Below are positions 1 to 64,000 of a DNA stretch of 64,000 nucleotides, piece after piece. The DNA comes from Spirochaetales bacterium Spiro_07. GTDB taxonomy: Bacteria; Spirochaetota; Spirochaetia; Treponematales; Treponemataceae. The position numbers and the translations under genes are program-made. Location: positions 62,001 to 126,000 of the forward strand of contig LVBI01000027.1 in assembly GCA_001603145.1 (NCBI GenBank). Direction: 5' to 3'. The notes beneath the pieces were generated by a model. It had not been told where the DNA came from and made no database searches. It saw only the letters and a program-made list of their open reading frames with translations. Each line of letters starts with the position of its first letter. Position 1 is the first letter of the stretch.

Positions 1-1146
1 GCTGCCGAAACCGGTGAGGCGCAGATAGCCTTCGCCCATTTTGCCAAAGCCGCTGCCCGGCGTTCCGACGACATTGCACTTTGCCAAAAGTTCGTCAAAG
101 AAAGACCAGCTCGTAAAGCCTTGCGGAATTTTCAGCCAAACATAAGGCGAATGTTCGCCACCGAAAGCCTTGAAGCCGGCAGCTTTTACGCCTTCAAAAA
201 TCAGCTTTGCATTTTCGCGGTAAAACGAAAGGTTCTGCTGAATCTGCTTTTGCCCTTCTGCTGAATAAACAGCTTCTGCTGCTTTTTGCGTGATGTACGA
301 AACGCCGTTGAACTTGGTGCTCTGACGGCGAAACCAAAGCTTGTTAAGCTCCGTGCCGTCAAAAACAAGCTTGTGCGGCACAACTGTGTAGCCGCAGCGC
401 ACGCCCGTAAAGCCGGCCGTCTTAGAGAATGAACGCAGCTCAATTGCGCAAGTCTTTGCACCGTCAATTTCGTAAATCGATTTTGGAATCGCTGGGTCTG
501 TAATAAATGCCTCGTAAGCCGAATCGTAAAGAATCAGGCTGTGATGTGCATTTGCGTAATCAACCCATTTTTTGAGATATTCCATTGAAGCCACCGCGCC
601 GGTCGGGTTGTTCGGAAAGCATAAGTAAATAATGTCAGGCGCTTTTGATGCGGCGGCCGGAACTTCTGGCAAAAAGCCTGTTTCTTCGGTGCAGTTCATC
701 AGCATGATTTTGTCTTTGCGTCCGTTCATGATGTTCGTGTCTATATAGACCGGATAAACCGGGTCGCAGATTGCAACAGTGTTGTCAGCCGCAAAAATAT
801 CGCCGATATTGCCGCAATCAGATTTTGCACCGTCAGAAAGGAAAATCTCGTCAAGCTGCAAATCAATTCCGCGGGCAAGATAATCATTTTCAAGAATCTT
901 CTGGCGCACAAAGTCATAGCCCTGCTCCGGCGGATAACCGCGGAAAGTCTTTTCGTCAGCCATTTCGTCAACAGCCTTATGCATTGCGTCAATCACGGCC
1001 GGGCAAAGCGGCTTGGTAACATCGCCAATCGAAAGCTTGATTACATCAGCTTCGGGGTGCGAAGCAATAAACTCGCGGGTCTTTTTATTTACTGTAGAAA
1101 AGAGGTAGCTTTCTTCCAAATCTAAAAAGTTCTTGTTGATTTTCAT
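1..1146 (-). CDS. dapL: LL-diaminopimelate aminotransferase (partial, C-terminus beyond window)
   Basis: This PLP-dependent class I/II aminotransferase converts tetrahydrodipicolinate and glutamate to LL-diaminopimelate in one step, feeding lysine and peptidoglycan synthesis. The translation starts MKINKNFLDLEESYLFSTVN and contains LSIGDVTKPL, FPNNPTGA and the PLP-lysine motif SFSKTAGFTGVR, all typical of DapL. About 382 residues are present before the window edge; the stop lies outside. The start is ATG at 1144-1146 with GGAGG about 8 nt upstream. It lies about 105 nt downstream of dapF on the same strand, with a palindromic repeat between them, and is probably cotranscribed. The DapL route is known in spirochaetes, chlamydiae and plants. 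Confidence 0.95.
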   Translation of the reverse strand, partial: MKINKNFLDLEESYLFSTVNKKTREFIASHPEADVIKLSIGDVTKPLCPAVIDAMHKAVDEMADEKTFRGYPPEQGYDFVRQKILENDYLARGIDLQLDEIFLSDGAKSDCGNIGDIFAADNTVAICDPVYPVYIDTNIMNGRKDKIMLMNCTEETGFLPEVPAAASKAPDIIYLCFPNNPTGAVASMEYLKKWVDYANAHHSLILYDSAYEAFITDPAIPKSIYEIDGAKTCAIELRSFSKTAGFTGVRCGYTVVPHKLVFDGTELNKLWFRRQSTKFNGVSYITQKAAEAVYSAEGQKQIQQNLSFYRENAKLIFEGVKAAGFKAFGGEHSPYVWLKIPQGFTSWSFFDELLAKCNVVGTPGSGFGKMGEGYLRLTGFGS

Positions 1147-1163
1147 GATTCCTCCAAATTAAC

Positions 1164-1243
1164 GTCATGCTGAACTTGTTAGCCTTCGGCGGCTTTCAGC
1201 TCAGCATCTCTGTTATAAGATCCCGAAACAAGTTCGGGATGAC
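1164..1243. repeat. palindromic repeat pair (long-variant unit plus inverted unit)
   Basis: Two copies of the dispersed repeat lie between dapF and dapL. Unit 1164-1209 is the long variant: GTCATGCTGAACTTGTTAG, an insert with CTTCGGCGGCTT, then CTCAGCATCT. Unit 1218-1243 is an inverted copy (AGATCCCGAAACAAG ... GGGATGAC). The long variant is identical to the copy at 17599-17644. Confidence 0.85.
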
Positions 1244-1250
1244 AGATGTT

Positions 1251-2144
1251 TTATATTTCAACTTCGCCGGTAAAGACTTTTTCTGCCGGGCCAGTCATGA
1301 ACACGCTGTCGTTTTCGTTGCCGCTCCACTCAATTTCAAGGTCGCCACCAAGCAAATGCACGGTGATTTTCTCGCCGGCATCAACCAAGCCGTTCAAGAT
1401 TGCGGCAACAACAGTGGCGCATGTGCCTGTGCCGCATGCCAAAGTCTCGCCTGTGCCGCGCTCCCACACGCGCATAAAGATTGTGCGGCGGTCTTGCACA
1501 TACGCAAATTCAGTGTTCGTACGCTCTGGGAAAAACGCATGATTCTCAAAAAGCGGGCCAATCTCGCAAACAGGAAAATCAGCAGGCTTTTTGTCTATGA
1601 ACACAACCGCGTGCGGGTTGCCCATCGAAACGCAGGTGATTTTGTAGTCTTTTCCGCCGATTGAAAGAGGGTGCTGAATTACATGGCCGGTCTCTGAGTA
1701 AAGTTGAAGAGACTGCACATTCACCGGAATCTTTTCAGCTTGCAAGATAGGCTTGCCCATATCGACGCGCGCGCAACAAATCTTGTCACCGGGGTTGCCG
1801 CTTGTAATTTGAATGTGCTTTACCGCGCCCATCGATTCAATGCTGAATTCGCGCCCTTTTGTGTAGCCTGCATCATAAACGTATTTTGCCACGCAGCGGA
1901 TGCCGTTGCCGCACATCTGGCTTCTGCTTCCGTCAGCGTTGTACATTTCCATTTCAAAATCAGCCGATTTTCCGCGCTTTATCAAAATAATGCCGTCGCC
2001 GCCAATGCCGAAATGCCTATCAGAAAGCTTGACCGCAAGCCCGCTTGTGTTCAGCGGCTTTCCGTCCGCTCCTTTCAGATTACCGCTGGTGCAGTCAATG
2101 TAGATGTAGTCATTGCCGCAGCCGTGCATTTTCGTAAAGTTCAT
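1251..2144 (-). CDS. dapF: diaminopimelate epimerase
   Basis: DapF interconverts LL- and meso-diaminopimelate, supplying the precursor for lysine and for peptidoglycan cross-links. The 297-residue protein has the N-terminal motif FTKMHGCGNDYIYID and both catalytic cysteine motifs: MCGNGIRC (Cys78) and LACGTGTCAT near residue 230. This fits the two-base racemase mechanism. Length is slightly above the usual 270-290. The start has AAGGAGG 6-7 nt upstream. It heads a dapF-dapL unit that completes the DapL route. The leader (2174-2237) carries an intrinsic terminator and an ANTAR-like hairpin, so expression is probably controlled by antitermination. Confidence 0.97.
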   Translation of the reverse strand: MNFTKMHGCGNDYIYIDCTSGNLKGADGKPLNTSGLAVKLSDRHFGIGGDGIILIKRGKSADFEMEMYNADGSRSQMCGNGIRCVAKYVYDAGYTKGREFSIESMGAVKHIQITSGNPGDKICCARVDMGKPILQAEKIPVNVQSLQLYSETGHVIQHPLSIGGKDYKITCVSMGNPHAVVFIDKKPADFPVCEIGPLFENHAFFPERTNTEFAYVQDRRTIFMRVWERGTGETLACGTGTCATVVAAILNGLVDAGEKITVHLLGGDLEIEWSGNENDSVFMTGPAEKVFTGEVEI

Positions 2145-2173
2145 ATAACCTCCTTGCGCTCAAGCCACAAGAC

Positions 2174-2237
2174 AAAAAAAGAGGCCGTAGACAGAATCTC
2201 AAAAAACTTGAGATTTTATCTACGACCTCTTTGCCGT
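2174..2237 (-). promoter_or_regulatory. dapF leader: ANTAR-like hexaloop hairpin overlapping an intrinsic terminator
   Basis: Read on the minus strand, a hairpin ACGGC-AAAGAG-GUCGU (2222-2237; one G-U pair) has a six-base loop with A at position 1 and G at position 4. The loop's AAAGAG also begins the 5' arm of a long terminator: AAAGAGGUCGUAGA pairs with UCUACGGCCUCUUU, followed by seven U (2174-2232). The two folds are mutually exclusive. The terminator ends about 30 nt before the dapF start. The layout matches the carA, pyrG and glnA leaders, although the sequence has diverged. ANTAR control is inferred from loop rule and layout. Confidence 0.65.
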
Positions 2238-2244
2238 TAGCTTG

Positions 2245-2273
2245 TTTTAACTTAATGCGGGCATATTTGTCAA
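2245..2273 (-). promoter_or_regulatory. sigma70-type promoter of dapF
   Basis: On the minus strand a perfect -35 TTGACA (2268-2273) is followed after 17 bp by TTAAAA (2245-2250), a weak -10. The expected transcription start falls at the 5' side of the leader hairpin. The -10 assignment is the uncertain part. Confidence 0.5.
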
Positions 2274-2346
2274 GCATTCAGCATAATTTCAACCGATTTA
2301 TGTGCTTTATTTCCCCAAAAAACCTAATAATATGGTATAATCCCTT

Positions 2347-2375
2347 TTGACAAAATGTATAATTAGGTTTATCAT
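2347..2375 (+). promoter_or_regulatory. sigma70-type promoter of the first chemoreceptor gene
   Basis: TTGACA (2347-2352), a 17-bp spacer and TATCAT (2370-2375) precede the chemoreceptor start by about 60 nt, giving a short 5' UTR with AAGGAG at 2427-2432. Confidence 0.55.
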
Positions 2376-2437
2376 GAAAAAGTAAAATCTCTAATACATC
2401 TAAAATGTCTAAGATTTTTCGCCTATAAGGAGTTTTC

Positions 2438-4546
2438 ATGCAGGACAAACAATCTTTCAGGGCATCCCTCACAATCAAGCTTTTGGTTATGGTTCTTGGC
2501 GTTCTTATCATTTCAACAATACTGCTCGGCGGAATGGCCTACAGAATTACCTCAAAAAGTATGACCCAAAGCGTCAACAATCAGCTCAGTTCTGTTTCAG
2601 CTGATATAGCAAACAGAATTGCTGCAATCAACGAAAAGCATTTTACAGCACTTCATTTCATTGCAGAACAGGAATTCATAAAATCCGAAGACATTTCTGT
2701 TGCAGACAAAAACTTTCAGCTTGCAAGCATTTCTACGTCGCTTGAAGACAATTACGGCAACATTGCATTTTACGACAAAGCCGGAAACACTACGCTGCCG
2801 GACGGCCGCGCCCTAAATTTTGCAGACCGTGAATACTTCAAAGAATCATTTGCCGGAAAAGATTATATTTCAGACCCGAAATTAAGCCCCGTATCTAATA
2901 CAATCTTGCAGCATTACGGCGTTCCAGTGCGCAACAAAAGCGGCAAAATCATCGGCTCTCTCGTAATGGTAGTCAACGGAAATTTGATTTACAACGAGAT
3001 TATCAAAATCGATTTGGGCGGCGGAATGCACCCTTCTGTAATCAATTACGCAACAAGCACTACAATTGCCAATGCAAACGAAGGCACAGACGAAAACGCA
3101 AATGGCTCTGACGGACAAGGACTTAGCGAAGAAGAAGGTCTTGGTCTTGTTCTAAAGCATGTGCTTGAAGGCAAGGAAGGCGTTGAAGCTTTTTACGACC
3201 CAAACATCCATGCGCATCTCATTTCAGCATATAAGATAGTTCCTAACACGACATGGACTGTTTTTGGAGTAGCACCTTATGCCTTGCATTTTTCAGCCCT
3301 TTCAAGTATGCAGAAGATGCTCACGGTGCTTATTCTTTGTTCAATCGCGCTGTCAACGGTGATAATCATAATACTGGTGGCAATTCTCATAAAACCGCTG
3401 AAAGCTGTCAAAGATTCCATTATGACAATTGCAAGCGGCAACGCTGACCTTACACAGAGAATTCCGGCTGCCACAAATGATGAAATCGGCGATGTGGTCA
3501 GAGGCTTCAACAGCTTTGTCGAAAAGCTGCAAGGAATCGTAACAAACCTTCAAGGCTCAAAACTGAGCTTGCAGACTGTCGACAAGCAGCTTCAAGAAAA
3601 CACACAAGACGCTTCTTCTGCCATAACACAGATTATTGCCAACATAGAAAGCGTCAACGGTCAGATTTTGAACCAAGCTGGCTCTGTAAACGAAACAGCA
3701 GGTGCTGTAAACGAAATTACGGCTACAATTGAATCGCTTGAAAAGATGATTGGCTTTCAGTCTTCTTGCGTTTCTCAAGCTTCTACAGCCGTTGAAGAAA
3801 TGATTGGCAACATCAATTCGGTCAACGTTTCTGTAGGCAAGATGATTGCTTCATTTAATCAGCTAACTGAAAATTCTGAATCTGGAACAAAGACACAGAG
3901 CAACGCAAATGAAAAAATCAAGCTTATTGAAGAGCAGTCAAAGATGCTGCAAGACGCTAACATTGCGATTGCAAACATTGCGGCACAGACAAACCTTCTT
4001 GCGATGAACGCGGCAATCGAAGCGGCACACGCTGGCGAAGCCGGAAAAGGTTTTGCCGTTGTTGCAGATGAAATCCGCAAGCTTTCTGAAACTTCTACGG
4101 CGCAATCAAAATCTATCGGCGCAGAGCTTCAGAAGATTCAGACAACAATTCAAGAAGTTGTTGCAGTTTCAAGCGAAACGAACACAGCTTTCTCTGCTAT
4201 TTCTCACAGCATTTCTGAAACAAGCGAGATTATCACGCAGATTAAAGACGCAATGGAAGAGCAGCAGCAAGGCTCTAAACAGATTATAGATGCGCTTCAT
4301 TCAATGAACAGCTCAACTTCAGAAGTAAAGAACGCGTCTGCTGAAATGACCGAAGGCAACAGGCAGATTCTTTCGGAAATGGAAAAACTTCAGAACGCGA
4401 CAGACGCAATCAAGGAAAGCATTACGGAAATGCAGATTGGTGCGCAGCGCATAAACCAGACCGGCGCAGCGCTTTCAATGATTTCGGGCAAAGTTGCTGA
4501 CAGCATTGAGGAAATCGGCTCTGAAATCGATTTGTTCAAAGTTTAG
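2438..4546 (+). CDS. methyl-accepting chemotaxis protein (Cache sensor)
   Basis: This transmembrane chemoreceptor of 702 residues senses a ligand outside the cytoplasmic membrane and controls CheA. It has a membrane segment at about residues 13-35, a periplasmic Cache-like region (about 36-285), a second membrane segment (about 290-315), a HAMP domain (about 316-370) and a long signalling coiled coil. The conserved tip reads [20 protein letters not shown], at about residues 515-535. No C-terminal CheR-docking pentapeptide is visible; the protein ends EIDLFKV. The start has AAGGAG 6 nt upstream. The ligand cannot be told from sequence. It is divergent from dapF and stands alone. Confidence 0.95.
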
Positions 4547-4568
4547 GGCTTTTGCCGGAACAGGTTTG

Positions 4569-4611
4569 CAGCGTTTGCACGGCATGTCTTGACGACATTT
4601 TGCAAACGCTG
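4569..4611 (+). other. inverted repeat after the chemoreceptor gene, overlapping the carA promoter
   Basis: CAGCGTTTGCA (4569-4579) and TGCAAACGCTG (4601-4611) form a perfect 11-bp inverted repeat with a 21-nt loop. The loop holds the carA -35 box and the right arm fills most of the spacer. It could end the chemoreceptor transcript, but no T-run follows. It could instead be an operator. Confidence 0.5.
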
Positions 4612-4617
4612 TATAAC
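4589..4617 (+). promoter_or_regulatory. sigma70-type promoter of carAB
   Basis: TTGACG (4589-4594), a 17-bp spacer and TATAAC (4612-4617). The -10 ends 12 nt before the leader hairpin. The pyrG promoter (13 nt) and glnA promoter (12 nt) have the same arrangement, which supports all three. Confidence 0.7.
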
Positions 4618-4629
4618 TTTTGCAGAAAA

Positions 4630-4701
4630 GAACAAAGGCGTTCATTCAATTTGATGATTCGACGGGAATCGTGTCATCTGATTGAGTGAGCGCCTTTTTT
4701 T
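4630..4701 (+). promoter_or_regulatory. carAB leader: ANTAR-type hexaloop hairpin and intrinsic terminator
   Basis: The hairpin GAAC-AAAGGC-GUUC (4630-4643) has a hexaloop with A1 and G4. A terminator starts at that loop: AAAGGCGUUCAUUCAAU (4634-4650) pairs over 17 bp with AUUGAGUGAGCGCCUUU (4681-4697), with two G-U pairs and seven U. An inner hairpin GAUGAUUC-GACGG-GAA caps it. Forming the short hairpin blocks the terminator's 5' arm. Compared with the pyrG leader, two A-to-G changes in the 3' arm keep pairing as G-U, which supports an RNA function. Confidence 0.8.
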
Positions 4702-4726
4702 ATAAAGGAACCCATACAGGAAGTTC

Positions 4727-5929
4727 ATGATGAGCAAAGCATATCTGATTCTGGCAGACGGCACTGTTTTTGAAGGCACTTCAATCGGCAAAGAAGGCAC
4801 AACAATAGGCGAAACAGTCTTTACAACCGGCATTACAGGCTATCTTGAAACGCTGACAGACCCGAGCTACTACGGTCAGATTGTCACGCAGACTTTTCCG
4901 CTAATCGGAAACTACGGCGTGATTTCCGAAGATTTTGAAAGCAAAAAGCCGTGGGTGCGCGGCTACATTGTGCGCGAGCTTTGCGATGAGCCGTCGAACT
5001 TCAGATGCGGCGGCAAGCTTGATGATTTTCTGAAAAAGCACGGAATTGTCGGCATTGCCGGAATTGATACGCGCGCGCTCACAAAGAAGCTTCGCGAAGC
5101 CGGCGTTATGAACGGCATGATTGTAAGCGGCGATGAGGCCGATAAAATTGTACGTCATGCTGAACTTGTTTCAGCATCTATATTAGATGAAATCAAAAGC
5201 TATCAGATTGTTGATGCCGTAAAAAGCGTGCAAGGCGGCGCAGTAATAGATCATGCCGAAATGACCGGCAATGGCTCAGCTTATCATGTTGTGCTTTTCG
5301 ATTTCGGCGCAAAGGCAAATATTCAGCGTGAGCTTGAAAAGCGCGGCTGCAAAGTTACAGTCGTTCCGTATAACACAAAAGCCGAAGAAGTTGCCGCGCT
5401 CTCGCTCGACGGCATAATGCTGAGCAACGGCCCGGGCGACCCAGCTGAAAATGCCGGAGTAATCGAAGAAATCCGCAAGCTCTGTGAATGGAATAAAGAG
5501 ACCCTGAAACTAGTTCAGGGTGACAGCGCAAGTCATGCTGAACTTGTTTCAGCATCTCATGCTATCCCAATCTTCGGCATCTGCCTTGGGCATCAGATGC
5601 TTGCACTGGCACGCGGCGCAAAGACAAGCAAGCTCAAATACGGCCACAGAGGCGGCAACCACCCTGTAAAAGACCTTGAAACAGGGCGCGTCTATATCAC
5701 AAGCCAGAACCACGGCTACGCCGTTCAGATAGACGAAGGCTCGTTGCCGCCGTGCGCAAAATTGAGCTTTGTCAACTTGAACGACGGCACTTGCGAAGGC
5801 ATCACCTACACTGATATTCCGGCTTTCAGCGTGCAGTTTCACCCGGAAGCATGTGGCGGCCCGCACGACACAAACTTTTTGTTCGACAAATTCATGGCGA
5901 TGATGGAGGCTTCTCATGCCGCTAAATAA
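4727..5929 (+). CDS. carA: carbamoyl-phosphate synthase small subunit (glutaminase)
   Basis: CarA hydrolyses glutamine and passes ammonia to CarB for carbamoyl phosphate, used for pyrimidines and arginine. The 400-residue protein has the N-terminal small-subunit domain (about 1-140) and a class I glutamine amidotransferase domain with Cys286 in FGICLGHQ and the His372/Glu374 pair in QFHPE. It is longer than the usual 360-380 because palindromic repeats are inserted in frame at two places: residues 144-151 (HAELVSAS) and about 259-277 (LKLVQGDS, then HAELVSAS). Both fall outside catalytic motifs. An ATG at 4730 is an alternative start; AGGAAG precedes both. It overlaps carB by 14 nt. Confidence 0.97.
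   Translation: MMSKAYLILADGTVFEGTSIGKEGTTIGETVFTTGITGYLETLTDPSYYGQIVTQTFPLIGNYGVISEDFESKKPWVRGYIVRELCDEPSNFRCGGKLDDFLKKHGIVGIAGIDTRALTKKLREAGVMNGMIVSGDEADKIVRHAELVSASILDEIKSYQIVDAVKSVQGGAVIDHAEMTGNGSAYHVVLFDFGAKANIQRELEKRGCKVTVVPYNTKAEEVAALSLDGIMLSNGPGDPAENAGVIEEIRKLCEWNKETLKLVQGDSASHAELVSASHAIPIFGICLGHQMLALARGAKTSKLKYGHRGGNHPVKDLETGRVYITSQNHGYAVQIDEGSLPPCAKLSFVNLNDGTCEGITYTDIPAFSVQFHPEACGGPHDTNFLFDKFMAMMEASHAAK
5154..5179. repeat. palindromic repeat inserted in frame in carA (first site)
   Basis: One unit, GTCATGCTGAACTTG followed by TTTCAGCATCT, is read in frame as RHAELVSAS. It lies between the N-terminal domain and the amidotransferase domain. Confidence 0.85.
5499..5557. repeat. palindromic repeat pair inserted in frame in carA (second site)
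   Basis: Two units in opposite orientation (5499-5524 and 5532-5557) are separated by 7 nt. They are read as ETLKLVQGD and HAELVSAS, just before the catalytic-cysteine strand. Confidence 0.85.
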
Positions 5930-8900
5930 AGATATTCACAAAGTTTTAATAATCGGTTCAGGACCTATTATTATTGGGCAGGCGGCTGAATTTGATTACG
6001 CCGGAAATCAGGCATGCAAGGCTCTCAAGCAGCTTGGGCTTGAAGTGTGCCTTGTAAACTCAAACCCGGCGACGCTCATGACAGACCATGAAATGGCTGA
6101 CGAAATCTATATGGAACCGCTTACGCTCCGCACGCTTGAACGCATCATCGAAAAGGAAAAGCCTGACAGCCTGCTTTCTACACTCGGCGGCCAGACTGGC
6201 CTTACGTTGAGCATGGAGCTTGCAAAGTCGGGCTTTCTTGAAAACCACGGCGTAAAGCTTCTCGGTGCACGGCCGCTCACAATTGACAAGGCCGAAGACC
6301 GACAGATGTTCAAAGACACGATGGAATCAATCGGTGAGCCGTGCATTCCGTCTAAAGTTGTTACAGCTTATGAAGACGCCGTAGATTTTGTACACAACGA
6401 AATTGATTTTCCGGCAATTATCAGACCGGCGTTCACGCTTGGCGGCACTGGCGGCGGCATTGTGAACAATGACCGCGAACTTGATGAAATCGCCAACAAC
6501 GGGCTTAACCGCTCGCCTATTCACCAGATTCTTGTTGAAAAATGCATTTCAGGCTGGAAAGAAATAGAATTCGAGGTGATGCGCGATTCAAACGGCAACG
6601 TGATTACAGTCTGTTCAATGGAAAACTTCGACCCGGTAGGTGTGCACACAGGCGATTCAATCGTAATTGCACCGGCGGTAACGCTTGCCGACAAAGAATA
6701 TCAGATGCTGCGCTCTGCGGCGCTGAACATCATAAGCGCACTCGAAATTGAGGGTGGCTGCAACTGCCAGTTTGCGCTCAACCCAGAAACTTTTGAATAT
6801 GCCGTAATCGAAGTGAACCCGCGCGTTTCGCGCTCTTCGGCACTTGCTTCAAAGGCGACCGGCTACCCGATTGCAAAAGTTGCTGCGCTCATCGCCGTGG
6901 GTTTTACGCTTGACGAGATTCCGAACTTCGTCACCAAAAAGACTAAGGCTTGCTTTGAGCCGGTACTTGATTACGTCGTCGTAAAAATGCCGAAGTTTCC
7001 GTTTGAAAAATTCGTCTACGCCAGCCGCAAGCTCGGCACGCAGATGAAGGCCACCGGCGAAGTTATGGCGATCGGGCAAAATTTTGAAGAAGCCATACTG
7101 AAAGCGGTGCGCGGCGCAGAACTCGGTGTAAAAGACCTTAACCTGCCAGTCTTTGAAAAAGAGGGCGACACCAAAATCCGCGAACGCGTGGCGCAATGCA
7201 CAGACCAGCGTATTTTTGCGGTTTATCAGGCGTTGAAGCGCGGCATCATGAACGTTGATGAAATCCACGAGATTACCAAAATTGACGAATGGTTCTTGCA
7301 CAAGCTTGAAAATATCTGTGAAGCTGAACGCAAGACCATGAAACAAGTTCAGGGTGACAGTAGCAGTAAGCAGAGCGACGGCAACAACAAGAAGGACGGC
7401 AATAGCAGTCATGCTGAACTTGTTTCAGCATCTGCTAAGAACGAGTTTCATAATCCTGCTCGGAATGATGGCTCCGAGAAGATGCTCTACCCGCCGCGCT
7501 CTTTCAAGATGGTAGACACCTGCGCCGGCGAGTTTGACGCTGAAACGCCGTATTTCTATTCATGCACAGGCGGCGAAAACGAAGCGGCTGCATATCTTAA
7601 AGAACTTGCCGCAACAGGAAAGAACAGCTCGAAAGGGACTATCGTGGTTTTGGGTTCAGGCCCAATCAGAATCGGACAGGGAATAGAGTTTGACTACGCT
7701 TCGGTTCAATGTGTATGGGCTTTGAAAAAGCTCGGCTACGAAGTGGCGATTATCAACAACAACCCCGAAACTGTTTCAACAGACTTTGACACGGCGGACA
7801 GGCTTTATTTTGAGCCGCTCACTCCGGCTGACGTTATGAACGTGCTTGAAGTTGAAAAGCCGCTCGGCGTTGTCGTTGCTTTCGGCGGCCAGACCGCAAT
7901 CAAGCTGACAAAATTCCTCGACAAGCAGGGCATCAAGATTCTCGGCACTTCGGCAGATTCAATTGACCTTGCGGAAGACCGCGAGCGTTTTGAAAAGCTT
8001 TGCGACAAGCTCAACGTAAACCGTCCGAAAGGCATGACCGTGCAGACAGAAGTTGAGGCACTCGAAGCGGCTGCACGGCTCGGCTACCCTGTTCTTTTAA
8101 GGCCGAGCTATGTTCTTGGCGGTCAGAACATGATAATTGCACGCAACAGCGCGGACGTGAAAGAATACATGAAGATTATTCTTGCGCAGAAAATCGAAAA
8201 CCCGATTTTGATTGACAAATATATGGAAGGGCTTGAGCTTGAAATTGACTGCATCTGCGACGGCAAAGACGTGCTTATTCCGGGAATCATGCAGCATATT
8301 GAGCGCACCGGCATTCATTCGGGCGATTCAATCGCGGTTTATCCGCCGTTCAAGTTTACGCAAGAAATGACTGACGAAGTTGTGAAAAAGTCTATAGACA
8401 TGGCGCTCGCGCTCGGCACGCAGGGGCTTGTAAACATTCAGTGGCTTTTTTACAACGGTCAGCTCAACATAATTGAAGCGAATCCGCGTTCAAGCCGCAC
8501 TGTGCCTTATTTGAGCAAAGTCACCGGCGTGCCGATGGTAGAGCTTGCAACGCGCGCAATGCTCGGCGAAAAGGTGCGCGACATGGGCTTCGGCACAGGC
8601 TTATACAAGCCTAAAAACTATTTTGCGGTAAAAGTGCCTGTTTTTAGTTTTGAAAAGCTGATGGACGTGGACACGCACCTCGGCCCGGAGATGAAGTCTA
8701 CAGGCGAAGTGCTCGGCATCGCGCCGACACCAGAAGAAGCAATCTATAAAGGCATGTGCGCCGCCGGCTGGAACATGACCCGCCCTGAAACAAACAAAGA
8801 ACGCCAGAGCGCAGTTCTTTTCAGCGTGCGTGCAAGCGATCTGCCGGAACTGCCGGAACTTGCTAAAAAATACTACAATCTTGGCTTCAAGCTTTATGCT

Positions 8901-9206
8901 ACAAGCGGCAACGCAAGCACAATCGAACGTTCCGGCATGCCGGTGGTTCACGTTGCAAAAGTGCATGAAGACCACAAAGACAATGTGATGACGCTACTCG
9001 AAAGCAAGAAAATCGATTATGTTGTGTCAACTTCAGCAAAAGGCAGAAACCCAGAAGCCGAAAGTGTAAGGCTGCGCCGCCTTGCAGTTGAGCACGACAT
9101 AGACTGCTTTACCGCAATAGATACGGCAAACGCAATGGCAGACTGTCTTGCAAGCCCATATTCGCTTGACAACGTGAGCCTTGTAGACATAAACGCCGAT
9201 TTATAA
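5916..9206 (+). CDS. carB: carbamoyl-phosphate synthase large subunit
   Basis: CarB makes carbamoyl phosphate from bicarbonate, ATP and ammonia supplied by CarA. The 1096-residue protein has the usual two homologous halves: a carboxyphosphate half (starting [20 protein letters not shown]) and a carbamoyl-phosphate half ([20 protein letters not shown], from about residue 578). Each half has an ATP-grasp domain. An MGS-like regulatory domain lies at the C-terminus. The usual length is about 1060-1075. The excess lies at about residues 473-525, in the linker between halves, where palindromic repeats encode KQVQGDS and HAELVSAS separated by a low-complexity stretch. It is translated with carA through a 14-nt overlap. 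Confidence 0.97.
   Translation: [1096 protein letters not shown]
7333..7433. repeat. palindromic repeat pair inserted in frame in carB
   Basis: Units at 7333-7358 and 7408-7433 are in opposite orientation and flank a stretch rich in Ser, Asn, Asp and Lys codons. A degraded third copy may follow at about 7450-7485. Confidence 0.8.
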
Positions 9207-9228
9207 AAAGCCCAAAAGAACAATTTTA

Positions 9229-9257
9229 TTGCTAAACAGGCTACGAAACGATATAAT
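9229..9257 (+). promoter_or_regulatory. sigma70-type promoter of the DUF2147 gene
   Basis: TTGCTA (9229-9234), a 17-bp spacer and a consensus TATAAT (9252-9257) lie 30 nt before the start codon. The gene can be transcribed independently of carAB. Confidence 0.65.
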
Positions 9258-9287
9258 AAGAGAAATTCGTAATTTTGGAGATTCAAA

Positions 9288-9788
9288 ATGAAGAAATTGA
9301 GCATTTTAATTGCAGCGCTCATCATGATCGGTGGATTGTGCTTTGCGGCAGATGCGGCAGAAGGTTTCTGGATCAGCATCGACGAAAAGACCAACCAGCC
9401 TACTGCCGGATGGCAGATTTGGGAACAGAACGGCAAGCTTAACGGCAAGATTCTTTCTGTTGCAGGCAAGCCGCAGGATGTTATTGCAGACGGCGGAAAG
9501 GGCAAAAGCTACGACAACTTTATGAACGGCGTAGACGTAGGCACTCTTCCTTCAGTTGGAACTTCTTGGATTTGGGGCTTGGGTAAAGACGGCGACGGAA
9601 AATGGTCTAACGGCTATATCATCGACCCGAACGACGGCAAGCGCTATAAATGCCGCATTACTTTCCACAAAGCTGACGGCAAGAAATACAAGACAGACAC
9701 ACTTGAAATGCGCGGCGAAGTAGGTCCATTCGGCAGAAGCCAGTTCTGGACAAAAGCCACAGAAGCTGAAGCTTCAGGACTTAGATAA
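9288..9788 (+). CDS. exported DUF2147 family protein
   Basis: A small secreted protein of 166 residues with an N-terminal signal peptide (MKKLSILIAALIMIGGLCFA, cleavage probably after the following ADA). The rest resembles the DUF2147 family: GFWISID at the N-terminus, a GKI segment, a repeated pattern of glycine turns, and a C-terminal FGRSQFW. The family's function is unknown; members are small periplasmic or outer-membrane-associated proteins. GGAG lies 7 nt before the ATG. It has its own promoter and a strong terminator, so it is a single-gene unit. Confidence 0.75.
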   Translation: MKKLSILIAALIMIGGLCFAADAAEGFWISIDEKTNQPTAGWQIWEQNGKLNGKILSVAGKPQDVIADGGKGKSYDNFMNGVDVGTLPSVGTSWIWGLGKDGDGKWSNGYIIDPNDGKRYKCRITFHKADGKKYKTDTLEMRGEVGPFGRSQFWTKATEAEASGLR

Positions 9789-9804
9789 AAAAAAGAGCTT
9801 ATTC

Positions 9805-9840
9805 TTGGAGCGGCAACACAGCGCTTGCCGCTCCAATTTC
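9805..9840 (+). terminator. intrinsic terminator after the DUF2147 gene
   Basis: TTGGAGCGGCAA and TTGCCGCTCCAA form a perfect 12-bp stem with an 8-nt loop, followed by a short T stretch. Confidence 0.75.
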
Positions 9841-9849
9841 AGCCCAACT

Positions 9850-9919
9850 GTCATTCCGAACTTGTTTCGGAATCTCTATACTATATGAAACGCAGATGCT
9901 GAACCAAGTTCAGCATGAC
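9850..9919. repeat. palindromic repeat pair in the convergent intergenic region
   Basis: Units 9850-9875 (GTCATTCCGAACTTG ... GGAATCT) and 9894-9919 (AGATGCTGAACCAAG ... GCATGAC) face each other across 18 nt. The same layout occurs at 62566-62635. Confidence 0.85.
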
Positions 9920-9957
9920 CATTCCTTCTCCTACCGGTGCAAAACCCACAAAACTGA

Positions 9958-11796
9958 TTAAACAAACTTAGATTCTAACGCAAGTGTCGGTGCAGACCTT
10001 TCAAGGCGTGGCGTACCAGAACTTGGGTTTGCAGAACCTGCAACCTTAAAGATGCCGGCCACAGAAACAAGCTCGTTTGCACTTGCAGAAAGCTCTTCTG
10101 CCATTGCGGCAAGCTCTTCTGAAGAAGACGCATTCTGCTGAACAACAGTATCAAGCTGCTGAATTGCAGAGCTTATCTGTGATGCGCCCAAAGTCTGTTC
10201 GCGGCAAGCTACAGAAATTTCTTCAATCAAGTTAGATGTCTTTTCAATTTCTGGCACAACATGCTGAATCTTAGTGCCGGCGTTGTCAGCCGCAACAAGT
10301 GTCTGTGCAGAAAGGTCGATGATGTCAGCAGCTGCATCCTTTGTGCGCTCTGCAAGCTTGCGCACTTCGTTTGCAACAACCGCAAAGCCTTTGCCAGCCT
10401 CACCGGCGCGCGCGGCTTCAATTGCGGCGTTGAGCGCAAGCAGGTTGGTCTGGCTCGTAATGTCCTGAATCACAGCAATCTTCGACGTAATCATCTTGAC
10501 AGCTTCAACTGCCGAAGAAACAGCCTCGCTTCCGTCTTTGCCCTCTGTGCATGTCGTAACGGCAATAGACCTTGTCTGCTCGGCGTTGTCGGCTGTCTGG
10601 CTTATGTTAGAAGCAATTTCTTCCATTGTGGCAGACATTTCTTCTGTAGACGCTGCCTGCTCTGAAGCACCGGCAGAAATTGCCTGGCTTGAGCTGCTGA
10701 TTTGAGAGCTTCCTCTAAGCACTTCGTCCGCAATTTCTTGCACCCTTATAATAGTCGCTTCCAAAAGCGCGATGAATTTGTTTACGCCGCGCGTAACCTG
10801 CGTAAATTCGTTGTTGCCGTTTTCGGGCAATCTGTAAGTCAAGTCTGCATCACCAGAAGAAAGGTTGGTTACGGCCGCATTTATAAGCGCAAGCGGCCTT
10901 GAAATGCTCCGCTTAATCAAGATGATGAACAAGATGAGCACAATCACCATTGCGATGATAGAAACAAAAAGCAGCGGCGTAAAAATCGTTTTTGAAACAA
11001 CGCCGACAACAGTCAGCGGCCTTCCAAGATAAAGCGTCGTAACAAATTCGCCTGTCTTGCTGAAAAGCGGAAAATAGCATGAAATTGAATCTTGTGTTCC
11101 GATTTTGTTTATAATCGAAATTGCATGACCTTCTTTTTTTACTCTGTCGATAATTTCTGGATTTGCAAGCTTTGTGCCCTGCATTCCTTCGATTGTGGTT
11201 ACATGGCGCGTGTAGTTGTCAAAAACTGTTGCTTCTGAACAAGTTGCAGCTTTTACCTTGTCTACAATGCTCTGAACCGAAATGTTTTTCTTTACAAGCA
11301 CTGCACCGGTGATTATGCCTTCGTTAGCCAAAGGCGCGGCGGCAACAGCATAGACTGCGCCGTTCTCTTTTACAAAGTCTGCACCGCTTTCGCCACGCAA
11401 TGCAGCTTGAAGCACAGCCGTTTCTGAACCAGCTGTATACTGGCGCGAAGCAATGACAGAACCGCTCCGGCTGATAACAGCCGCGCTGTCTGCCCTAAGC
11501 TCGTTCACCAGATTTGCACAAATGCTTTCGGCGGCATCAGAAGTTTCTGCGCCGTTTCTTATGGCAAACTCGTAAGAGCTTTTTGAGCTAAGCGCAAAAG
11601 ATTTTGTCTTGCTAAGTTCCGCGTCAAATTCGTCTTGAAACGCGGCTGTCTGCTCTTTCACTTCGCTTGTAAAATAAGATTTCAAACCTGAATCAAGGCG
11701 GTTTGAAACAACTGCATCAGTAATTATTGTATATACAATAAGACCTAACACTATTATAATTTCAATAAAAAGTGCGACAGAATTCTGCCTTTTCAT
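9958..11796 (-). CDS. methyl-accepting chemotaxis protein (single-Cache type)
   Basis: A chemoreceptor of 612 residues. It has an N-terminal membrane segment (about 9-29), a periplasmic domain (about 30-270) with features of a single Cache domain ([19 protein letters not shown]), a second membrane segment (about 271-295), a HAMP domain (about 296-350) and a signalling domain. The tip motif is [20 protein letters not shown]. The C-terminus does not carry a clear CheR pentapeptide. GAGG lies 4 nt before the ATG. It is unrelated in its sensor part to the receptor at 2438. It is divergent from pyrG. Confidence 0.95.
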
Positions 11797-12017
11797 AAAA
11801 CCTCACTAGATGCCCAAGTGCTATAGGAACAGCGGCTGAAACCAGACGGCGTTCCCATGAACTCCTGAAATTATTCACTGTTTCTGCAAAAAGGCTGAAA
11901 CATGATACATATATTATTTACCATATTTTTTGAAATTTCCACGAAAATCTACAAAAATGCACGTTTTTTTTGCAGAAGTGTTGCATTCATGCATTGTCTG
12001 CAAGTCTGAATAACGCC
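11797..12017. other. intergenic region between the second chemoreceptor and the pyrG promoter
   Basis: No coding potential was seen. On the minus strand the chemoreceptor leader can form a hairpin at 11826-11855 with arms GGAAC and GUUCC and further interior pairs. It is not followed by a U-run, so it is not a terminator. The rest is AT-rich and unexplained. Confidence 0.4.
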
Positions 12018-12046
12018 TTGACAGCGGTACATCAACTAGCTAAAAT
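12018..12046 (+). promoter_or_regulatory. sigma70-type promoter of pyrG
   Basis: A consensus TTGACA (12018-12023), a 17-bp spacer and TAAAAT (12041-12046). The -10 ends 13 nt before the leader hairpin, leaving almost no RNA upstream of it. Confidence 0.75.
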
Positions 12047-12059
12047 ATCAGCATATTTT

Positions 12060-12122
12060 GAACAAAGGCGTTCATTCGGTTTGAGGGCTTATAGCCGTCA
12101 GATGGAATGAACGCCTTTTTTT
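12060..12122 (+). promoter_or_regulatory. pyrG leader: ANTAR-type hexaloop hairpin and intrinsic terminator
   Basis: GAAC-AAAGGC-GUUC (12060-12073; extendable by one U-A pair) has loop A1 and G4. Its loop begins the terminator arm AAAGGCGUUCAUUC (12064-12077), which pairs perfectly over 14 bp with GAAUGAACGCCUUU (12105-12118), followed by a U-run. The sequence capping the terminator differs from carA and glnA, so only the hexaloop arm and terminator arms are conserved. Confidence 0.8.
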
Positions 12123-12138
12123 ATGCGCGGGGGATAAT

Positions 12139-13821
12139 ATGAGCAAGTTCATTTTTGTAACAGGCGGAGTTGTTTCCGGATTAGGTAAAGGAATTACGGC
12201 GGCATCGCTCGGGCGGCTTTTAAAATGCCGCGGGCTTAAAATTGCGTCGCAGAAGCTTGACCCTTACATGAACGTAGACCCCGGCACGATGAGCCCTTTT
12301 CAGCACGGCGAAGTTTTTGTAACAGACGACGGCGCGGAAACTGACCTTGACCTTGGCCATTATGAGCGCTTCATCGACGAAAATCTTACGAAATACTCAA
12401 ACCTTACGAGCGGCCGCGTTTATTGGAACGTGCTCAACAAGGAGCGGCAGGGCGAATATCTCGGCCAGACTGTACAGATTATTCCGCACGTTACAAACGA
12501 AATTAAAGATTTTATTCTGAAAAATGCGCAAGTTTCAAAGGCCGACATCAGCATAGTCGAAGTCGGCGGCACAATCGGCGACATTGAGAGCCAGCCGTTT
12601 CTTGAAGCGATCCGTCAGCTTGCAATCGAAGTCGGGCGGCGCAACTGCTTGTTTATCCACGTCTGCCTTGTGCCTTACATCAGCGGTTCAGACGAATTCA
12701 AGAGCAAGCCCACGCAACATTCGGTGAAAGAACTGATGGCGGTGGGCATTCACCCCGACATTATTGTTGCGCGCTGCGACGAGGTTATTCCTGACGACAT
12801 ACGCAAAAAGATTTCGCTTTTCTGCAATGTGGGCGAAGACTGCGTAATCAACAACACGACTTGCCGCAGCCTTTATGAAGTGCCGCTGATGCTTCATGCG
12901 CAAAACATGGACGATGTTGTGAGCCGAGATTTGGGCATTGAAAGCGGCGCAGACTACCCTGCCCTTGCAGAATGGTCGCGCATGGTTGAGACTATTCACG
13001 CGCGCAACGGCGAGATTCAGGTTGCGCTTGTCGGCAAATACGTCAAGCTTCACGATTCTTACCTCAGCATTGTTGAAAGCTTGAACCATGCAAGCTTTGT
13101 TACCGGCAAAAACGTCAAAATCAAATGGGTTGACAGCGACAAAGTTACAGACGAAACTGCGGCTGAAGTTTTTTCAGACTGCGCCGGAATTATCTTGCCG
13201 GGCGGCTTTGGACACCGCGGCATTGAAGGCATGATAAGCGCATGCCGCTACGCGCGCACGCACAAACTGCCGTACTTCGGCATCTGCCTTGGAATGCAGG
13301 TTGCTGTCATTGAATTTGCGCGCTCGGTTCTGGGCTATGAAGACGCGAATAGCCGTGAATTTGACGAAATGTGCGAGCACACAGTAATAGATCTTATGAA
13401 AGACCAAGAAGGCGTAATCAAGGGCGGCACAATGCGGCTCGGCTCTTATCCGTGCAAAGTCGCATCAGGCACAATGCTCGAAAAGGCTTATAAATCATGT
13501 CATTCCGAACTCGTTTCGGAATCTGCGGACAAGCCGTCTACGTCATTGCCGGGTGCGTCTCAGCAATCTGATTCTGCCATGCTTATAAACGAGCGACACC
13601 GCCACCGCTACGAGTTCAACAACGATTACCGCGAAAAAATGCAGCAAGCCGGCCTCACCATAAGCGGCACATCGCCGGACGGCACGCTTGTTGAAGCCGT
13701 AGAAGTTGCAGGCCAGTTCTACACCGGCGTGCAGTTTCACCCCGAATTCAAGAGCCGCCCGAACAAGCCAAGCCCGCTCTTTGTAGAATTCTTGAAAGCG
13801 TGTGACGAATTCAAGGCATAG
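12139..13821 (+). CDS. pyrG: CTP synthase
   Basis: PyrG aminates UTP to CTP using ATP and glutamine, the last step of pyrimidine nucleotide synthesis. The 560-residue protein has an N-terminal synthase domain (MSKFIFVTGGVVSGLGKGIT) and a C-terminal class I amidotransferase domain with Cys383 in YFGICLGMQ and His534/Glu536 in QFHPE. It is a little longer than the usual 535-545. The excess coincides with an in-frame palindromic repeat (residues about 455-462, HSELVSES) and a Ser-rich tail in a surface loop of the amidotransferase domain. The start has a GGGGGA site 5 nt upstream. It appears monocistronic under its own antitermination leader. Confidence 0.98.
   Translation: MSKFIFVTGGVVSGLGKGITAASLGRLLKCRGLKIASQKLDPYMNVDPGTMSPFQHGEVFVTDDGAETDLDLGHYERFIDENLTKYSNLTSGRVYWNVLNKERQGEYLGQTVQIIPHVTNEIKDFILKNAQVSKADISIVEVGGTIGDIESQPFLEAIRQLAIEVGRRNCLFIHVCLVPYISGSDEFKSKPTQHSVKELMAVGIHPDIIVARCDEVIPDDIRKKISLFCNVGEDCVINNTTCRSLYEVPLMLHAQNMDDVVSRDLGIESGADYPALAEWSRMVETIHARNGEIQVALVGKYVKLHDSYLSIVESLNHASFVTGKNVKIKWVDSDKVTDETAAEVFSDCAGIILPGGFGHRGIEGMISACRYARTHKLPYFGICLGMQVAVIEFARSVLGYEDANSREFDEMCEHTVIDLMKDQEGVIKGGTMRLGSYPCKVASGTMLEKAYKSCHSELVSESADKPSTSLPGASQQSDSAMLINERHRHRYEFNNDYREKMQQAGLTISGTSPDGTLVEAVEVAGQFYTGVQFHPEFKSRPNKPSPLFVEFLKACDEFKA
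13499..13524. repeat. palindromic repeat inserted in frame in pyrG
   Basis: One unit (GTCATTCCGAACTCG then TTTCGGAATCT) is read as CHSELVSES. It lies between the catalytic cysteine and the histidine/glutamate pair. Confidence 0.85.
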
Positions 13822-13869
13822 CGGCTGAAAAGCTTCGGCACAGGCTATGCCAAGAAAATTGCAAGTTTT

Positions 13870-15534
13870 TCACTTGACGATTCTGATGTCTTTCAGATAA
13901 AAGCCTTCGGTTGAGTCTTTGTCATTGTTTTGAAAGACAAGCGAATCAACAAGCTGCCATGAAAATTTGCCTTCGCCGTTTTTCCAGTCTGTAACAGAAG
14001 ACCAACCGCCGACGTCGTTAAGGCTTTTGAGCGGAATTGAAACTTTATGCCACTGACCGTCGGCCTTGAAGCTGCTTGCTTTTACGCTTGTGCTTGCGCG
14101 CCACGGAAAAATCTTGCTTTCATCATCGCGGAAATAAACTGAAAGATCTAAGTTCTTGTCGCTGCTCTTTATAAAGAATTCAAGCTTTGCGCCTTCATCT
14201 TTCAGCGCAGAAAAATCAGAAGTTTCGCCAAATAAAAAGCTCAATTCGCCGTATCTGTTTATCTGGTTTAAGAAAATCACAGGCTTTTCGCCTTTGCGCT
14301 CAATATAAGTGAAAGAGCCTTTAATGTCGCCCGAAGCGTGTGTGCGCAAAAGCCCTACGTCGCCGTCTTTATAAAGCGTATAATCGCCGGTCTTTTTTGC
14401 GCGGCTCATCCAGCTTTCGCTTTTTCCGTCCGGAATTTTATAGCCCATAGACTTAACGACAGGCACATTCAAATCTTCTGGAAAGCGTGTTTCAGCCGAA
14501 GAAACGAAAAGCCCGATATCGCCCATATAATCCCAGCTTATTCTGCAAATGCCGCGCCCGTCCATCCATCCAAGCTTAAGCCTGTACCAGTTGGCGCGCT
14601 CTTCAACATCTGCATAAGGCATATATACGCCGAATTCGTTGCACATAAGGCAGGCGTTTCTCTTGTTTGCAAATTCCACTGCCTTGTTCAGCGGCGCAAC
14701 AAGCGTTTCTTCAGAAGAATCTTTTTTATAGTTTTGATAATACCACTTTTCTGCGCTTGTCGGGTTCTTCGGCAGCGGCGGCATTTTTTCTTTTGAATAA
14801 GGGAACGGAATGTTCTTGAGCCGCTTTATGTCTGTCCAGCCTGCACCTTGATGAGTAAACAAGAACGGTGAATAATCGTGAAAATTGTAGACAAGCTTTT
14901 CGTCTTTATAGTCAGGCAGCTTCATCATTGACCCAATCGAATTCCAGTCGCCGCCGCCCACAACGATATAATGCTTCTGGTCGATTTCACGTATCGCCTT
15001 TAAGACGTTGCCCTGAATTTTGCCCCACTTTTTTATGTCAGAATCAATATTGCCGCTCGAAAAATGCGGCTCATTCATAATCTCGTACAAAATGAATTCG
15101 CCTCTATTTTTGTAGCGTTCTGCAACCTGCGGCCAGACTTTAAGCAGCACCTGCTCAATTTTTGGGTCTGTCTTTGAAGTGCCGTTACAGTCGTTATGAA
15201 AGTCTATGATAATTGACATGCCAAGCTCTTCGCACCAGTCAACTGCATTGTCGAGCAGCTGCCAACATTCGTCTGAAACTTTGTAGCCGGGCGCGCCGTC
15301 GTTCCAGATTTCAAACCAGACCGGCAGACGGATAACTTCAACGCCGAGGCTCTTTATATTTTCAAAGTCTTTCCGGCCATACATCAGCGTGTTCATTCTG
15401 CTGTATTCCATCCAGACTGTAAGGTTTATGCCTTTGCTGAACGGCAGTGTCTTATTCACGCGAGGCACGCTGTTCTGGGCAAAAGCGCATGCACAAACCA
15501 TCAAAACCAATAACAAACAGAATAATCTTTTCAC
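13870..15534 (-). CDS. secreted glycoside hydrolase family 5 enzyme (endoglucanase-like)
   Basis: A secreted beta-glycanase, probably cutting cellulose or a related beta-glucan. A GTG start at 15534 gives a classic signal peptide (VKRLFCLLLVLMVCACAFAQ) and has AGGGAG about 10 nt upstream. An ATG at 15588 would add 18 residues before the signal peptide and is less likely. The GH5 domain (about 30-360) shows RLPVWFEIWN, the acid/base glutamate in YEIMNEPH and the nucleophile glutamate in CNEFGVY. A C-terminal domain (about 400-554) looks like a beta-sandwich carbohydrate-binding domain (SLVFQNNDKDSTEGFYLKDI). It has no operon partners. Confidence 0.88.
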   Translation of the reverse strand: MKRLFCLLLVLMVCACAFAQNSVPRVNKTLPFSKGINLTVWMEYSRMNTLMYGRKDFENIKSLGVEVIRLPVWFEIWNDGAPGYKVSDECWQLLDNAVDWCEELGMSIIIDFHNDCNGTSKTDPKIEQVLLKVWPQVAERYKNRGEFILYEIMNEPHFSSGNIDSDIKKWGKIQGNVLKAIREIDQKHYIVVGGGDWNSIGSMMKLPDYKDEKLVYNFHDYSPFLFTHQGAGWTDIKRLKNIPFPYSKEKMPPLPKNPTSAEKWYYQNYKKDSSEETLVAPLNKAVEFANKRNACLMCNEFGVYMPYADVEERANWYRLKLGWMDGRGICRISWDYMGDIGLFVSSAETRFPEDLNVPVVKSMGYKIPDGKSESWMSRAKKTGDYTLYKDGDVGLLRTHASGDIKGSFTYIERKGEKPVIFLNQINRYGELSFLFGETSDFSALKDEGAKLEFFIKSSDKNLDLSVYFRDDESKIFPWRASTSVKASSFKADGQWHKVSIPLKSLNDVGGWSSVTDWKNGEGKFSWQLVDSLVFQNNDKDSTEGFYLKDIRIVK

Positions 15535-15673
15535 TCGATAATATCTCCCTGAAACTAACATGATAAAAGTTCTGTAAATATTGAACATACTATATCACGT
15601 TTTGCATTTTATGGGGAAAAAATATGCAATTTTACGAAACATCAAAATTTGTTACTAAATAAAGTAAAAAAGC

Positions 15674-15702
15674 TTGACCGTCAGGCTTAATTCCGATAAA
15701 GT
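15674..15702 (+). promoter_or_regulatory. sigma70-type promoter of the glnA-ANTAR operon
   Basis: TTGACC (15674-15679), a 17-bp spacer and TAAAGT (15697-15702). The -10 ends 12 nt before the leader hairpin, exactly as in carA. Confidence 0.7.
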
Positions 15703-15714
15703 TAGAGCATATAT

Positions 15715-15777
15715 GAACAAAGGCGTTCATTTCTTCTTACGGCATAAGTGTCGCCAGGTGAAATGAGCGCCTTTTTT
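15715..15777 (+). promoter_or_regulatory. glnA leader: ANTAR-type hexaloop hairpin and intrinsic terminator
   Basis: GAAC-AAAGGC-GUUC (15715-15728; extendable to 6 bp with AU on the left and AU on the right) has loop A1 and G4. The terminator arm AAAGGCGUUCAUUUC (15719-15733) pairs with GAAAUGAGCGCCUUU (15760-15774) over 15 bp with one G-U pair, followed by six U. It precedes the operon that also encodes the ANTAR protein, suggesting autoregulation. Confidence 0.8.
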
Positions 15778-15835
15778 GTTGCGGAACGGCAACTGACAAA
15801 GCTTGTTTCCGCATCAGCTTTTACAGGAGAATTCG

Positions 15836-17002
15836 ATGTACACAGAAAGCGAAGTATTGGAGCTTATAGAAGAAGAGGACGTAAAATTTGTGCGCCTTGC
15901 CTTTTTTGATTTTCACGGCAAGCAAAAGAACATCTCAATAATGTCAGACCAGCTTGAAAAAGCTTTCAAAAACGGCGTCAGCTTTGATGCTTCTGCAATC
16001 TGTGGCTTTGAACCGCCCGAATGTTCAGACTTGTTTCTGCACCCTGATCCTTCCACAATTTCGATTATTCCGTGGAGACCGAACACAGGAAAAGTTGTGC
16101 GCATGTTCTGCAACATCAAAAAACCAGACGGCACGCCTTACAAAAAAGACTGCCGCACAATGCTTCAGAACGCCATCAAAGAAATGAAAGAAAAATGTAA
16201 CTGCTCGTTGAGCATCGGCTCTGAAATTGAGTTTTACCTTTTCAAGCTTGACGAAAAAGGCAACCCGACCAAAGAACCTTTTGATGAAGCGGGCTACATG
16301 GACATTGCGCCAGAAGACAAGGGCGAGAACATCCGCCGCGAAATTTGCTTTACGCTTGAGCAGATGGGCATAAGCCCCGAATCGAGCCACCACGAAGAAG
16401 GCCCGGGCCAGAACGAGATTGACTTTCACTATTCAGATGCGCTTTCGGCAGCGGACAATGCCGCAACATTCAAGTGGATTGTGCGCACAAGGGCGGCGGG
16501 CAGCGGCTTGTATGCAGATTTTTCGCCGAAACCGCTTGCGGATAAAGCTGGCAGCGGCTTTCACATCAACATTTCATGCTCTGACCCGTCAAAGACAGAC
16601 AACATTCTTGCGGGGCTGCTCAAGCACGCAAAAGAAATGACCTATTACATGAACAACTCCGAAGAATCTTATAACCGCTTCGGCGAGTATAAAGCGCCGA
16701 AATACATCGCTTGGGGGCATGAAAACAGAACGGCGTACATAAGAATTCCGGCTACAAAAGAAGCAAAGCGCATCGAGATTCGTTCTGCAGACCCAGAATG
16801 TAACCCATATCTTGTCTTTACGCTGATTATTCACGCCGCAATGGACGGAATTAAGAACAATTTAGTTCCACCTGAATGTGTAAAAGACAATCTTATGCAA
16901 GGCGATTCAAGCCTCAAGCTTGAAACGCTCCCAGACACGCTTGACTATGCAAGACAGATTGCACTTGAAAGCGATTTTGTAAAGCAAGCTTTCGGAAGAT
17001 AA
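15836..17002 (+). CDS. glnA: compact type I glutamine synthetase
   Basis: This enzyme makes glutamine from glutamate, ammonia and ATP. The 388-residue protein starts MYTESEVLELIEEEDVKFVR at an ATG with AGGAGA 5 nt upstream. Glutamine synthetase motifs are present: GSEIEFYLF, HHEEGPGQNEIDF, GSGFHINIS, ENRTAYIRIP and RIEIRSADPECNPYL. It is about 55 residues shorter than the second copy at 45722, missing sequence after the GSGFHINIS motif and at the C-terminus. It may therefore be a specialised or differently regulated isoform. It is cotranscribed with the ANTAR gene 15 nt downstream, an arrangement resembling the clostridial glnA-nitR pair. Confidence 0.9.
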   Translation: MYTESEVLELIEEEDVKFVRLAFFDFHGKQKNISIMSDQLEKAFKNGVSFDASAICGFEPPECSDLFLHPDPSTISIIPWRPNTGKVVRMFCNIKKPDGTPYKKDCRTMLQNAIKEMKEKCNCSLSIGSEIEFYLFKLDEKGNPTKEPFDEAGYMDIAPEDKGENIRREICFTLEQMGISPESSHHEEGPGQNEIDFHYSDALSAADNAATFKWIVRTRAAGSGLYADFSPKPLADKAGSGFHINISCSDPSKTDNILAGLLKHAKEMTYYMNNSEESYNRFGEYKAPKYIAWGHENRTAYIRIPATKEAKRIEIRSADPECNPYLVFTLIIHAAMDGIKNNLVPPECVKDNLMQGDSSLKLETLPDTLDYARQIALESDFVKQAFGR

Positions 17003-17017
17003 CAGGAAAGATTAGCC

Positions 17018-17584
17018 ATGTCTTATGATACGCACAGCGTTCTAGTTATTACTAAAGACAGTAAGGTTTCCGCACAAATAAGCGCGATGCTCATTCCGCC
17101 GATATTCGAGCTTAACACTGCCGAAGACTTTAACGAAGCGCGCCGCCGCCTTGCAGAAAGGGTGTACAACATCGTTATCGTAGATTATGCCGATGGCGAA
17201 GGCACTGACTTTGCTACAGATATTTCGTCTTCAACAAGCACAATATTGCTCTTGATTCCGGCAGCGCTCTTTGACCAGATAAGCTATAAGGTGGAAATCT
17301 TCGGAATACTTTCGGTAACAAGCCCGTTCGACCACTTCTATTTCTACAATATGATAAAGGTGGCCATCGCGGTTCAATATAAGGTGCAGATTCTTTCAAG
17401 CCAGACGATAAAGCTCAAAAACAAAATGGAAGAAATCCGCATTGTGAACCGCGCGAAGCTTCTTATAATGCAGAATCTCTCTTTTACAGAAGAGCAGGCG
17501 CACCACTACATCGAAAAAGAAGCGATGGACACCTGCCAAAAGAAGATAGACATTGCGAAGCAAATCATACAAACGTATGAATAG
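17018..17584 (+). CDS. ANTAR-domain antiterminator with degenerate receiver domain
   Basis: An RNA-binding transcription antiterminator of 188 residues. Residues about 1-125 resemble a response-regulator receiver (VLVITKDSKV, YNIVIVDYADGEGTD). The usual acidic pair after the first strand is not intact, and the late conserved lysine is not obvious (TSPFD in place of a KPF-like motif), so it may not be phosphorylated. Residues about 130-188 match the ANTAR domain: KMEEIRIVNRAKLLIMQNLS, then TEEQAHHYIEKEAMD and IAKQII. ANTAR dimers bind short RNA hairpins with an A1/G4 hexaloop and prevent terminators. Such loops precede this operon, carA, pyrG and probably dapF, its likely targets. Confidence 0.88.
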   Translation: MSYDTHSVLVITKDSKVSAQISAMLIPPIFELNTAEDFNEARRRLAERVYNIVIVDYADGEGTDFATDISSSTSTILLLIPAALFDQISYKVEIFGILSVTSPFDHFYFYNMIKVAIAVQYKVQILSSQTIKLKNKMEEIRIVNRAKLLIMQNLSFTEEQAHHYIEKEAMDTCQKKIDIAKQIIQTYE

Positions 17585-17598
17585 CTCCGCAAAGCCGT

Positions 17599-17644
17599 GT
17601 CATGCTGAACTTGTTAGCCTTCGGCGGCTTTCAGCTCAGCATCT
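17599..17644. repeat. long-variant palindromic repeat overlapping the TRAP permease stop codon
   Basis: This copy is identical to 1164-1209. Its last two bases form part of the TAG stop codon (17643-17645) of the permease gene on the minus strand, and it begins 15 nt after the ANTAR gene. Confidence 0.85.
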
Positions 17645-19697
17645 ATGCCGCGGTGCGCCTTCTTTCAATTGAATTGCGCACAAGCTGATAAGCTATAAGC
17701 ACCGCCATCATGATAAGCCCCACAATATCAGTTTTTGTTTCAGGAATGACGCACAAGAAACCGGCGACGGCGAACAGCAGCCGCTGCACAACCGAAGCAT
17801 TTCTAAAGCCATAGCCTTCAAGCGCAACGCTGATGCCGAACATGCCGATTAACGCCGTGGCGCAGATGAAAATAACTGAAAGAGCAGAAGCGTTAATCAT
17901 GAGCATCTGCGGATTGTAGACGAACATATACGGAACGATGAACGCACCGATTGCAAGCTTTGTGGCGTTTATAGCGGTTTTCATCGGCTTGCCCTTTGCA
18001 ATCGCCGCGCCAGCTATGGCCGCAAGCGCAACAGGCGGCGTAACGTCGGCAATAATACCGAAGTAGAATGCGAACATGTGAGCCGGCAACATCATAATAG
18101 GCTGAATGTCTGCGCCGCCGTAAAGGCATGTGATGATTGCTCCGGCAGTGATTGTCGAAGTGATGAGATAGTTCGCCGTAGTCGGTGCGCCCATGCCAAG
18201 AATTATTGAAGCAAGCATTGTGAAAATCAACGTAAGCAGCAATTTTCCGTGTGCAAGCGAAACAAGCCCCGCGCCAAGCTTAAGGCCGATGCCTGTAAGC
18301 GTAACAATGCCGATGATGATGCCGGCCATTGCACAAGCAATTGCAACACTGATGATATTTCTTGCGGCAGCGCACATAACGTCAATCAAGTCTTTTGAGC
18401 CGAATGTCGGCTTTCTGCCAAGCGCAAGGTCTGAAATTGAAACGCCGATTCCGATAACAAGACAAGCTACAATGCCCATCAAAGCTGCAAAAACGGCAGT
18501 TTTTCCGGCACAAAGAAAATAGATTATGACAAAAAGCGGCAGAATCATATAACCGCGCTTTAAGAAAAGCGGCAAGAATTTCGGCAACTCTTCGCGAGGC
18601 AAACCTTTAAGACCAAGCTTTTTTGCTTCAAGATGAACTGTAATGAAAATGCCTGCAAAATAAAGTACAGCCGGAACGATGGCGGCCTTTACGATTGTGA
18701 CATACGGAACGCCGATGCTTTCTGCCATGAGAAACGCGGCTGCGCCCATAATCGGCGGCATAAGCTGGCCGCCAGTTGAAGCAGAAGCTTCTACCGCACC
18801 GGCGAATTCAGGCTTGTAGCCGAGCTTTTTCATCATAGGAATTGTGAAACTGCCGGAGCCGACTGTGTTTGAAACAGAGCTGCCTGAAACAGTGCCGAGC
18901 AACGCGCTTGAAAGCACCGCTACTTTTGCAGGGCCGCCGGAAGCGCCGCCTGCAATGGCGTTGCACACATCAATAAAGAAATGGCCTATGCCGGTTCTTT
19001 CAAGCAAAGCACCGAAAAGAATAAACAAAAAGATGAACGTTGAACATGCACCAATCGGCGTGCCCATAATTCCTTCTGTATTATAGAAAAGATGGCACAC
19101 AACGCGTTGCAGCGAATAGCCGCGGTGGTGCAAAAAGCCCGGCAGCATCTTGCCGCAGAACGCATAAAGCACAAAACAGCCTGCAATAATCATGATGGGC
19201 AGCCCGACAATGCGGCGGCAGCTTTCAAACAAGATGATTATGCCTATTATGGCTATTGCAATATCAAGAACAGTGTTGTTGCCGGAACGGCGCACAAGTT
19301 CTTGAAAGTTGATGACGATATACATCCAGCAGGCGGCACCGGCAAGACCGAGCACAACATCATACCACGGCAAGGTGTTGCGCGGCATCTTTTTTGTTGC
19401 CGGAAAAAGCAGAAACGCCAGAAGCTGCACAAACGCAAGGTGTGTCGCGCGGAGAATCTGGGCAGTTATTTTGCCTGACAAAGTTGCATAAAGCTGAAAA
19501 AACACGAACACAACTGAAATTATGACGGTCACATACTGCCGCCAGCATTTGTGCTCGCGGTAAGCTTGTTCCCTGTCAAGGTTTTGCATCAACTCCTGTA
19601 TTTCTTCCTCATTCGATGTCGGAAGGATATTCTCAATCGGACCGCTTGAAGGCTGCGGCTCTTGGCCGTCAATCGGTGTCTGGTTAAAATCTCCCAC
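17643..19697 (-). CDS. TRAP transporter fused permease (DctQM type, TAXI family)
   Basis: The fused small and large membrane subunits of a tripartite ATP-independent periplasmic transporter, driving ion-coupled solute uptake. The 684-residue protein has a charged cytoplasmic N-terminus and about 16-18 hydrophobic segments. The large-subunit part shows PPIMGAAAFLMAESIGVPY and GMGAPTTANYLI, typical of 4TM/12TM fusions. It is the last gene of an operon with a TAXI binding protein and a DUF1850 protein, a known grouping. The solute cannot be told; TAXI systems often carry glutamate or other organic acids. Confidence 0.93.
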   Translation of the reverse strand: MGDFNQTPIDGQEPQPSSGPIENILPTSNEEEIQELMQNLDREQAYREHKCWRQYVTVIISVVFVFFQLYATLSGKITAQILRATHLAFVQLLAFLLFPATKKMPRNTLPWYDVVLGLAGAACWMYIVINFQELVRRSGNNTVLDIAIAIIGIIILFESCRRIVGLPIMIIAGCFVLYAFCGKMLPGFLHHRGYSLQRVVCHLFYNTEGIMGTPIGACSTFIFLFILFGALLERTGIGHFFIDVCNAIAGGASGGPAKVAVLSSALLGTVSGSSVSNTVGSGSFTIPMMKKLGYKPEFAGAVEASASTGGQLMPPIMGAAAFLMAESIGVPYVTIVKAAIVPAVLYFAGIFITVHLEAKKLGLKGLPREELPKFLPLFLKRGYMILPLFVIIYFLCAGKTAVFAALMGIVACLVIGIGVSISDLALGRKPTFGSKDLIDVMCAAARNIISVAIACAMAGIIIGIVTLTGIGLKLGAGLVSLAHGKLLLTLIFTMLASIILGMGAPTTANYLITSTITAGAIITCLYGGADIQPIMMLPAHMFAFYFGIIADVTPPVALAAIAGAAIAKGKPMKTAINATKLAIGAFIVPYMFVYNPQMLMINASALSVIFICATALIGMFGISVALEGYGFRNASVVQRLLFAVAGFLCVIPETKTDIVGLIMMAVLIAYQLVRNSIERRRTAA

Positions 19698-19709
19698 TCA
19701 TTTCCCCTT

Positions 19710-20243
19710 TTATTTAAGTTTATGTAATATATATGATAGCAGAGAAACTCTCTTTTTTTGCAAAACTATGCTTGTCTGCGGCGCAAACAAGTCTGTAAGC
19801 TTATATTCAACCGCAACTGGGTCTATATCATGCTTATAAACCCAAAACGTAATTGTATGATTTGCGACAAGCCCTACCGCCATAGTAAGCTTATCAATGA
19901 ACCTGTCGATGCCGCCAATTTCGTAGCCGTCATCTTTAACGATAAAGCGGCTGCCCGGCATTTCGCCCGGCTCAGGGATGCCCGCGCCATAAGAAACGAA
20001 AAGCGTTGATTCCAGAATCATTCCGTCAGGGATTTCCCATGTTCTGTAATGGTCATGCACCCTACCCTTGTTTACTGAATGTGTATAGGCAATTTCAAAG
20101 CCTTCAAGCCGTGTATCGTCTACATAATACTTTTCGGAATTATTTTTCCTGTTACTAATAGAAAGAACTTTCTTAGACGGAACGCACAGCATTGTTCCAA
20201 TGATAACACAAAGAATTAAAACAAAAAGCTTTTTTTCATTCAT
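19710..20243 (-). CDS. DUF1850 family protein of the TRAP operon
   Basis: A protein of 177 residues with one N-terminal hydrophobic segment (about 6-21), probably membrane-anchored and facing outward. It has the DUF1850 signature (FEIAYTHSVNKGRVHDHYR) and a later GMILESTLFVSYGAGIPEP. DUF1850 genes commonly sit beside TAXI-TRAP permeases, and here it lies between the binding protein and the permease (13 nt before the latter). Its exact role is unknown; a link to the transporter is inferred from position. Confidence 0.75.
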   Translation of the reverse strand: MNEKKLFVLILCVIIGTMLCVPSKKVLSISNRKNNSEKYYVDDTRLEGFEIAYTHSVNKGRVHDHYRTWEIPDGMILESTLFVSYGAGIPEPGEMPGSRFIVKDDGYEIGGIDRFIDKLTMAVGLVANHTITFWVYKHDIDPVAVEYKLTDLFAPQTSIVLQKKRVSLLSYILHKLK

Positions 20244-20267
20244 TTTTTATAAAAAACTGAAAACTAC

Positions 20268-20294
20268 GTCATGCCGATTTTAGTTCGGCATGAC
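20268..20294. repeat. palindromic repeat inside the TRAP operon
   Basis: One unit (GTCATGCCGATTTTAG then TTCGGCATGAC) lies between the binding-protein and DUF1850 genes. It forms a near-perfect hairpin and could act on the mRNA between the two genes. Confidence 0.75.
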
Positions 20295-20357
20295 ATACTG
20301 CAAGAACTTATCAGGCAGCTATCGTCTTTCCGCGCCAAACACGGAAAGACTGTGAAA

Positions 20358-21317
20358 TTATTTCATTGCGCCAACTTCTTTGAAGTATTTTTCAGCACCC
20401 GGATGGAACGGAACAGAAACGCCTGTAACAGCGCTTTCGATTGTAACTTCCTTGCCTTTTGCGTGTGCATTGCCGAGAGCAGGCAGATTGTCAAACAAAG
20501 CCTTTGTCATTTCGTATACAGTCTCTTCGTCAAGCTTAGAGTTGACGGCAAGCGTAGCCTTGATTGCAAGAGCCGCTGTGTCTGTTGAAGTTCCTTTGTA
20601 TGTGTCACCAGGAATCACTGTCTTTGTGTAGTAGCCATATTTTGCACAGATTGCGTCAGCTTCAGCACCGTCAACAGGAATAAGCGTAAGACCGGCTGTG
20701 AATGCAAGTTCCTGCAACGCTGAGTTCGGAACACCTGCTGTGATGAAGCAGCCGTCGAGTGTGCCGTTCTGAATAGCTTCTGCAGATTCTTTGAACGAAA
20801 GGTTGCTCTTCTTGATGTCGTCAAATGTAATACCGTAGCCTTCCATAATCTGCTTTGCGTTGAATTCAACGCCTGAACCGGCATCGCCAACAGAAATGCG
20901 CTTGCCTTTAAAGTCGGCAATTGACTTGATGCCGCTGTCTTTAGAAACTGCAATCTGAACAACTTCAGGGTACAATGTACCGATTGTCATGATGTTTGAA
21001 AGCTTTTCGCCTGCAAACAAGTCTTTGCCGTTATAAGCGTAATCCATAACGTCGTTCTGAACGATTGCATATTCAGCTTCGCCTTTGTTGATAAGGCGGA
21101 GATTTTCGGCAGAAGCACCTGTTGCCTGAGCCGTAACATTCATGTTCTCGATTTTTGAATTCCAAATATTTGCAATTGCACCGCCAAACGGATAATATGT
21201 GCCGCTAGTACCGCCGGTTGCAAGAATGTAATCCTTTTTTCCGCCAGCTTTTGAACAGCTGCACAACACTGCTGCAGCCAGCAAAACAGCAACTGCAAGA
21301 GAAAGAATCTTTTTCAT
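20358..21317 (-). CDS. TAXI family TRAP transporter solute-binding lipoprotein
   Basis: The periplasmic receptor of the TRAP system, 319 residues. A lipoprotein signal ends in VLCSC, predicting attachment by Cys20. The mature part begins with the TAXI hallmark YILATGGTSGTYYPFGGAIA and continues with SAENLRLINKGEAEYAIVQND and GDAGSGVEFNAKQI. It is the first gene of the operon (binding protein, DUF1850, permease). The high expected ratio of receptor to permease fits its promoter-proximal place and the hairpin repeat downstream. Confidence 0.93.
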   Translation of the reverse strand: MKKILSLAVAVLLAAAVLCSCSKAGGKKDYILATGGTSGTYYPFGGAIANIWNSKIENMNVTAQATGASAENLRLINKGEAEYAIVQNDVMDYAYNGKDLFAGEKLSNIMTIGTLYPEVVQIAVSKDSGIKSIADFKGKRISVGDAGSGVEFNAKQIMEGYGITFDDIKKSNLSFKESAEAIQNGTLDGCFITAGVPNSALQELAFTAGLTLIPVDGAEADAICAKYGYYTKTVIPGDTYKGTSTDTAALAIKATLAVNSKLDEETVYEMTKALFDNLPALGNAHAKGKEVTIESAVTGVSVPFHPGAEKYFKEVGAMK

Positions 21318-21344
21318 AAATCCTCCAGTAAAAATATTGTATTT

Positions 21345-21373
21345 ATTCTACTATAGCTAGTTTATTTATTCAA
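21345..21373 (-). promoter_or_regulatory. putative promoter of the TRAP operon
   Basis: On the minus strand TTGAAT (21368-21373), 17 bp and TAGAAT (21345-21350) precede the binding-protein start by about 28 nt, with TGGAGG before the ATG. Confidence 0.5.
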
Positions 21374-21420
21374 CCTTTCTAACAAGCCGTAGTGCTTTTT
21401 CTTGCCATATGGTAGGCATT

Positions 21421-21444
21421 GTCACTTCGACTACGCTCAGTGAC
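21421..21444. repeat. second palindromic repeat family (GTCACT...AGTGAC)
   Basis: GTCACTTCGACTACGCTCAG followed by TGAC is an imperfect palindrome unlike the main repeat family. Relatives containing CTTCGACTATGCTCAG and GAGCGAAGTCGAA lie at about 33941-34020. Confidence 0.5.
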
Positions 21445-21514
21445 CGCAAGTTATCAAGCTGTTGCGCCGTTCTTTCAGGCAAAACTCAACCTAAAAGAAA
21501 AATTCCAAAGTTAG

Positions 21515-21554
21515 CCTGTTTTGTGATAGAATAGACGGAACGTGACAAAACAGG
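21515..21554. other. inverted repeat flanking the start region of the NhaC-like gene
   Basis: CCTGTTTTGT (21515-21524) and ACAAAACAGG (21545-21554) are perfect inverted copies. They flank a -10-like TAGAAT (21527-21532), and the right arm includes the start of the AGGAG ribosome binding site. It could be an operator, or if transcribed whole it would mask the binding site. Confidence 0.5.
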
Positions 21555-21564
21555 AGAACATGAA

Positions 21565-23052
21565 ATGATTGGAACATTCTGGGCTTTGGTGCCGGCAATT
21601 CTTGCAATTGCACTGGCATTAATTTCAAAAGAAGTTTATTCCTCGCTTTTTGCTGGAATATTGGTCGGCGGCATTTTCTATGCAATTTCTACCGCGACAG
21701 GTTTTACAGGCTTTTTGACGCACGTCTTTAACGACGGTCTGATTGCACAGCTTTCAGATTCTTACAACGTGGGCATTCTCGTATTCCTAGTTGTGCTTGG
21801 AATTATGGTTGCTATGATGAACAAGGCCGGCGGTTCTGCTGCTTTCGGCGAATGGGCTAAAAAACACATCAAGACAAAGGCTGGCGCACAGGTTGCCACA
21901 ATCCTTTTGGGCATTTTGATTTTCATTGACGACTATTTTAACTGCCTTACAGTTGGTTCTGTAATGCGCCCCGTAACAGACAAGCACGGTCTTTCAAGAG
22001 AAAAGCTCGCCTATCTTATAGACTCAACAGCCGCGCCAATCTGCATCATCGCGCCGGTCAGCTCTTGGGCTGCCGCCGTTGCAGGTTTTGCCGGTGAAGG
22101 CGAAAACGGCTTTACGCTTTTCTGCAAGGCAATTCCGTTCAATTTCTACGCAATTCTTACTATTATAATGATGTTCGCGCTCGTAATCACAAAATCAGAA
22201 TTCGGTCTTATGGCCAAATTTGAAAGAGCCGCGCAGACAATCAAAGAAACTGAATCTTCAGACACTGAATCAAAAGGCAAAGTCATTGATTTGATTGTTC
22301 CTATTCTGGTGCTGATAATCGGCTGCGTTGCAGGTATGCTCTATTCGGGCGGCTTCTTCAGCCAGGGCGATTCATATCTCAATATTATAGAAGGTTTCTC
22401 AAACAGCGATGCTTCTGTGGGTCTTGCGCTCGGCTCGTTCGGTGCGCTTGTCATTACAGTTATAATCTATATGTTCAGAAAAGTTCTTTCTTTCTCTGAT
22501 GCGATGAGCTGCATTCCGGACGGCTTTAAGGCAATGGTTCCAGCTATTCTCATCTTGGCTCTTGCCTGGACATTGAAGGGCATGACTGATTCGCTCGGCG
22601 CTAAAGAATATGTTGCAGGTCTTGTAACGAACGCACAGGGCTTAAAGAGCTTCCTTCCAGCAATCATCTTCGTAATAGCTTGCGGTCTCGCTTTTGCGAC
22701 AGGCACTTCTTGGGGTACATTCGGCATCCTCATTCCGATTTGCATTGCAGCGTTTCCGAATGTTGCAGACCCGGTACGCATTATCTCGATTTCGGCATGT
22801 ATGGCTGGCGCTGTTTGCGGCGACCACTGCTCACCAATCAGCGACACAACAATCATGTCTAGCGCGGGTGCACAGTGCAACCACGTGAATCACGTTTCAA
22901 CGCAGCTGCCGTATGCCTTATGCACAGCTGCAATCTCGTTTATCTGCTACATCGTTGCGGGCTTCGTGCACAATCCGGTAGTTCCGCTGATAATCGGCAT
23001 TGCGCTGATTTTCGGAATGTGCTGGCTTTTCAGAGCAAAAGCTGAAAAGTAA
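21565..23052 (+). CDS. Na+/H+ antiporter, NhaC-like family
   Basis: An integral membrane exchanger of 495 residues with about 11-12 hydrophobic segments. Charged and polar membrane motifs include FIDDYFNCLTVGSVMRP, APVSSWAAAVAGFAG, FATGTSWGTFGI and GDHCSPISDTTIMSSAGAQC, all typical of the NhaC/YuiF ion-transporter group. It probably exchanges sodium for protons or an amino acid-related substrate; family members vary. AGGAG lies 10 nt before the ATG. It stands alone, with an inverted repeat upstream and a strong terminator downstream. Confidence 0.88.
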   Translation: MIGTFWALVPAILAIALALISKEVYSSLFAGILVGGIFYAISTATGFTGFLTHVFNDGLIAQLSDSYNVGILVFLVVLGIMVAMMNKAGGSAAFGEWAKKHIKTKAGAQVATILLGILIFIDDYFNCLTVGSVMRPVTDKHGLSREKLAYLIDSTAAPICIIAPVSSWAAAVAGFAGEGENGFTLFCKAIPFNFYAILTIIMMFALVITKSEFGLMAKFERAAQTIKETESSDTESKGKVIDLIVPILVLIIGCVAGMLYSGGFFSQGDSYLNIIEGFSNSDASVGLALGSFGALVITVIIYMFRKVLSFSDAMSCIPDGFKAMVPAILILALAWTLKGMTDSLGAKEYVAGLVTNAQGLKSFLPAIIFVIACGLAFATGTSWGTFGILIPICIAAFPNVADPVRIISISACMAGAVCGDHCSPISDTTIMSSAGAQCNHVNHVSTQLPYALCTAAISFICYIVAGFVHNPVVPLIIGIALIFGMCWLFRAKAEK

Positions 23053-23074
23053 GCTAATCAGCGCATTAAAAGCA

Positions 23075-23104
23075 AAAGCCCCGGAATCATTCGGGGCTTT
23101 TTTA
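23075..23104 (+). terminator. intrinsic terminator of the NhaC-like gene
   Basis: AAAGCCCCG and CGGGGCTTT form a 9-bp stem with an 8-nt loop, followed by a T-run. Confidence 0.85.
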
Positions 23105-23118
23105 ATTTTTGTAAACTC

Positions 23119-23144
23119 AGACCCCGAAACAAGTTCGGGGTGAC
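23119..23144. repeat. palindromic repeat unit
   Basis: One unit (AGACCCCGAAACAAG then TTCGGGGTGAC) lies between the convergent ends of the antiporter and the GGDEF gene. Confidence 0.8.
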
Positions 23145-23154
23145 ACCACAAAAG

Positions 23155-25851
23155 CTACTGCTTTTTAAGACGTTCCTGGATGCTAAGGCTTATAAGCTGG
23201 GCGTTCATCTTCAAAAGCCCAATCTGCTGATCAGAAAATTTCAACTCTTGCGTTGCGTCGCCAAGCTCAAAATAGCCCCATAAAGTTCCGTCAATATGAA
23301 TCGGGAGCATATAAATAGAAAAAAAGTCATAACGCTGCAAAGCTTGCTTGTCTTTTTCATTTGTAACCATGCTAATGCTTGTAATGAACAAGCGGTTCTT
23401 CTTCATCGTGTCATACCAGCGGTCAGCTTCTTCTTTAGTAACGTCGCTCTTTTCTCTGATATAATCATTCTTTGGCATACCTGCAACAGCCCAAGAATAA
23501 AGGCATGTTGAGTACACCTCATCTCTGTCGTTGCTGTCAATGCGCCATATTGCTACAGAATCAAGATTAAGTGAAGACGCAATAACGGCAAGCACTTTTA
23601 CAAGCCGCTCGTCAAAAGTGCCAAGCTCCGAAGATATAAGCAGCGTGGCGATTGTGTTGAGGCTTGCCATGATGCGCTTTGTAACTTCAAGCTCCTGCTT
23701 TGCCTTAACTTCAGCTTCGCGGCTTGCGATTTTTCCGACAATTTTTTCGTCTTTTCCGTCTTTACCGGTGATGTGCTTGCCATAAACCACAACAGGAATT
23801 TCGCCGCGCTCGTTATGGCGCAGCACAAGATCTTTGGCAAACGTATCTTGCGGCATCTTGAACAAGTCAAAAACAAGCTTTTTGTTCGCCTCGCGCAAAT
23901 CATCAGGGTGCACATAACCGCTGAATGTGCTTGCGGGAGAGATTATTCCTTTAGTCAAATCAGCAGATTCGTTGCCCAGCATTGAGAATTTGCCCGAAGC
24001 AATGTCATATTCATAAATGAGGTCGTCTGTCATGTCGTTGACAATCGCCATTTCCTTTTGCTGCATGGAAATAATCTCATTCTGGCGCGCAAGGTCAGAA
24101 ACGTCTGTATACAAAAGATAAAACACCGGAAATTTGTTGTTGTGCAGCTCTTCGGTGTACATGCCTTTTACGCGCACATGCACAAGATGCCCGTCCTGCT
24201 GATTCACGATTCTGTATGTATGCGAGAAAATGCTCTTATGCGAAAGCGCGTCGCTCAAAACATGAAGCAGCTGAACCTTGTCGTCTTTGTAGACATAATC
24301 AAGCGTGTTCGTAAGCTGCTCCTGCGAAAGCCCGCGGTCATCAAACCCGAAAAGCTCAAGCAACTTGCTGTTGTAGTACAAAATCGAAAGATTATCGTCA
24401 AAAGCATATTTGCCGATGCCGTCAGTTGACGAATTGATAAGCGCATCGATATCGCGCTCGTGGAAAAGGTACGAATTATTATACGAAAGTTCCTTCTTAT
24501 AAAAGGTGAACGTATTCTTGCCGTGGCCTTTTGAATAATAAAGCGCGTTGTCAGCTTTTTTCTGCAGTTCCTTAAAAGTCTTGCCATGTTCCGGAAACAG
24601 CGAAACGCCGATGCTTGCGGAAACTGTGTATTTTTCAAGTCCGTTGAAATAAGTCTTTACAAGCTTTGAGCAAAGCTCAAGCACGCGCCACTGCAATGTT
24701 TCAAGGCGGCCATAATTCTTTACAAGCAAGATGAACTCGTCGCCGCCGATTCTTCCGATTATGTCATCACCGCGGAAAGCACGGCGCATTTCTTGGCTGA
24801 ATTCTACAAGCACTTTGTCGCCGAAAGCGTGGCCCAGCGAGTCGTTGACCTTTTTGAAATTGTCAAGATCAAGCATAAGCAGCGCGTGGCGTGCATCTTT
24901 ATCAGAAGTGCAGAAAACGTCGTTTATCATGGTTTCCGCTGTTTTCTTGTTCAAAAGCGAAGTAAGCGAATCCTGCTGCGCCTTTTCTTTAAGCCCGATT
25001 TCCTGCCGCTTGGTTTCGTCTATGTTGCGGCAATAAATGATGCAGCGCAAAGTTTCTGTGGCAGGGTTCAAAAAAACGCGGCTGTTTATCTCAAGCCAGA
25101 ACACATTCTTTTTGTTTATGCCTGTCGCAAGACATTGAAAAGAAATCTGCGGTCTTCCGTTTTTATATTCCTGAATGAGATGCTCGCGCGAATAAGTTTT
25201 GAGACATTCCTTCCGTGATTCCGCTGCAATCGTATTCTGCACCAGATATTTAAGACACGCATCATAACTGCTGTTTGCGGTCTGCCCCAAATCAATGCTT
25301 TTTAAAGACTTGGCGTTAAGAAGCTTGTTGTTTGACAAATCTATTTCAAAGATGTTCGCATAAAATTCGTTTGTAATCTGCTTTATAGAACGCTCGTATT
25401 CAAGCTCTTGAATCAGCTCAACCTTGGTCTTTGAGATAAGCGAAGTCTGCTCTTCTATTTTGGCCTGCTTTTCTTTTATAACGCTAATGTCTTCGCAGAC
25501 GGCAAGCACAAGCGGCTCCGGCTGAAAATCCCGTAGCAGCGTAAAACGGCAGCTGAACCAGATTTTGCGGTTATCTTTTGTCTTTAGCTGAATTTCTATA
25601 GTCTGAGCGGGCTTTTCCTTGCAGGCATCTGTAAAACACGGCTTTATCAAGGCAAGTGTCTTGTCTGAAAAAAGCCCTTGACCTGATTGATTGAACTTTT
25701 TAACAAAAGTTTCCCTGTCATAATTGAGCTTTTCGAGCAAATCGTCGTTGATGTCAAAAACAGGCAGATGCTTGGCATCAGGCTTAAAGAGCAGCACATA
25801 GCCGGGCATCTTCTGCAAGATTAAATCTAAAAAATTAGAATACCGTTCCAT
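23155..25851 (-). CDS. multidomain PAS-GGDEF-PAS-GAF signalling protein (probable diguanylate cyclase)
   Basis: A cytoplasmic protein of 898 residues, probably making cyclic di-GMP in response to sensed signals. PAS-like domains cover about residues 1-130 and 160-285. A GGDEF domain (about 290-420) has LDLDNFKKVND and an intact GGDEF active site at 369-373. An upstream RGDD with the right spacing looks like a product-inhibition site. Two more PAS-like regions and a C-terminal GAF-like region (about 750-890) follow. No membrane segment is seen. The catalytic domain lies in the middle, with sensors on both sides. It stands alone. Confidence 0.88.
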   Translation of the reverse strand: MERYSNFLDLILQKMPGYVLLFKPDAKHLPVFDINDDLLEKLNYDRETFVKKFNQSGQGLFSDKTLALIKPCFTDACKEKPAQTIEIQLKTKDNRKIWFSCRFTLLRDFQPEPLVLAVCEDISVIKEKQAKIEEQTSLISKTKVELIQELEYERSIKQITNEFYANIFEIDLSNNKLLNAKSLKSIDLGQTANSSYDACLKYLVQNTIAAESRKECLKTYSREHLIQEYKNGRPQISFQCLATGINKKNVFWLEINSRVFLNPATETLRCIIYCRNIDETKRQEIGLKEKAQQDSLTSLLNKKTAETMINDVFCTSDKDARHALLMLDLDNFKKVNDSLGHAFGDKVLVEFSQEMRRAFRGDDIIGRIGGDEFILLVKNYGRLETLQWRVLELCSKLVKTYFNGLEKYTVSASIGVSLFPEHGKTFKELQKKADNALYYSKGHGKNTFTFYKKELSYNNSYLFHERDIDALINSSTDGIGKYAFDDNLSILYYNSKLLELFGFDDRGLSQEQLTNTLDYVYKDDKVQLLHVLSDALSHKSIFSHTYRIVNQQDGHLVHVRVKGMYTEELHNNKFPVFYLLYTDVSDLARQNEIISMQQKEMAIVNDMTDDLIYEYDIASGKFSMLGNESADLTKGIISPASTFSGYVHPDDLREANKKLVFDLFKMPQDTFAKDLVLRHNERGEIPVVVYGKHITGKDGKDEKIVGKIASREAEVKAKQELEVTKRIMASLNTIATLLISSELGTFDERLVKVLAVIASSLNLDSVAIWRIDSNDRDEVYSTCLYSWAVAGMPKNDYIREKSDVTKEEADRWYDTMKKNRLFITSISMVTNEKDKQALQRYDFFSIYMLPIHIDGTLWGYFELGDATQELKFSDQQIGLLKMNAQLISLSIQERLKKQ

Positions 25852-26095
25852 CAGTCGGTCTGTCCGTAAAGACTCTCCTATCTGTTATGCAAAAGCTAAA
25901 GCAAATGCAAACTTAAATTTTCAACTTTTACGATTTAATAAGACTTTCTGATTTCAGACTGCCAGAATACAAAAGCAATCCATTGTTTGTAAAATATAAA
26001 CCTATTGTAACCCAGATTCTCAGTTTTGAAAAGCGAAAAGTTACATCGCACCGCCCTGATTGACTTAGCAACGTTTGGCTGATATTTTCTAAAAC

Positions 26096-27241
26096 ATGTT
26101 AGATTTAACTGTGCTTTGCAAGGTTGTTGACAACTATGGCGACATCGGCTTTGTTTTCAGGCTGTGCCGCTCTCTTTCGGAGCTTGCGCCGGACATCAAG
26201 CTGCGCCTTGTGGTTAGCAACCTCGGCTCTTTTGCCGCAATGGCAGACGGAATTAATCCGGCTCTGCCCTTTCAGACTTTCCGAGGCTGGCAAATCTTTG
26301 ACTGGAACAACGCCGAGGTATGCACAGCCGAATTTGCACAGAACCCGCCTGTTTTTTTACTTGAATGCTTTCAATGCGGCCGGCCTGAATGGCTTGAGAA
26401 CATAATCTTTGCGCCGGGCTTTGACAAGACCGTGCAATCTCTTGACGTTGAATATCTTACGGCTGAAGATTGGGCTGAAGAGTTTCATCTGATAAAATCG
26501 GGCACACGTTCAATTAACGTGAAAAAGCACATATTCATGCCGGGTTTTACACCTAAAACCGGTGGGTTTTTGCTTGACAACAGCTTTATGCAGTCACGCG
26601 CTTCGGCAGAGGCCGCGCTCAAAAAGCTTGACGGAACAGGCGTGTGCATCTCTAAAGAAGATTTCAACATCATCGTGTTTTCTTACCCGCGCAATTTTGA
26701 TTTTCTTGTCAGCGCGCTCAACAGATTCAGCAAGGCATTTGGCAAAACGCGCAAGGTCAAAGTCTTTATTGCAAGCGGCATCTGCACAGAGCCTTTTCTT
26801 GATGCGTGCCAAAAATGCGACGCGGCTTTTGAAGTTGAAAAGCTTCCCTACCTCGAACAAGAAAAATGGGACGCGCTGCTTACTTTAGCAGATTTTTCGT
26901 TTGTGCGCGGCGAAGATTCTTTCAGCAGGGCGTGCCTTTGCGGCAAACCTTTTGTCTGGCACATCTATAAACAAGAAAAAGACTATCACCTTGTAAAGCT
27001 CGAAGCGTTCCACAAAAAGCTTGGCGCAGCTTCAGCCGGTTCAGACATTTCAGATTATGAAAAGTTTTCTATGCTTTATAACGACGGCACTGAAAGCAGC
27101 ACGGAACTCGAAGAGCTTGCACTTAAGCTGTTTGAGAGCTACGCCCAGCTTGAAGCGCCTTTCAAAAAACTTGCAGACAATCTCGTTTCTATTGGCAATA
27201 TGGCGCAGCACTTACTTGAGTTTTTATCGAGTTTGATATAA
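26096..27241 (+). CDS. earP: EF-P arginine rhamnosyltransferase
   Basis: EarP transfers rhamnose from dTDP-rhamnose to Arg32 of elongation factor P, activating it for rescue of ribosomes at polyproline. The 381-residue protein shows the family's N-terminal VVDNYGDIGFVFRLCR, with the two catalytic-region aspartates (Asp12 and Asp16), and the nucleotide-sugar motif VRGEDSFSRA. Length is normal for the family. It sits 36 nt upstream of efp, whose modifiable residue is arginine, which strongly supports the call. No clear ribosome binding site precedes the ATG. Confidence 0.92.
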   Translation: MLDLTVLCKVVDNYGDIGFVFRLCRSLSELAPDIKLRLVVSNLGSFAAMADGINPALPFQTFRGWQIFDWNNAEVCTAEFAQNPPVFLLECFQCGRPEWLENIIFAPGFDKTVQSLDVEYLTAEDWAEEFHLIKSGTRSINVKKHIFMPGFTPKTGGFLLDNSFMQSRASAEAALKKLDGTGVCISKEDFNIIVFSYPRNFDFLVSALNRFSKAFGKTRKVKVFIASGICTEPFLDACQKCDAAFEVEKLPYLEQEKWDALLTLADFSFVRGEDSFSRACLCGKPFVWHIYKQEKDYHLVKLEAFHKKLGAASAGSDISDYEKFSMLYNDGTESSTELEELALKLFESYAQLEAPFKKLADNLVSIGNMAQHLLEFLSSLI

Positions 27242-27277
27242 AGTTATAGTAGTTTATTTTATCAGAGGAAAATTGCA

Positions 27278-27850
27278 ATGATAGCTACAAGCGAAATTAA
27301 AGTTGGTTCAGCTTTCATGTTTGAAGGCAACCCTTTCATCGTTCAGAAGAAACTTGGTCAGCAGGGCGGACGTCAGGGTATTACAGTTAAGCTTCGTGTA
27401 AAGAACATCGCTACAGGCGGAACACAGGATCTTGGTATTGATGCAGGCGAAAAATTCGATGAAGTTGATCTTGAAGAAAAGACAGTAAAGCTTTCTTACA
27501 TCGACGGCGACGATTTTCACTTCATGGATCAGGAAACATACGAAGATGTTCTTCTCTCAAAAGAAGACCTCGGCGACAATGCCGGTTACATCTCTCCTGA
27601 TGATGACTATGACGTTCTCGTTACATACTACGAGGGCAAGCCGGTCGGCATTCAGCTGCCTGTAAACGTTACACGCACAATCACATATTGTGAACCAGGC
27701 GTTAAGGGCGATACTTCTGGCAAGGCAACAAAGCCGGCCACACTTGATACAGGAATCGAAGTAAAGGTTCCGCTTTTCTGCAACACAGATGACCGCATCG
27801 TTATCGATACACGCGACGGTTCATTTGTTGAGCGCGCAAAAGACAAATAA
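27278..27850 (+). CDS. efp: elongation factor P (arginine type)
   Basis: EF-P enters stalled ribosomes and promotes peptide bond formation at consecutive prolines. The 190-residue protein has the standard three-domain length. The tip of the first domain reads KLGQQGGRQGITVKLR, placing an arginine at position 32, the residue rhamnosylated by EarP. Lysine-type EF-P would have lysine here. The C-terminal signature GIEVKVPLFCNTDDRIVIDT is intact. It is cotranscribed with earP and followed by a terminator. Confidence 0.97.
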   Translation: MIATSEIKVGSAFMFEGNPFIVQKKLGQQGGRQGITVKLRVKNIATGGTQDLGIDAGEKFDEVDLEEKTVKLSYIDGDDFHFMDQETYEDVLLSKEDLGDNAGYISPDDDYDVLVTYYEGKPVGIQLPVNVTRTITYCEPGVKGDTSGKATKPATLDTGIEVKVPLFCNTDDRIVIDTRDGSFVERAKDK

Positions 27851-27871
27851 GCTTTTCCGCTTTTTATTGCA

Positions 27872-27900
27872 AGAGCTCCGGCAAGTCCGGGGCTTTTTTT
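27872..27900 (+). terminator. intrinsic terminator of earP-efp
   Basis: AGCTCCGG and CCGGGGCT pair over 8 bp (one G-U) around a short loop, followed by seven or more T. Confidence 0.85.
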
Positions 27901-28001
27901 GTCGGCAAATCTTTTTGCGTTTTCTGCATCTTTTAACCTGAAAAGCGGCCTGTTTTGCTGAATCTATGTGACATTTTGGCGCAAATCGCTATAATGTTGA
28001 T

Positions 28002-29009
28002 ATGGCTGAATTCGTTTCTTCTTTTATTACAGGCTTTCAAGATGTGGTTGAGCGCGATTTGTGCGCGCGGCTGCCTGCACTTAAAATCATAAATATCTTT
28101 GACGGGCTTGTGCATTACAAGTTTAACGGCGATTCGCGCGAGCTTGAAAAAATCATATATTTCAACAACACGTTTTTTGTGCTCAAAACGATGAAGGGCA
28201 AGCAGCTGAATTTTGCGTCTCTTGTCGGTGCGGTCTGCTCTTCAAAGAATTATTTTCTTGTGAACAAAGGCTCTTTTAGAATCCGCTTTGTGCAAGAAAA
28301 TCAGTTTGCCAAAGTTGACAAAAGCTTGACGCGCCGAGCAGAAGAATATGTAGCCGCCAATTCCAAGCTCAAGCTTGACAGGGTTTCGCCCACAAACGAA
28401 GTCTGGTTTTCCATCCGGCGCGAAGGTTTCGCTTTTTGCGGCGAGCTTATAACGAAGCGCGAATTTACTGAAAAGAATCTGAACAAGGGCGAGCTGCGCC
28501 CGGAAATTGCGTATCTTATCTGCTGCTTTGCAGACGTAAGCCCTGAAGACACCGTGCTAGAGCCGTTCTGCGGTTACGGCTCGATTCCGGTGCAGCTTGC
28601 AAAGAAGTTCCGCTTCAAGAAGCTTTTCGTCAGCGACGCAGATGAATCTAAAGTGAACATGACAGCCGCACGCAAGCAGATTGCAAGCGCGCCGCAAGGG
28701 TTGATAGACTGCCGCACGGCAGACGCGCTCTCTTTGAAGCACATCGAAGACAAGTCGATAAGCCTTGTGATTACAGACCCGCCGTGGGGTTTTTACGAAG
28801 ACATTGGCGACATAAGCGCATTTTACAAGAAGATGATGAAGTCGTTTGCGCGTGTGCTTGCGCCGGGCGGCCGCGCCGTGGTGCTTTCAGCCAGAAAAGA
28901 AGAGCTTGAGCAATGCGCCGCCGAATGCGGCTTTGAGATTAAAGACAGTGTGCACACGCTTGTAAACGGCAAAAAAGCTGGCGTCTATCTGCTTATGGCG
29001 ACAAGCTGA
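28002..29009 (+). CDS. RNA methyltransferase, UPF0020/Trm14-like
   Basis: An S-adenosylmethionine-dependent methylase of 335 residues, probably acting on tRNA or rRNA. The N-terminal part (about 1-165) looks like a THUMP-type RNA-binding region. The C-terminal Rossmann domain has the cofactor motif LEPFCGYGSIPVQLA and the catalytic motif TDPPWG, typical of base N-methylation. The combination resembles tRNA guanine-N2 methylases, but the target base is not certain. It stands alone on the plus strand, and its 3' end faces a repeat cluster. Confidence 0.8.
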   Translation: MAEFVSSFITGFQDVVERDLCARLPALKIINIFDGLVHYKFNGDSRELEKIIYFNNTFFVLKTMKGKQLNFASLVGAVCSSKNYFLVNKGSFRIRFVQENQFAKVDKSLTRRAEEYVAANSKLKLDRVSPTNEVWFSIRREGFAFCGELITKREFTEKNLNKGELRPEIAYLICCFADVSPEDTVLEPFCGYGSIPVQLAKKFRFKKLFVSDADESKVNMTAARKQIASAPQGLIDCRTADALSLKHIEDKSISLVITDPPWGFYEDIGDISAFYKKMMKSFARVLAPGGRAVVLSARKEELEQCAAECGFEIKDSVHTLVNGKKAGVYLLMATS

Positions 29010-29046
29010 TGCACATCGCAGCCTAGCTGTGCACACGCACCCAGCG

Positions 29047-29134
29047 AGATGCCGAAACAAGTTCGGCATGACGGTTTCGGTTGGGCATTACCCTGAACTT
29101 GTTAGACTTCGGCGGCTTCGCACAGGGTCTGCCC
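29047..29134. repeat. palindromic repeat cluster (standard plus long-variant unit)
   Basis: A standard unit (29047-29072, AGATGCCGAAACAAG ... GGCATGAC) is followed by a long variant (about 29084-29134) with CCCTGAACTTGTTAG, then ACTTCGGCGGCTTCGC and CAGGGTCT. It separates two convergent genes. Confidence 0.75.
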
Positions 29135-29141
29135 ACAAAAA

Positions 29142-30110
29142 TCACCGTTTGAGCTTTGCAAGACGCAGAAGCTTGTTCTTGACGCGTTGAAAGAACAGCT
29201 TGGGCAGCACGGCCGCAGTGTCAATCGACTTTTCGCTTCTAAGATATTTCTCATATTTGCTGATAAAATCGCCCGAATACTGATTTTCCGCAAGAAAACG
29301 CTTGTCTGCCGGAAGATGAAGCAGAAAGCAGTCTTTTACAGCGGCAAAGGGCTTCTGCACATGGCGCGTGCCGCAACTCCAATAGCGCGCAACAGCGCCG
29401 AAACTTCCGGCGTTCACCATCGGTACACCGTCTTTTAGCAAGCATTGCAGTGCCGCGCTCGTAAGGCTTTCGTCGCCTTTATGAAAGAGCTTCTGCTGCA
29501 CGACAAAATAGCCTTTGCTGATTGAGTCAATCTTCTTATAAAGCTTTTTGAAGAAAGCCGCATCGCCGCCGATGAACTCGCCGCCAGCCCAAACACCCAA
29601 ATCTGCTTCTGGGCAGAAAAGCTGCAAGTCATCGATAAGGCGCGCACGGCCAGCGTCCGGGTACATCTGGTCTGTAATGTCATAATAGACAGGCAGATTG
29701 TGCTTTACGGCAACGCGCAAGTTTTCTGGCATACCGTTTATGCACACTTCGTCAATATCAAGCAAAATTGAATAATCGTCTTTTTGAGCGGCGAACCATC
29801 TGAAAGTGTCTATCTTGAAATGCGCGCCGTAAAAGCTTATGCCTTGCGGCACGTCAAGCGAAAACTCAATCTGAATTACGTCAAGTTCAGGCTGCAGCTG
29901 TTTCAGCAACGCCGCATTGTTGGTCAGCACCGAATAACTGAAACCGTGCGCGTCGAGAGACTTCATCAAATTGCTGCAAGACTTTGTGTAAAGCTCAATA
30001 TCCTTGATTTTGGGCGGTTCAGACGAAGCCGCGCCGAAATTCTGCGCAAGCTTTTCCGCGCCCTGCTGCACATAAAGCAGCGAATAAAATTTTATGTTTT
30101 TTCCTTCCAT
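29142..30110 (-). CDS. possible glycosyltransferase, DxD-containing
   Basis: A protein of 322 residues without a clear family assignment. A run SILLDIDEVCING (about residues 114-126) looks like the DxD metal-binding motif of GT-A glycosyltransferases. Around it, ITDQMYPDAGRARLIDDL and later GGEFIGGDAAFFKKLYK resemble enzymes that sample a donor sugar. The C-terminus is basic. No signal peptide is seen. AAGGTGA precedes the ATG. It follows the lipoprotein gene at 30142 by about 30 nt and may share its transcript. The function is inferred from a few motifs only. Confidence 0.5.
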   Translation of the reverse strand: MEGKNIKFYSLLYVQQGAEKLAQNFGAASSEPPKIKDIELYTKSCSNLMKSLDAHGFSYSVLTNNAALLKQLQPELDVIQIEFSLDVPQGISFYGAHFKIDTFRWFAAQKDDYSILLDIDEVCINGMPENLRVAVKHNLPVYYDITDQMYPDAGRARLIDDLQLFCPEADLGVWAGGEFIGGDAAFFKKLYKKIDSISKGYFVVQQKLFHKGDESLTSAALQCLLKDGVPMVNAGSFGAVARYWSCGTRHVQKPFAAVKDCFLLHLPADKRFLAENQYSGDFISKYEKYLRSEKSIDTAAVLPKLFFQRVKNKLLRLAKLKR

Positions 30111-30141
30111 ACTGATTCACCTTAAATAATGTCAGTCCGAT

Positions 30142-31251
30142 TTATTTGAATGCGCTGCCCCAGGTCATCGATGCATAAAGCTCAAAAAGCCAGTTCGTTT
30201 CAGCTTGCACAAAACTTTGATATGTCGGGTACTTGTCTTTGTTAAGCACATAATCATTAACGATGTTCTCAAATTTTGCGAGCAGCTCTTCTGACGCAAT
30301 CTGCTTCAAAGACTCAACGTAAATCTGATAGATTTCTTCTGAGTTGAAGCGGCGCACAAAGTCGCACAAATCAAATTGAAGCAAATCTGCAATCACAAAC
30401 GAATATTTCTGCGAAAGATTTGCCGGTTCTTCGCCGCGCATCTGCTTTATGTTGTCAATCATGCCCGAAAGAAAATCGCCGTTCAAAGACCATATCAAAT
30501 CGATTTTTGAGTTGATAAAATTCTGCGCGATTCTGTAAGCAAGGTGGTATTCGTTCTGCTTTTCGTAAATCGGCGGAATGCAGTTCACATAAGTCGTGCC
30601 GCCCTGCTTTGCAGCCGAATACCAGAGATTGTTGCCGCACAAACTTTCGGATGTGTGAATTATTACGTCCTGCGTCTGCCCTCGGAAATAAAAGTCTTCA
30701 AGCCAGGCGCACACGCTGCCGCGGTCAAGCACATTCGTAATGCTCAAGACCGCCTTTTTGTAATAATCTTGATATAATAGATAAAACTTGCTGAATTTGG
30801 TCTCTTCAGCAAAAGAATTGAACGCCTTCAAGAATTTGTCTGTGTCTATGCTGAACCAGCTTTCGTCAACAAAATAAGGCTTTTCTTTTAAGTTTTCGGT
30901 GTAACAAGACAAGTCATCAGCCACGCACAGCAAAAGCGAAAACGCCGTGTCCAAGTTCATGCCGTATTTAGCGCGGTATTCTGTCATAAGCTTAACCGCG
31001 TTGTGCGTGCGGTATTCGTCAAACCAGATGTCTACAAATTTTGCAAGCTCGTTATCTGCAGAAGCGTCTTCGTAACCGGCAACGTGACACAAAATTGACA
31101 TAAGCTCATATTTCGGCGTTGCCTCAACAGTGATGAACCCGCTCTTTGCAGAGATTTTCTCAAACTGCACCGGCTTCAACTTAAGCTTGCCGCACCCCGA
31201 AAAGGCAAGACAAATAAAAACAGAAAGCAAAGCTAAAAAGACTTTTTTCAT
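30142..31251 (-). CDS. lipoprotein, DUF4932-like
   Basis: A probable lipoprotein of 369 residues. The start at 31251 gives MKKVFLALLSVFICLAFSGC with a lipobox, and GGGGGA lies 9 nt upstream. An in-frame ATG at 31290 would add 13 charged residues before the signal and is unlikely. The mature part has a pattern like DUF4932 proteins (TPKYELMSILCHVAGYEDA, FVDIWFDEYRTHNAVKL, and a long helical C-terminal half). The function is unknown. It heads a two-gene unit with the possible glycosyltransferase. Confidence 0.65.
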   Translation of the reverse strand: MKKVFLALLSVFICLAFSGCGKLKLKPVQFEKISAKSGFITVEATPKYELMSILCHVAGYEDASADNELAKFVDIWFDEYRTHNAVKLMTEYRAKYGMNLDTAFSLLLCVADDLSCYTENLKEKPYFVDESWFSIDTDKFLKAFNSFAEETKFSKFYLLYQDYYKKAVLSITNVLDRGSVCAWLEDFYFRGQTQDVIIHTSESLCGNNLWYSAAKQGGTTYVNCIPPIYEKQNEYHLAYRIAQNFINSKIDLIWSLNGDFLSGMIDNIKQMRGEEPANLSQKYSFVIADLLQFDLCDFVRRFNSEEIYQIYVESLKQIASEELLAKFENIVNDYVLNKDKYPTYQSFVQAETNWLFELYASMTWGSAFK

Positions 31252-31351
31252 CCGATTATTCCCCCACTCTTCTTTATAAGCATAACACATTTTTTGATTT
31301 TTTTCTTTACATTGATACAGAAAAAATCACTTTTGCACATATATAATATGT

Positions 31352-32212
31352 ATGAAGACATTCAACTATTTCAAACTGATTATCCGGGCATTTTGGGCGG
31401 CTTTTGCAACACTGATTCTTGCAAGCTGCGGAGGCGGTGGCGGCGGTTCGGGCGGCATAAGCTCATTGGGCGGGCTGTTGCCAATTGAAACTGAAACATG
31501 CTATGTAACAACGCCAGAGCCAAATGCAGAGCTTGCCGCCTTGCTGCTTGCACCAACAGACAGCGGCACCCCCCGAAACTTATCTTGGAACGTGAAGTAT
31601 CTTGCACCGGAAGGCAGTGTAAAGACTTTGCGGCTCGGCTTTGGCGGTGTGACGCAGCCAGAAACAATTGCGCTTGAATTCGCCAAGAACAGACCGACGC
31701 CAGTTTTAGTTTATCTTGCTGTTGACGGCTACGAAGACATTTTGCCGGCCGGTGCAATCTACCCGGTGAACAAGAACGGCATCACCCTTTCGGCTTCTTG
31801 GCTGAACGGAACAAGCGCGCAAGTGCTTTTCGATATTCTTACGAAAGCAGACCAACCGCAAAAAGACGCGCAGCATTTGTGCAACTACTTTAACTGGCAG
31901 AAGCTTCAAGAAGAATTTGCAAAGCGCGTTGACGAGCCGCACCTTGTAGACAGCGAAGACATTGCCGCAAAGATTTGCACAGGCAAATTTTCGGTTACTG
32001 TGCTAAAAGAAGCCAAAGCTTATGAAGCAGAGTTTCTGCATGGCTCTTTGCAATGGGTTTGCGCGCCTTGTGGCGATGCAAAACCTGTACGCGCCGGCAA
32101 GACCGCAAGGTTTCCGTCTGAACCGACAGTGTACTTGAGCAGCAACGGCGCTGTGCTAATACAGAAAGAATCTGCAAAAAACGCACTTGTCATAACTGAA
32201 CTTGCAAGGTAA
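31352..32212 (+). CDS. hypothetical lipoprotein with poly-glycine linker
   Basis: A protein of 286 residues with a signal ending in LILASC (Cys28), followed by a run of glycine and serine. This predicts a lipid-anchored protein with a flexible linker. The remainder has no recognised family. Seven further cysteines are scattered through it, including VCAPCG near residue 230. It has no obvious ribosome binding site. It is followed by another lipoprotein gene on the same strand, 140 nt on. Confidence 0.65.
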   Translation: MKTFNYFKLIIRAFWAAFATLILASCGGGGGGSGGISSLGGLLPIETETCYVTTPEPNAELAALLLAPTDSGTPRNLSWNVKYLAPEGSVKTLRLGFGGVTQPETIALEFAKNRPTPVLVYLAVDGYEDILPAGAIYPVNKNGITLSASWLNGTSAQVLFDILTKADQPQKDAQHLCNYFNWQKLQEEFAKRVDEPHLVDSEDIAAKICTGKFSVTVLKEAKAYEAEFLHGSLQWVCAPCGDAKPVRAGKTARFPSEPTVYLSSNGAVLIQKESAKNALVITELAR

Positions 32213-32353
32213 ACTAATGTTATGATAACATCTTAGAAACAGCATCTTGGATGTTTCTGCTTGTTTTCCTTTTAAATGCGGAAAACTTTGTACTCTTTCC
32301 GGAGGTTCACTCGGGCTTTTGCCTTAAAAGATATGCATAAGCCCTCGGCACGA

Positions 32354-33589
32354 ATGAAAAATAATAGCGTCTTTTCAATGAGCTTGCTCACAATTCTTTC
32401 TATAATGTTGTTTTTCACTTTTTCTGGTTGCCAAAAAGCCGAAGAACCTGTTGAAGAGCCGCAGCCAGAAGCACAGGAAGCACCTGCTGAAGAAGTCATT
32501 AAGTACATTCCGGTTTTGCGCTGGTCAGTCTTTACAAAAGACGGAATTCAGGAGATTGCTTCTCCTTCGGAAGTTCCTACAACTATATTCCGCCCGTGGA
32601 CAGAAACATTGCGCGTTTCTGGCGCAGCAAGAATCAACAACAAGTCTTATTTTTTGATTAACAGACTCGGCCTTGCGCTACTGCCAGATTCGCTTGAGAA
32701 CCAGCCGGAAATTATTTCTGACGCAATGTACTTTACAGACACAACGGCAAGCAACCTTGTTTCAGTGGAAAATAATCCGGTTTTTCACGTTTACCGCAAC
32801 AGTTTCTTCAACAGCAAGGCTTCAGAATCGCCGCTGCCGTTTCTTATTCAGTACAGGGCTGAAAATAAAATATTCTTTCCGCTTTTGCGCGTAACAGACC
32901 TTGAGCTTAACCCAGAAGCCGAAACAGTGCATCTTATGTATGACGGCAGCTCTTGGGCGGCTGCGTTCAAGACTTCAACAAAAGAAAAGATTAACTTTAC
33001 ATATTTGCAGTTTTTCTCTTATGAGCCGCTGATTTCGCTGACAGGCGCACCGAAGCCGGGGCAGATTCAGAAGCAAGAGCTTTCGATTGACCTTTTCAAG
33101 AAGATTGTCTGCAATTATGAGTTTGACGCCGCGCCTGAGCGTGTAAAGACATTGCTTGCACAGATTCCGCCAAAGTTTGCGCTTAATCTTTATTACAGCA
33201 GCGAAAAAACTGGCACACCGGTTAATTATGTGCGTCAGGGCTCGTCAGAAAATGCGCTGCTCTTCAAAGGCGCGGTCAAAGACTTTGGCACTTGCGCAAT
33301 TGCGCTTTTTGAAGACGGCACAACATATTTTGCAGGCGCTTTGCCGAACAACTACATTCTGCGCAACGGCAAGCCTGTCGTTTTCAGATTGCCCAAGCTG
33401 CCTAAAGGCTTTATCTACAACGATTTCGTAATTTCCGGCAACATCTTGTACGCCGCTTGGGAAGAAGAATTCTTCTATCAGACTGCCCGCGCCGGCTTTA
33501 TCTCTGTTGACCTGAAAAAACTTCTCTACGAAGCCCTTGCCGCCGCCGATGCAAAAGCCGCCGAAGAAGCCAAAAAACAGCAGCCGTAG
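32354..33589 (+). CDS. hypothetical lipoprotein
   Basis: A predicted lipoprotein of 411 residues. The chosen ATG at 32354 begins the signal (MKNNSVFSMSLLTILS, then FTFSGC). In-frame ATGs at 32276 and 32333 would place a basic extension before it; none has a good ribosome binding site, so the start is uncertain. After the cysteine comes a Glu/Pro-rich linker (about 25-50), then a 350-residue domain without recognised motifs. It ends in an Ala/Lys-rich helix. Its neighbour upstream is also a lipoprotein, but the two do not look homologous. Confidence 0.65.
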   Translation: MKNNSVFSMSLLTILSIMLFFTFSGCQKAEEPVEEPQPEAQEAPAEEVIKYIPVLRWSVFTKDGIQEIASPSEVPTTIFRPWTETLRVSGAARINNKSYFLINRLGLALLPDSLENQPEIISDAMYFTDTTASNLVSVENNPVFHVYRNSFFNSKASESPLPFLIQYRAENKIFFPLLRVTDLELNPEAETVHLMYDGSSWAAAFKTSTKEKINFTYLQFFSYEPLISLTGAPKPGQIQKQELSIDLFKKIVCNYEFDAAPERVKTLLAQIPPKFALNLYYSSEKTGTPVNYVRQGSSENALLFKGAVKDFGTCAIALFEDGTTYFAGALPNNYILRNGKPVVFRLPKLPKGFIYNDFVISGNILYAAWEEEFFYQTARAGFISVDLKKLLYEALAAADAKAAEEAKKQQP

Positions 33590-33608
33590 CAAGAGCATTC
33601 GCGTTTCA

Positions 33609-33765
33609 CCTGTAGATTAATTTCTAATATAGACTAACTGGTGAAACTCTTTTCGCAACAGATTAATCAACGAATATAGCTTATCCGGCGAAAAGCGTCA
33701 GTTTTTATTTCACAAAAACTGACAGTCTGTACCAGCTAAGTTTCCTTGCGGAAACTTGAAAGATT
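33609..33765. other. structured non-coding stretch with imperfect tandem repeats
   Basis: There is no gene here. AGATTAAT...AATATAG...GG-GAAA occurs twice with a 46-nt period (from 33614 and 33660). Hairpins include GTTTCACC/GGTGAAAC, GTCAGTTTTT/AAAAACTGAC and AAGTTTCC/GGAAACTT. The last precedes a T-rich stretch (33778-33790). This could be lipoprotein terminators, a small RNA or the edge of a mobile element. Confidence 0.35.
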
Positions 33766-33825
33766 GTGTACAAACAGCCTTTTTTGCTTTTTACAATTCA
33801 GATAGAAATTCTTTTGGAGGAAGCA

Positions 33826-33885
33826 ATGTCTCAATCAGAACAGAATAAAATACGTTACACCGTAGCTTGTATTGAAAAAATGTAA
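33826..33885 (+). pseudogene. 19-codon remnant resembling the N-terminus of DUF3791 proteins
   Basis: A strong ribosome binding site (GGAGG, 7 nt before ATG) leads into MSQSEQNKIRYTVACIEKM and then a stop. The sequence resembles the first residues of the DUF3791 family, small proteins often beside toxin-like partners. No continuation was found in other frames, so this looks like a truncated gene. It could instead be a real leader peptide. Confidence 0.45.
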
Positions 33886-33927
33886 TTATCCTCAATCTCG
33901 AGTTTTTAAAATTCGTACTTTTTTAGC

Positions 33928-33967
33928 GAAAATCGGTTATTGAGCGAAGTCGAAATAACCGATTTTC
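33928..33967. terminator. perfect 13-bp hairpin, possible bidirectional terminator
   Basis: GAAAATCGGTTAT and ATAACCGATTTTC pair perfectly around a 14-nt loop that contains GAGCGAAGTCGAA, a fragment of the second repeat family. A related TTCGACTATGCTCAG follows at about 34000. Confidence 0.45.
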
Positions 33968-34179
33968 AATTTTAAACAAAAAAATCTGCTTATCATGGCT
34001 TCGACTATGCTCAGCCACCGCAATCTTAAAAACTCGAAGTTCGGGCTACTTATAAGTCTTTGGGAAGTGAAAATGTCCCTAAAATCAAAGAACTTACCAA
34101 AGACTTCCCAAAGAAGTTCCTGTAATTGCACAAAGAACATTTAAAGCAATAATTCAGCCGTTGACAAAAAAAGCAGTTG

Positions 34180-34530
34180 CTATTTCTCAAAGCTGTTCAT
34201 TTCGTCTATCATATTGATTATGGGAATCCGCTCGTGTTCGGGGAGAGAATCGAGGTTGTCGATTGTGCGTGCGTACTTGTGATATTTGTGCAAATCTTCG
34301 CTTTTGGCATTGCTTTTTGGCGGCGGATTTTTTCCTGTAACGAGATATTCGACAGACACTTCAAGCGCGGTGGCTATTTTAAGAGCCAAATCAACTTGCG
34401 GCATGCTTCCGCGCTTTGCCCCCATTGCGATTGTCGAAACATCAATCTGAACTTCTGATGCAAGCCATTTCCGCGTCTTTCCCTGATATTCAAGCTCATC
34501 TATAACAATATCCCAAAAATTTGCACTCAT
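34180..34530 (-). CDS. XRE-family transcriptional regulator
   Basis: A small DNA-binding protein of 116 residues. An N-terminal helix-turn-helix (about 5-65) reads GKTRKWLASEVQIDVSTIAM, then PQVDLALKIATALEVSVEYLVTG, the usual Cro/CI pattern. The C-terminal 45 residues are charged and probably mediate dimers or effector contacts. It stands alone in an accessory stretch, next to a decayed gene and an AT-rich gene, and may control mobile or accessory functions. Its targets are unknown. Confidence 0.85.
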   Translation of the reverse strand: MSANFWDIVIDELEYQGKTRKWLASEVQIDVSTIAMGAKRGSMPQVDLALKIATALEVSVEYLVTGKNPPPKSNAKSEDLHKYHKYARTIDNLDSLPEHERIPIINMIDEMNSFEK

Positions 34531-34672
34531 ACAAAGATTCTAAATGACAGAAGTGGTTTTTCGTTGCTTTTATGACAATCGTTATATATAATATAAAAGT
34601 GATAGATGTGACTTTAAGTTAGAAAAGTTGCATTTGTCATATTCACATGAAATTATTTTTCGGAGGAATTGT

Positions 34673-35257
34673 ATGAAGAAATTCTTTATATCCTTTTTTA
34701 TCTTGATTATCACAATTCAAATTTTTGCTCAAGATGTTCCTACACAAGGTTATCAGTATTCATCAAAACCATTGAATGTTATGGGCTTTGCAGGAAAATC
34801 TACAATTTCAGAAGTAGAACAACAGTTAAACAATTGGAAAATTGCCTACGAATTTGTTGATAATCCTTTCATTGAAGATAAACGTTGTAAACATTTACGA
34901 TGCGAGAATTTTAGATGGAAAGGACTTCTATTTAAATATGTTCACTTCAAATTTACAAAAGAAGGAACTCTTGATAGTATCGGCTTCTGTCCTGATGAAG
35001 GAGAATCACAAGATAAAATTGTATCATTCTTTTATGAAATAACTTCTGCTTATCCCTTAAGAAAATATTTTTCAAAAAATGGTTATCATCAAATATCAGG
35101 AAGAAAATGGACATCAGATCGTACAGTTAAAAATGGGATAAATGATTACGAATCTGCAGTACTTACTATTGACGACACCTATTATTTTAAAGCCTATACT
35201 ATAGATTTTTTCTTTCATGGTGGGCAAAAAGAATACTTTCGTGTTGATTCTTGGTGA
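34673..35257 (+). CDS. hypothetical exported protein, AT-rich
   Basis: A secreted protein of 194 residues of unknown function. The start at 34673 has CGGAGG 8 nt upstream and opens a signal peptide (MKKFFISFFILIITIQIFAQ). The mature part contains PLNVMGFAGKSTISEVEQQL and many aromatic residues, and ends DYFxFDSW-like (EYFRVDSW). Base composition is clearly more AT-rich than that of most neighbours, suggesting recent transfer. An upstream in-frame start (34628) would precede the signal peptide and is rejected. Confidence 0.6.
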   Translation: MKKFFISFFILIITIQIFAQDVPTQGYQYSSKPLNVMGFAGKSTISEVEQQLNNWKIAYEFVDNPFIEDKRCKHLRCENFRWKGLLFKYVHFKFTKEGTLDSIGFCPDEGESQDKIVSFFYEITSAYPLRKYFSKNGYHQISGRKWTSDRTVKNGINDYESAVLTIDDTYYFKAYTIDFFFHGGQKEYFRVDSW

Positions 35258-35404
35258 TATTTTATTATTTTAAAAAGAAATGCAATCATGGAATTTATAA
35301 TAATATAGGAATTTACTCAGAATGAGAACGTCTCAAAGTACCACAACCTCCACCATTTCCCCCTAGTTGAGCAAATACCTGCAACTCATTAAACTGTGCA
35401 AATC

Positions 35405-37111
35405 ATGAAACCAGAATTACTAAATTCACTTAACGGCTATGATGCCAAAAAATTTGTTAGCGATTTCATTGCGGGCATTATCGTAGGAATTGTTGCACTT
35501 CCGCTCGCCATCGCTTTTGCAATTGCTTCCGGCGTGAACCCTGCCGCCGGCCTTTTTACAGCCATTATCGCAGGCTTTTGTATCAGCGCATTCGGCGGCA
35601 GCCGCGTTCAGATTGGCGGCCCGACCGGTGCTTTTGCCGTAATTGTTTACGGTGTTGTTGCCCAATACGGCATGAGCGGCCTTGCCACAGCTACAGTTAT
35701 GGCCGGCGTCATGCTCATTCTGCTCGGCGTGTTCAAGATGGGCGGCCTCGTTAAGTTCATTCCGTACACAATCGTAACAGGCTTTACAGCCGGAATTGCA
35801 GTAACGATTGCGGCCGGTCAGCTCGGCGATTTCTTCGGTCTTCGCCCGGATTTTTCTTCGCCGATGTTGATTCTCGGAGAGGAATACGCCAAAATGCCGG
35901 GCGATTTTCTGCCTAAAATGATTGTCTACATCCGCTCGGCGGCAACAATCAACTGGTACTCTTTCGCGATGGCCGCAATCTGCCTTGCATTCATCTTCAT
36001 CTGGTCTAAGTTCATCAAGAAAATTCCAGGCTCGTTCATTGTAATCATCGTTGCAACTATCGTGAATATCATTCTTGAAAGCAAATGCGGGCTTCACACC
36101 GATACAATCGGGCATTTTGCAGACGGCGCGGAACATTATGTTATTCCGACGACTTTGCCGAAGCCGCAGCTGCCTGATTTCAGCATAAAGACGATTACCA
36201 CATTGTTTCCGACCGCAATTTCGATTGCAGTGCTTGCCGCAATTGAATCGCTGCTTTCTGCCGTTGTTGCCGACGGTATGATTGGCTCAAAGCACGACTC
36301 GAACATGGAGCTTGTAGCGCAGGGCGTTGCAAACATCGCTTCGCCTTTGTTCGGCGGAATTCCGGCTACCGGCGCAATTGCGCGCACGGCGACAAACATC
36401 AAGAACGGCGGCCGCACGCCTGTTGCCGGCATAATCCACGCGCTGACGCTGCTGCTCATTCTGCTTTTTGCCGGAAAATACGCCGCATTTATTCCGATGG
36501 CGGCGCTTTCGGCTGTGCTTATCAACGTTGCATGGAACATGGCAGGTTTTCCGGCTATACGCGCACTGCTCAAAGGCCAGAAATCTGACATCACGGTTTT
36601 CCTAGTCACATTCCTCATTACAGTTTTTGTAGACTTAACTGTAGCGATTGAAGTTGGCTTGGGCTTTGCGGCGTTCTTCTTCATCAAGAAGATGATAGAC
36701 CTTTCAGAAGTGCAGAACCAGCGCGAAACTTTGACAGGCGGCATCAGAACAGACCAGCCGGCAGAGAACCTCGACATTCCTGACGGCTGCTTCGTCTATG
36801 AAATTGAAGGTCCGCTGTTTTTCGGCACTGTGCGCAAATTTGAGCTTGCAACAGAGCGCGCACAGGCAAACTGCAAGGTGCTTATCTTGCGCATGAGAAA
36901 CACAATCTATCTTGATGCCGGCGGAATTAAGGCGCTTGAGCAGTGTATGGCTGCATGCCACCGCAAGAACATCACAATCGTTATCAGCGGCATTCACACG
37001 CAGCCTTTTATGCTACTTGAAAAGACCGGCATGGCTGAAAAGCTCGGCCACGAGAACATCTTTGACAACATTGCAGCCGCGCTCAACCGCGCCAGAGAGC
37101 TTGTAAAATAG
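35405..37111 (+). CDS. SulP family anion transporter with STAS domain
   Basis: A membrane transporter of about 568 residues for sulfate, bicarbonate or another anion. About 10-12 hydrophobic segments start with FIAGIIVGIVALPLAIAFAI, the SulP signature region, followed by GSRVQIGGPTGAFAVIVYG. The family's later GGIPATGAIARTATNIKNGG motif is present. A C-terminal cytoplasmic STAS domain (about 445-568) has LILRMRNTIYLDAGGIKALE. An in-frame GTG lies at 35396; no strong ribosome binding site favours either start. The anion cannot be told from sequence. Confidence 0.9.
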   Translation: MKPELLNSLNGYDAKKFVSDFIAGIIVGIVALPLAIAFAIASGVNPAAGLFTAIIAGFCISAFGGSRVQIGGPTGAFAVIVYGVVAQYGMSGLATATVMAGVMLILLGVFKMGGLVKFIPYTIVTGFTAGIAVTIAAGQLGDFFGLRPDFSSPMLILGEEYAKMPGDFLPKMIVYIRSAATINWYSFAMAAICLAFIFIWSKFIKKIPGSFIVIIVATIVNIILESKCGLHTDTIGHFADGAEHYVIPTTLPKPQLPDFSIKTITTLFPTAISIAVLAAIESLLSAVVADGMIGSKHDSNMELVAQGVANIASPLFGGIPATGAIARTATNIKNGGRTPVAGIIHALTLLLILLFAGKYAAFIPMAALSAVLINVAWNMAGFPAIRALLKGQKSDITVFLVTFLITVFVDLTVAIEVGLGFAAFFFIKKMIDLSEVQNQRETLTGGIRTDQPAENLDIPDGCFVYEIEGPLFFGTVRKFELATERAQANCKVLILRMRNTIYLDAGGIKALEQCMAACHRKNITIVISGIHTQPFMLLEKTGMAEKLGHENIFDNIAAALNRARELVK

Positions 37112-37113
37112 CT

Positions 37114-37578
37114 TTAGAGCTGCTTCAATAGCTGAATCATTTCAATGGCGGCAAGGGCACATTCGGTGCCTTTGTTGCCAGCCTTTGAGCCGGAACGCTC
37201 CACAGCCTGCTCGATGTTTTCAGTTGTCAAAACACCAAAAAGCACAGGCACACCGCTTTCAAGCGAAACCTGTGCAATTCCTTTAGAAACTTCATTGCAG
37301 ACATAATCATAGTGCGAAGTTGCGCCCCGGATAACCGCGCCGAGACAGATTATCGCATCAAATTTCTTGCTTTCTGCCATTTTCTTGGCGGCAACCGGAA
37401 TTTCAAATGCGCCGGGCACTTTTGCGAGCGTGATGTTCTCGTCTTTTACGTTGTGGCGTTTCAAGCCGTCAAGCGCTCCGTCAATAAGCCGGCCAACCAC
37501 AAAATCATTGAAGCGCGAAGCCACAATGCCAATCTTAAAATTTTCAGAAGCTACGATGTTTCCTTCTATTACGTTCAT
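37114..37578 (-). CDS. ribH: 6,7-dimethyl-8-ribityllumazine synthase
   Basis: RibH condenses the ribD-pathway diamine with dihydroxybutanone phosphate to the lumazine precursor of riboflavin. The 154-residue length is normal. Family motifs are [52 protein letters not shown] and [16 protein letters not shown]. It is the last gene of the ribD-ribE-ribBA-ribH operon and ends 3 nt from the end of the convergent SulP gene. Confidence 0.98.
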
Positions 37579-37638
37579 TTTATTCTCCTATAACGAATTA
37601 AACTGAATTTATGTAAAGCGCACTGCGAGCAGTACGAC

Positions 37639-38940
37639 TCAGACTACAGTGAGCAGATGCCCCATCTTGAGCTTTTTGGTCTGCAAATAGCGGATATTCG
37701 ACGGATTCGCCTTTATTTCGAGCGGAACGCGCTCTGCAATCGTTATGCCGCTCTTTTCAACCTGAAAAGAATCAACCTTGTCGGGATTGTTCGTCATAAG
37801 GCGAATCGAAGTTACGCCCAAATCTTGCAAAATCTGAATGCCTTCGGTGTAATCGCGTAAATCTGCCTTAAAGCCGAGCTTGATGTTCGCCTCAATCGTG
37901 TCGTAGCCCTGTTCTTGCAGCGCGTAAGCTTTAATCTTGTTCACAAGCCCGATTCCCCTGCCCTCTTGGCGCAAATACACAAGCACGCCCGCACCTTCGT
38001 GCTGAATCTTTTCAAGCGCGGCAGCAAGCTGGTCGCCGCAATCGCATTTGAGCGAGCCGAAAGTGTCGCCAGTCATACATTCGGAGTGAATGCGGCAAAG
38101 CGTGCTGACTTTTGTTATGTCGCCGACAGAGAGCGCAATATGCTCAACGCCGGTCTTTACGTTCGTAAAGCCTGTAATCGTGAAGATGCCATATTTTGTC
38201 GGCAACGTGGCTTGCGAAGAACGCACGATAAGCTTTTCAGGTTCTGGCTCTTGTGACTTTTCAGGCTCTTGTACAGGGGCGCGCTGCTCTTGAAGATTTT
38301 GCACAGGCTCGCCGCTTGCGCAAAGCTTTTGCCGCTGCGCTTCGTAGTCTGCTAGAGCTTTTACGCTTATCATCGCAAGACCGTGCTTGTCTGCAATTTT
38401 GCGCAATTCGGGCAGCCGCGCCATCGTTCCGTCTTCCGAAAGAATTTCGCAGCAGATTCCGGCTTTTTCAAGACCGGCAAGCGCACAAGCCGCAACAGTA
38501 GCTTCTGTGTGCCCCTGCCTTTCAGCCAAACCACCGTCAACTGCAACAAGCGGAAAAATATGCCCCGGCCGCCTGAAGTCTTGCGGCTTGGCGTCTTTGA
38601 CGGCGAGCTTCTTTACCGTGAGGCTTCTGTCGAATGCAGAAATACCTGTTGAAGTTTCAACAGAATCTACGCTGATTGTAAAAGCTGTTTCATGATTGTC
38701 TGTGTTGTTTTCGGTCATCGGCAAAAGCTTGAGCCGTTCAGCAATTTCAGACGAAATTGGTGCGCAGATAAGCCCGCGGCCGTGCTTCGCCATAAAGTTG
38801 ATATTCTCCGGCGTTGCAAATTCAGCGGCGCAGATAAAATCGCCTTCGTTTTCGCGCGATTCATCGTCTGTTACGATTATCAGATTGCCCTGCTTCAAGT
38901 CTTGAAGCGCCTTTTCTACAGAATCAAAAATATCTTTCAT
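37639..38940 (-). CDS. ribBA: bifunctional dihydroxybutanone-phosphate synthase / GTP cyclohydrolase II
   Basis: This 433-residue protein supplies both precursors of riboflavin. The N-terminal RibB domain (about 1-205) has [20 protein letters not shown] and [10 protein letters not shown]. The C-terminal RibA domain (about 245-433) has the zinc-cysteine set in [20 protein letters not shown] and [18 protein letters not shown]. The linker at about 205-235 is unusually rich in Gln, Glu and Pro ([20 protein letters not shown]) and longer than usual. It is the third gene of the riboflavin operon. Confidence 0.97.
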
Positions 38941-38989
38941 AATCTTCCCCTTGTTTGCTTTTCAGTTTTGGTTTTGCAAGCGGTGCGGC

Positions 38990-39607
38990 TTATGCCGAAT
39001 CTGGCTGCGCCAGATTGATGCTGTTCAGCTGCTTGCAGGCATATTTGCCCAAAATATCGCACTCAACGTTCACAAGCGCATTGTCTTTAAGAAACTGCAA
39101 CGTTGTGTTTTTCTGCGTATGCGGAATGACCGCAACGCGGCACTTGTTTCCGTTTATTTCAGCAACCGTAAGCGAAATGCCGTTGATTGCGATTGAGCCT
39201 TTCTGGACGATATAGGCCGAAAGCGCCGGCGGCACTTCAAACAGATATTCAATTGAATTGCCGTTGACAGTCTTTGAAACAAGCCGCCCAGTTCCGTCTA
39301 TGTGGCCTGTAACGATGTGGCCGCCGAACCTGCCGTTTGCAGCCATTGCCCTTTCAAGATTGACCTTTTTGCCCGGAATCAAGCTGGTGAAGTTAGTCTT
39401 TGAAAAGGTTTCCGGCGTAACGTCGGCAAAAACTGTTTTGTCGCTGCGAATCTGCGTAACAGTAAGGCAAACGCCCTCAACCGCAAGGCTGTCGCCCGGC
39501 TTTAGGTCTTCTGCAACCTTGTCTGTTCTTATAACGAGCGTCATAGACTGGCCGTATTTCTGAATGCGCGTAACCGTGCCGGTTTCTTCGATTATGCCTG
39601 TGAACAT
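38990..39607 (-). CDS. ribE: riboflavin synthase, alpha chain
   Basis: This enzyme dismutates two lumazine molecules to riboflavin. The 205-residue protein shows the two internally repeated lumazine-binding domains: MFTGIIEETGTV opens the first, and GGHIVTGHIDGTGRLVS opens the second. It overlaps the end of ribD by 16 nt, indicating coupled translation. The length is normal. Confidence 0.97.
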   Translation of the reverse strand: MFTGIIEETGTVTRIQKYGQSMTLVIRTDKVAEDLKPGDSLAVEGVCLTVTQIRSDKTVFADVTPETFSKTNFTSLIPGKKVNLERAMAANGRFGGHIVTGHIDGTGRLVSKTVNGNSIEYLFEVPPALSAYIVQKGSIAINGISLTVAEINGNKCRVAVIPHTQKNTTLQFLKDNALVNVECDILGKYACKQLNSINLAQPDSA

Positions 39608-40719
39608 GCGCCCTCCGTTTCAGCTTTTGCGGCGTTTGCTTGAGCCGCACCAAAAGAAGCGCAAATATCGCCGCCGAAAGTTTCAATGCTGACGGGCGCG
39701 CCCAAATCAATACGCTTGTTTCCGTCTTTTTGATTGATGATAAGCGGCGCAATATAGACTTGCGTCTTTTGCACGAGACCGGCTTCAAGAAAAGCTTCTG
39801 CAAGCTTACCGGAACTTTCGATTAACACGCTGTCATAGCCGAGGCTGCCGAGCTTTTGCATGGCGGCTTGCAAATCTATGCGGCGGTGCTTTTCTGGCAC
39901 TTGCACAAGCGTTATCTTCTTGCTCTCAAGGAATTTACGCTTGGTTTTAGTTCCTCTTGAATGCATTATGATTATTGGCGACACGTCAGCTGTTTCAAGA
40001 ATGGCTCGGTCTTTCTTAATCGAAAGCTTTCTGTCTAAGATTATGCGGTGCGGCTGGTGCACATTGCCCTCAAGGCGGCATGTGAGCAAGCAATTGTCGC
40101 TGTTGACGGTCTTTGCGCTTGCAAGCACAGCCATAACCGCGCTTCTTGTCTGATGCACAGCTTTGTGAGATTCGCTGTTTGAGATTATTTTTGAGCCTTT
40201 TTTGATTATTGAAATGCCGTTTATGCTCATTGCATATTTTAAGATTGCATACGGCATTTTTGTCTTTACATAATGAAAGAAGAAAGGGTTAAGCTTGTCA
40301 CATTCGTCTTGCAAGACGCGCTCATACACAATAATTCCGGCTTGGCGCAGCTGTTTGATGCCTTTTCCGTTTACCAGTGGGTTCGGGTCATAAGAGCCGA
40401 TGTACACTTCCGCGAATTTGTGGCTGATTATAGCTTCTGTGCACGGTGGCTGCTTGCCGTGGTGGCAGCAAGGCTCGAGCGTCACAAAAAGCGAAGCACC
40501 AGCGCAAACATCAGTATCGCCCGAAGATTGCACAGCATCGTTTATGGCGTTTCTTTCAGCATGAAGGCTGCCGAATTTTTCGTGCCAGCCGCGCCCGATG
40601 ATTTTGGAATCTTTGACGATTACTGCCCCGACCAAAGGATTTGGGCTTGCAAAGCCCGCGCCTTTTTTTGCCAGGCTGATTGCTTCACGCATATAATTTG
40701 ACATCAAACCATCATTCAT
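39592..40719 (-). CDS. ribD: bifunctional riboflavin deaminase/reductase
   Basis: RibD deaminates the first pyrimidine intermediate and reduces its ribose side chain. The 375-residue protein has an N-terminal deaminase domain with zinc ligands in LHAERNAIN and EPCCHHGKQPPC, and a C-terminal reductase domain (about 150-350; ILKYAMSINGISI, IIMHSRGTKTKRK). It is the first gene of the operon. Two more in-frame ATGs (at about 40704 and 40692) are possible starts, and no strong ribosome binding site decides. No FMN riboswitch was seen in the 64 nt between this gene and vapC. Confidence 0.96.
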   Translation of the reverse strand: MNDGLMSNYMREAISLAKKGAGFASPNPLVGAVIVKDSKIIGRGWHEKFGSLHAERNAINDAVQSSGDTDVCAGASLFVTLEPCCHHGKQPPCTEAIISHKFAEVYIGSYDPNPLVNGKGIKQLRQAGIIVYERVLQDECDKLNPFFFHYVKTKMPYAILKYAMSINGISIIKKGSKIISNSESHKAVHQTRSAVMAVLASAKTVNSDNCLLTCRLEGNVHQPHRIILDRKLSIKKDRAILETADVSPIIIMHSRGTKTKRKFLESKKITLVQVPEKHRRIDLQAAMQKLGSLGYDSVLIESSGKLAEAFLEAGLVQKTQVYIAPLIINQKDGNKRIDLGAPVSIETFGGDICASFGAAQANAAKAETEGACSQA

Positions 40720-40783
40720 GATTAATAGTTATATATCAAACTATCTGATTAATCAAGAACTTTTCATGCATTGCGGGAGCATG

Positions 40784-41218
40784 CTAATGATAAATGCTGC
40801 TCAATTCGTCCATTGTAATTATTTTTATTTCTTTCATTTGTCTTAATTGCTTGTCGTTAGTTAGAAAAAAATCACACTCAGCGAATTTGGCAGTTGCAAG
40901 ATGAATTGCATCTAAAGCCTTGAATCCTTTGTATTTTGCACGAATTTCAGCCGCTGCAAGAGCAATTTTCTTATCAGCTGCAACAACAGTTATATTCATA
41001 CCGCTTACAAACGTATTGAAATTCTCTACAGCTTTTTCATTTCCTAAAGAAAGCGGATACACACAATATTCTTCAACGGTCATGGCTGATGTAAAAAGAG
41101 TGACACGGTTTTCATAGCATTTTTTGAAAAAAGCTCGAATTCGCTCAAAATACAATGCATTCTCTTCCAGATAATATATAAACGGAGCTGTATCAAGATA
41201 GATTTTAGAATCTGTCAT
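40784..41218 (-). CDS. vapC: PIN-domain ribonuclease toxin, VapC-like
   Basis: The probable toxin of a type II toxin-antitoxin pair, 144 residues. The PIN fold's acidic residues are present: IYLDTAPFIYYLE at the N-terminus, TVEEYC in the middle, and ALDAIHLATAK and FLTNDKQL later. Such proteins cut tRNA or rRNA when free of their antitoxin. It overlaps the upstream antitoxin gene by 14 nt, the usual arrangement. The target RNA is unknown. Confidence 0.85.
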   Translation of the reverse strand: MTDSKIYLDTAPFIYYLEENALYFERIRAFFKKCYENRVTLFTSAMTVEEYCVYPLSLGNEKAVENFNTFVSGMNITVVAADKKIALAAAEIRAKYKGFKALDAIHLATAKFAECDFFLTNDKQLRQMKEIKIITMDELSSIYH

Positions 41219-41420
41219 TATTGCGGAACTCCCTTATATAGTCATCTGCACGGTCGGCACGTTCTGTATGATTGACAAGGCTGTCAAAAACGAATTTATC
41301 GTTTTCGTTTTGGTCATTCTCCGCCATGATTTCGCTAAGCTGATTCCATAAAATCTTAACTTGATAAAGCGGAAGCGTTTTCACCTTCGTCTGCAATTCT
41401 GCAAATGCTGCATCTGACAT
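41205..41420 (-). CDS. antitoxin of the VapBC-like pair
   Basis: A small acidic protein of 71 residues translated just before and overlapping the PIN toxin gene. It starts MSDAAFAELQTKVKTLPLYQ and has a charged, probably disordered C-terminus (ERADRADDYIREFRNNDRF) suited to wrap a toxin. It does not show a clear known DNA-binding fold. GGAGG lies 8 nt before the ATG, and a TATAAT lies a short way further upstream. The role is inferred from position and size. Confidence 0.7.
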   Translation of the reverse strand: MSDAAFAELQTKVKTLPLYQVKILWNQLSEIMAENDQNENDKFVFDSLVNHTERADRADDYIREFRNNDRF

Positions 41421-41530
41421 AGTTCGTTCCTCCTGCTGTTATTATATCATGCATTGCGGAATTCGGCGAGCATATAGCAAAATCTGCTGTTTTTTTGTAA
41501 ACTGAAGACATGGAAAAACAGGAGCAGAAA

Positions 41531-42283
41531 ATGGTTTCGTTCAAGCAATATCATGATGAGAAATTGTACTTTCATAAGGAGATGAAGCTTTCTTTCAGCC
41601 AGTGCGACAAGTTTCACAGGCTAAAGCTTTCAGAGCTTCTTGCGATAACTTCTGATGTGGCTGTCGAAGACTATAACGAGCGCGGCCTTTCTTGGAACTT
41701 TTTAGCTGAACACGATACGGCGATTCTGCTTTCGCGCGTTGCGTTCAGGCTGCACAAAATGCCGAAAACCAACGACTTGATTACAGTGCATACATGGGAA
41801 GAAGCGCCGCAGGGACTTCAGCTTTTCAGAAAATATGAGATTACCGCCGACAATGGCGAAAAGCTTGTTTCGGGCGTGAGCTCGTGGCTAATCGTGAATC
41901 CGTCTACGCGGCGCATCATCAAGCCTGCGCTGTTTACGCTGCGGGAAGCACCAACTTTCAGCACGCCGCTTGATTCTTTGGAATGCGGCAAGATTCAGCA
42001 GGACGAGAACGCCGCTTTTCTTGAAGAGCGCAAAGTGCGCCCGAGCGAGCTTGACGGCAACGGTCATGTGAACAACTCAAAATACGGCGATTACATCACA
42101 GACTGTCTCACCGAAGAACAGCAGTCAATGCAGCTCAAAGATTTCCGCCTGAACTACGCAAAGGAAGCAACGTGCGGCCAGACTTTGAAGCTTTACAAGT
42201 CAGAAGACAAAGCGCAGCACACAATTACAATAACCGGCAAGCAGGAACAGAACGTCTGCTTTGAGAGCGTGCTGTACTTTTAA
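41531..42283 (+). CDS. acyl-ACP thioesterase
   Basis: This enzyme releases fatty acids from acyl carrier protein. The 250-residue protein has two hotdog domains typical of the family: RLKLSELLAITSDVAVEDYN and TWEEAPQGLQLFRKYEI in the first, and RPSELDGNGHVNNSKYGDYI in the second. The ATG at 41531 has AGGAG 6 nt upstream, so it is preferred over the in-frame ATG at 41510, which lacks one. An inverted repeat, CTGCTGTTTTT with AAAAACAGGAGCAG, spans 41484-41527 and could be a regulatory site. It stands alone. Confidence 0.88.
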   Translation: MVSFKQYHDEKLYFHKEMKLSFSQCDKFHRLKLSELLAITSDVAVEDYNERGLSWNFLAEHDTAILLSRVAFRLHKMPKTNDLITVHTWEEAPQGLQLFRKYEITADNGEKLVSGVSSWLIVNPSTRRIIKPALFTLREAPTFSTPLDSLECGKIQQDENAAFLEERKVRPSELDGNGHVNNSKYGDYITDCLTEEQQSMQLKDFRLNYAKEATCGQTLKLYKSEDKAQHTITITGKQEQNVCFESVLYF

Positions 42284-42315
42284 AAGAACGGCTGAAAGAG
42301 GTTTTGCGTTTTACT

Positions 42316-43518
42316 CTATTCTAAATTAGAATTTTCTGGTTTTTGAAGACTTGTCGGCGAAAAAGTAAATTCATGGGCAGAACCATCATCAAAAAGAATA
42401 ACCTGCTTTTTTAAAAATCCTTCTTCGTCAATTTCTCTGATAAGCTTTCCTTTTGCTACAAGATTTCCATCTTCATACATTTCGTAAGTTCCCTCTCCCT
42501 CTATGCAGGAATATAAATAATGCCTCTCCCAAACCCATTTATCTTCCCTCGATTCCTTTTCATACGCTTCTGTTAAAATTCCCTTTTTATAAACTAACCT
42601 CTCATCAAGCAGATTATAACTGGAACGATTTCTGTAACCATGAAAAGTATAGTTGATTGTATCGCCTTCAAATAAATATTGACTGACTAATATTACATCA
42701 TCTTCTAATTCCAGCGAATTCAAATCTTTAATATTTTGATATGTCATAGTAATTTTATCAGAAGTTATTTTCAGCTTATTGAGCCTGTAAGAATTCCATT
42801 CTTTCTGATATTTTTCTGGAGGAAGAATCATCTCATAACCATCATCTGTTTTTGTCCATTTTGAAAGGTCATCAATGTCAAAAGGATCTCTACATTTTTC
42901 TTTTTCTTTGTCTAAGATTTCTTTTCTCATAGGTTTGTCATAATAATGAGGCAAATCCTTGATACCGAATATCATGATTTTCCCGTTTATTTCTGATTCC
43001 TCAAAATATTCAAAATAGCCTTGATACTTTCTTTTATCAAAAAAGCAAATGCGGACAGGATCCAGTAAATCATCTGAATCATGAGATATATTTTTTGTAC
43101 CGTCCTGGAATCTGTTTTTATAATCATAGTAATATACATATCTGACTTTTACATTCGATTTTGGATTAAGCATTAAAATTGGAACAGGGGCGCCATGTAA
43201 AATTAATTTGACTGCATTTAAATATCCGTAATGGCGCACATCATCAAAATAAGTGCCGTCTGTCGGAATCACTGAAGGTTCTGAAGTATCGAAGACAACA
43301 TCTTCATCAACTTCGTCTTCTGCTTCTTCCTGTTCGGTTATTTCCGGCTGTTCAATTATCTGTTCTGATACAAGTACTTCTGCAGCAGAAGTTTCTTCAT
43401 CTTGGTGTAATTCTTCAGTTGTCAATTGCTCTTTCTGCAATTCTTCTGACTTTTTGCTGCACGATACAGTCATAATTATCAATATCACTACAGCAATAAG
43501 AAAAACGTTTTTTTTCAT
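42316..43518 (-). CDS. hypothetical lipoprotein with acidic linker
   Basis: A predicted lipoprotein of 400 residues. The signal MKKNVFLIAVVILIIMTVSC ends in a lipobox. A long Glu/Gln-rich linker follows (about 24-80; EEAEDEVDEDVVF), then a domain with many Tyr, Lys and Asp residues and repeated short YxxG-type strands. This suggests a surface-exposed beta-rich protein. No family was recognised. The gene is more AT-rich than its neighbours. It converges with the thioesterase gene. Confidence 0.65.
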   Translation of the reverse strand: MKKNVFLIAVVILIIMTVSCSKKSEELQKEQLTTEELHQDEETSAAEVLVSEQIIEQPEITEQEEAEDEVDEDVVFDTSEPSVIPTDGTYFDDVRHYGYLNAVKLILHGAPVPILMLNPKSNVKVRYVYYYDYKNRFQDGTKNISHDSDDLLDPVRICFFDKRKYQGYFEYFEESEINGKIMIFGIKDLPHYYDKPMRKEILDKEKEKCRDPFDIDDLSKWTKTDDGYEMILPPEKYQKEWNSYRLNKLKITSDKITMTYQNIKDLNSLELEDDVILVSQYLFEGDTINYTFHGYRNRSSYNLLDERLVYKKGILTEAYEKESREDKWVWERHYLYSCIEGEGTYEMYEDGNLVAKGKLIREIDEEGFLKKQVILFDDGSAHEFTFSPTSLQKPENSNLE

Positions 43519-43657
43519 TTTGTTCGCCCTTAAAAATTTTATTTTGCACTCCCAATAATTTTATAGTAAAGCAGATTCAGCCACGATGCAAGGTTTTGTG
43601 TTATGGAATCTGCACTAAACCGTTAGTTTAATCTGCGGCGATATTGCCGCGTGACAC

Positions 43658-43686
43658 TTGAGATTATTCAGCAAAAAGAATAGACT
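43658..43686 (+). promoter_or_regulatory. putative promoter of thrS
   Basis: TTGAGA (43658-43663), 17 bp and TAGACT (43681-43686) would start a leader of about 60 nt made of two hairpins. Confidence 0.5.
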
Positions 43687-43694
43687 GTTTGGCA

Positions 43695-43734
43695 AGCACA
43701 TAAGTGCTGAAGATTTCCGCAGGTTGTATCTGCG
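43695..43734 (+). promoter_or_regulatory. thrS leader hairpins, one resembling a tRNA-Thr anticodon arm
   Basis: Hairpin 1 (43695-43708) pairs AGCAC with GUGCU. Hairpin 2 (43718-43734) pairs CGCAG with CUGCG around a 7-nt loop, GUUGUAU. With U at the position equivalent to 33, the next three bases are UGU, an anticodon of threonine tRNA, followed by A at 37. It ends 5 nt before AAGGAAG. In E. coli, ThrRS binds such mimics on its own mRNA to block translation. Here the role is inferred only from geometry. Confidence 0.5.
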
Positions 43735-43751
43735 AGTCAAAAGGAAGATTT

Positions 43752-45500
43752 ATGTCAGCAAAAAACGAAAAACTTGACATGTTGCGCCACAGTACGGCGC
43801 ATGTTATGGCAGAAGCAGTAATGAAGCTGTTTCCGGGTTCAAAAGTAGCAATTGGTCCATCAATTGAAAATGGTTTTTACTACGATTTTGATTTAACCCG
43901 CCCTATCAAGGCAGAAGACCTTGCAGAAATCGAAAAGGAAATGCGCCGCATTGTAAGCGGGAACCACGATTTCATTAGGGAAGAAGTTTCAAAAGAAAAG
44001 GCTCTTGAGCTTTTCAAAGACCAGCCTTACAAGATTGAGCTTATCAATGATTTGCCTGCCGATGCAACAATCAGCATTTATACACAGGACGGCTACACAG
44101 ATCTCTGCCGTGGTCCGCACATTGCAAACACAAAAGAAATCAATCCGCAGAGCTTTAAGCTTATGAAAATTGCCGGTGCATACTGGCGCGGCGACATTAA
44201 CCGCCCGATGCTTACACGCATTTACGGCACGGCTTGGGAGAAGCCTCAGCAGCTCAAAGATTATCTTAACATGCTTGCCGAAGCTGAAAAACGCGACCAC
44301 AGAAAGATTGGCAAAGAACTTGATTTATTCCACATCGATGAAGAAAACCCAGGTGAAGTTTTCTGGCACCCGAACGGATGGACAATTTATTCTATCATAA
44401 AGGATTACGTCCGCGACAAAATCCGCAAAGACGGCTATGTAGAGGTCAACACACCTTTCGTAATGCCACGCACATTGTGGGAACGTTCCGGACACTGGGC
44501 AAAGTACCAGGAAAACATGTTCATCACTGAAAGTGAAAAACGTCTGTTTGCGCTCAAACCGATGAACTGCCCTGGTCATGTTGAAATTTTTAAGAATCGC
44601 TTACGCTCTTACAAAGATTTGCCTCTGCGAATTGCAGAGTTTGGTTCTTGTACACGCAATGAACCTAGCGGCACGCTCCATGGAATTATGCGCGTCCGTG
44701 GTTTTGTTCAGGACGACGCACATATTTTCTGCACGGAAGAGCAGATTCCGTCTGAAGTTGCAAAATTTTGCCACCTCTTGAAAGACATTTACAAAGACTT
44801 CGGCTTTACGGATGATAAGATTGTCGTTAAGTTCTCTACACGCCCAGAAAGACGCGTCGGTACAGACGAAGACTGGGACAGAGCAGAAGGCGCTCTTGCA
44901 GACGCATGTAAGAAGGCCGGCCTTGAATATGAGCTTCAGCCGGGCGAAGGCGCTTTCTATGGGCCAAAGCTTGAATTTACAATCTTTGACGCGCTCAACA
45001 GACCGTGGCAGTGCGGTACAATTCAGGTTGACTACCAGCTGCCTTCAGGCGAGCGCTTGAATGCGGAATACATCGGCTCTGACAATGCAAAGCACCACCC
45101 GGTAATGCTTCACCGCGCCGTTCTCGGTTCGCTTGAACGCTTTATCGGAATTCTCATCGAAAACTTTGCAGGCGCACTGCCGGCATGGCTCTGTCCGCAG
45201 CAGGTTGCAATGATTCCAGTTGCACCGGCTTTTAACGACTATGCCGAAGAAGTTATGAACAAACTTCAAGATGCAGGTTTCCGCGCAGCCGCAGACCTCG
45301 GCCCGGACAACATGAAAGGCAAGATTAAGGCTGCCCAGCTTCAGAAGATTCCTTATATGCTCGTTGTGGGCGAAAAGGAAAAAGCTGAAGGCGCTGTAGC
45401 CGTGCGTTTCCGCGACGGCAGACAGCAGCAAGTAATGAAGATTGATGAATTCATCGCCTATCTTAAAGACAAGGTAGATTCACACTTTGTAGGAATCTAA
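43752..45500 (+). CDS. thrS: threonyl-tRNA synthetase lacking the TGS domain
   Basis: ThrRS charges tRNA-Thr. The 582-residue protein starts [20 protein letters not shown] at an ATG with AAGGAAG 5 nt upstream. The start therefore falls at the editing domain ([11 protein letters not shown] and CRGPHIANT), and the N-terminal TGS domain of about 60 residues, present in E. coli ThrRS, is absent. Class II motifs follow: [30 protein letters not shown] and the motif 3 region [18 protein letters not shown]-terminal anticodon-binding domain is intact. A tRNA-like hairpin precedes it, suggesting autoregulation. An upstream GTG frame would overlap the hairpin and is unlikely. Confidence 0.96.
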
Positions 45501-45525
45501 CTTTCACAGTTTTAAGCATATCATG

Positions 45526-45641
45526 CGAAAAAACAGTGCTTCATTCCCGCAGGAAAGCCAAGCTTAGACCACAAGAGTGCTCGCTACGCTCGCAATTGTG
45601 GTCAGCTTGTCTTCCCTGCTCCATTACGCACTGTTTTTTCG
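45526..45641. other. long imperfect palindrome between thrS and glnA
   Basis: Outer arms CGAAAAAACAGTGC and GCACTGTTTTTTCG match perfectly. Inner arms pair imperfectly through AAGCCAAGCTT and GACCACAA against TTGTGGTC and AGCTTGTCTT, with a GCTCGCTACGCTCGC core. The whole is a 116-bp hairpin. The T-run arm could end thrS transcription in either direction. Its length is more like a small inverted-repeat element. Confidence 0.6.
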
Positions 45642-45721
45642 AGCTTTTTGTTCCATAACTAAGAAATCATAGAAACAGATTTTGCCGTTGCATAAACAGC
45701 TGAAAAAAAGGAGTATGAGCC

Positions 45722-47053
45722 ATGAAAAACTACACAAAAGCCGACATCCTTAAATATGTCAAAGACAACGATATCAGATTCATCAGACTTCAGTTTACTG
45801 ATATTCTTGGAACGCTCAAAAATGTTGCCATCACGGCGACTCAACTTGAAAAAGCATTAAACAACGAATGTATGTTCGACGGTTCTTCAATCGAAGGTTT
45901 TGTGCGCATTGAAGAATCTGACATGAAACTTTACCCGGATTTGAACAGCTTCGTTCAGTTTCCGTGGCGCATTGCACCAGACACAGTTGCGCGCCTTATC
46001 TGCGACGTCTACAAACACGACGGCACGCCTTTCGACGGTTCGCCGCGCCAGGTGCTCAAAAATGTTCTTAACGACGCTGCAAAAGACGGCTTTACATTCA
46101 ATGTCGGGCCAGAATGTGAGTTTTTCTTGTTCCGCAAAGACGAAGACGGAAAACCGACGCTAAAGACTTTCGATTCAGCCGGTTACTTCGATATGGGGCC
46201 GGTTGACCCGGGCGAAGACGTGCGCCGCGACATTGTGCTTACGCTTGAAAAGATGGGCTTTGAAATTGAAGCTTCTCACCACGAATGTGCGCGCGGCCAG
46301 CATGAAATAGACTTTAAGTACGGCGACGCTTTGACGACGGCAGACCGCGTAATGACGTTCAAGCTTGCCGTAAAGACAATCGCCGATAAGCACGGCTTGC
46401 ACGCCACGTTTATGCCAAAGCCGATTTTCGGCATTGCAGGCAGCGGTATGCACCTGAATCTTTCAATGTCTAAAGACGGTACAAACGTCTTTTACGACGA
46501 AAAAGACAAAATCGGTTTGAGCAAGACAGCTTACAGCTTTATTGCCGGAATAATGGAGCATATAAAGGGCATCACTGCCATAACAAACCCGCTTGTAAAC
46601 TCTTACAAGCGACTTGTGCCTGAATTTGAAGCGCCTGTATACATTGCATGGTCTGCCCAGAACAGAAGCCCGCTCATCCGTGTTCCGGCTGCGCGCGGCA
46701 AAGGCACAAGAATTGAGCTTCGTTCAGCTGACCCGAGCGCGAACCCGTATCTGGCGCTTGCCGTAACGATTGCAGCCGGGCTTGACGGCGTAAGGCGCGG
46801 CCTTGTTCCGCCAGCCGCAGTAGACGGCAACATCTATTCGATGACGGCTGCACAGCGCAAGAAACACCACATCGGCTCTCTGCCCGCCTCTCTTGAAGAA
46901 GCACTCGACGAGCTGCAGAAAGACAAGTTTGTGTGCAACGTGCTCGGCCCGCATGTTCTTGAAAAATATGTTGAAGCCAAAGAGCTTGAGTGGCTTGAAT
47001 ATAAGACACGCGTAAGCCAGTGGGAAATTGACCGCTATCTTGCAAAATACTAA
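45722..47053 (+). CDS. glnA: glutamine synthetase type I (alpha subtype)
   Basis: A standard-length 443-residue glutamine synthetase, the second in the window. Motifs include [50 protein letters not shown] and [19 protein letters not shown]. The length and lack of the adenylylation-site insertion fit the GSI-alpha subtype, which is not controlled by adenylylation. AAGGAG precedes the ATG by about 9 nt. The ANTAR-type leader seen before the compact paralogue at 15836 is absent here, so the two copies are probably regulated differently. Confidence 0.96.
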
Positions 47054-47134
47054 TTTGAGCTTAATCAGCGCAAGGAGCGCGTTTCTGTTTCAGTTTTGAA
47101 CAGCCGCCCTGCGCCTTGTTTTGTTCATTGATTT

Positions 47135-47172
47135 AAAGCCTTTAAGAGCAGACGCTTTTAAGGGCTTTTTTT
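47135..47172 (+). terminator. intrinsic terminator after glnA (45722)
   Basis: AAAGCCTTTAAGAGC pairs with GCTTTTAAGGGCTTT over 15 bp (two G-U pairs), 4-nt loop, then T7. It ends 16 nt before the next start codon, so it may also attenuate that gene. Confidence 0.75.
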
Positions 47173-47187
47173 AAGGGAGAATGATTT

Positions 47188-48660
47188 TTGAAAAAATCCG
47201 CGTTTCTATTGATTTTGATTTTTCTCTTTAATTCATTTTCTTTTACTGAAGAAGCTGCTTTCAAAGACCTTAGCTCCGAAGAAAAGCTTTTCTGTATGCT
47301 CACTTCAAGCATAATCGAAAACAGGGGCTTGTCTCATGATTCGCTCAACCCGAACAAAGACATCACAGATTTGCCTGCACAGATTCTTGAACAGACTTGG
47401 GGCGTTTCAAGCTATTATGAATTGATTAATCTTTTGAACAAGCTTTATGATTACAAGAGTTGCGACAATTATGCAGATTTTTACACCAAAATTTTAGAAA
47501 CGCAAGAACAGCAAAAATTGCAAGAGCCGCAAAATGCGCAGCCGCTTCAAGCAGAAGAACTTCTTCAAGCTGAAGAGCAAACAGCATCAAGCCCATCTTT
47601 ATCAGATAAATCAACAATCTCGCCGCTTGTTTCTGCCGCCGCAAGCTACGGAATTCCTTTTAGCAAGCTTTGCTATTTCTTGTATCTGCCCAACTTGCAA
47701 GATAAGCTCGGTGAAAGCGGCACAATGGCTTGGCATTACGGCAACGCGCTGACTGCTTTGCGGCTCGCCATAGGTGCAAATCTTATAGATGAAGGTGAAG
47801 CGCTCGGCAAGGCAAAGCCTTTTATTGATGCTATAACAAATTCTTTCTGCTCATTCGAAGACTACTGCTGCCATTACTTATATGGCATAAGCTTTTTTTA
47901 TAGCGACCGCCCCGAAGTTATGCCTTCAATGGTGCAGGAAAGTTTCAACAATTTTGTTCCGTTCTTTACAAAATATAGCCAGCTTTTTCCCGGAAACTGC
48001 TTTCATGGCAAGAGCGGCAGCAGCCTTACTTTTGAAATCTTGGTTGATTCAATGCAGCCTGAACAGCTTGCCAGATGCACAGAATACATCAGCATTTTCA
48101 GACCGATGGCATACTATAAAAATTATGAAAACGCCGGAAAAGTTATTGACTCATATTTGAGCGGAAGCATAAAAGAAGATTTTTATGCAATAGACGGAAC
48201 ACCCTACTTTTATGAACTAGCCGGAAACATTCTGCTGAATGCCGGAAGATTGAGCGACATTCAGGTTTTTTATGAACAAGCCGAAGACATGCTGGAAAGC
48301 TTGCCCAAAAGCGGAAGCCTTCGCAGCAACATCTATATGCTTTATGCATTTTCAGCTTTTACAAACGAAGACTATATAAAAACAATAAAGCTTTGCGAGC
48401 AAATTTCAGAAGGCTATGAAGAAATAGCTGAAGTCTATCATATTGAAGCGCTGAGCTACACATACAGGTTTCTTGATGCAGAAAAAGCTAACGACAGCGG
48501 CCTTGCCGATGAGTTTTTGAGCAAAAGCATAGACCTTTATGTTAAGGCTTACAAGAAAGGCTATCAGCTTAGCGACAAAGAACAGGAACTAATCATCCGC
48601 TTTTCAGGGCAATCTATTGAAGAGCTTGCATTGCCTGCACCAGATTTTCATAAAGCCTAG
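47188..48660 (+). CDS. exported protein with DUF1266-like domain
   Basis: A probable secreted protein of 490 residues with a TTG start, chosen because AAGGGAG lies 9 nt upstream and a signal peptide follows at once (KKSAFLLILIFLFNSFSF). A Gln/Glu-rich linker (about 105-150) leads to a DUF1266-like region (TMAWHYGNALTALRLAIGAN, then SFCSFEDYCCHYLYGISFFY). The C-terminal 150 residues are helical with a TPR-like pattern. DUF1266 is of unknown function and is usually cytoplasmic, so an exported version is notable. No partner genes are evident. Confidence 0.6.
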   Translation: MKKSAFLLILIFLFNSFSFTEEAAFKDLSSEEKLFCMLTSSIIENRGLSHDSLNPNKDITDLPAQILEQTWGVSSYYELINLLNKLYDYKSCDNYADFYTKILETQEQQKLQEPQNAQPLQAEELLQAEEQTASSPSLSDKSTISPLVSAAASYGIPFSKLCYFLYLPNLQDKLGESGTMAWHYGNALTALRLAIGANLIDEGEALGKAKPFIDAITNSFCSFEDYCCHYLYGISFFYSDRPEVMPSMVQESFNNFVPFFTKYSQLFPGNCFHGKSGSSLTFEILVDSMQPEQLARCTEYISIFRPMAYYKNYENAGKVIDSYLSGSIKEDFYAIDGTPYFYELAGNILLNAGRLSDIQVFYEQAEDMLESLPKSGSLRSNIYMLYAFSAFTNEDYIKTIKLCEQISEGYEEIAEVYHIEALSYTYRFLDAEKANDSGLADEFLSKSIDLYVKAYKKGYQLSDKEQELIIRFSGQSIEELALPAPDFHKA

Positions 48661-48856
48661 ACCAAAAGCCATAAATGCAGATTTTTGTAACTCATTCCAT
48701 AGTTGTGTTTTTTCTTAATGAATGAATTCTTCTGATAGCTATGAAAAAAATCTTGTCAACTGCAACGATTTTCCTTTTCACAGTTACCGAAAAAATCTTA
48801 ATGTGCCGAAAATATTATAAACTATTTTTAGACACATAACTTTAGGGAGTGAGGCT

Positions 48857-49789
48857 ATGAAAAAATTACTTACATTGGCAGTTATTCTTTGCATTTGTTT
48901 GCTGCCATTGACCGCACAAGTTAAGCTGTACAAAGAAAACAGCACAAGACCTTATAAGATGCAGAACTCTGCTGAAAGCCGCATCATAACATGGCTTGAA
49001 GATGCTGAAATTGAAGTCATTCCGGCTGGCCAGTTCGCCGTTATTGAGGGCAGCTTCAAAGACGGTGCTTTTGTAAAAGGCCGCGATGTTGCATTGCACG
49101 GCTATACGATGTGCAAATACGAAGTAACGCAGGAATTTTATCAGCTTGTTACAGGCACAAACCCAAGCTTTTTCAAAGTTGATGCGCCTAACGGCGAAGA
49201 CAAGATGAAGCGCCCGGTTGAGAATGTTTCTTGGTATGACGCGGTAATCTTCTGCAATCAGCTTACATGTCTTGTAATGAGTGAGCAGGACTGCGTTTAT
49301 GCAATTTCAAACATAAAGAAAGAAAACGGTCAGATTAGAAGCGCAGACGTTCAGATTGACCTTAAGAAAGCAGGTTTCAGACTTCCTACAGAAGCTGAAT
49401 GGGAATTTGCTGCAAGAGGCGGAACACGCGGCGGCTGGGAATATGAATATTCAGGCGCAAAACGCATTCAGGACGTTGCCTTCTGGCAGCCAAGCAGCGG
49501 CGGCGTAACACACGAAGTCGGCAAGAAAGAAGCAAACGTTCTTGGCATGTATGACATGAGCGGCAACGTCAGCGAATGGTGCAACGACTGGTGGAAAGAC
49601 GGCAAAATCGAAAAAGGTTCTGCTGACGATCCGATTGGACCAGAAAAAGGCGACAGAAAGATTATCAGAGGCGGCGCTTATGATTCAGCTGCCCAGAAAT
49701 ATTGCTATGTAACTTATAGAGGACATTTGATGCCGTTCTATCAGTACAATTATCAAGGTTTCCGCATCTGCCGTTCAGTTCTTGAATAG
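48857..49789 (+). CDS. exported SUMF1/FGE-sulfatase-domain protein
   Basis: A secreted protein of 310 residues with signal peptide MKKLLTLAVILCICLLPLTA. Residues about 55-308 form a formylglycine-generating-enzyme-like domain: YTMCKYEVTQEFYQLVTGTN, RPVENVSWYDAVIFCNQL, FRLPTEAEWEFAARGG, GNVSEWCNDWW and IIRGGAYDSAAQKYC. The two active-site cysteines of true formylglycine-generating enzymes are not both apparent near the C-terminus, so a binding or structural role is more likely. No sulfatase is nearby. A good ribosome binding site (AGGGAGTGAGGCT) and a strong terminator frame it as a single-gene unit. Confidence 0.85.
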   Translation: MKKLLTLAVILCICLLPLTAQVKLYKENSTRPYKMQNSAESRIITWLEDAEIEVIPAGQFAVIEGSFKDGAFVKGRDVALHGYTMCKYEVTQEFYQLVTGTNPSFFKVDAPNGEDKMKRPVENVSWYDAVIFCNQLTCLVMSEQDCVYAISNIKKENGQIRSADVQIDLKKAGFRLPTEAEWEFAARGGTRGGWEYEYSGAKRIQDVAFWQPSSGGVTHEVGKKEANVLGMYDMSGNVSEWCNDWWKDGKIEKGSADDPIGPEKGDRKIIRGGAYDSAAQKYCYVTYRGHLMPFYQYNYQGFRICRSVLE

Positions 49790-49797
49790 AACTTTCG

Positions 49798-49829
49798 AAA
49801 AGCCCTTCACAAGCAGAAGGGCTTTTTTA
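49798..49829 (+). terminator. intrinsic terminator of the SUMF1-domain gene
   Basis: AAAAGCCCTTC and GAAGGGCTTTT form an 11-bp stem with a 7-nt loop followed by more T. Confidence 0.9.
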
Positions 49830-49907
49830 TGCCCAACGGACTTCATTAGGCTCATTATATATCGATAAGCACTTTTCTTTTTTTGTTTTTTTGCCGATAA
49901 TGTCAAT

Positions 49908-51326
49908 ATGGATAATAACGAAAGCTTCTCTAAACAAATCATAGAAGCAGTAGAAACAAAAGCTGCATGGTTTGACTCAACAGATTTACCAAAATTGCAC
50001 GATTCATTCCGCAATATAAAAGGCTATATGACAAATTTTGTCAGCATATTATCCCGCAAAGGATTCATCCATGATGATCCTTATAAGCATGAAAAAAAGA
50101 TATCCACTGTTACTCCTATAGACGATAGTCCTTTTCTTGATACAGAACGTTCAAGCGTAATTGGCACAAGGCTTTCTGACTATGACAACATGCTTGAATA
50201 TATTTGCAGCTATGTGAAATTCACTGTAGATGCCTTGCAGATGGATACAATCAAGAGGCTGATTGCTTTTACGAATTCAGTTCCGTGGGATTCATTGTCA
50301 AACACATCGCCGAAACCGACAGCAAAAGGTTTATGCGAAATTATAAACAGCGTTAAGAACAGCAAGGACACAATGTCAATCAGCATGATGAACGACATTC
50401 TTTCGTTGCTTGGGAAAGAGAACGCTTCAATCAATGAGCACCTGAAAAGCCTTGCTGATTTTCAGCGTGAATATTATAAAGCCCAGGTTCGCAAGAACAT
50501 AATTGAGCTGGACGACTTTGACAAAGAACAGGCTAAAGGCTCGTCTTCTAACGCAGTAGCCATGATAAGAAAGTTCTTTCCGCAGACAATGGGAAAGAAA
50601 CCTTTTTATAACGAGCTTGTCAACGAAATAATCTCCGAAGAATTCGGTCCTAACGCCCAGGCATTAAGCATGAAGCTGCTTTCAAAGCTTGAAATAAAAA
50701 GCAGCGCGCCAAAGCAAAAAGCCACAAACACACCAGACCAGCACGAAGTAATCATGGAAGCAGTGCGTATTCTTGGAAGCACAAGCTCTCAGTTTGAGAT
50801 TCTCAAGCAGAAGCTTGATGAAAACAAGGCTACGCTTGACAATCAGCAGAATAACTTCTTTCATAAGCTTGGTACAGCAATCAGAAAAGCTTTTGGCTTA
50901 AGGGAAAAACCTGTAGAATATAAGCTTACTGTAACAGAATCTGTAACGCATACAACAAGAATGGAAACTGTGCGCATTCAAGAATTTATTGCTGACATTG
51001 AGAAACGTTCCAAAGTTTATGCAGCGATTTCGATGAGAAAAAATGCTGGCTACATGAAGCTTGAACAGCTGCCTGATACAAAAATTCTTGAATTTTTGAA
51101 TAAGCAGCTTTCTGAATGTCAGAAAATCTTAGTGCTTCTCGGTTCGCTTGACACATATTTCAAGACCACCGCTTCTGCGCTTAACGGCTCAAAAATCCGC
51201 GGCATCAAGATAGAAATTTCAGCCTTAAAGGGCATTCTGCATAAGGCAAACCAGCAAAAGGCAGATTTTGTTTCTATGCTTGAAGAAAAACAACAACTGC
51301 AGAAACTCGGAATAAAGAATGTTTAA
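49908..51326 (+). CDS. hypothetical cytoplasmic helical protein
   Basis: A protein of 472 residues without signal peptide or membrane segments. It starts MDNNESFSKQIIEAVETKAA. It is rich in Lys, Glu and Ser and reads as mostly helical, with a basic central part (about 255-270, KSSAPKQKATNTPDQ) and heptad-like stretches near residues 300-330 and 440-470. No family was recognised. It overlaps the following oligopeptide-binding protein gene by 8 nt, so the two are translated together, but a functional tie is not obvious. Confidence 0.65.
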   Translation: MDNNESFSKQIIEAVETKAAWFDSTDLPKLHDSFRNIKGYMTNFVSILSRKGFIHDDPYKHEKKISTVTPIDDSPFLDTERSSVIGTRLSDYDNMLEYICSYVKFTVDALQMDTIKRLIAFTNSVPWDSLSNTSPKPTAKGLCEIINSVKNSKDTMSISMMNDILSLLGKENASINEHLKSLADFQREYYKAQVRKNIIELDDFDKEQAKGSSSNAVAMIRKFFPQTMGKKPFYNELVNEIISEEFGPNAQALSMKLLSKLEIKSSAPKQKATNTPDQHEVIMEAVRILGSTSSQFEILKQKLDENKATLDNQQNNFFHKLGTAIRKAFGLREKPVEYKLTVTESVTHTTRMETVRIQEFIADIEKRSKVYAAISMRKNAGYMKLEQLPDTKILEFLNKQLSECQKILVLLGSLDTYFKTTASALNGSKIRGIKIEISALKGILHKANQQKADFVSMLEEKQQLQKLGIKNV

Positions 51327-52890
51327 AAATTTTAACATCAAGAAATCTCTCTCGACAGCGGCGCTTGCCTTTTTTTCAGTTTTTTTATTTGCTTCAAACG
51401 ATGCATTGTTTGATCCAAGCTTGCAGCGCGAGCTTGTGATAATCACTTCAACGCACAATTACAATTTGAACCCGCAAACTTCAACTTATTCAGTTGAAGC
51501 ACAGCTTTTTTCTGGCTTGTACGAAGGGCTTTTTTCTTACAACCCTTATACATTGGAACCAGAATGCGGCATAGCTGAATCTTTTAAGATTTCGCGGAAC
51601 AAGCTCACTTGGACTTTCGCCATAAAGCAGAACGCCAAATTCAGCAACGGAACAGCGATTACGGCGCAGACAATCAAAGATTCTTGGCTAAGGCTTCTAG
51701 ACCCAGCCTTGAATGCGCCGTTTGCATCGCTGCTTGACTGTATCAAAGGCGTTGAAGATTACAGAACAGGCAAAATCACAGACGAATCTCAGCTCGGTAT
51801 CATCGTAAAAGATGAGTACACGCTTGTAATCAAGCTCAACGCGCCGACAGAACATTTCAGCAAGATTCTCTGCCACCACGCATTTTCTATAACAAGCCCA
51901 GAACCGAACGTCTATAGCGGCGCGTTCTGCCTTGCTGAATATGACAACAGCCATATTCTGATGACCAAAAACGAATATTATTGGGATGCCGCCAACGTTG
52001 CGCTGCCATCAATCAGGTTTATTCTCTCTGACAACGAAGAAGAAAACACGCATCAGTTTAACATTGGCAACGCTGACTGGATAACAGACTTTGTTGATGT
52101 GAACAACATTTACAGCATGTCTGATGTAGTTTATTCTGCCCTTTTCAGCACAGACTATCTCTTTTTTAAGGCTGGCAGAAAACCTTTTGACAACCCCGAA
52201 ATAAGGAACGCGCTGCTTTACGCAATTCCGGCTGAAAAAATAAGGGAAGACAGATTCTTAAAGACTAATACGCTTGTGCTTCAGCTGCGCGGCTACCCCG
52301 AAATTTTCGGTGTACCAGAAGAAGACATTGAAACTGCTCAAGCTATTCTGAAAAATGCCGGATATGACGGCGAGAAAAACAAGCTTGTAATTACCTTGTG
52401 CTTTACAGACGATGAGCCTTCGCGCAAAAGGGCACAGATTCTGCATGACGCTTGGGAAACAATTGGCGTTGAAACGAAGGTGATTTTCAAGCCGGGTATT
52501 GAATATTTGAGCGCAATCAACACAGAAAAAGCTGATTTGTTCAATTATATCTGGATTGGCGACTTTGCAGACCCGCTCGCATTTCTTGAGCTTTTCAGAG
52601 GCTCTTCTTCGCTTAACGTTACGGGCTGGAAAAACAGCAAATATGACTCTCTACTTGAAGAAGCCGCAAAAATTACAGACGCAGCCAAAAGATATGAAAA
52701 ACTTGCAGAAGCAGAGCAGCTTCTGCTTGACGATGGCGCAATCTACCCGATTTCGCGCACATTGTCTGTAAACATCGTTGACTTTGATATAATCAAAGGC
52801 TGGTTCGACAACGCGCTCGACATTCATCCGCTGAAATATCTGAAATTTGTAAGACCCGACCCGCGCGCCAATGTGGTAAAAGCTGATTAA
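51319..52890 (+). CDS. oligopeptide ABC transporter substrate-binding protein (OppA-like)
   Basis: A periplasmic binding protein of 523 residues of the SBP_bac_5 family, which captures peptides, nickel or similar ligands for an ABC importer. A signal sequence lies at about 1-25 (STAALAFFSVFLFA); no lipobox cysteine is visible. Family features are NLNPQTSTYSVEAQLFSGLY, ESFKISRNKLTWTFAIKQNA, LIYAIP-like LLYAIPAEKIRED and the C-terminal DPLAFLELFRG. It overlaps the preceding gene by 8 nt. No permease or ATPase is in the window, so it may be an orphan receptor. Confidence 0.9.
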   Translation: MFKNFNIKKSLSTAALAFFSVFLFASNDALFDPSLQRELVIITSTHNYNLNPQTSTYSVEAQLFSGLYEGLFSYNPYTLEPECGIAESFKISRNKLTWTFAIKQNAKFSNGTAITAQTIKDSWLRLLDPALNAPFASLLDCIKGVEDYRTGKITDESQLGIIVKDEYTLVIKLNAPTEHFSKILCHHAFSITSPEPNVYSGAFCLAEYDNSHILMTKNEYYWDAANVALPSIRFILSDNEEENTHQFNIGNADWITDFVDVNNIYSMSDVVYSALFSTDYLFFKAGRKPFDNPEIRNALLYAIPAEKIREDRFLKTNTLVLQLRGYPEIFGVPEEDIETAQAILKNAGYDGEKNKLVITLCFTDDEPSRKRAQILHDAWETIGVETKVIFKPGIEYLSAINTEKADLFNYIWIGDFADPLAFLELFRGSSSLNVTGWKNSKYDSLLEEAAKITDAAKRYEKLAEAEQLLLDDGAIYPISRTLSVNIVDFDIIKGWFDNALDIHPLKYLKFVRPDPRANVVKAD

Positions 52891-53363
52891 TCTTTAGACA
52901 GCAGGCACACGGCTTCGGTTTCTATAGATTGACTTGTGCCTACGTCACCGAGTTTTTCGCCTGTTTTGGCTTTTACAAAAATCTGCGAAACGTCTATTCC
53001 TAAAATTCCGGCAATTGACTCGCGTACAGCTTGTCTGTACGGCAAAAACTTCGGCTTTTCAAGCTTAATTACGCAGTCAATGTTTTCGATTGACCAGCCC
53101 TGCCCTTTCACAAGCTCATACGCACTTGCAAGCAGTTTCTTTGAGTCAGCATCTTTCCATTTTGCGTCAGACGGCGGAAAAAGCTCGCCGATGTCGCTTA
53201 TGCCGGCCGCACCGAGCAGCGCGTCTGTTATTGCATGAAGCAGAGCATCACCGTCTGAATGACCGTGTTCACCTTTCTCAAACGGAATCTCTATGCCTCC
53301 GAGCATGAGCTTCCTTCCTTCGACCAGCCTGTGCAAGTCTGTTCCCAATCCGACACGAATCAT
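52887..53363 (-). CDS. ispF: 2-C-methyl-D-erythritol 2,4-cyclodiphosphate synthase
   Basis: IspF forms the cyclic diphosphate in the non-mevalonate isoprenoid pathway. The 158-residue protein has the zinc-binding GLGTDLHRL, the family motif EHGHSDGDALLHAITDALLG and DIGELFPPSD. Its start overlaps the ispD stop by 4 nt (ATGA type), and its 3' end meets the oligopeptide-binding gene. The carD-ispD-ispF order matches other treponemes, some of which have fused ispDF. Confidence 0.98.
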   Translation of the reverse strand: MIRVGLGTDLHRLVEGRKLMLGGIEIPFEKGEHGHSDGDALLHAITDALLGAAGISDIGELFPPSDAKWKDADSKKLLASAYELVKGQGWSIENIDCVIKLEKPKFLPYRQAVRESIAGILGIDVSQIFVKAKTGEKLGDVGTSQSIETEAVCLLSKD

Positions 53364-54121
53364 CTGCTGCTTCCTGAAATTAAGTCTTCTTTATATGTGA
53401 TTTTTCTGTTAGTGTTTTCGCCATAAGAAATGTACACATCGCCGCAATATTCACCCCAAATCTCGGTGTCGTCTGTGTAAGTCTTGCCGTCAGCAGAGGC
53501 TTTTTTGTGCGCTTCAAGCAGCGGCACAAACTGAAAAGCCTGAGGCGTCTGCACGGCGTAAATCTTGCTTCTTTGCAGATGAGCTGTAATCTTGCCAGTT
53601 TCATCCACCTGCTTCTGCGTGTCTACAGCAGGTACGCCAGTTACGGCAGCACCAGATTTTTCCAAGCTGTTTATGGCTTCTTCTATAATCTTTTTTGAAA
53701 CAAATGGCCGCGCACCGTCATGAATCAGCACCGCATCAGGCAGATTAGCCTTTGAAAGCTTTTCAATACATTTGAGCCCTTCAAAGACAGAAGCCTGCCT
53801 TGTGCTGCCGCCGCTGCAAAACGCAAATTTGATTTTGCTTAATTGCCCATCAACCAACGATTTGCCAAGCGGCAAAAAACTTAGAGCTTTTTCTGCTTCT
53901 TTTTGCTGATTTTCCGGGATTGTGATTACGACTGTTGAAAAGAGATTGATCTCCAAAAAAGTCTCAAGCGCTTTTCCTAAGATTGTTCCTTTAGAGATAT
54001 CATTTTCAACAATCGGTAGATATTCTTTTTTTATATTATTTCCAAATCTAGTTGAAGAACCGGCTGCAGTAATAATCAAAGCAATGTTCTTGCTTTGATT
54101 ATTCTTCCATATCTTCATCAT
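53360..54121 (-). CDS. ispD: 2-C-methyl-D-erythritol 4-phosphate cytidylyltransferase
   Basis: IspD joins CTP to methylerythritol phosphate in isoprenoid synthesis. The 253-residue protein has the nucleotide-binding ALIITAAGSSTRFGNNIKKE, the family motif LIHDGARPFV, and AVQTPQAFQF followed by TDDTEIW. It is slightly longer than usual (about 230). It overlaps the end of carD by 23 nt and leads into ispF, so all three are cotranscribed. Confidence 0.97.
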   Translation of the reverse strand: MMKIWKNNQSKNIALIITAAGSSTRFGNNIKKEYLPIVENDISKGTILGKALETFLEINLFSTVVITIPENQQKEAEKALSFLPLGKSLVDGQLSKIKFAFCSGGSTRQASVFEGLKCIEKLSKANLPDAVLIHDGARPFVSKKIIEEAINSLEKSGAAVTGVPAVDTQKQVDETGKITAHLQRSKIYAVQTPQAFQFVPLLEAHKKASADGKTYTDDTEIWGEYCGDVYISYGENTNRKITYKEDLISGSSR

Positions 54122-54737
54122 CTTCTTCGTCTACTTCTTCAGATTCATCAACTTCTTCTTCGTCTTCGTCGTCAATGAATTCGTCATCATCGTCTACATC
54201 ATGAAGCTTTGAAGAATTGCGCTTTGCATCGAGTGCCGCACCTAAAGGCTCAAGCTTTGAGTGCAAAAGCTGCTCAACTTCTTTCGGCGTCTTGTTCAAT
54301 GCAAACGAAATTTCATCTTCAAGAAGCTTCTTTGCAGAATCATAGAGCTTCCGTTCAAGAATCGGCAGCTCCTTAATCTTGCTTCTGTGATACAAAGACC
54401 GCACAATTGAAGCGATGTCATTTACAGTGCCTTTCTTCAAAAGGTCAAGATTCATCTGATAGCGCAACTTCCAGTCAGAAGGAATAGGCTCAAACTCTTC
54501 AGAAATAAGCTCCAAAGCTTTCAAAGCTTCTTCTTCTGAAACGATTGCTCTGATGCCAAGTTCGTCAACCCTTTCGACCGGAACCATAATCGTCATATCA
54601 GAAACTTCAAGATAAATGACATAATATTTTAACAGATTCTCTTTGAATTTCTTTTCAGTGATGTCTACAATCTTGCCTACGCCCTGACTAGGATAGACAA
54701 TCTTCTGATTGATTTCATACATTGGTTTTTCACTCAT
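54099..54737 (-). CDS. CarD family transcriptional regulator
   Basis: CarD proteins bind RNA polymerase and stabilise open complexes. The 212-residue protein has the N-terminal polymerase-interacting domain (YEINQKIVYPSQGVGKIVDI, then IMVPVERVDELGIRAIV) and a helical DNA-binding part (WKLRYQMNLDLLKKG, IVRSLYHRSKIKELP). The C-terminus is a very acidic tail (about 180-212). The chosen ATG at 54737 lies only 6 nt from a TATAAT box, which would make the mRNA leaderless. A second ATG five codons in (54722) is an alternative. A longer reading with an ATG at 54815 is rejected because it crosses the promoter. Confidence 0.93.
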   Translation of the reverse strand: MSEKPMYEINQKIVYPSQGVGKIVDITEKKFKENLLKYYVIYLEVSDMTIMVPVERVDELGIRAIVSEEEALKALELISEEFEPIPSDWKLRYQMNLDLLKKGTVNDIASIVRSLYHRSKIKELPILERKLYDSAKKLLEDEISFALNKTPKEVEQLLHSKLEPLGAALDAKRNSSKLHDVDDDDEFIDDEDEEEVDESEEVDEEDDEDMEE

Positions 54738-54743
54738 GCTGAA

Positions 54744-54772
54744 ATTATAGCACAAAAAAGCGCATGGGTCAA
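54744..54772 (-). promoter_or_regulatory. consensus promoter of carD-ispD-ispF, possibly leaderless
   Basis: On the minus strand TTGACC (54767-54772), 17 bp and TATAAT (54744-54749). The A of the ATG at 54737 is the seventh base after the -10, where transcription is expected to start. Confidence 0.7.
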
Positions 54773-54839
54773 AGGATTGAAACCCAATTAGGCAAGATTC
54801 TTTCGGCTTGTGCATAAAACAGATGCCGCAACGGCTTTA

Positions 54840-54877
54840 AAAAAGAAAACCTCTGAAAAGTGTTACCTTTTCAGAGG
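54840..54877 (-). terminator. intrinsic terminator of the SpiroCoCo gene
   Basis: Read on the minus strand, CCTCTGAAAAG and CTTTTCAGAGG form an 11-bp stem with a 6-nt loop, followed by a T-rich run. Confidence 0.85.
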
Positions 54878-54978
54878 CTTGTGTTCATTCACCCCACCCT
54901 GTTATTTGAACACATAAAAATTGCAATTCATCTGTCAGTTGAAGCTGAACCTTGCAGGCACAGCCTCAACTGAAAATC

Positions 54979-57900
54979 TTATTTCACGCCGGTGTTAAGC
55001 TCAAGGATAAGCTCAACCTCGCCGCGCGAAATGTGCATACGCGATGCGATTTCATCAACGCCCCAGCCTGATTTAGCAAGCTTGACAACTGTATCGCGCT
55101 GCGCGATTGACGGTGCACCCTCTTCGCCCCTCGGCTTAGAAGCACCGCCCCGCTGCGGTTCGTTCTTAATCAAGTCGCCCATAATCTTAACCTGTTCCTG
55201 GGCTTCTTTAGAAATCTCGTTCATGCGTGTTTCAGTTCTTGCAAGCCATTCACGCGCTTTCTGCATTTCGCCGATGCGTGTTTCAGTGTCTTTCAAGATA
55301 ACGTCAAGCGAAGCGAGCCTTTCGACAGCTTCGTTTACGCGTGTATTGCCGTCAAGCAACTTGTCGACAGTCTTCTTGATGTCTGCAACCTGTTCCGGCA
55401 GCTTCTTCGCTTCAAGGTCACATGCGGCAATGCGCTTTTCAATCTGCTGCAAGTTCTCAAATGAGCGGTCAATGCTTGCCATTGTTTGTTCAAGCAGATC
55501 GTTCTTCTTTTCAAGCCTGTCGTATCTTCCGGCAATGTCTGTAATAGAATCTTGATAACGCCTAATTTCAAGCTGAAGTTCCTGCAAGTCGTCGTTTGAG
55601 TTGCGCAAATCGGCGATTTTCTGCTCCATGTTTGTAGACATCGTGAGCAACGTGTTGAAGTCGCCTTCGATAATCTCGATGCGCTTCTTCTCTGCGCCGA
55701 ACTTGTTGAGCTTCTGCGAAACTTCGTCTTCCATACGTCTGATCTTGGTGAATTCCTGTTCAAGGTCATTTGCAACCTGACGGAACGACTCGACGCGCGT
55801 AATTTCTGTTTTGAGCGCTTCAAGCTTGCTTTCAAGGTCATTCTTAAGCTCGTCAGCCTTATCAAAAAGCTGCGTCTGCTGAACAAAGCTCTTAAGCCGC
55901 TTGTCAACATCATCCATCGTAAGATTAATTGCGTTGGCATCAGTCTGCATCTTAAGCCGCATCTTTTCCTGCGTAGCTTCGGTCTGGTCTCTGATTTCCT
56001 GTGCCTGTGCTTTGAGCTCGCGCATCTTCTGATCTGCTTCCATGTTCTGCTCGCGGATTTTCTGCGCTGTCTCTTCAAGCATGCTTTCGTAAGACTTCTT
56101 GAATTCGCCCATCATTTCAGCGGCGCGTGCATCAAAGCCGGAAACTGAACGTTCCATCTGAGAACGCAAGTCTTCAAGCTCGTTGGCGATGCGGTCTTTT
56201 TCTTCGCGCGCCTTGGCTGTGTAATTTTCGATATCAACAGTAAATGAGCTGCCGACTTGCTCAATCTTGTCTTTTGATGAAGTCTCAAGATTTGCAATCT
56301 TTTCATCAAAAGCTTCCTTATATTCATTGAACTGGGTAGCAAGTCTGTCGCGCCATGTTTCAAAGTCTGTCTTGACAGATTCAAGCGAGGCTTCTGTCTT
56401 TTCTCTTGTTGAATCAACATCTGTAAAGATTGTCTTAATCTGAGCTGTCAAGTCGCGGCGCTGGTTGCCAAGCTGTTCTTGAATCTCTGCTGAATGTGTA
56501 TCGAGCGCAGCCTTGATATGCTCGTTAGAAGAAATCTTTGCTTCATCAAGCGCGGCCTGTGACTGATCAACAAAATCTTTGATGTTGGCTTCATATTCAG
56601 CAAGCTTATCCTGCAGCGTGCCTTCAAGCCCTTGAAGCTGAGTCTCAAAGCGGCCAGTCTGGTCTTTAAACCTGTCAGAGAATTCCGCAAGGCGCAGCTT
56701 CAAATCATCAGCATACTGAAGCTCAATCTTGTGGCGGTCATCTTCAGAGGCAGCAGCAAGCGCATTGAGCTTTTCTTCCATTGAATCTGTCCATTTGGCG
56801 ATTTCAACGTCAACAACTTCGCCCTTCTTGTTCAAGTCTTTGAAGAAATCATCTTCAAACAGCTTGAGCTTTTCAGAAACATTAGTTGTTGCCTGAGCCT
56901 TAAGGTTGTTAAGCTCGGTCTCAAGATCCTGCAAGCCTTTGGAAATATCAGCTGTGCCTTTCTGAATTGCCTGCTCGAATGCGGTCTGCTTTGTCTGCTG
57001 GTCGTGGCTGAATGTCTCAAATTCGTTTGCAATTTCAGACTTAATATTTTCCATGCTACTGCGAAGCTGTTCTTCAAGCAAGTTGATGTCTGATGAATAT
57101 TTGTCAAAAGACTTAAAGCGGTACATAACGTCAGCCTGATAAGCTTCAAAGCGTGTGGCAATTTCGTTGAGCAATGTAGTGTTCTTTGTTTCAAGGTCAG
57201 AAGAAACGCGCTCATAAGAGTTGTTCATCTCGCGCTCAATGCTTGAAATATGATCATGCAAGGCATTTTCAATTTCTTGAATCTTCTCATCGGCAGTGCC
57301 TTGCAGCTTTGCTTCAACATTGCCGAAATTCGTCTGAAGTTCAAGCGTCTTTGCAGAGAATTCGCCGTTCATGTCTTCAAGGGCAGCCGCAACCTGCTTG
57401 ATATTCTGCTTGATGTCTTCTTTGAATGTCGCAATCTTATGTTCAGTTTCGTTGAAAGAAGATTCTATGCGCATGTCGTTGCTGTCAAGGCGGGTGTTAA
57501 ACTCTTCGATGCGTTCAACAGTTGTGCGCTCAAATTCTGCAACCCTGTTGTCGAGCATCTGCAATGTATCTTGGAACTTAGAAGAGATGTTCTGCATGTC
57601 GGTGCGCACAGACTCTTCGTAAGCCCCCATCTCAAGGCCAAGCTGGTTTCTGAATTTCTTGGCAAAATCTTGAATTTCGTTAATCTGTGCTTCAATAGAC
57701 TTGCGGATTGAAACGTTCTTATCTTCAACAGCGGCAATATATTCATCTTTGCGGCGGTTAGACTGTTCCTGAAGCTGCTTAAAAACGGCGTCTTCAAGCA
57801 CTGTGGCTTTTTTGTTCGCCGCATCAAAAGAAGCCTGAATCTTTTGGTCAACTTCGTTCAAAAGCTGAACGCATTTCTGCGTATAAGCATCATACTGCTG

Positions 57901-58464
57901 ACCGATGACCTGCGCACGGTTGTTGTATTCATCGAGAAGCGCCGTCTCAATCTTTTGAAGCTGCTCCTGATTCTGCTGAGAGAACTTGTCTGTAAGCCCC
58001 GGAATTGCACCATCAATCTGCACGAGCTTATCCTGAAGTTCCTTGATTTTCTTGAAAGTTCCATCGAAATGCTTAGACTGTGCCGAAAGGTGCTGAAGAT
58101 TCTCTTCTGCGCGGCCGGTCTTGTCTATCAAGTCTTTGATAATCGAATCATAGCCGTCGATTCTAGTTTCAACTTCAGAAAGACCATTAATTCTGTCTTC
58201 GATTTCTTTAGAGCGAACGGCAAAATCTTCATCAAATTTTTGAAGCCTTTTTACAGAGGCAATAGCCTGCGTCTGCTTTGTGTCAAGATCGATTGCCGCA
58301 TTTTGCAGAGACTGCGTTCTGCCCTCAAAATAAGCGTCAAGATCTTCCTTCAGCTTATCACTGAAACGCTTTATCTTATCAATCGACTTATTGTTTGCAT
58401 CCATCTGCCGAAAGATAAGAACCATAGCAACGCACAAAGCCAGCGTTATAATATGACCAATCAT
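54979..58464 (-). CDS. SpiroCoCo family giant coiled-coil protein
   Basis: A 1161-residue protein with one N-terminal membrane segment (about 1-18, IGHIITLALCVAMVLIF) and over 1000 residues of near-continuous coiled coil. It is anchored in the inner membrane, probably with the rod in the cytoplasm. The family is specific to spirochaetes and is thought to be structural, possibly scaffolding cell shape or filaments; the precise role is unknown. The C-terminal 50 residues differ: a basic, Gly-rich link, then VVKLAKSGWGVDEIASRMHI, which looks like a small helix-turn-helix. The gene is flanked by a terminator and a HAD hydrolase gene. Confidence 0.88.
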   Translation of the reverse strand: MIGHIITLALCVAMVLIFRQMDANNKSIDKIKRFSDKLKEDLDAYFEGRTQSLQNAAIDLDTKQTQAIASVKRLQKFDEDFAVRSKEIEDRINGLSEVETRIDGYDSIIKDLIDKTGRAEENLQHLSAQSKHFDGTFKKIKELQDKLVQIDGAIPGLTDKFSQQNQEQLQKIETALLDEYNNRAQVIGQQYDAYTQKCVQLLNEVDQKIQASFDAANKKATVLEDAVFKQLQEQSNRRKDEYIAAVEDKNVSIRKSIEAQINEIQDFAKKFRNQLGLEMGAYEESVRTDMQNISSKFQDTLQMLDNRVAEFERTTVERIEEFNTRLDSNDMRIESSFNETEHKIATFKEDIKQNIKQVAAALEDMNGEFSAKTLELQTNFGNVEAKLQGTADEKIQEIENALHDHISSIEREMNNSYERVSSDLETKNTTLLNEIATRFEAYQADVMYRFKSFDKYSSDINLLEEQLRSSMENIKSEIANEFETFSHDQQTKQTAFEQAIQKGTADISKGLQDLETELNNLKAQATTNVSEKLKLFEDDFFKDLNKKGEVVDVEIAKWTDSMEEKLNALAAASEDDRHKIELQYADDLKLRLAEFSDRFKDQTGRFETQLQGLEGTLQDKLAEYEANIKDFVDQSQAALDEAKISSNEHIKAALDTHSAEIQEQLGNQRRDLTAQIKTIFTDVDSTREKTEASLESVKTDFETWRDRLATQFNEYKEAFDEKIANLETSSKDKIEQVGSSFTVDIENYTAKAREEKDRIANELEDLRSQMERSVSGFDARAAEMMGEFKKSYESMLEETAQKIREQNMEADQKMRELKAQAQEIRDQTEATQEKMRLKMQTDANAINLTMDDVDKRLKSFVQQTQLFDKADELKNDLESKLEALKTEITRVESFRQVANDLEQEFTKIRRMEDEVSQKLNKFGAEKKRIEIIEGDFNTLLTMSTNMEQKIADLRNSNDDLQELQLEIRRYQDSITDIAGRYDRLEKKNDLLEQTMASIDRSFENLQQIEKRIAACDLEAKKLPEQVADIKKTVDKLLDGNTRVNEAVERLASLDVILKDTETRIGEMQKAREWLARTETRMNEISKEAQEQVKIMGDLIKNEPQRGGASKPRGEEGAPSIAQRDTVVKLAKSGWGVDEIASRMHISRGEVELILELNTGVK

Positions 58465-58518
58465 CGAACCCCACCCGATTTTTATTCTATTTATTTGTTT
58501 AAATGCAAAAACGCATTT

Positions 58519-59193
58519 TTATTTTAACACAATATTTTTCAATTGGCGATAGTTTTTAAAAGAAATATCTGCATATTGCCCGCCTTTCATGCCCAAAAGC
58601 CGCTTCCATAAAGGCAAAATATACGCGGTTTGCATTCCAGCTTGTTTTGCGCCATAGATATCCGCGCGTAAGTTGTTGCCCACATAAAGAATCCGCTCCG
58701 GCTTTATGTCAAGCTCCCGTGCCAAAAGCCCGAACGCATATTTTGAAGGCTTGAGCGCGCCACAAGCTTCTGAACCGAGCACAGCCTGGCACAACGGCGC
58801 AAGCCCCCAGACATCGCCCTTCTGCTCCGGCGGAAAATCAGACAAGATTGCAAGCTTAAGCCCCGCATTCTGAAACGCCTCAAAAGTTTCTTTTGTGTGC
58901 GGAAAAGGCTTTATCTTCTTAAAGAATTTGACAAGACCTTTGTAGACTATCGTATCAATTTTGTCGTGAGCTTCTTCAACTGAAATGTGCATGTTTTCCG
59001 ACAAAAGGCGCGCCTGATATTCGTAAAAATCAGAAAGCGGCGCCGTGCGGTGCAGAACTTTTCTTACCTTGTTATACTGAAGGAAGAACGGAAGATGGCG
59101 GAAAAAATACGGCAAAACCCGTATATAAAGCCGCCAATTTGCGTAGAGAGTACCATCAATGTCGAATGCAACAGCTTCAATCGATATGTTCAC
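58519..59193 (-). CDS. HAD family hydrolase
   Basis: A phosphatase-like enzyme of 224 residues. Motif I is AVAFDIDGTLY with both aspartates. Motif II is LAILSDFP. Motif III lysine is in GALKPSKYAFG, and motif IV is YVGNNLRADIYGAKQAGM, in which the usual DD is replaced by N and D. A helical cap lies at about residues 20-95. The substrate cannot be told. It sits 54 nt upstream of the SpiroCoCo gene on the same strand and could share its transcript. Confidence 0.88.
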   Translation of the reverse strand: MNISIEAVAFDIDGTLYANWRLYIRVLPYFFRHLPFFLQYNKVRKVLHRTAPLSDFYEYQARLLSENMHISVEEAHDKIDTIVYKGLVKFFKKIKPFPHTKETFEAFQNAGLKLAILSDFPPEQKGDVWGLAPLCQAVLGSEACGALKPSKYAFGLLARELDIKPERILYVGNNLRADIYGAKQAGMQTAYILPLWKRLLGMKGGQYADISFKNYRQLKNIVLK

Positions 59194-59246
59194 TGTTAAT
59201 TTATACTACAAAGATTGGCTGCTGTCTATTAAAAAAATTACAATGC

Positions 59247-59281
59247 AAAAAAAAACTGCATGAAACTTGAATTTCATGCAG
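59247..59281 (-). terminator. intrinsic terminator of the NlpC/P60-like gene
   Basis: On the minus strand CTGCATGAAA and TTTCATGCAG form a 10-bp stem with a 6-nt loop followed by nine T. Confidence 0.85.
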
Positions 59282-59310
59282 CTTTTCCCATTTTTTCCGA
59301 TTAAATTAGC

Positions 59311-60636
59311 TTAAAGAGGCTGAAACCTGTCTGTTGATTTTACGCGGCAAAGATAAACATAAGTGCCCTGATTTGCAGCCACAAACGCATCAAAAGAAGT
59401 CTCGACGCCGCTTTCAAAGACTGCTATGTGGCAGATGCCGGCCTGGTCAAAGTAAGGCACAAACACAAGGTCGTGGTGAAAAGTCCAAGTTTCCGGCTCG
59501 TTTTCAGTGTTGCCCATGCAAGTTTTAACAGCGCCAAGATAAATCATGTCAGGCTCTGTTGCCGCAAGCACATAAAGCAAAGGCTTCAGCATGTTGATTT
59601 CGTAGCCTGTCTTCGGCACGAAGCCCACATTGCGCACAGTTCCGTCCGGCGACTTTAGACCGGCGAAAGGGTTCACCTGAACATCAACGCCAAGCGTTCC
59701 GGCTGGAAATTCCTTGTCGCGCTCTGCACAGACAGCCGCTGTAGAAAGGTTTCTAATCCAGTCATAAGAACGGAACATCTCTTCTTCTTCGGCTTGTGAC
59801 TTATAGAGCGTGCCTTCAAGCTCGATTGTCGGCTGCTTCAGTGATTCGATTTTGGTTGCACTGCCCGACAATGCAATTGTGATGCCGTCTACGACCCACT
59901 TTGTAAAGCCGCTGCAGTTTATGCCGATTTTTCCCGGCGTGCCGCTTCTAGCTTCGCCTGTTGATATGAACACAGGGTTTTCAAATTCATCATAAGCGGC
60001 ATCTTCAATATATTCAAATTGCGGCAGCTTGCGGCGGATTTTTTCAACTATTTTGCCGTTGTTGATGTAATTGCGCGAATCTGACTTTACATAGTTCCAC
60101 GGCACAGTTTCTTTTGTAAGGTTGAAAAGCTCGCTGAACGAAAGCGTAAGCACATCTTCAAAAGGCAGCCCAAGAGGCACGCCGCGGCATGCGTATGCAC
60201 CGTGAATGATTAAATCAACCTCTGCCTTCGGCTTCTTCGGCTTGTTTTCTGGGCGCAGGCAGACATAGACGCGGCTGTCAAACTGAAAATAGACGTTGAC
60301 GCGCAGAGGCTTGCCCGAATAATAGTCGCGGTAAACAACCCAGCCGCCCGGAGCTTTTGACAAAAAGTTGTAGTTGTTCTCGCGAGGTGCAAAAATGACT
60401 GCAACTTCAGAGCCTTCTTTCTCCGCACGAACTTGAAAGACCTGCCCATATTCAGTAAGAACAATTTCGCTTTCTCTATCGAGAATTGCAGAAATCGGGG
60501 CGGTTAGCCATGCTTCCATTGCGTTTTGGCGCACAGAAGAAGAATCCGGAATAGATAAAATGCCTCTTTCAGCAAACACAGAACCTGAAAAGGCGAGAAT
60601 AAATGCAGTTATACAGAAAAAAATCTTGTTTTTCAT
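59311..60636 (-). CDS. exported protein with NlpC/P60-like cysteine motif
   Basis: A secreted protein of 441 residues with signal peptide MKNKIFFCITAFILAFSGSV, then FA. Near residue 240, GKIGINCSGFTKWVVDGI resembles the catalytic cysteine segment of NlpC/P60 peptidases (usually DCSGF). A later HHDLVFVPYFDQAGICHIAV could hold the histidine. A peptidoglycan or amide-bond hydrolase role is possible, but spacing between the two is long and other parts are not typical. It lies upstream of the HAD gene with a terminator between. Confidence 0.6.
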   Translation of the reverse strand: MKNKIFFCITAFILAFSGSVFAERGILSIPDSSSVRQNAMEAWLTAPISAILDRESEIVLTEYGQVFQVRAEKEGSEVAVIFAPRENNYNFLSKAPGGWVVYRDYYSGKPLRVNVYFQFDSRVYVCLRPENKPKKPKAEVDLIIHGAYACRGVPLGLPFEDVLTLSFSELFNLTKETVPWNYVKSDSRNYINNGKIVEKIRRKLPQFEYIEDAAYDEFENPVFISTGEARSGTPGKIGINCSGFTKWVVDGITIALSGSATKIESLKQPTIELEGTLYKSQAEEEEMFRSYDWIRNLSTAAVCAERDKEFPAGTLGVDVQVNPFAGLKSPDGTVRNVGFVPKTGYEINMLKPLLYVLAATEPDMIYLGAVKTCMGNTENEPETWTFHHDLVFVPYFDQAGICHIAVFESGVETSFDAFVAANQGTYVYLCRVKSTDRFQPL

Positions 60637-60833
60637 CGTAATATTATCGGCAGACTTTCAAAATTTCCACAAGGGTTCATATAAATTAGCGTGTTCTTCT
60701 TATTTTGTCTTTTCATAAGTAATAAAAAATTGTACACTACCCCAAGTGCTTTTTGCATAAGCTTTTTTTACTTAACTTACTTAAATAGAAAAAAACGGTT
60801 TTGAACCGTAAGAATAAATACCAAAGAGATGTT

Positions 60834-62549
60834 ATGAACTTTACAGAACTATCACTTGATGCAAACCTTTTAAACGGTATTGCTGACGCAGGATACGAGA
60901 CCTGCACACCTGTCCAGGAACAGGTGCTCTCCGGCGCAAAGCAAGGCGCCGACCTTTATGTACAATCCCAGACGGGAACAGGAAAAACTGCCGCTTACTT
61001 AATCAACATTTTTCAGCAGTTATTGACAGACGCCGAGAAAAAAGGCAAAAAGGCGCTGATTATGGTGCCGACAAGAGAACTTGCCGTGCAAGTTGAAGAA
61101 GAAGCAAAGATTCTCGGCCATTACACAGGGCTGAAAGCGGCAAGCTTTTATGGCGGCGTAGGCTACGACAACCAGAAAGAAAAGCTTGAAAAAGGCGTAG
61201 ACATTCTGATTGGAACACCGGGCCGCGTGATTGACCTTCAGGAAAGCGGCTCAATGGACTTGAGCAATGTGGCATTTCTTGTTGTTGATGAAGCTGACCG
61301 CATGTTCGACATGGGCTTTTACCCAGATTTGCGCACGCTTATCAAGCTGCTGCCCGGCACAGACGCGCGCCAGACAATGCTTTTCAGCGCGACACTGAAC
61401 ACTTACGTGAAAAACCTTGCATGGGAATACACCGACGACGCGCAGGAAATCACCATTGAATGTGAGCACATCACCGTAAGCGAGATTGACCAGCTTCTCT
61501 ACCACGTTTCAAGCGACGAGAAAATCAAACTGCTTTGCGGCATTCTTTCAAGGGAAAAGCCCGAAAGCGTGATAATTTTCTGCAACACAAAGAGAACGGT
61601 TGAAGTTGTTGCAAAACGGCTTCAGTATAACGGCTTTGAAGCAGAATTTATCATCGGCGACCTGCCGCAGTCAAAACGCTTGCAGATTATCGACTCTTTC
61701 AAGAAAGGCTCTCTCAAATGCCTTGTTGCAACTGATGTTGCGGCGCGCGGCATTGACGTAGACAACCTTGCGATGGTCGTAAACTTTGATTTGCCTAACG
61801 AAGCTGAAAACTACGTTCACCGCATTGGGCGCACCGCACGCGCAGGCAAAAGCGGCAAAGCTTATACATTCTGCAGCGAGCAGGACGTGTACAGCCTGCC
61901 GCCGATTGAACGCTACATCGAGATGCAGATTCCGTCTGAAGTTGCAGACGCAAGCCTTATGGCAGAAGACAAAAGCGCCGGCATCTACATCAAGACAGCC
62001 AACTATTATGACGACGAGCGCGACTCAAGAGACCACGGACGTGGAAGGCGCGGCGAAAGAGATGGCCGCGGCGGAAGACGTGACGACAGGCGCAGGGGCG
62101 GTTCAGACCGCTCAAGCCGCTACGGCGCAAAAGACAAGCGCGGCGGCTTTAAGAAAGGCGACGGCTACAAAGGCCGCGGCAGAAAGCCTGAAGACAGCGA
62201 AGCATTCAAGAAAGAGGCAGAAGAGCTTTCAAGCCTTTCTTTTGAAGAGCGCATGAAAGTCTATAAACAGAAATATGCCGGAAGCACAAACGCCGCGCCG
62301 GCTGCTGCAGAGCGCACAAGCGAAAAGAGCAAGAGCTACCAGAAAGGCGGCAACGGCGGCAAGAAACGCTACAACAACGGCAAAGGCGGAAGACGCCAGA
62401 ACCAGAACGGCCAGCAGTTCAAGGGCAAACCGGCTGCAAAGAACGCACGCAACTTTGAAAAGAGAAGCGCACCGGCCGGAGCTCAGACCCAAAAGCCTGT
62501 CAAGCAAGGGCTTTTTGCAAAAATCAAGAGCCTTTTCAGCAAAAAATAA
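60834..62549 (+). CDS. DEAD-box RNA helicase with Arg/Gly-rich tail
   Basis: An ATP-dependent RNA helicase of 571 residues, likely acting in ribosome assembly or mRNA decay. Helicase motifs are in order: TPVQEQVL (Q motif), SQTGTGKTAAY (I), PTRELAVQ (Ia), TPGRVID (Ib), VVDEADRMFDMGF (II), FSATL (III), VATDVAARGIDVD (V) and HRIGRTARAGKSG (VI). After about residue 400 comes a low-complexity tail rich in Arg, Gly, Lys and Asp (GRGRRGERDGRGGRRDDRRR), suited to non-specific RNA binding. ATG at 60834 follows AAAGAG. A TTG further upstream (60801) lies in a hairpin and is unlikely. Confidence 0.94.
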   Translation: MNFTELSLDANLLNGIADAGYETCTPVQEQVLSGAKQGADLYVQSQTGTGKTAAYLINIFQQLLTDAEKKGKKALIMVPTRELAVQVEEEAKILGHYTGLKAASFYGGVGYDNQKEKLEKGVDILIGTPGRVIDLQESGSMDLSNVAFLVVDEADRMFDMGFYPDLRTLIKLLPGTDARQTMLFSATLNTYVKNLAWEYTDDAQEITIECEHITVSEIDQLLYHVSSDEKIKLLCGILSREKPESVIIFCNTKRTVEVVAKRLQYNGFEAEFIIGDLPQSKRLQIIDSFKKGSLKCLVATDVAARGIDVDNLAMVVNFDLPNEAENYVHRIGRTARAGKSGKAYTFCSEQDVYSLPPIERYIEMQIPSEVADASLMAEDKSAGIYIKTANYYDDERDSRDHGRGRRGERDGRGGRRDDRRRGGSDRSSRYGAKDKRGGFKKGDGYKGRGRKPEDSEAFKKEAEELSSLSFEERMKVYKQKYAGSTNAAPAAAERTSEKSKSYQKGGNGGKKRYNNGKGGRRQNQNGQQFKGKPAAKNARNFEKRSAPAGAQTQKPVKQGLFAKIKSLFSKK

Positions 62550-62565
62550 AATAACCGGTAAAACT

Positions 62566-62635
62566 GTCATCCCGAACTTGATTCGGGATCTCAATTGTAT
62601 ATCTATTGCAGATGCTGAACCAAGTTCAGCATGAC
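62566..62635. repeat. palindromic repeat pair between helicase and ABC-F genes
   Basis: Units 62566-62591 (GTCATCCCGAACTTG ... GGGATCT) and 62610-62635 (AGATGCTGAACCAAG ... GCATGAC) face each other across 18 nt, the same spacing as at 9850-9919. Confidence 0.85.
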
Positions 62636-62669
62636 AATAGTTTGCAAAACACAGCATAAGGAAAATAAT

Positions 62670-64000
62670 TTGATTACAGTTAGCGACGTAAGTCTTAAAT
62701 TCAGCGAAAAACCACTTTTTAAGGATGTAAACCTTAAATTTACACACGGAAACTGCTACGGAATAATCGGCGCGAACGGCGCGGGCAAATCTACATTTCT
62801 CAAGCTGCTTTCTGGCGAGCTTGAACACGATTCAGGTCAGATTACGATTACACCGGGCGAACGCATGGCAGTCTTGAAGCAAGACCACTTTGCTTATGAT
62901 GCCTACGCCGTAAAAGAGACAGTGCTCATGGGCTTTCCGAAGCTCTACGAGTGTCAGAAGGAAAAAGATGCAATCTATGAAAAAGCAGATTTTTCAGAAG
63001 AAGACGGAATAAGAGCGAGCGAGCTTGAAGCAGAATATTCTGAACTTGGCGGCTGGGAATCTGAAAACCAGATTGAGCAGATGCTTTCGGGCTTGGGCCT
63101 TGAAGAAGAGTACCACGACCGCATGATGAGCGAGCTTGACGAAAGCCAGAAAGTGCGCGTCCTTCTTGCACAGGCACTTTTCGGCACGCCGGAGATTCTG
63201 ATTCTTGACGAACCGACGAACGGTCTTGATCTTGAATCAATCAACTGGCTTGAAGACTTTTTGATTGATTTTCCGAACACCGTGATTGTCGTAAGCCACG
63301 ACCGCCACTTTTTGAACAGCGTCTGCACCTGCATTTGCGACATCGACTACGGCAAGATTACCACATTCAGCGGCAACTACGACTTCTGGTATCAGATGAG
63401 CCAGATTATGCAGCGCCAGGCCAAAGACCAGGCAAAGAAGCGCGAAGAAAAGATGAAAGACTTGCGCGAATTCATCCAGCGCTTTGCTTCAAACGCAGCA
63501 AAGAGCCGCCAGGCAACAAGCCGCAAAAAGATTTACGACAAGCTCGCGCTTGAAGAGCTTCAGGTTACAAGCCGCAAATTCCCGTATGTGAATTTCAAGC
63601 CGGACAGAGAACCGGGCAACAATATCCTTCGCGTTGAGAAACTGAACTATAACAACGAAGGCATTCAGCTTTTGAAAGATTTTTCGCTTACGGTCAACCG
63701 TGGCGAAAAGATTGCATTTGTCGGTGTTGAGCACAAGTCTAAGTCTGCGTTCTTCGACATCATCACGGACACAATCAAGCCTGATTCTGGCGAAGTCTAT
63801 TGGGGCCAGACAATCACTTGGTCTTACATCGGCATTGACAACAGCTCATTCTTCAAGAACGACATGAACATTACGGAATGGCTGCGCCAGTTCTCAAAAG
63901 AACAGGACGAAGCTTTTGTGCGCGGTTTCTTGGGCAGAATGCTTTTCAGCGGCGATGAATCGCTGAAGCCTGTAAAGGTCTTGAGCGGCGGCGAAAAAGT
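62670..64000 (+). CDS. ABC-F family ATPase, YbiT-like (partial, cut by window end)
   Basis: A soluble twin-ATPase protein of the ABC-F group, which acts on the ribosome rather than in membrane transport. A TTG start (AAGGA 8 nt upstream) gives MITVSDVSLKFSEKPLF. The first domain has Walker A GANGAGKST and Walker B ILILDEPTNGLDL, but its signature is degenerate (SELDESQKVRVLL), as in YbiT-type members. A linker with KDQAKKREEKMKDLREFIQR lies between domains. The second Walker A region reads FVGVEHKSKSAFF and is also altered. The second signature, LSGGEK, lies at the window edge. About 440 residues are visible. Confidence 0.92.
   Translation, partial: MITVSDVSLKFSEKPLFKDVNLKFTHGNCYGIIGANGAGKSTFLKLLSGELEHDSGQITITPGERMAVLKQDHFAYDAYAVKETVLMGFPKLYECQKEKDAIYEKADFSEEDGIRASELEAEYSELGGWESENQIEQMLSGLGLEEEYHDRMMSELDESQKVRVLLAQALFGTPEILILDEPTNGLDLESINWLEDFLIDFPNTVIVVSHDRHFLNSVCTCICDIDYGKITTFSGNYDFWYQMSQIMQRQAKDQAKKREEKMKDLREFIQRFASNAAKSRQATSRKKIYDKLALEELQVTSRKFPYVNFKPDREPGNNILRVEKLNYNNEGIQLLKDFSLTVNRGEKIAFVGVEHKSKSAFFDIITDTIKPDSGEVYWGQTITWSYIGIDNSSFFKNDMNITEWLRQFSKEQDEAFVRGFLGRMLFSGDESLKPVKVLSGGEK

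Follow-up and report, generated by a model that had tools for sequence, protein, structure and literature searches.

The dapF gene of this treponemal genome is preceded by a short leader, which raises the question of whether diaminopimelate (DAP) synthesis is placed under nitrogen control by an RNA-binding ANTAR protein. The role of glutamate in the DapL reaction is established. The leader lies in the window, the whole 64,000-nt stretch of DNA that was analyzed. On the minus strand, the TTGACA and TTAAAA promoter elements are followed a few bases on by a small hairpin, a terminator, and then dapF-dapL (Table 1), and the covariance-model match at the leader spans 2173-2241. As originally predicted, the hexaloop AAAGAG carries A1 and G4, and by both sequence and fold it coincides with the start of the terminator arm, of which it forms the first six bases (AAAGAGGTCGTAGA...TCTACGGCCTCTTTTTTT). 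The predicted consensus TTGACA is also found; at dapF it stands 41 nt from loop A1, and in the remaining three leaders of the window this distance is 45-46 nt. The whole leader folds as a terminator (-34.7 kcal/mol, z -8.6), and the short hairpin by itself folds at -5.5 kcal/mol (z -2.8). Because the hexaloop and the 3′ stem strand double as the 5′ strand of the terminator, the hairpin and the terminator are mutually exclusive. The upstream neighbor, a chemoreceptor (MCP) gene at 2438-4546, is divergent, so the terminator is part of the dapF transcript. An Rfam search of the window, which covers known leaders such as the lysine riboswitch, gave no match above the gathering score.

Table 1. Positions of the dapF leader, its genes, and the nitrogen-related features in the window
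Feature	Position	Strand	Basis
-35 element TTGACA, dapF promoter	2268..2273	-	Read from sequence
-10 element TTAAAA, 17-nt spacer from -35	2245..2250	-	Read from sequence
Putative antiterminator hairpin ACGGC-AAAGAG-GTCGT, 5-bp stem	2222..2237	-	Fold, covariation (51 distinct leaders), orthologous dapF leaders
dapF hexaloop AAAGAG, A1/G4 present	2232-2227	-	Sequence and fold
dapF intrinsic terminator, 5′ arm opening with the hexaloop	2178..2232	-	Fold, 14 covarying pairs
U-tract of dapF terminator	2180-2174	-	Sequence
dapF, diaminopimelate epimerase	1251..2144	-	TIGR00652
dapL, LL-diaminopimelate aminotransferase, continues beyond window edge	1..1146	-	TIGR03542
carA leader, type I hexaloop GAAC-AAAGGC-GTTC and terminator	4625..4702	+	Covariance model; carA by NCBIfam
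pyrG leader, type I hexaloop and terminator	12055..12123	+	Covariance model; CTP synthase by Pfam
GS-paralogue/ANTAR operon leader, type I hexaloop and terminator	15710..15779	+	Covariance model
Glutamine synthetase paralogue, flap Glu to Lys (YEAP to YKAP)	15836..17002	+	Pfam and alignments
ANTAR-domain protein, receiver-like N-terminus, presumed antiterminator	17018..17584	+	Pfam PF03861

Judged from its sequence, the dapF leader is very probably a single-hexaloop ANTAR attenuator that would keep dapF-dapL off by default, be opened by the ANTAR protein under nitrogen shortage, and be co-regulated with nitrogen assimilation. In the proposed mechanism, the hairpin would be contained in roughly the first 22 nt that polymerase transcribes from the TTGACA/TTAAAA promoter. 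The terminator, which is far more stable, would form by default and leave dapF-dapL off. During glutamine or glutamate shortage, the ANTAR protein encoded in the window would bind the hexaloop via A1 and G4, and polymerase would read past the small hairpin, held by ANTAR, into dapF-dapL; the choice of nitrogen shortage as the proposed signal follows the precedent of NitR (PMC6316151). Since the same switch precedes at least nine other nitrogen operons, DAP synthesis, with its glutamate-dependent DapL step, would be adjusted together with nitrogen assimilation.

Alternatively, the leader could be no more than a terminator beside which a mini-hairpin arose by chance, with dapF expressed without regulation through read-through or from a different promoter. 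AAAGxx loops do arise easily where terminator arms start A-rich, and some dapF genes have no element, but the register and the variation of the stem make this explanation very unlikely. In a register test on 70 distinct terminator-linked sites in relatives, chosen mainly by the terminator and the loop-side sequence (AAAGRSGY), 53 sites close at least 4 bp at exactly the hexaloop register (offset 0, size 6), compared with 1.4 expected with random flanks and 23.5 expected with permuted flanks. Most of the sites that lack a hexaloop stem are palindromic terminators read in antisense. Among 51 distinct aligned leaders, covariation is present in four of the five pairs of the 5-bp antiterminator helix, which is 90.6% paired and has 46 double-change cells versus 14.9 after shuffling; these leaders were preselected for at least 3 bp of stem, a bias toward structure that applies to pairs 1-3 and not to pairs 4 and 5. 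The 14-bp terminator of the same 51 leaders is 98.8% paired, with 131 double-change cells versus 36.3, and slid registers score far under both helices. The 5′ stem strand lies outside the terminator, and its covariation with the 3′ strand is therefore separate evidence for the small hairpin. Also against a chance hairpin, the hexaloop-terminator unit precedes ten functionally related operons, and the divergent orientation of the MCP gene leaves the terminator to dapF.

The attenuator reading is further supported by orthologous genes. A search based solely on protein homology yielded 14 Treponema dapF genes of the same kind as the window gene that carry the leader, and A1 and G4 are invariant in all of them. 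A leader that kept the terminator and lacked the AxxGxx hexaloop was sought among the aligned Treponema dapF leaders and none was found; AxxGxx is kept in 14 of 14 terminator-keeping leaders. The stems vary among orthologues, including ACGGC/GTCGT, ACGAC/GTCGT, and ATGGC/GCCGT, and only 3 bp are formed in two cases (GGC/GCC in L027 and GAC/GTC in L252). At two Treponema dapF genes (L023, from genome G105, and L251), the promoter is kept and both the leader and the terminator are gone, so this control is dispensable in places. In genome G057 (locus L025), the hexaloop-terminator is found about 630 bp 5′ of dapF, with a repeat array between them. That array, GC-rich and built of tandem units of about 30 nt, falls in the roughly 600 bp preceding dapF.

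The leader is one of a set. The covariance model was run on the 85% complete assembly and, among the 150 of 1146 candidates scored, gave at least 14 matches, comprising 12 elements and two antisense echoes; a 13th element, the second amt unit, was read by hand. The elements, at least 13 in number, precede ten operons: purF, gltD, gltB, asnB, amt-PII, glnN (type III glutamine synthetase, GS), dapF, carA, pyrG, and GS-ANTAR. Nearly all of these operons serve ammonium uptake or glutamine or glutamate synthesis or encode glutamine-using enzymes. The dapF leader appears to belong to this ten-operon nitrogen regulon of rumen-type Treponema, which is probably run by the RNA-binding ANTAR protein, and the original prediction that an ANTAR-type leader brings DAP synthesis into the regulon is well supported at the sequence level. 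Tandem elements, two each, precede gltB, amt-PII, and glnN. In this genome, the two-unit series of glnN, gltB, and amt-PII lie at 9121-9244 of locus L242, 1125-1274 of L107, and about 3430-3543 of L242, respectively, and the first unit of both glnN and amt has the loop AATGAG and a very short terminator. Every element found maps to contig C25, which makes up 130 kb of the 2.69-Mb assembly, between 11976 and 77779, the window being positions 62001-126000 of this contig. Sites are likewise clustered on one contig in three other genomes (G094, G029, and G085), and the nitrogen regulon seems to be physically clustered.

Two hexaloop types are distinguished: type II, with the loop AAAGAG and an ACGRC stem (dapF, asnB, gltB, and gltD), and type I, with the loop AAAGRC and a GAAC stem (carA, pyrG, and GS-ANTAR). 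Loops elsewhere in the regulon are AAAGRS, AATGAG, and AAAGAA. The original prediction held that every stem base at dapF differs from those of the other window leaders, which overstates the difference: the loop-closing C-G pair, common to dapF and carA/pyrG, is identical in all four window leaders, and in the second pair the 3′ U is constant, with a G-U pair at dapF and an A-U pair in the other three. An A-U pair is also found at this position in some dapF orthologues. Nor is the dapF core unique, as ACGGCAAAGAGGTCGTAGA recurs outside the window at asnB, gltB, and gltD of this genome. This 19-nt identity at dapF, gltB, gltD, and asnB might suggest a mobile or duplicated promoter-terminator repeat that has no selected function at dapF. 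Such an origin is extremely improbable, because terminator interiors and promoters vary between genes and species, the paired core alone being common, and because the element holds its position before orthologous genes in different genera. The prediction of shared recognition in place of a copied repeat accordingly stands in part: the copied repeat is rejected, since sharing is limited to the paired core, and the argument from an independent sequence falls, since the dapF stem is the commoner type of the regulon. A sounder case for shared recognition comes from pyrG, whose orthologues carry either type (type I in this genome, G036, and G029; type II in G003, G051, G141, and G143). The types therefore look interchangeable, which argues that one factor reads both.

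The candidate for this factor is the ANTAR protein of the window, which is the only ANTAR match in a genome search of the 85% complete assembly. It has weak matches to the structures of AmiR, NasR, EutV, and the putative antiterminator 1s8n. In alignments, EutV Lys149, Glu160, and Met172 are kept, Tyr164 is replaced by His, as in AmiR, and Arg168 is replaced by Glu. Across genomes, type II sites are found in 38 of 47 with the window-type ANTAR protein versus 7 of 98 without it, a comparison that is not phylogeny-corrected, and five of those seven carry another ANTAR protein. In another of the seven, genome G115, the type II match sits inside coding sequence and is rejected as a chance match. 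When anchored to the promoter, the type II pattern is found in 12 genomes with 0 control matches, and a scan of 294 genomes of the order showed it nowhere but within the family.

The same attenuator anatomy could instead serve another reader, an RNA-binding protein or a small molecule, for example with type I read by the ANTAR protein and type II by something else. Types I and II are indeed unlike in most stem bases, and genome G125 has leaders and no detected ANTAR gene (94% complete assembly). This alternative is unlikely, given that pyrG orthologues carry either type, that unlike units stand in tandem at glnN, gltB, and amt, that one covariance model recovers both types, that type II tracks ANTAR presence across genomes, and that no Rfam family matches. 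In G125, dapL has a leader immediately 5′ of it, and next to this leader a type I-like element faces the opposite way. The leaders of dapL and the divergent gene there (contig C93; L165 and L221) reflect either an assembly gap or decaying leaders.

Reading by the ANTAR protein may involve the GS paralogue encoded just before it. The flap Glu of GS is catalytic. In every relative read with a GS-ANTAR pair (L045, L047, L064, L065, and L071), the paralogue has Lys in its place, the flap motif of the ANTAR-paired Treponema paralogues being YKAP, FKAP, or HKAP. The GS at 45722 retains FEAP, and clostridial GS enzymes beside ANTAR genes mostly retain YEAP. The paralogue resembles a sensor-type pseudo-GS, and a sensor role providing the signal input to the ANTAR protein is our guess. 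The gene for the ANTAR protein NitR of Clostridium saccharobutylicum presumably adjoins glnA. According to Stutz 2007, as cited in PMC6316151, NitR is an ANTAR protein that induces GS/GOGAT genes under nitrogen limitation. Similar to NitR, the ANTAR gene here is adjacent to a GS gene and its candidate targets include GS and GOGAT genes. The differences are that the GS partner here is without the flap glutamate, that the host is a spirochaete, and that the regulon includes purF, asnB, carA, pyrG, amt-PII, and dapF-dapL.

The dapF leader combines the features expected of an ANTAR target, namely an A1/G4 hexaloop, a conserved stem of at least 3 bp, overlap with the 5′ arm of a terminator, and an ANTAR gene in the genome, and is classed as a putative ANTAR-dependent antiterminator RNA. 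No second hexaloop hairpin (P1) was found upstream of it in the 41 nt between the -35 element and A1, the start being predicted. In most leaders, the predicted start is 3-10 nt before the hexaloop (-35 to loop A1, 39-46 nt), too close, with the start predicted from the promoter, for a P1 hairpin like that of the classical dual motif to fit. In Enterococcus faecalis ANTAR leaders, both hexaloops are required. ANTAR targets have been defined by A1/G4 and the overlap between P2 and the terminator, and the classical motif comprises two hexaloops, P1 and P2 (PMC3369931). As in eutP/eutG (E. faecalis, EutV), nasF (NasR), and amiE (AmiR) (Ramesh 2012, PMC3369931), a short-stem A1/G4 hexaloop overlaps the terminator, the targets are nitrogen-related, and an ANTAR protein is encoded in the genome. 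Unlike these leaders, the attenuators described here carry a single hexaloop right at the 5′ end of the predicted transcript, with loop A1 about 5-10 nt past the predicted start, and lack a P1; the double hexaloops of gltB, glnN, and amt differ from the dual-hairpin RNAs in that a separate terminator belongs to each hexaloop. Desulfotomaculum acetoxidans and Pelobacter likewise have ANTAR regulons with numerous leaders ahead of nitrogen genes within a genome (PMC3369931), but those leaders are dual-hairpin and no DAP genes are named among them in that paper. The minimal ANTAR motif has been reduced to one hexaloop, in which G4 stacks on Tyr164; the same paper suggested that single-hexaloop targets may exist, and it still regarded a dual motif as required for antitermination (Walshe 2022, PMC8934654). 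Because the minimal site is one hexaloop, the dapF leader is assigned to a single-hexaloop variant outside the dual motif. One hexaloop is enough for contact with the ANTAR domain in the site of Walshe 2022 (PMC8934654); unlike there, single units are the rule across the regulon here. If the proposed mechanism is correct, ANTAR antitermination would work from one hexaloop at the transcript start, a point left open by the structural literature, and the small size of the hairpin makes the ANTAR claim directly testable.

A connection between ANTAR proteins and dapF is also visible outside Treponema, where 46 of 77 loci have an ANTAR gene upstream of dapF, at a distance within 300 nt in 44 of the 46. 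Nearly all of the 77 loci belong to Lachnospiraceae or related Clostridia, whose dapF genes are the closest relatives of the window dapF outside Treponema (53-59% identical). A GS C-terminus precedes the ANTAR gene in 37 of the 46 loci by sequence motif, one case being confirmed by Pfam. A search of the clostridial loci detected no hexaloop-terminator ahead of either dapF or the ANTAR gene, so the link there is one of gene order. With an ANTAR gene kept beside dapF in related gut bacteria and the dapF leader in the regulon, control of cell-wall precursors appears to be tied to nitrogen supply, and the adjacency in another phylum provides independent support for this tie. In the open-licence literature, no paper was found that connects ANTAR proteins with dapF or with nitrogen control in Treponema. 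If correct, the assignment would provide a nitrogen regulator for spirochaetes, for which none is named in the literature searched, and would tie cell-wall and lysine precursor supply to nitrogen status. A wider reading, tentative and rather less than an even prospect, is that one ANTAR protein might run almost the entire glutamine economy of rumen and gut Treponema (ammonium uptake, GS, GOGAT, and asparagine, carbamoyl phosphate, CTP, purine, and DAP synthesis) via single-hexaloop attenuators at the extreme 5′ ends of transcripts, with the catalytically altered GS as sensor partner and an ANTAR-DAP link old enough to account for GS-ANTAR-dapF clusters in Lachnospiraceae. The Lachnospiraceae-type loci with an ANTAR gene directly before dapF, mostly with a GS gene ahead of it, come from the locus set L253-L330. 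In the window, a 43-nt palindromic repeat is present in identical copies in the gap between dapF and dapL (1166-1208) and after the ANTAR gene (17601-17643).
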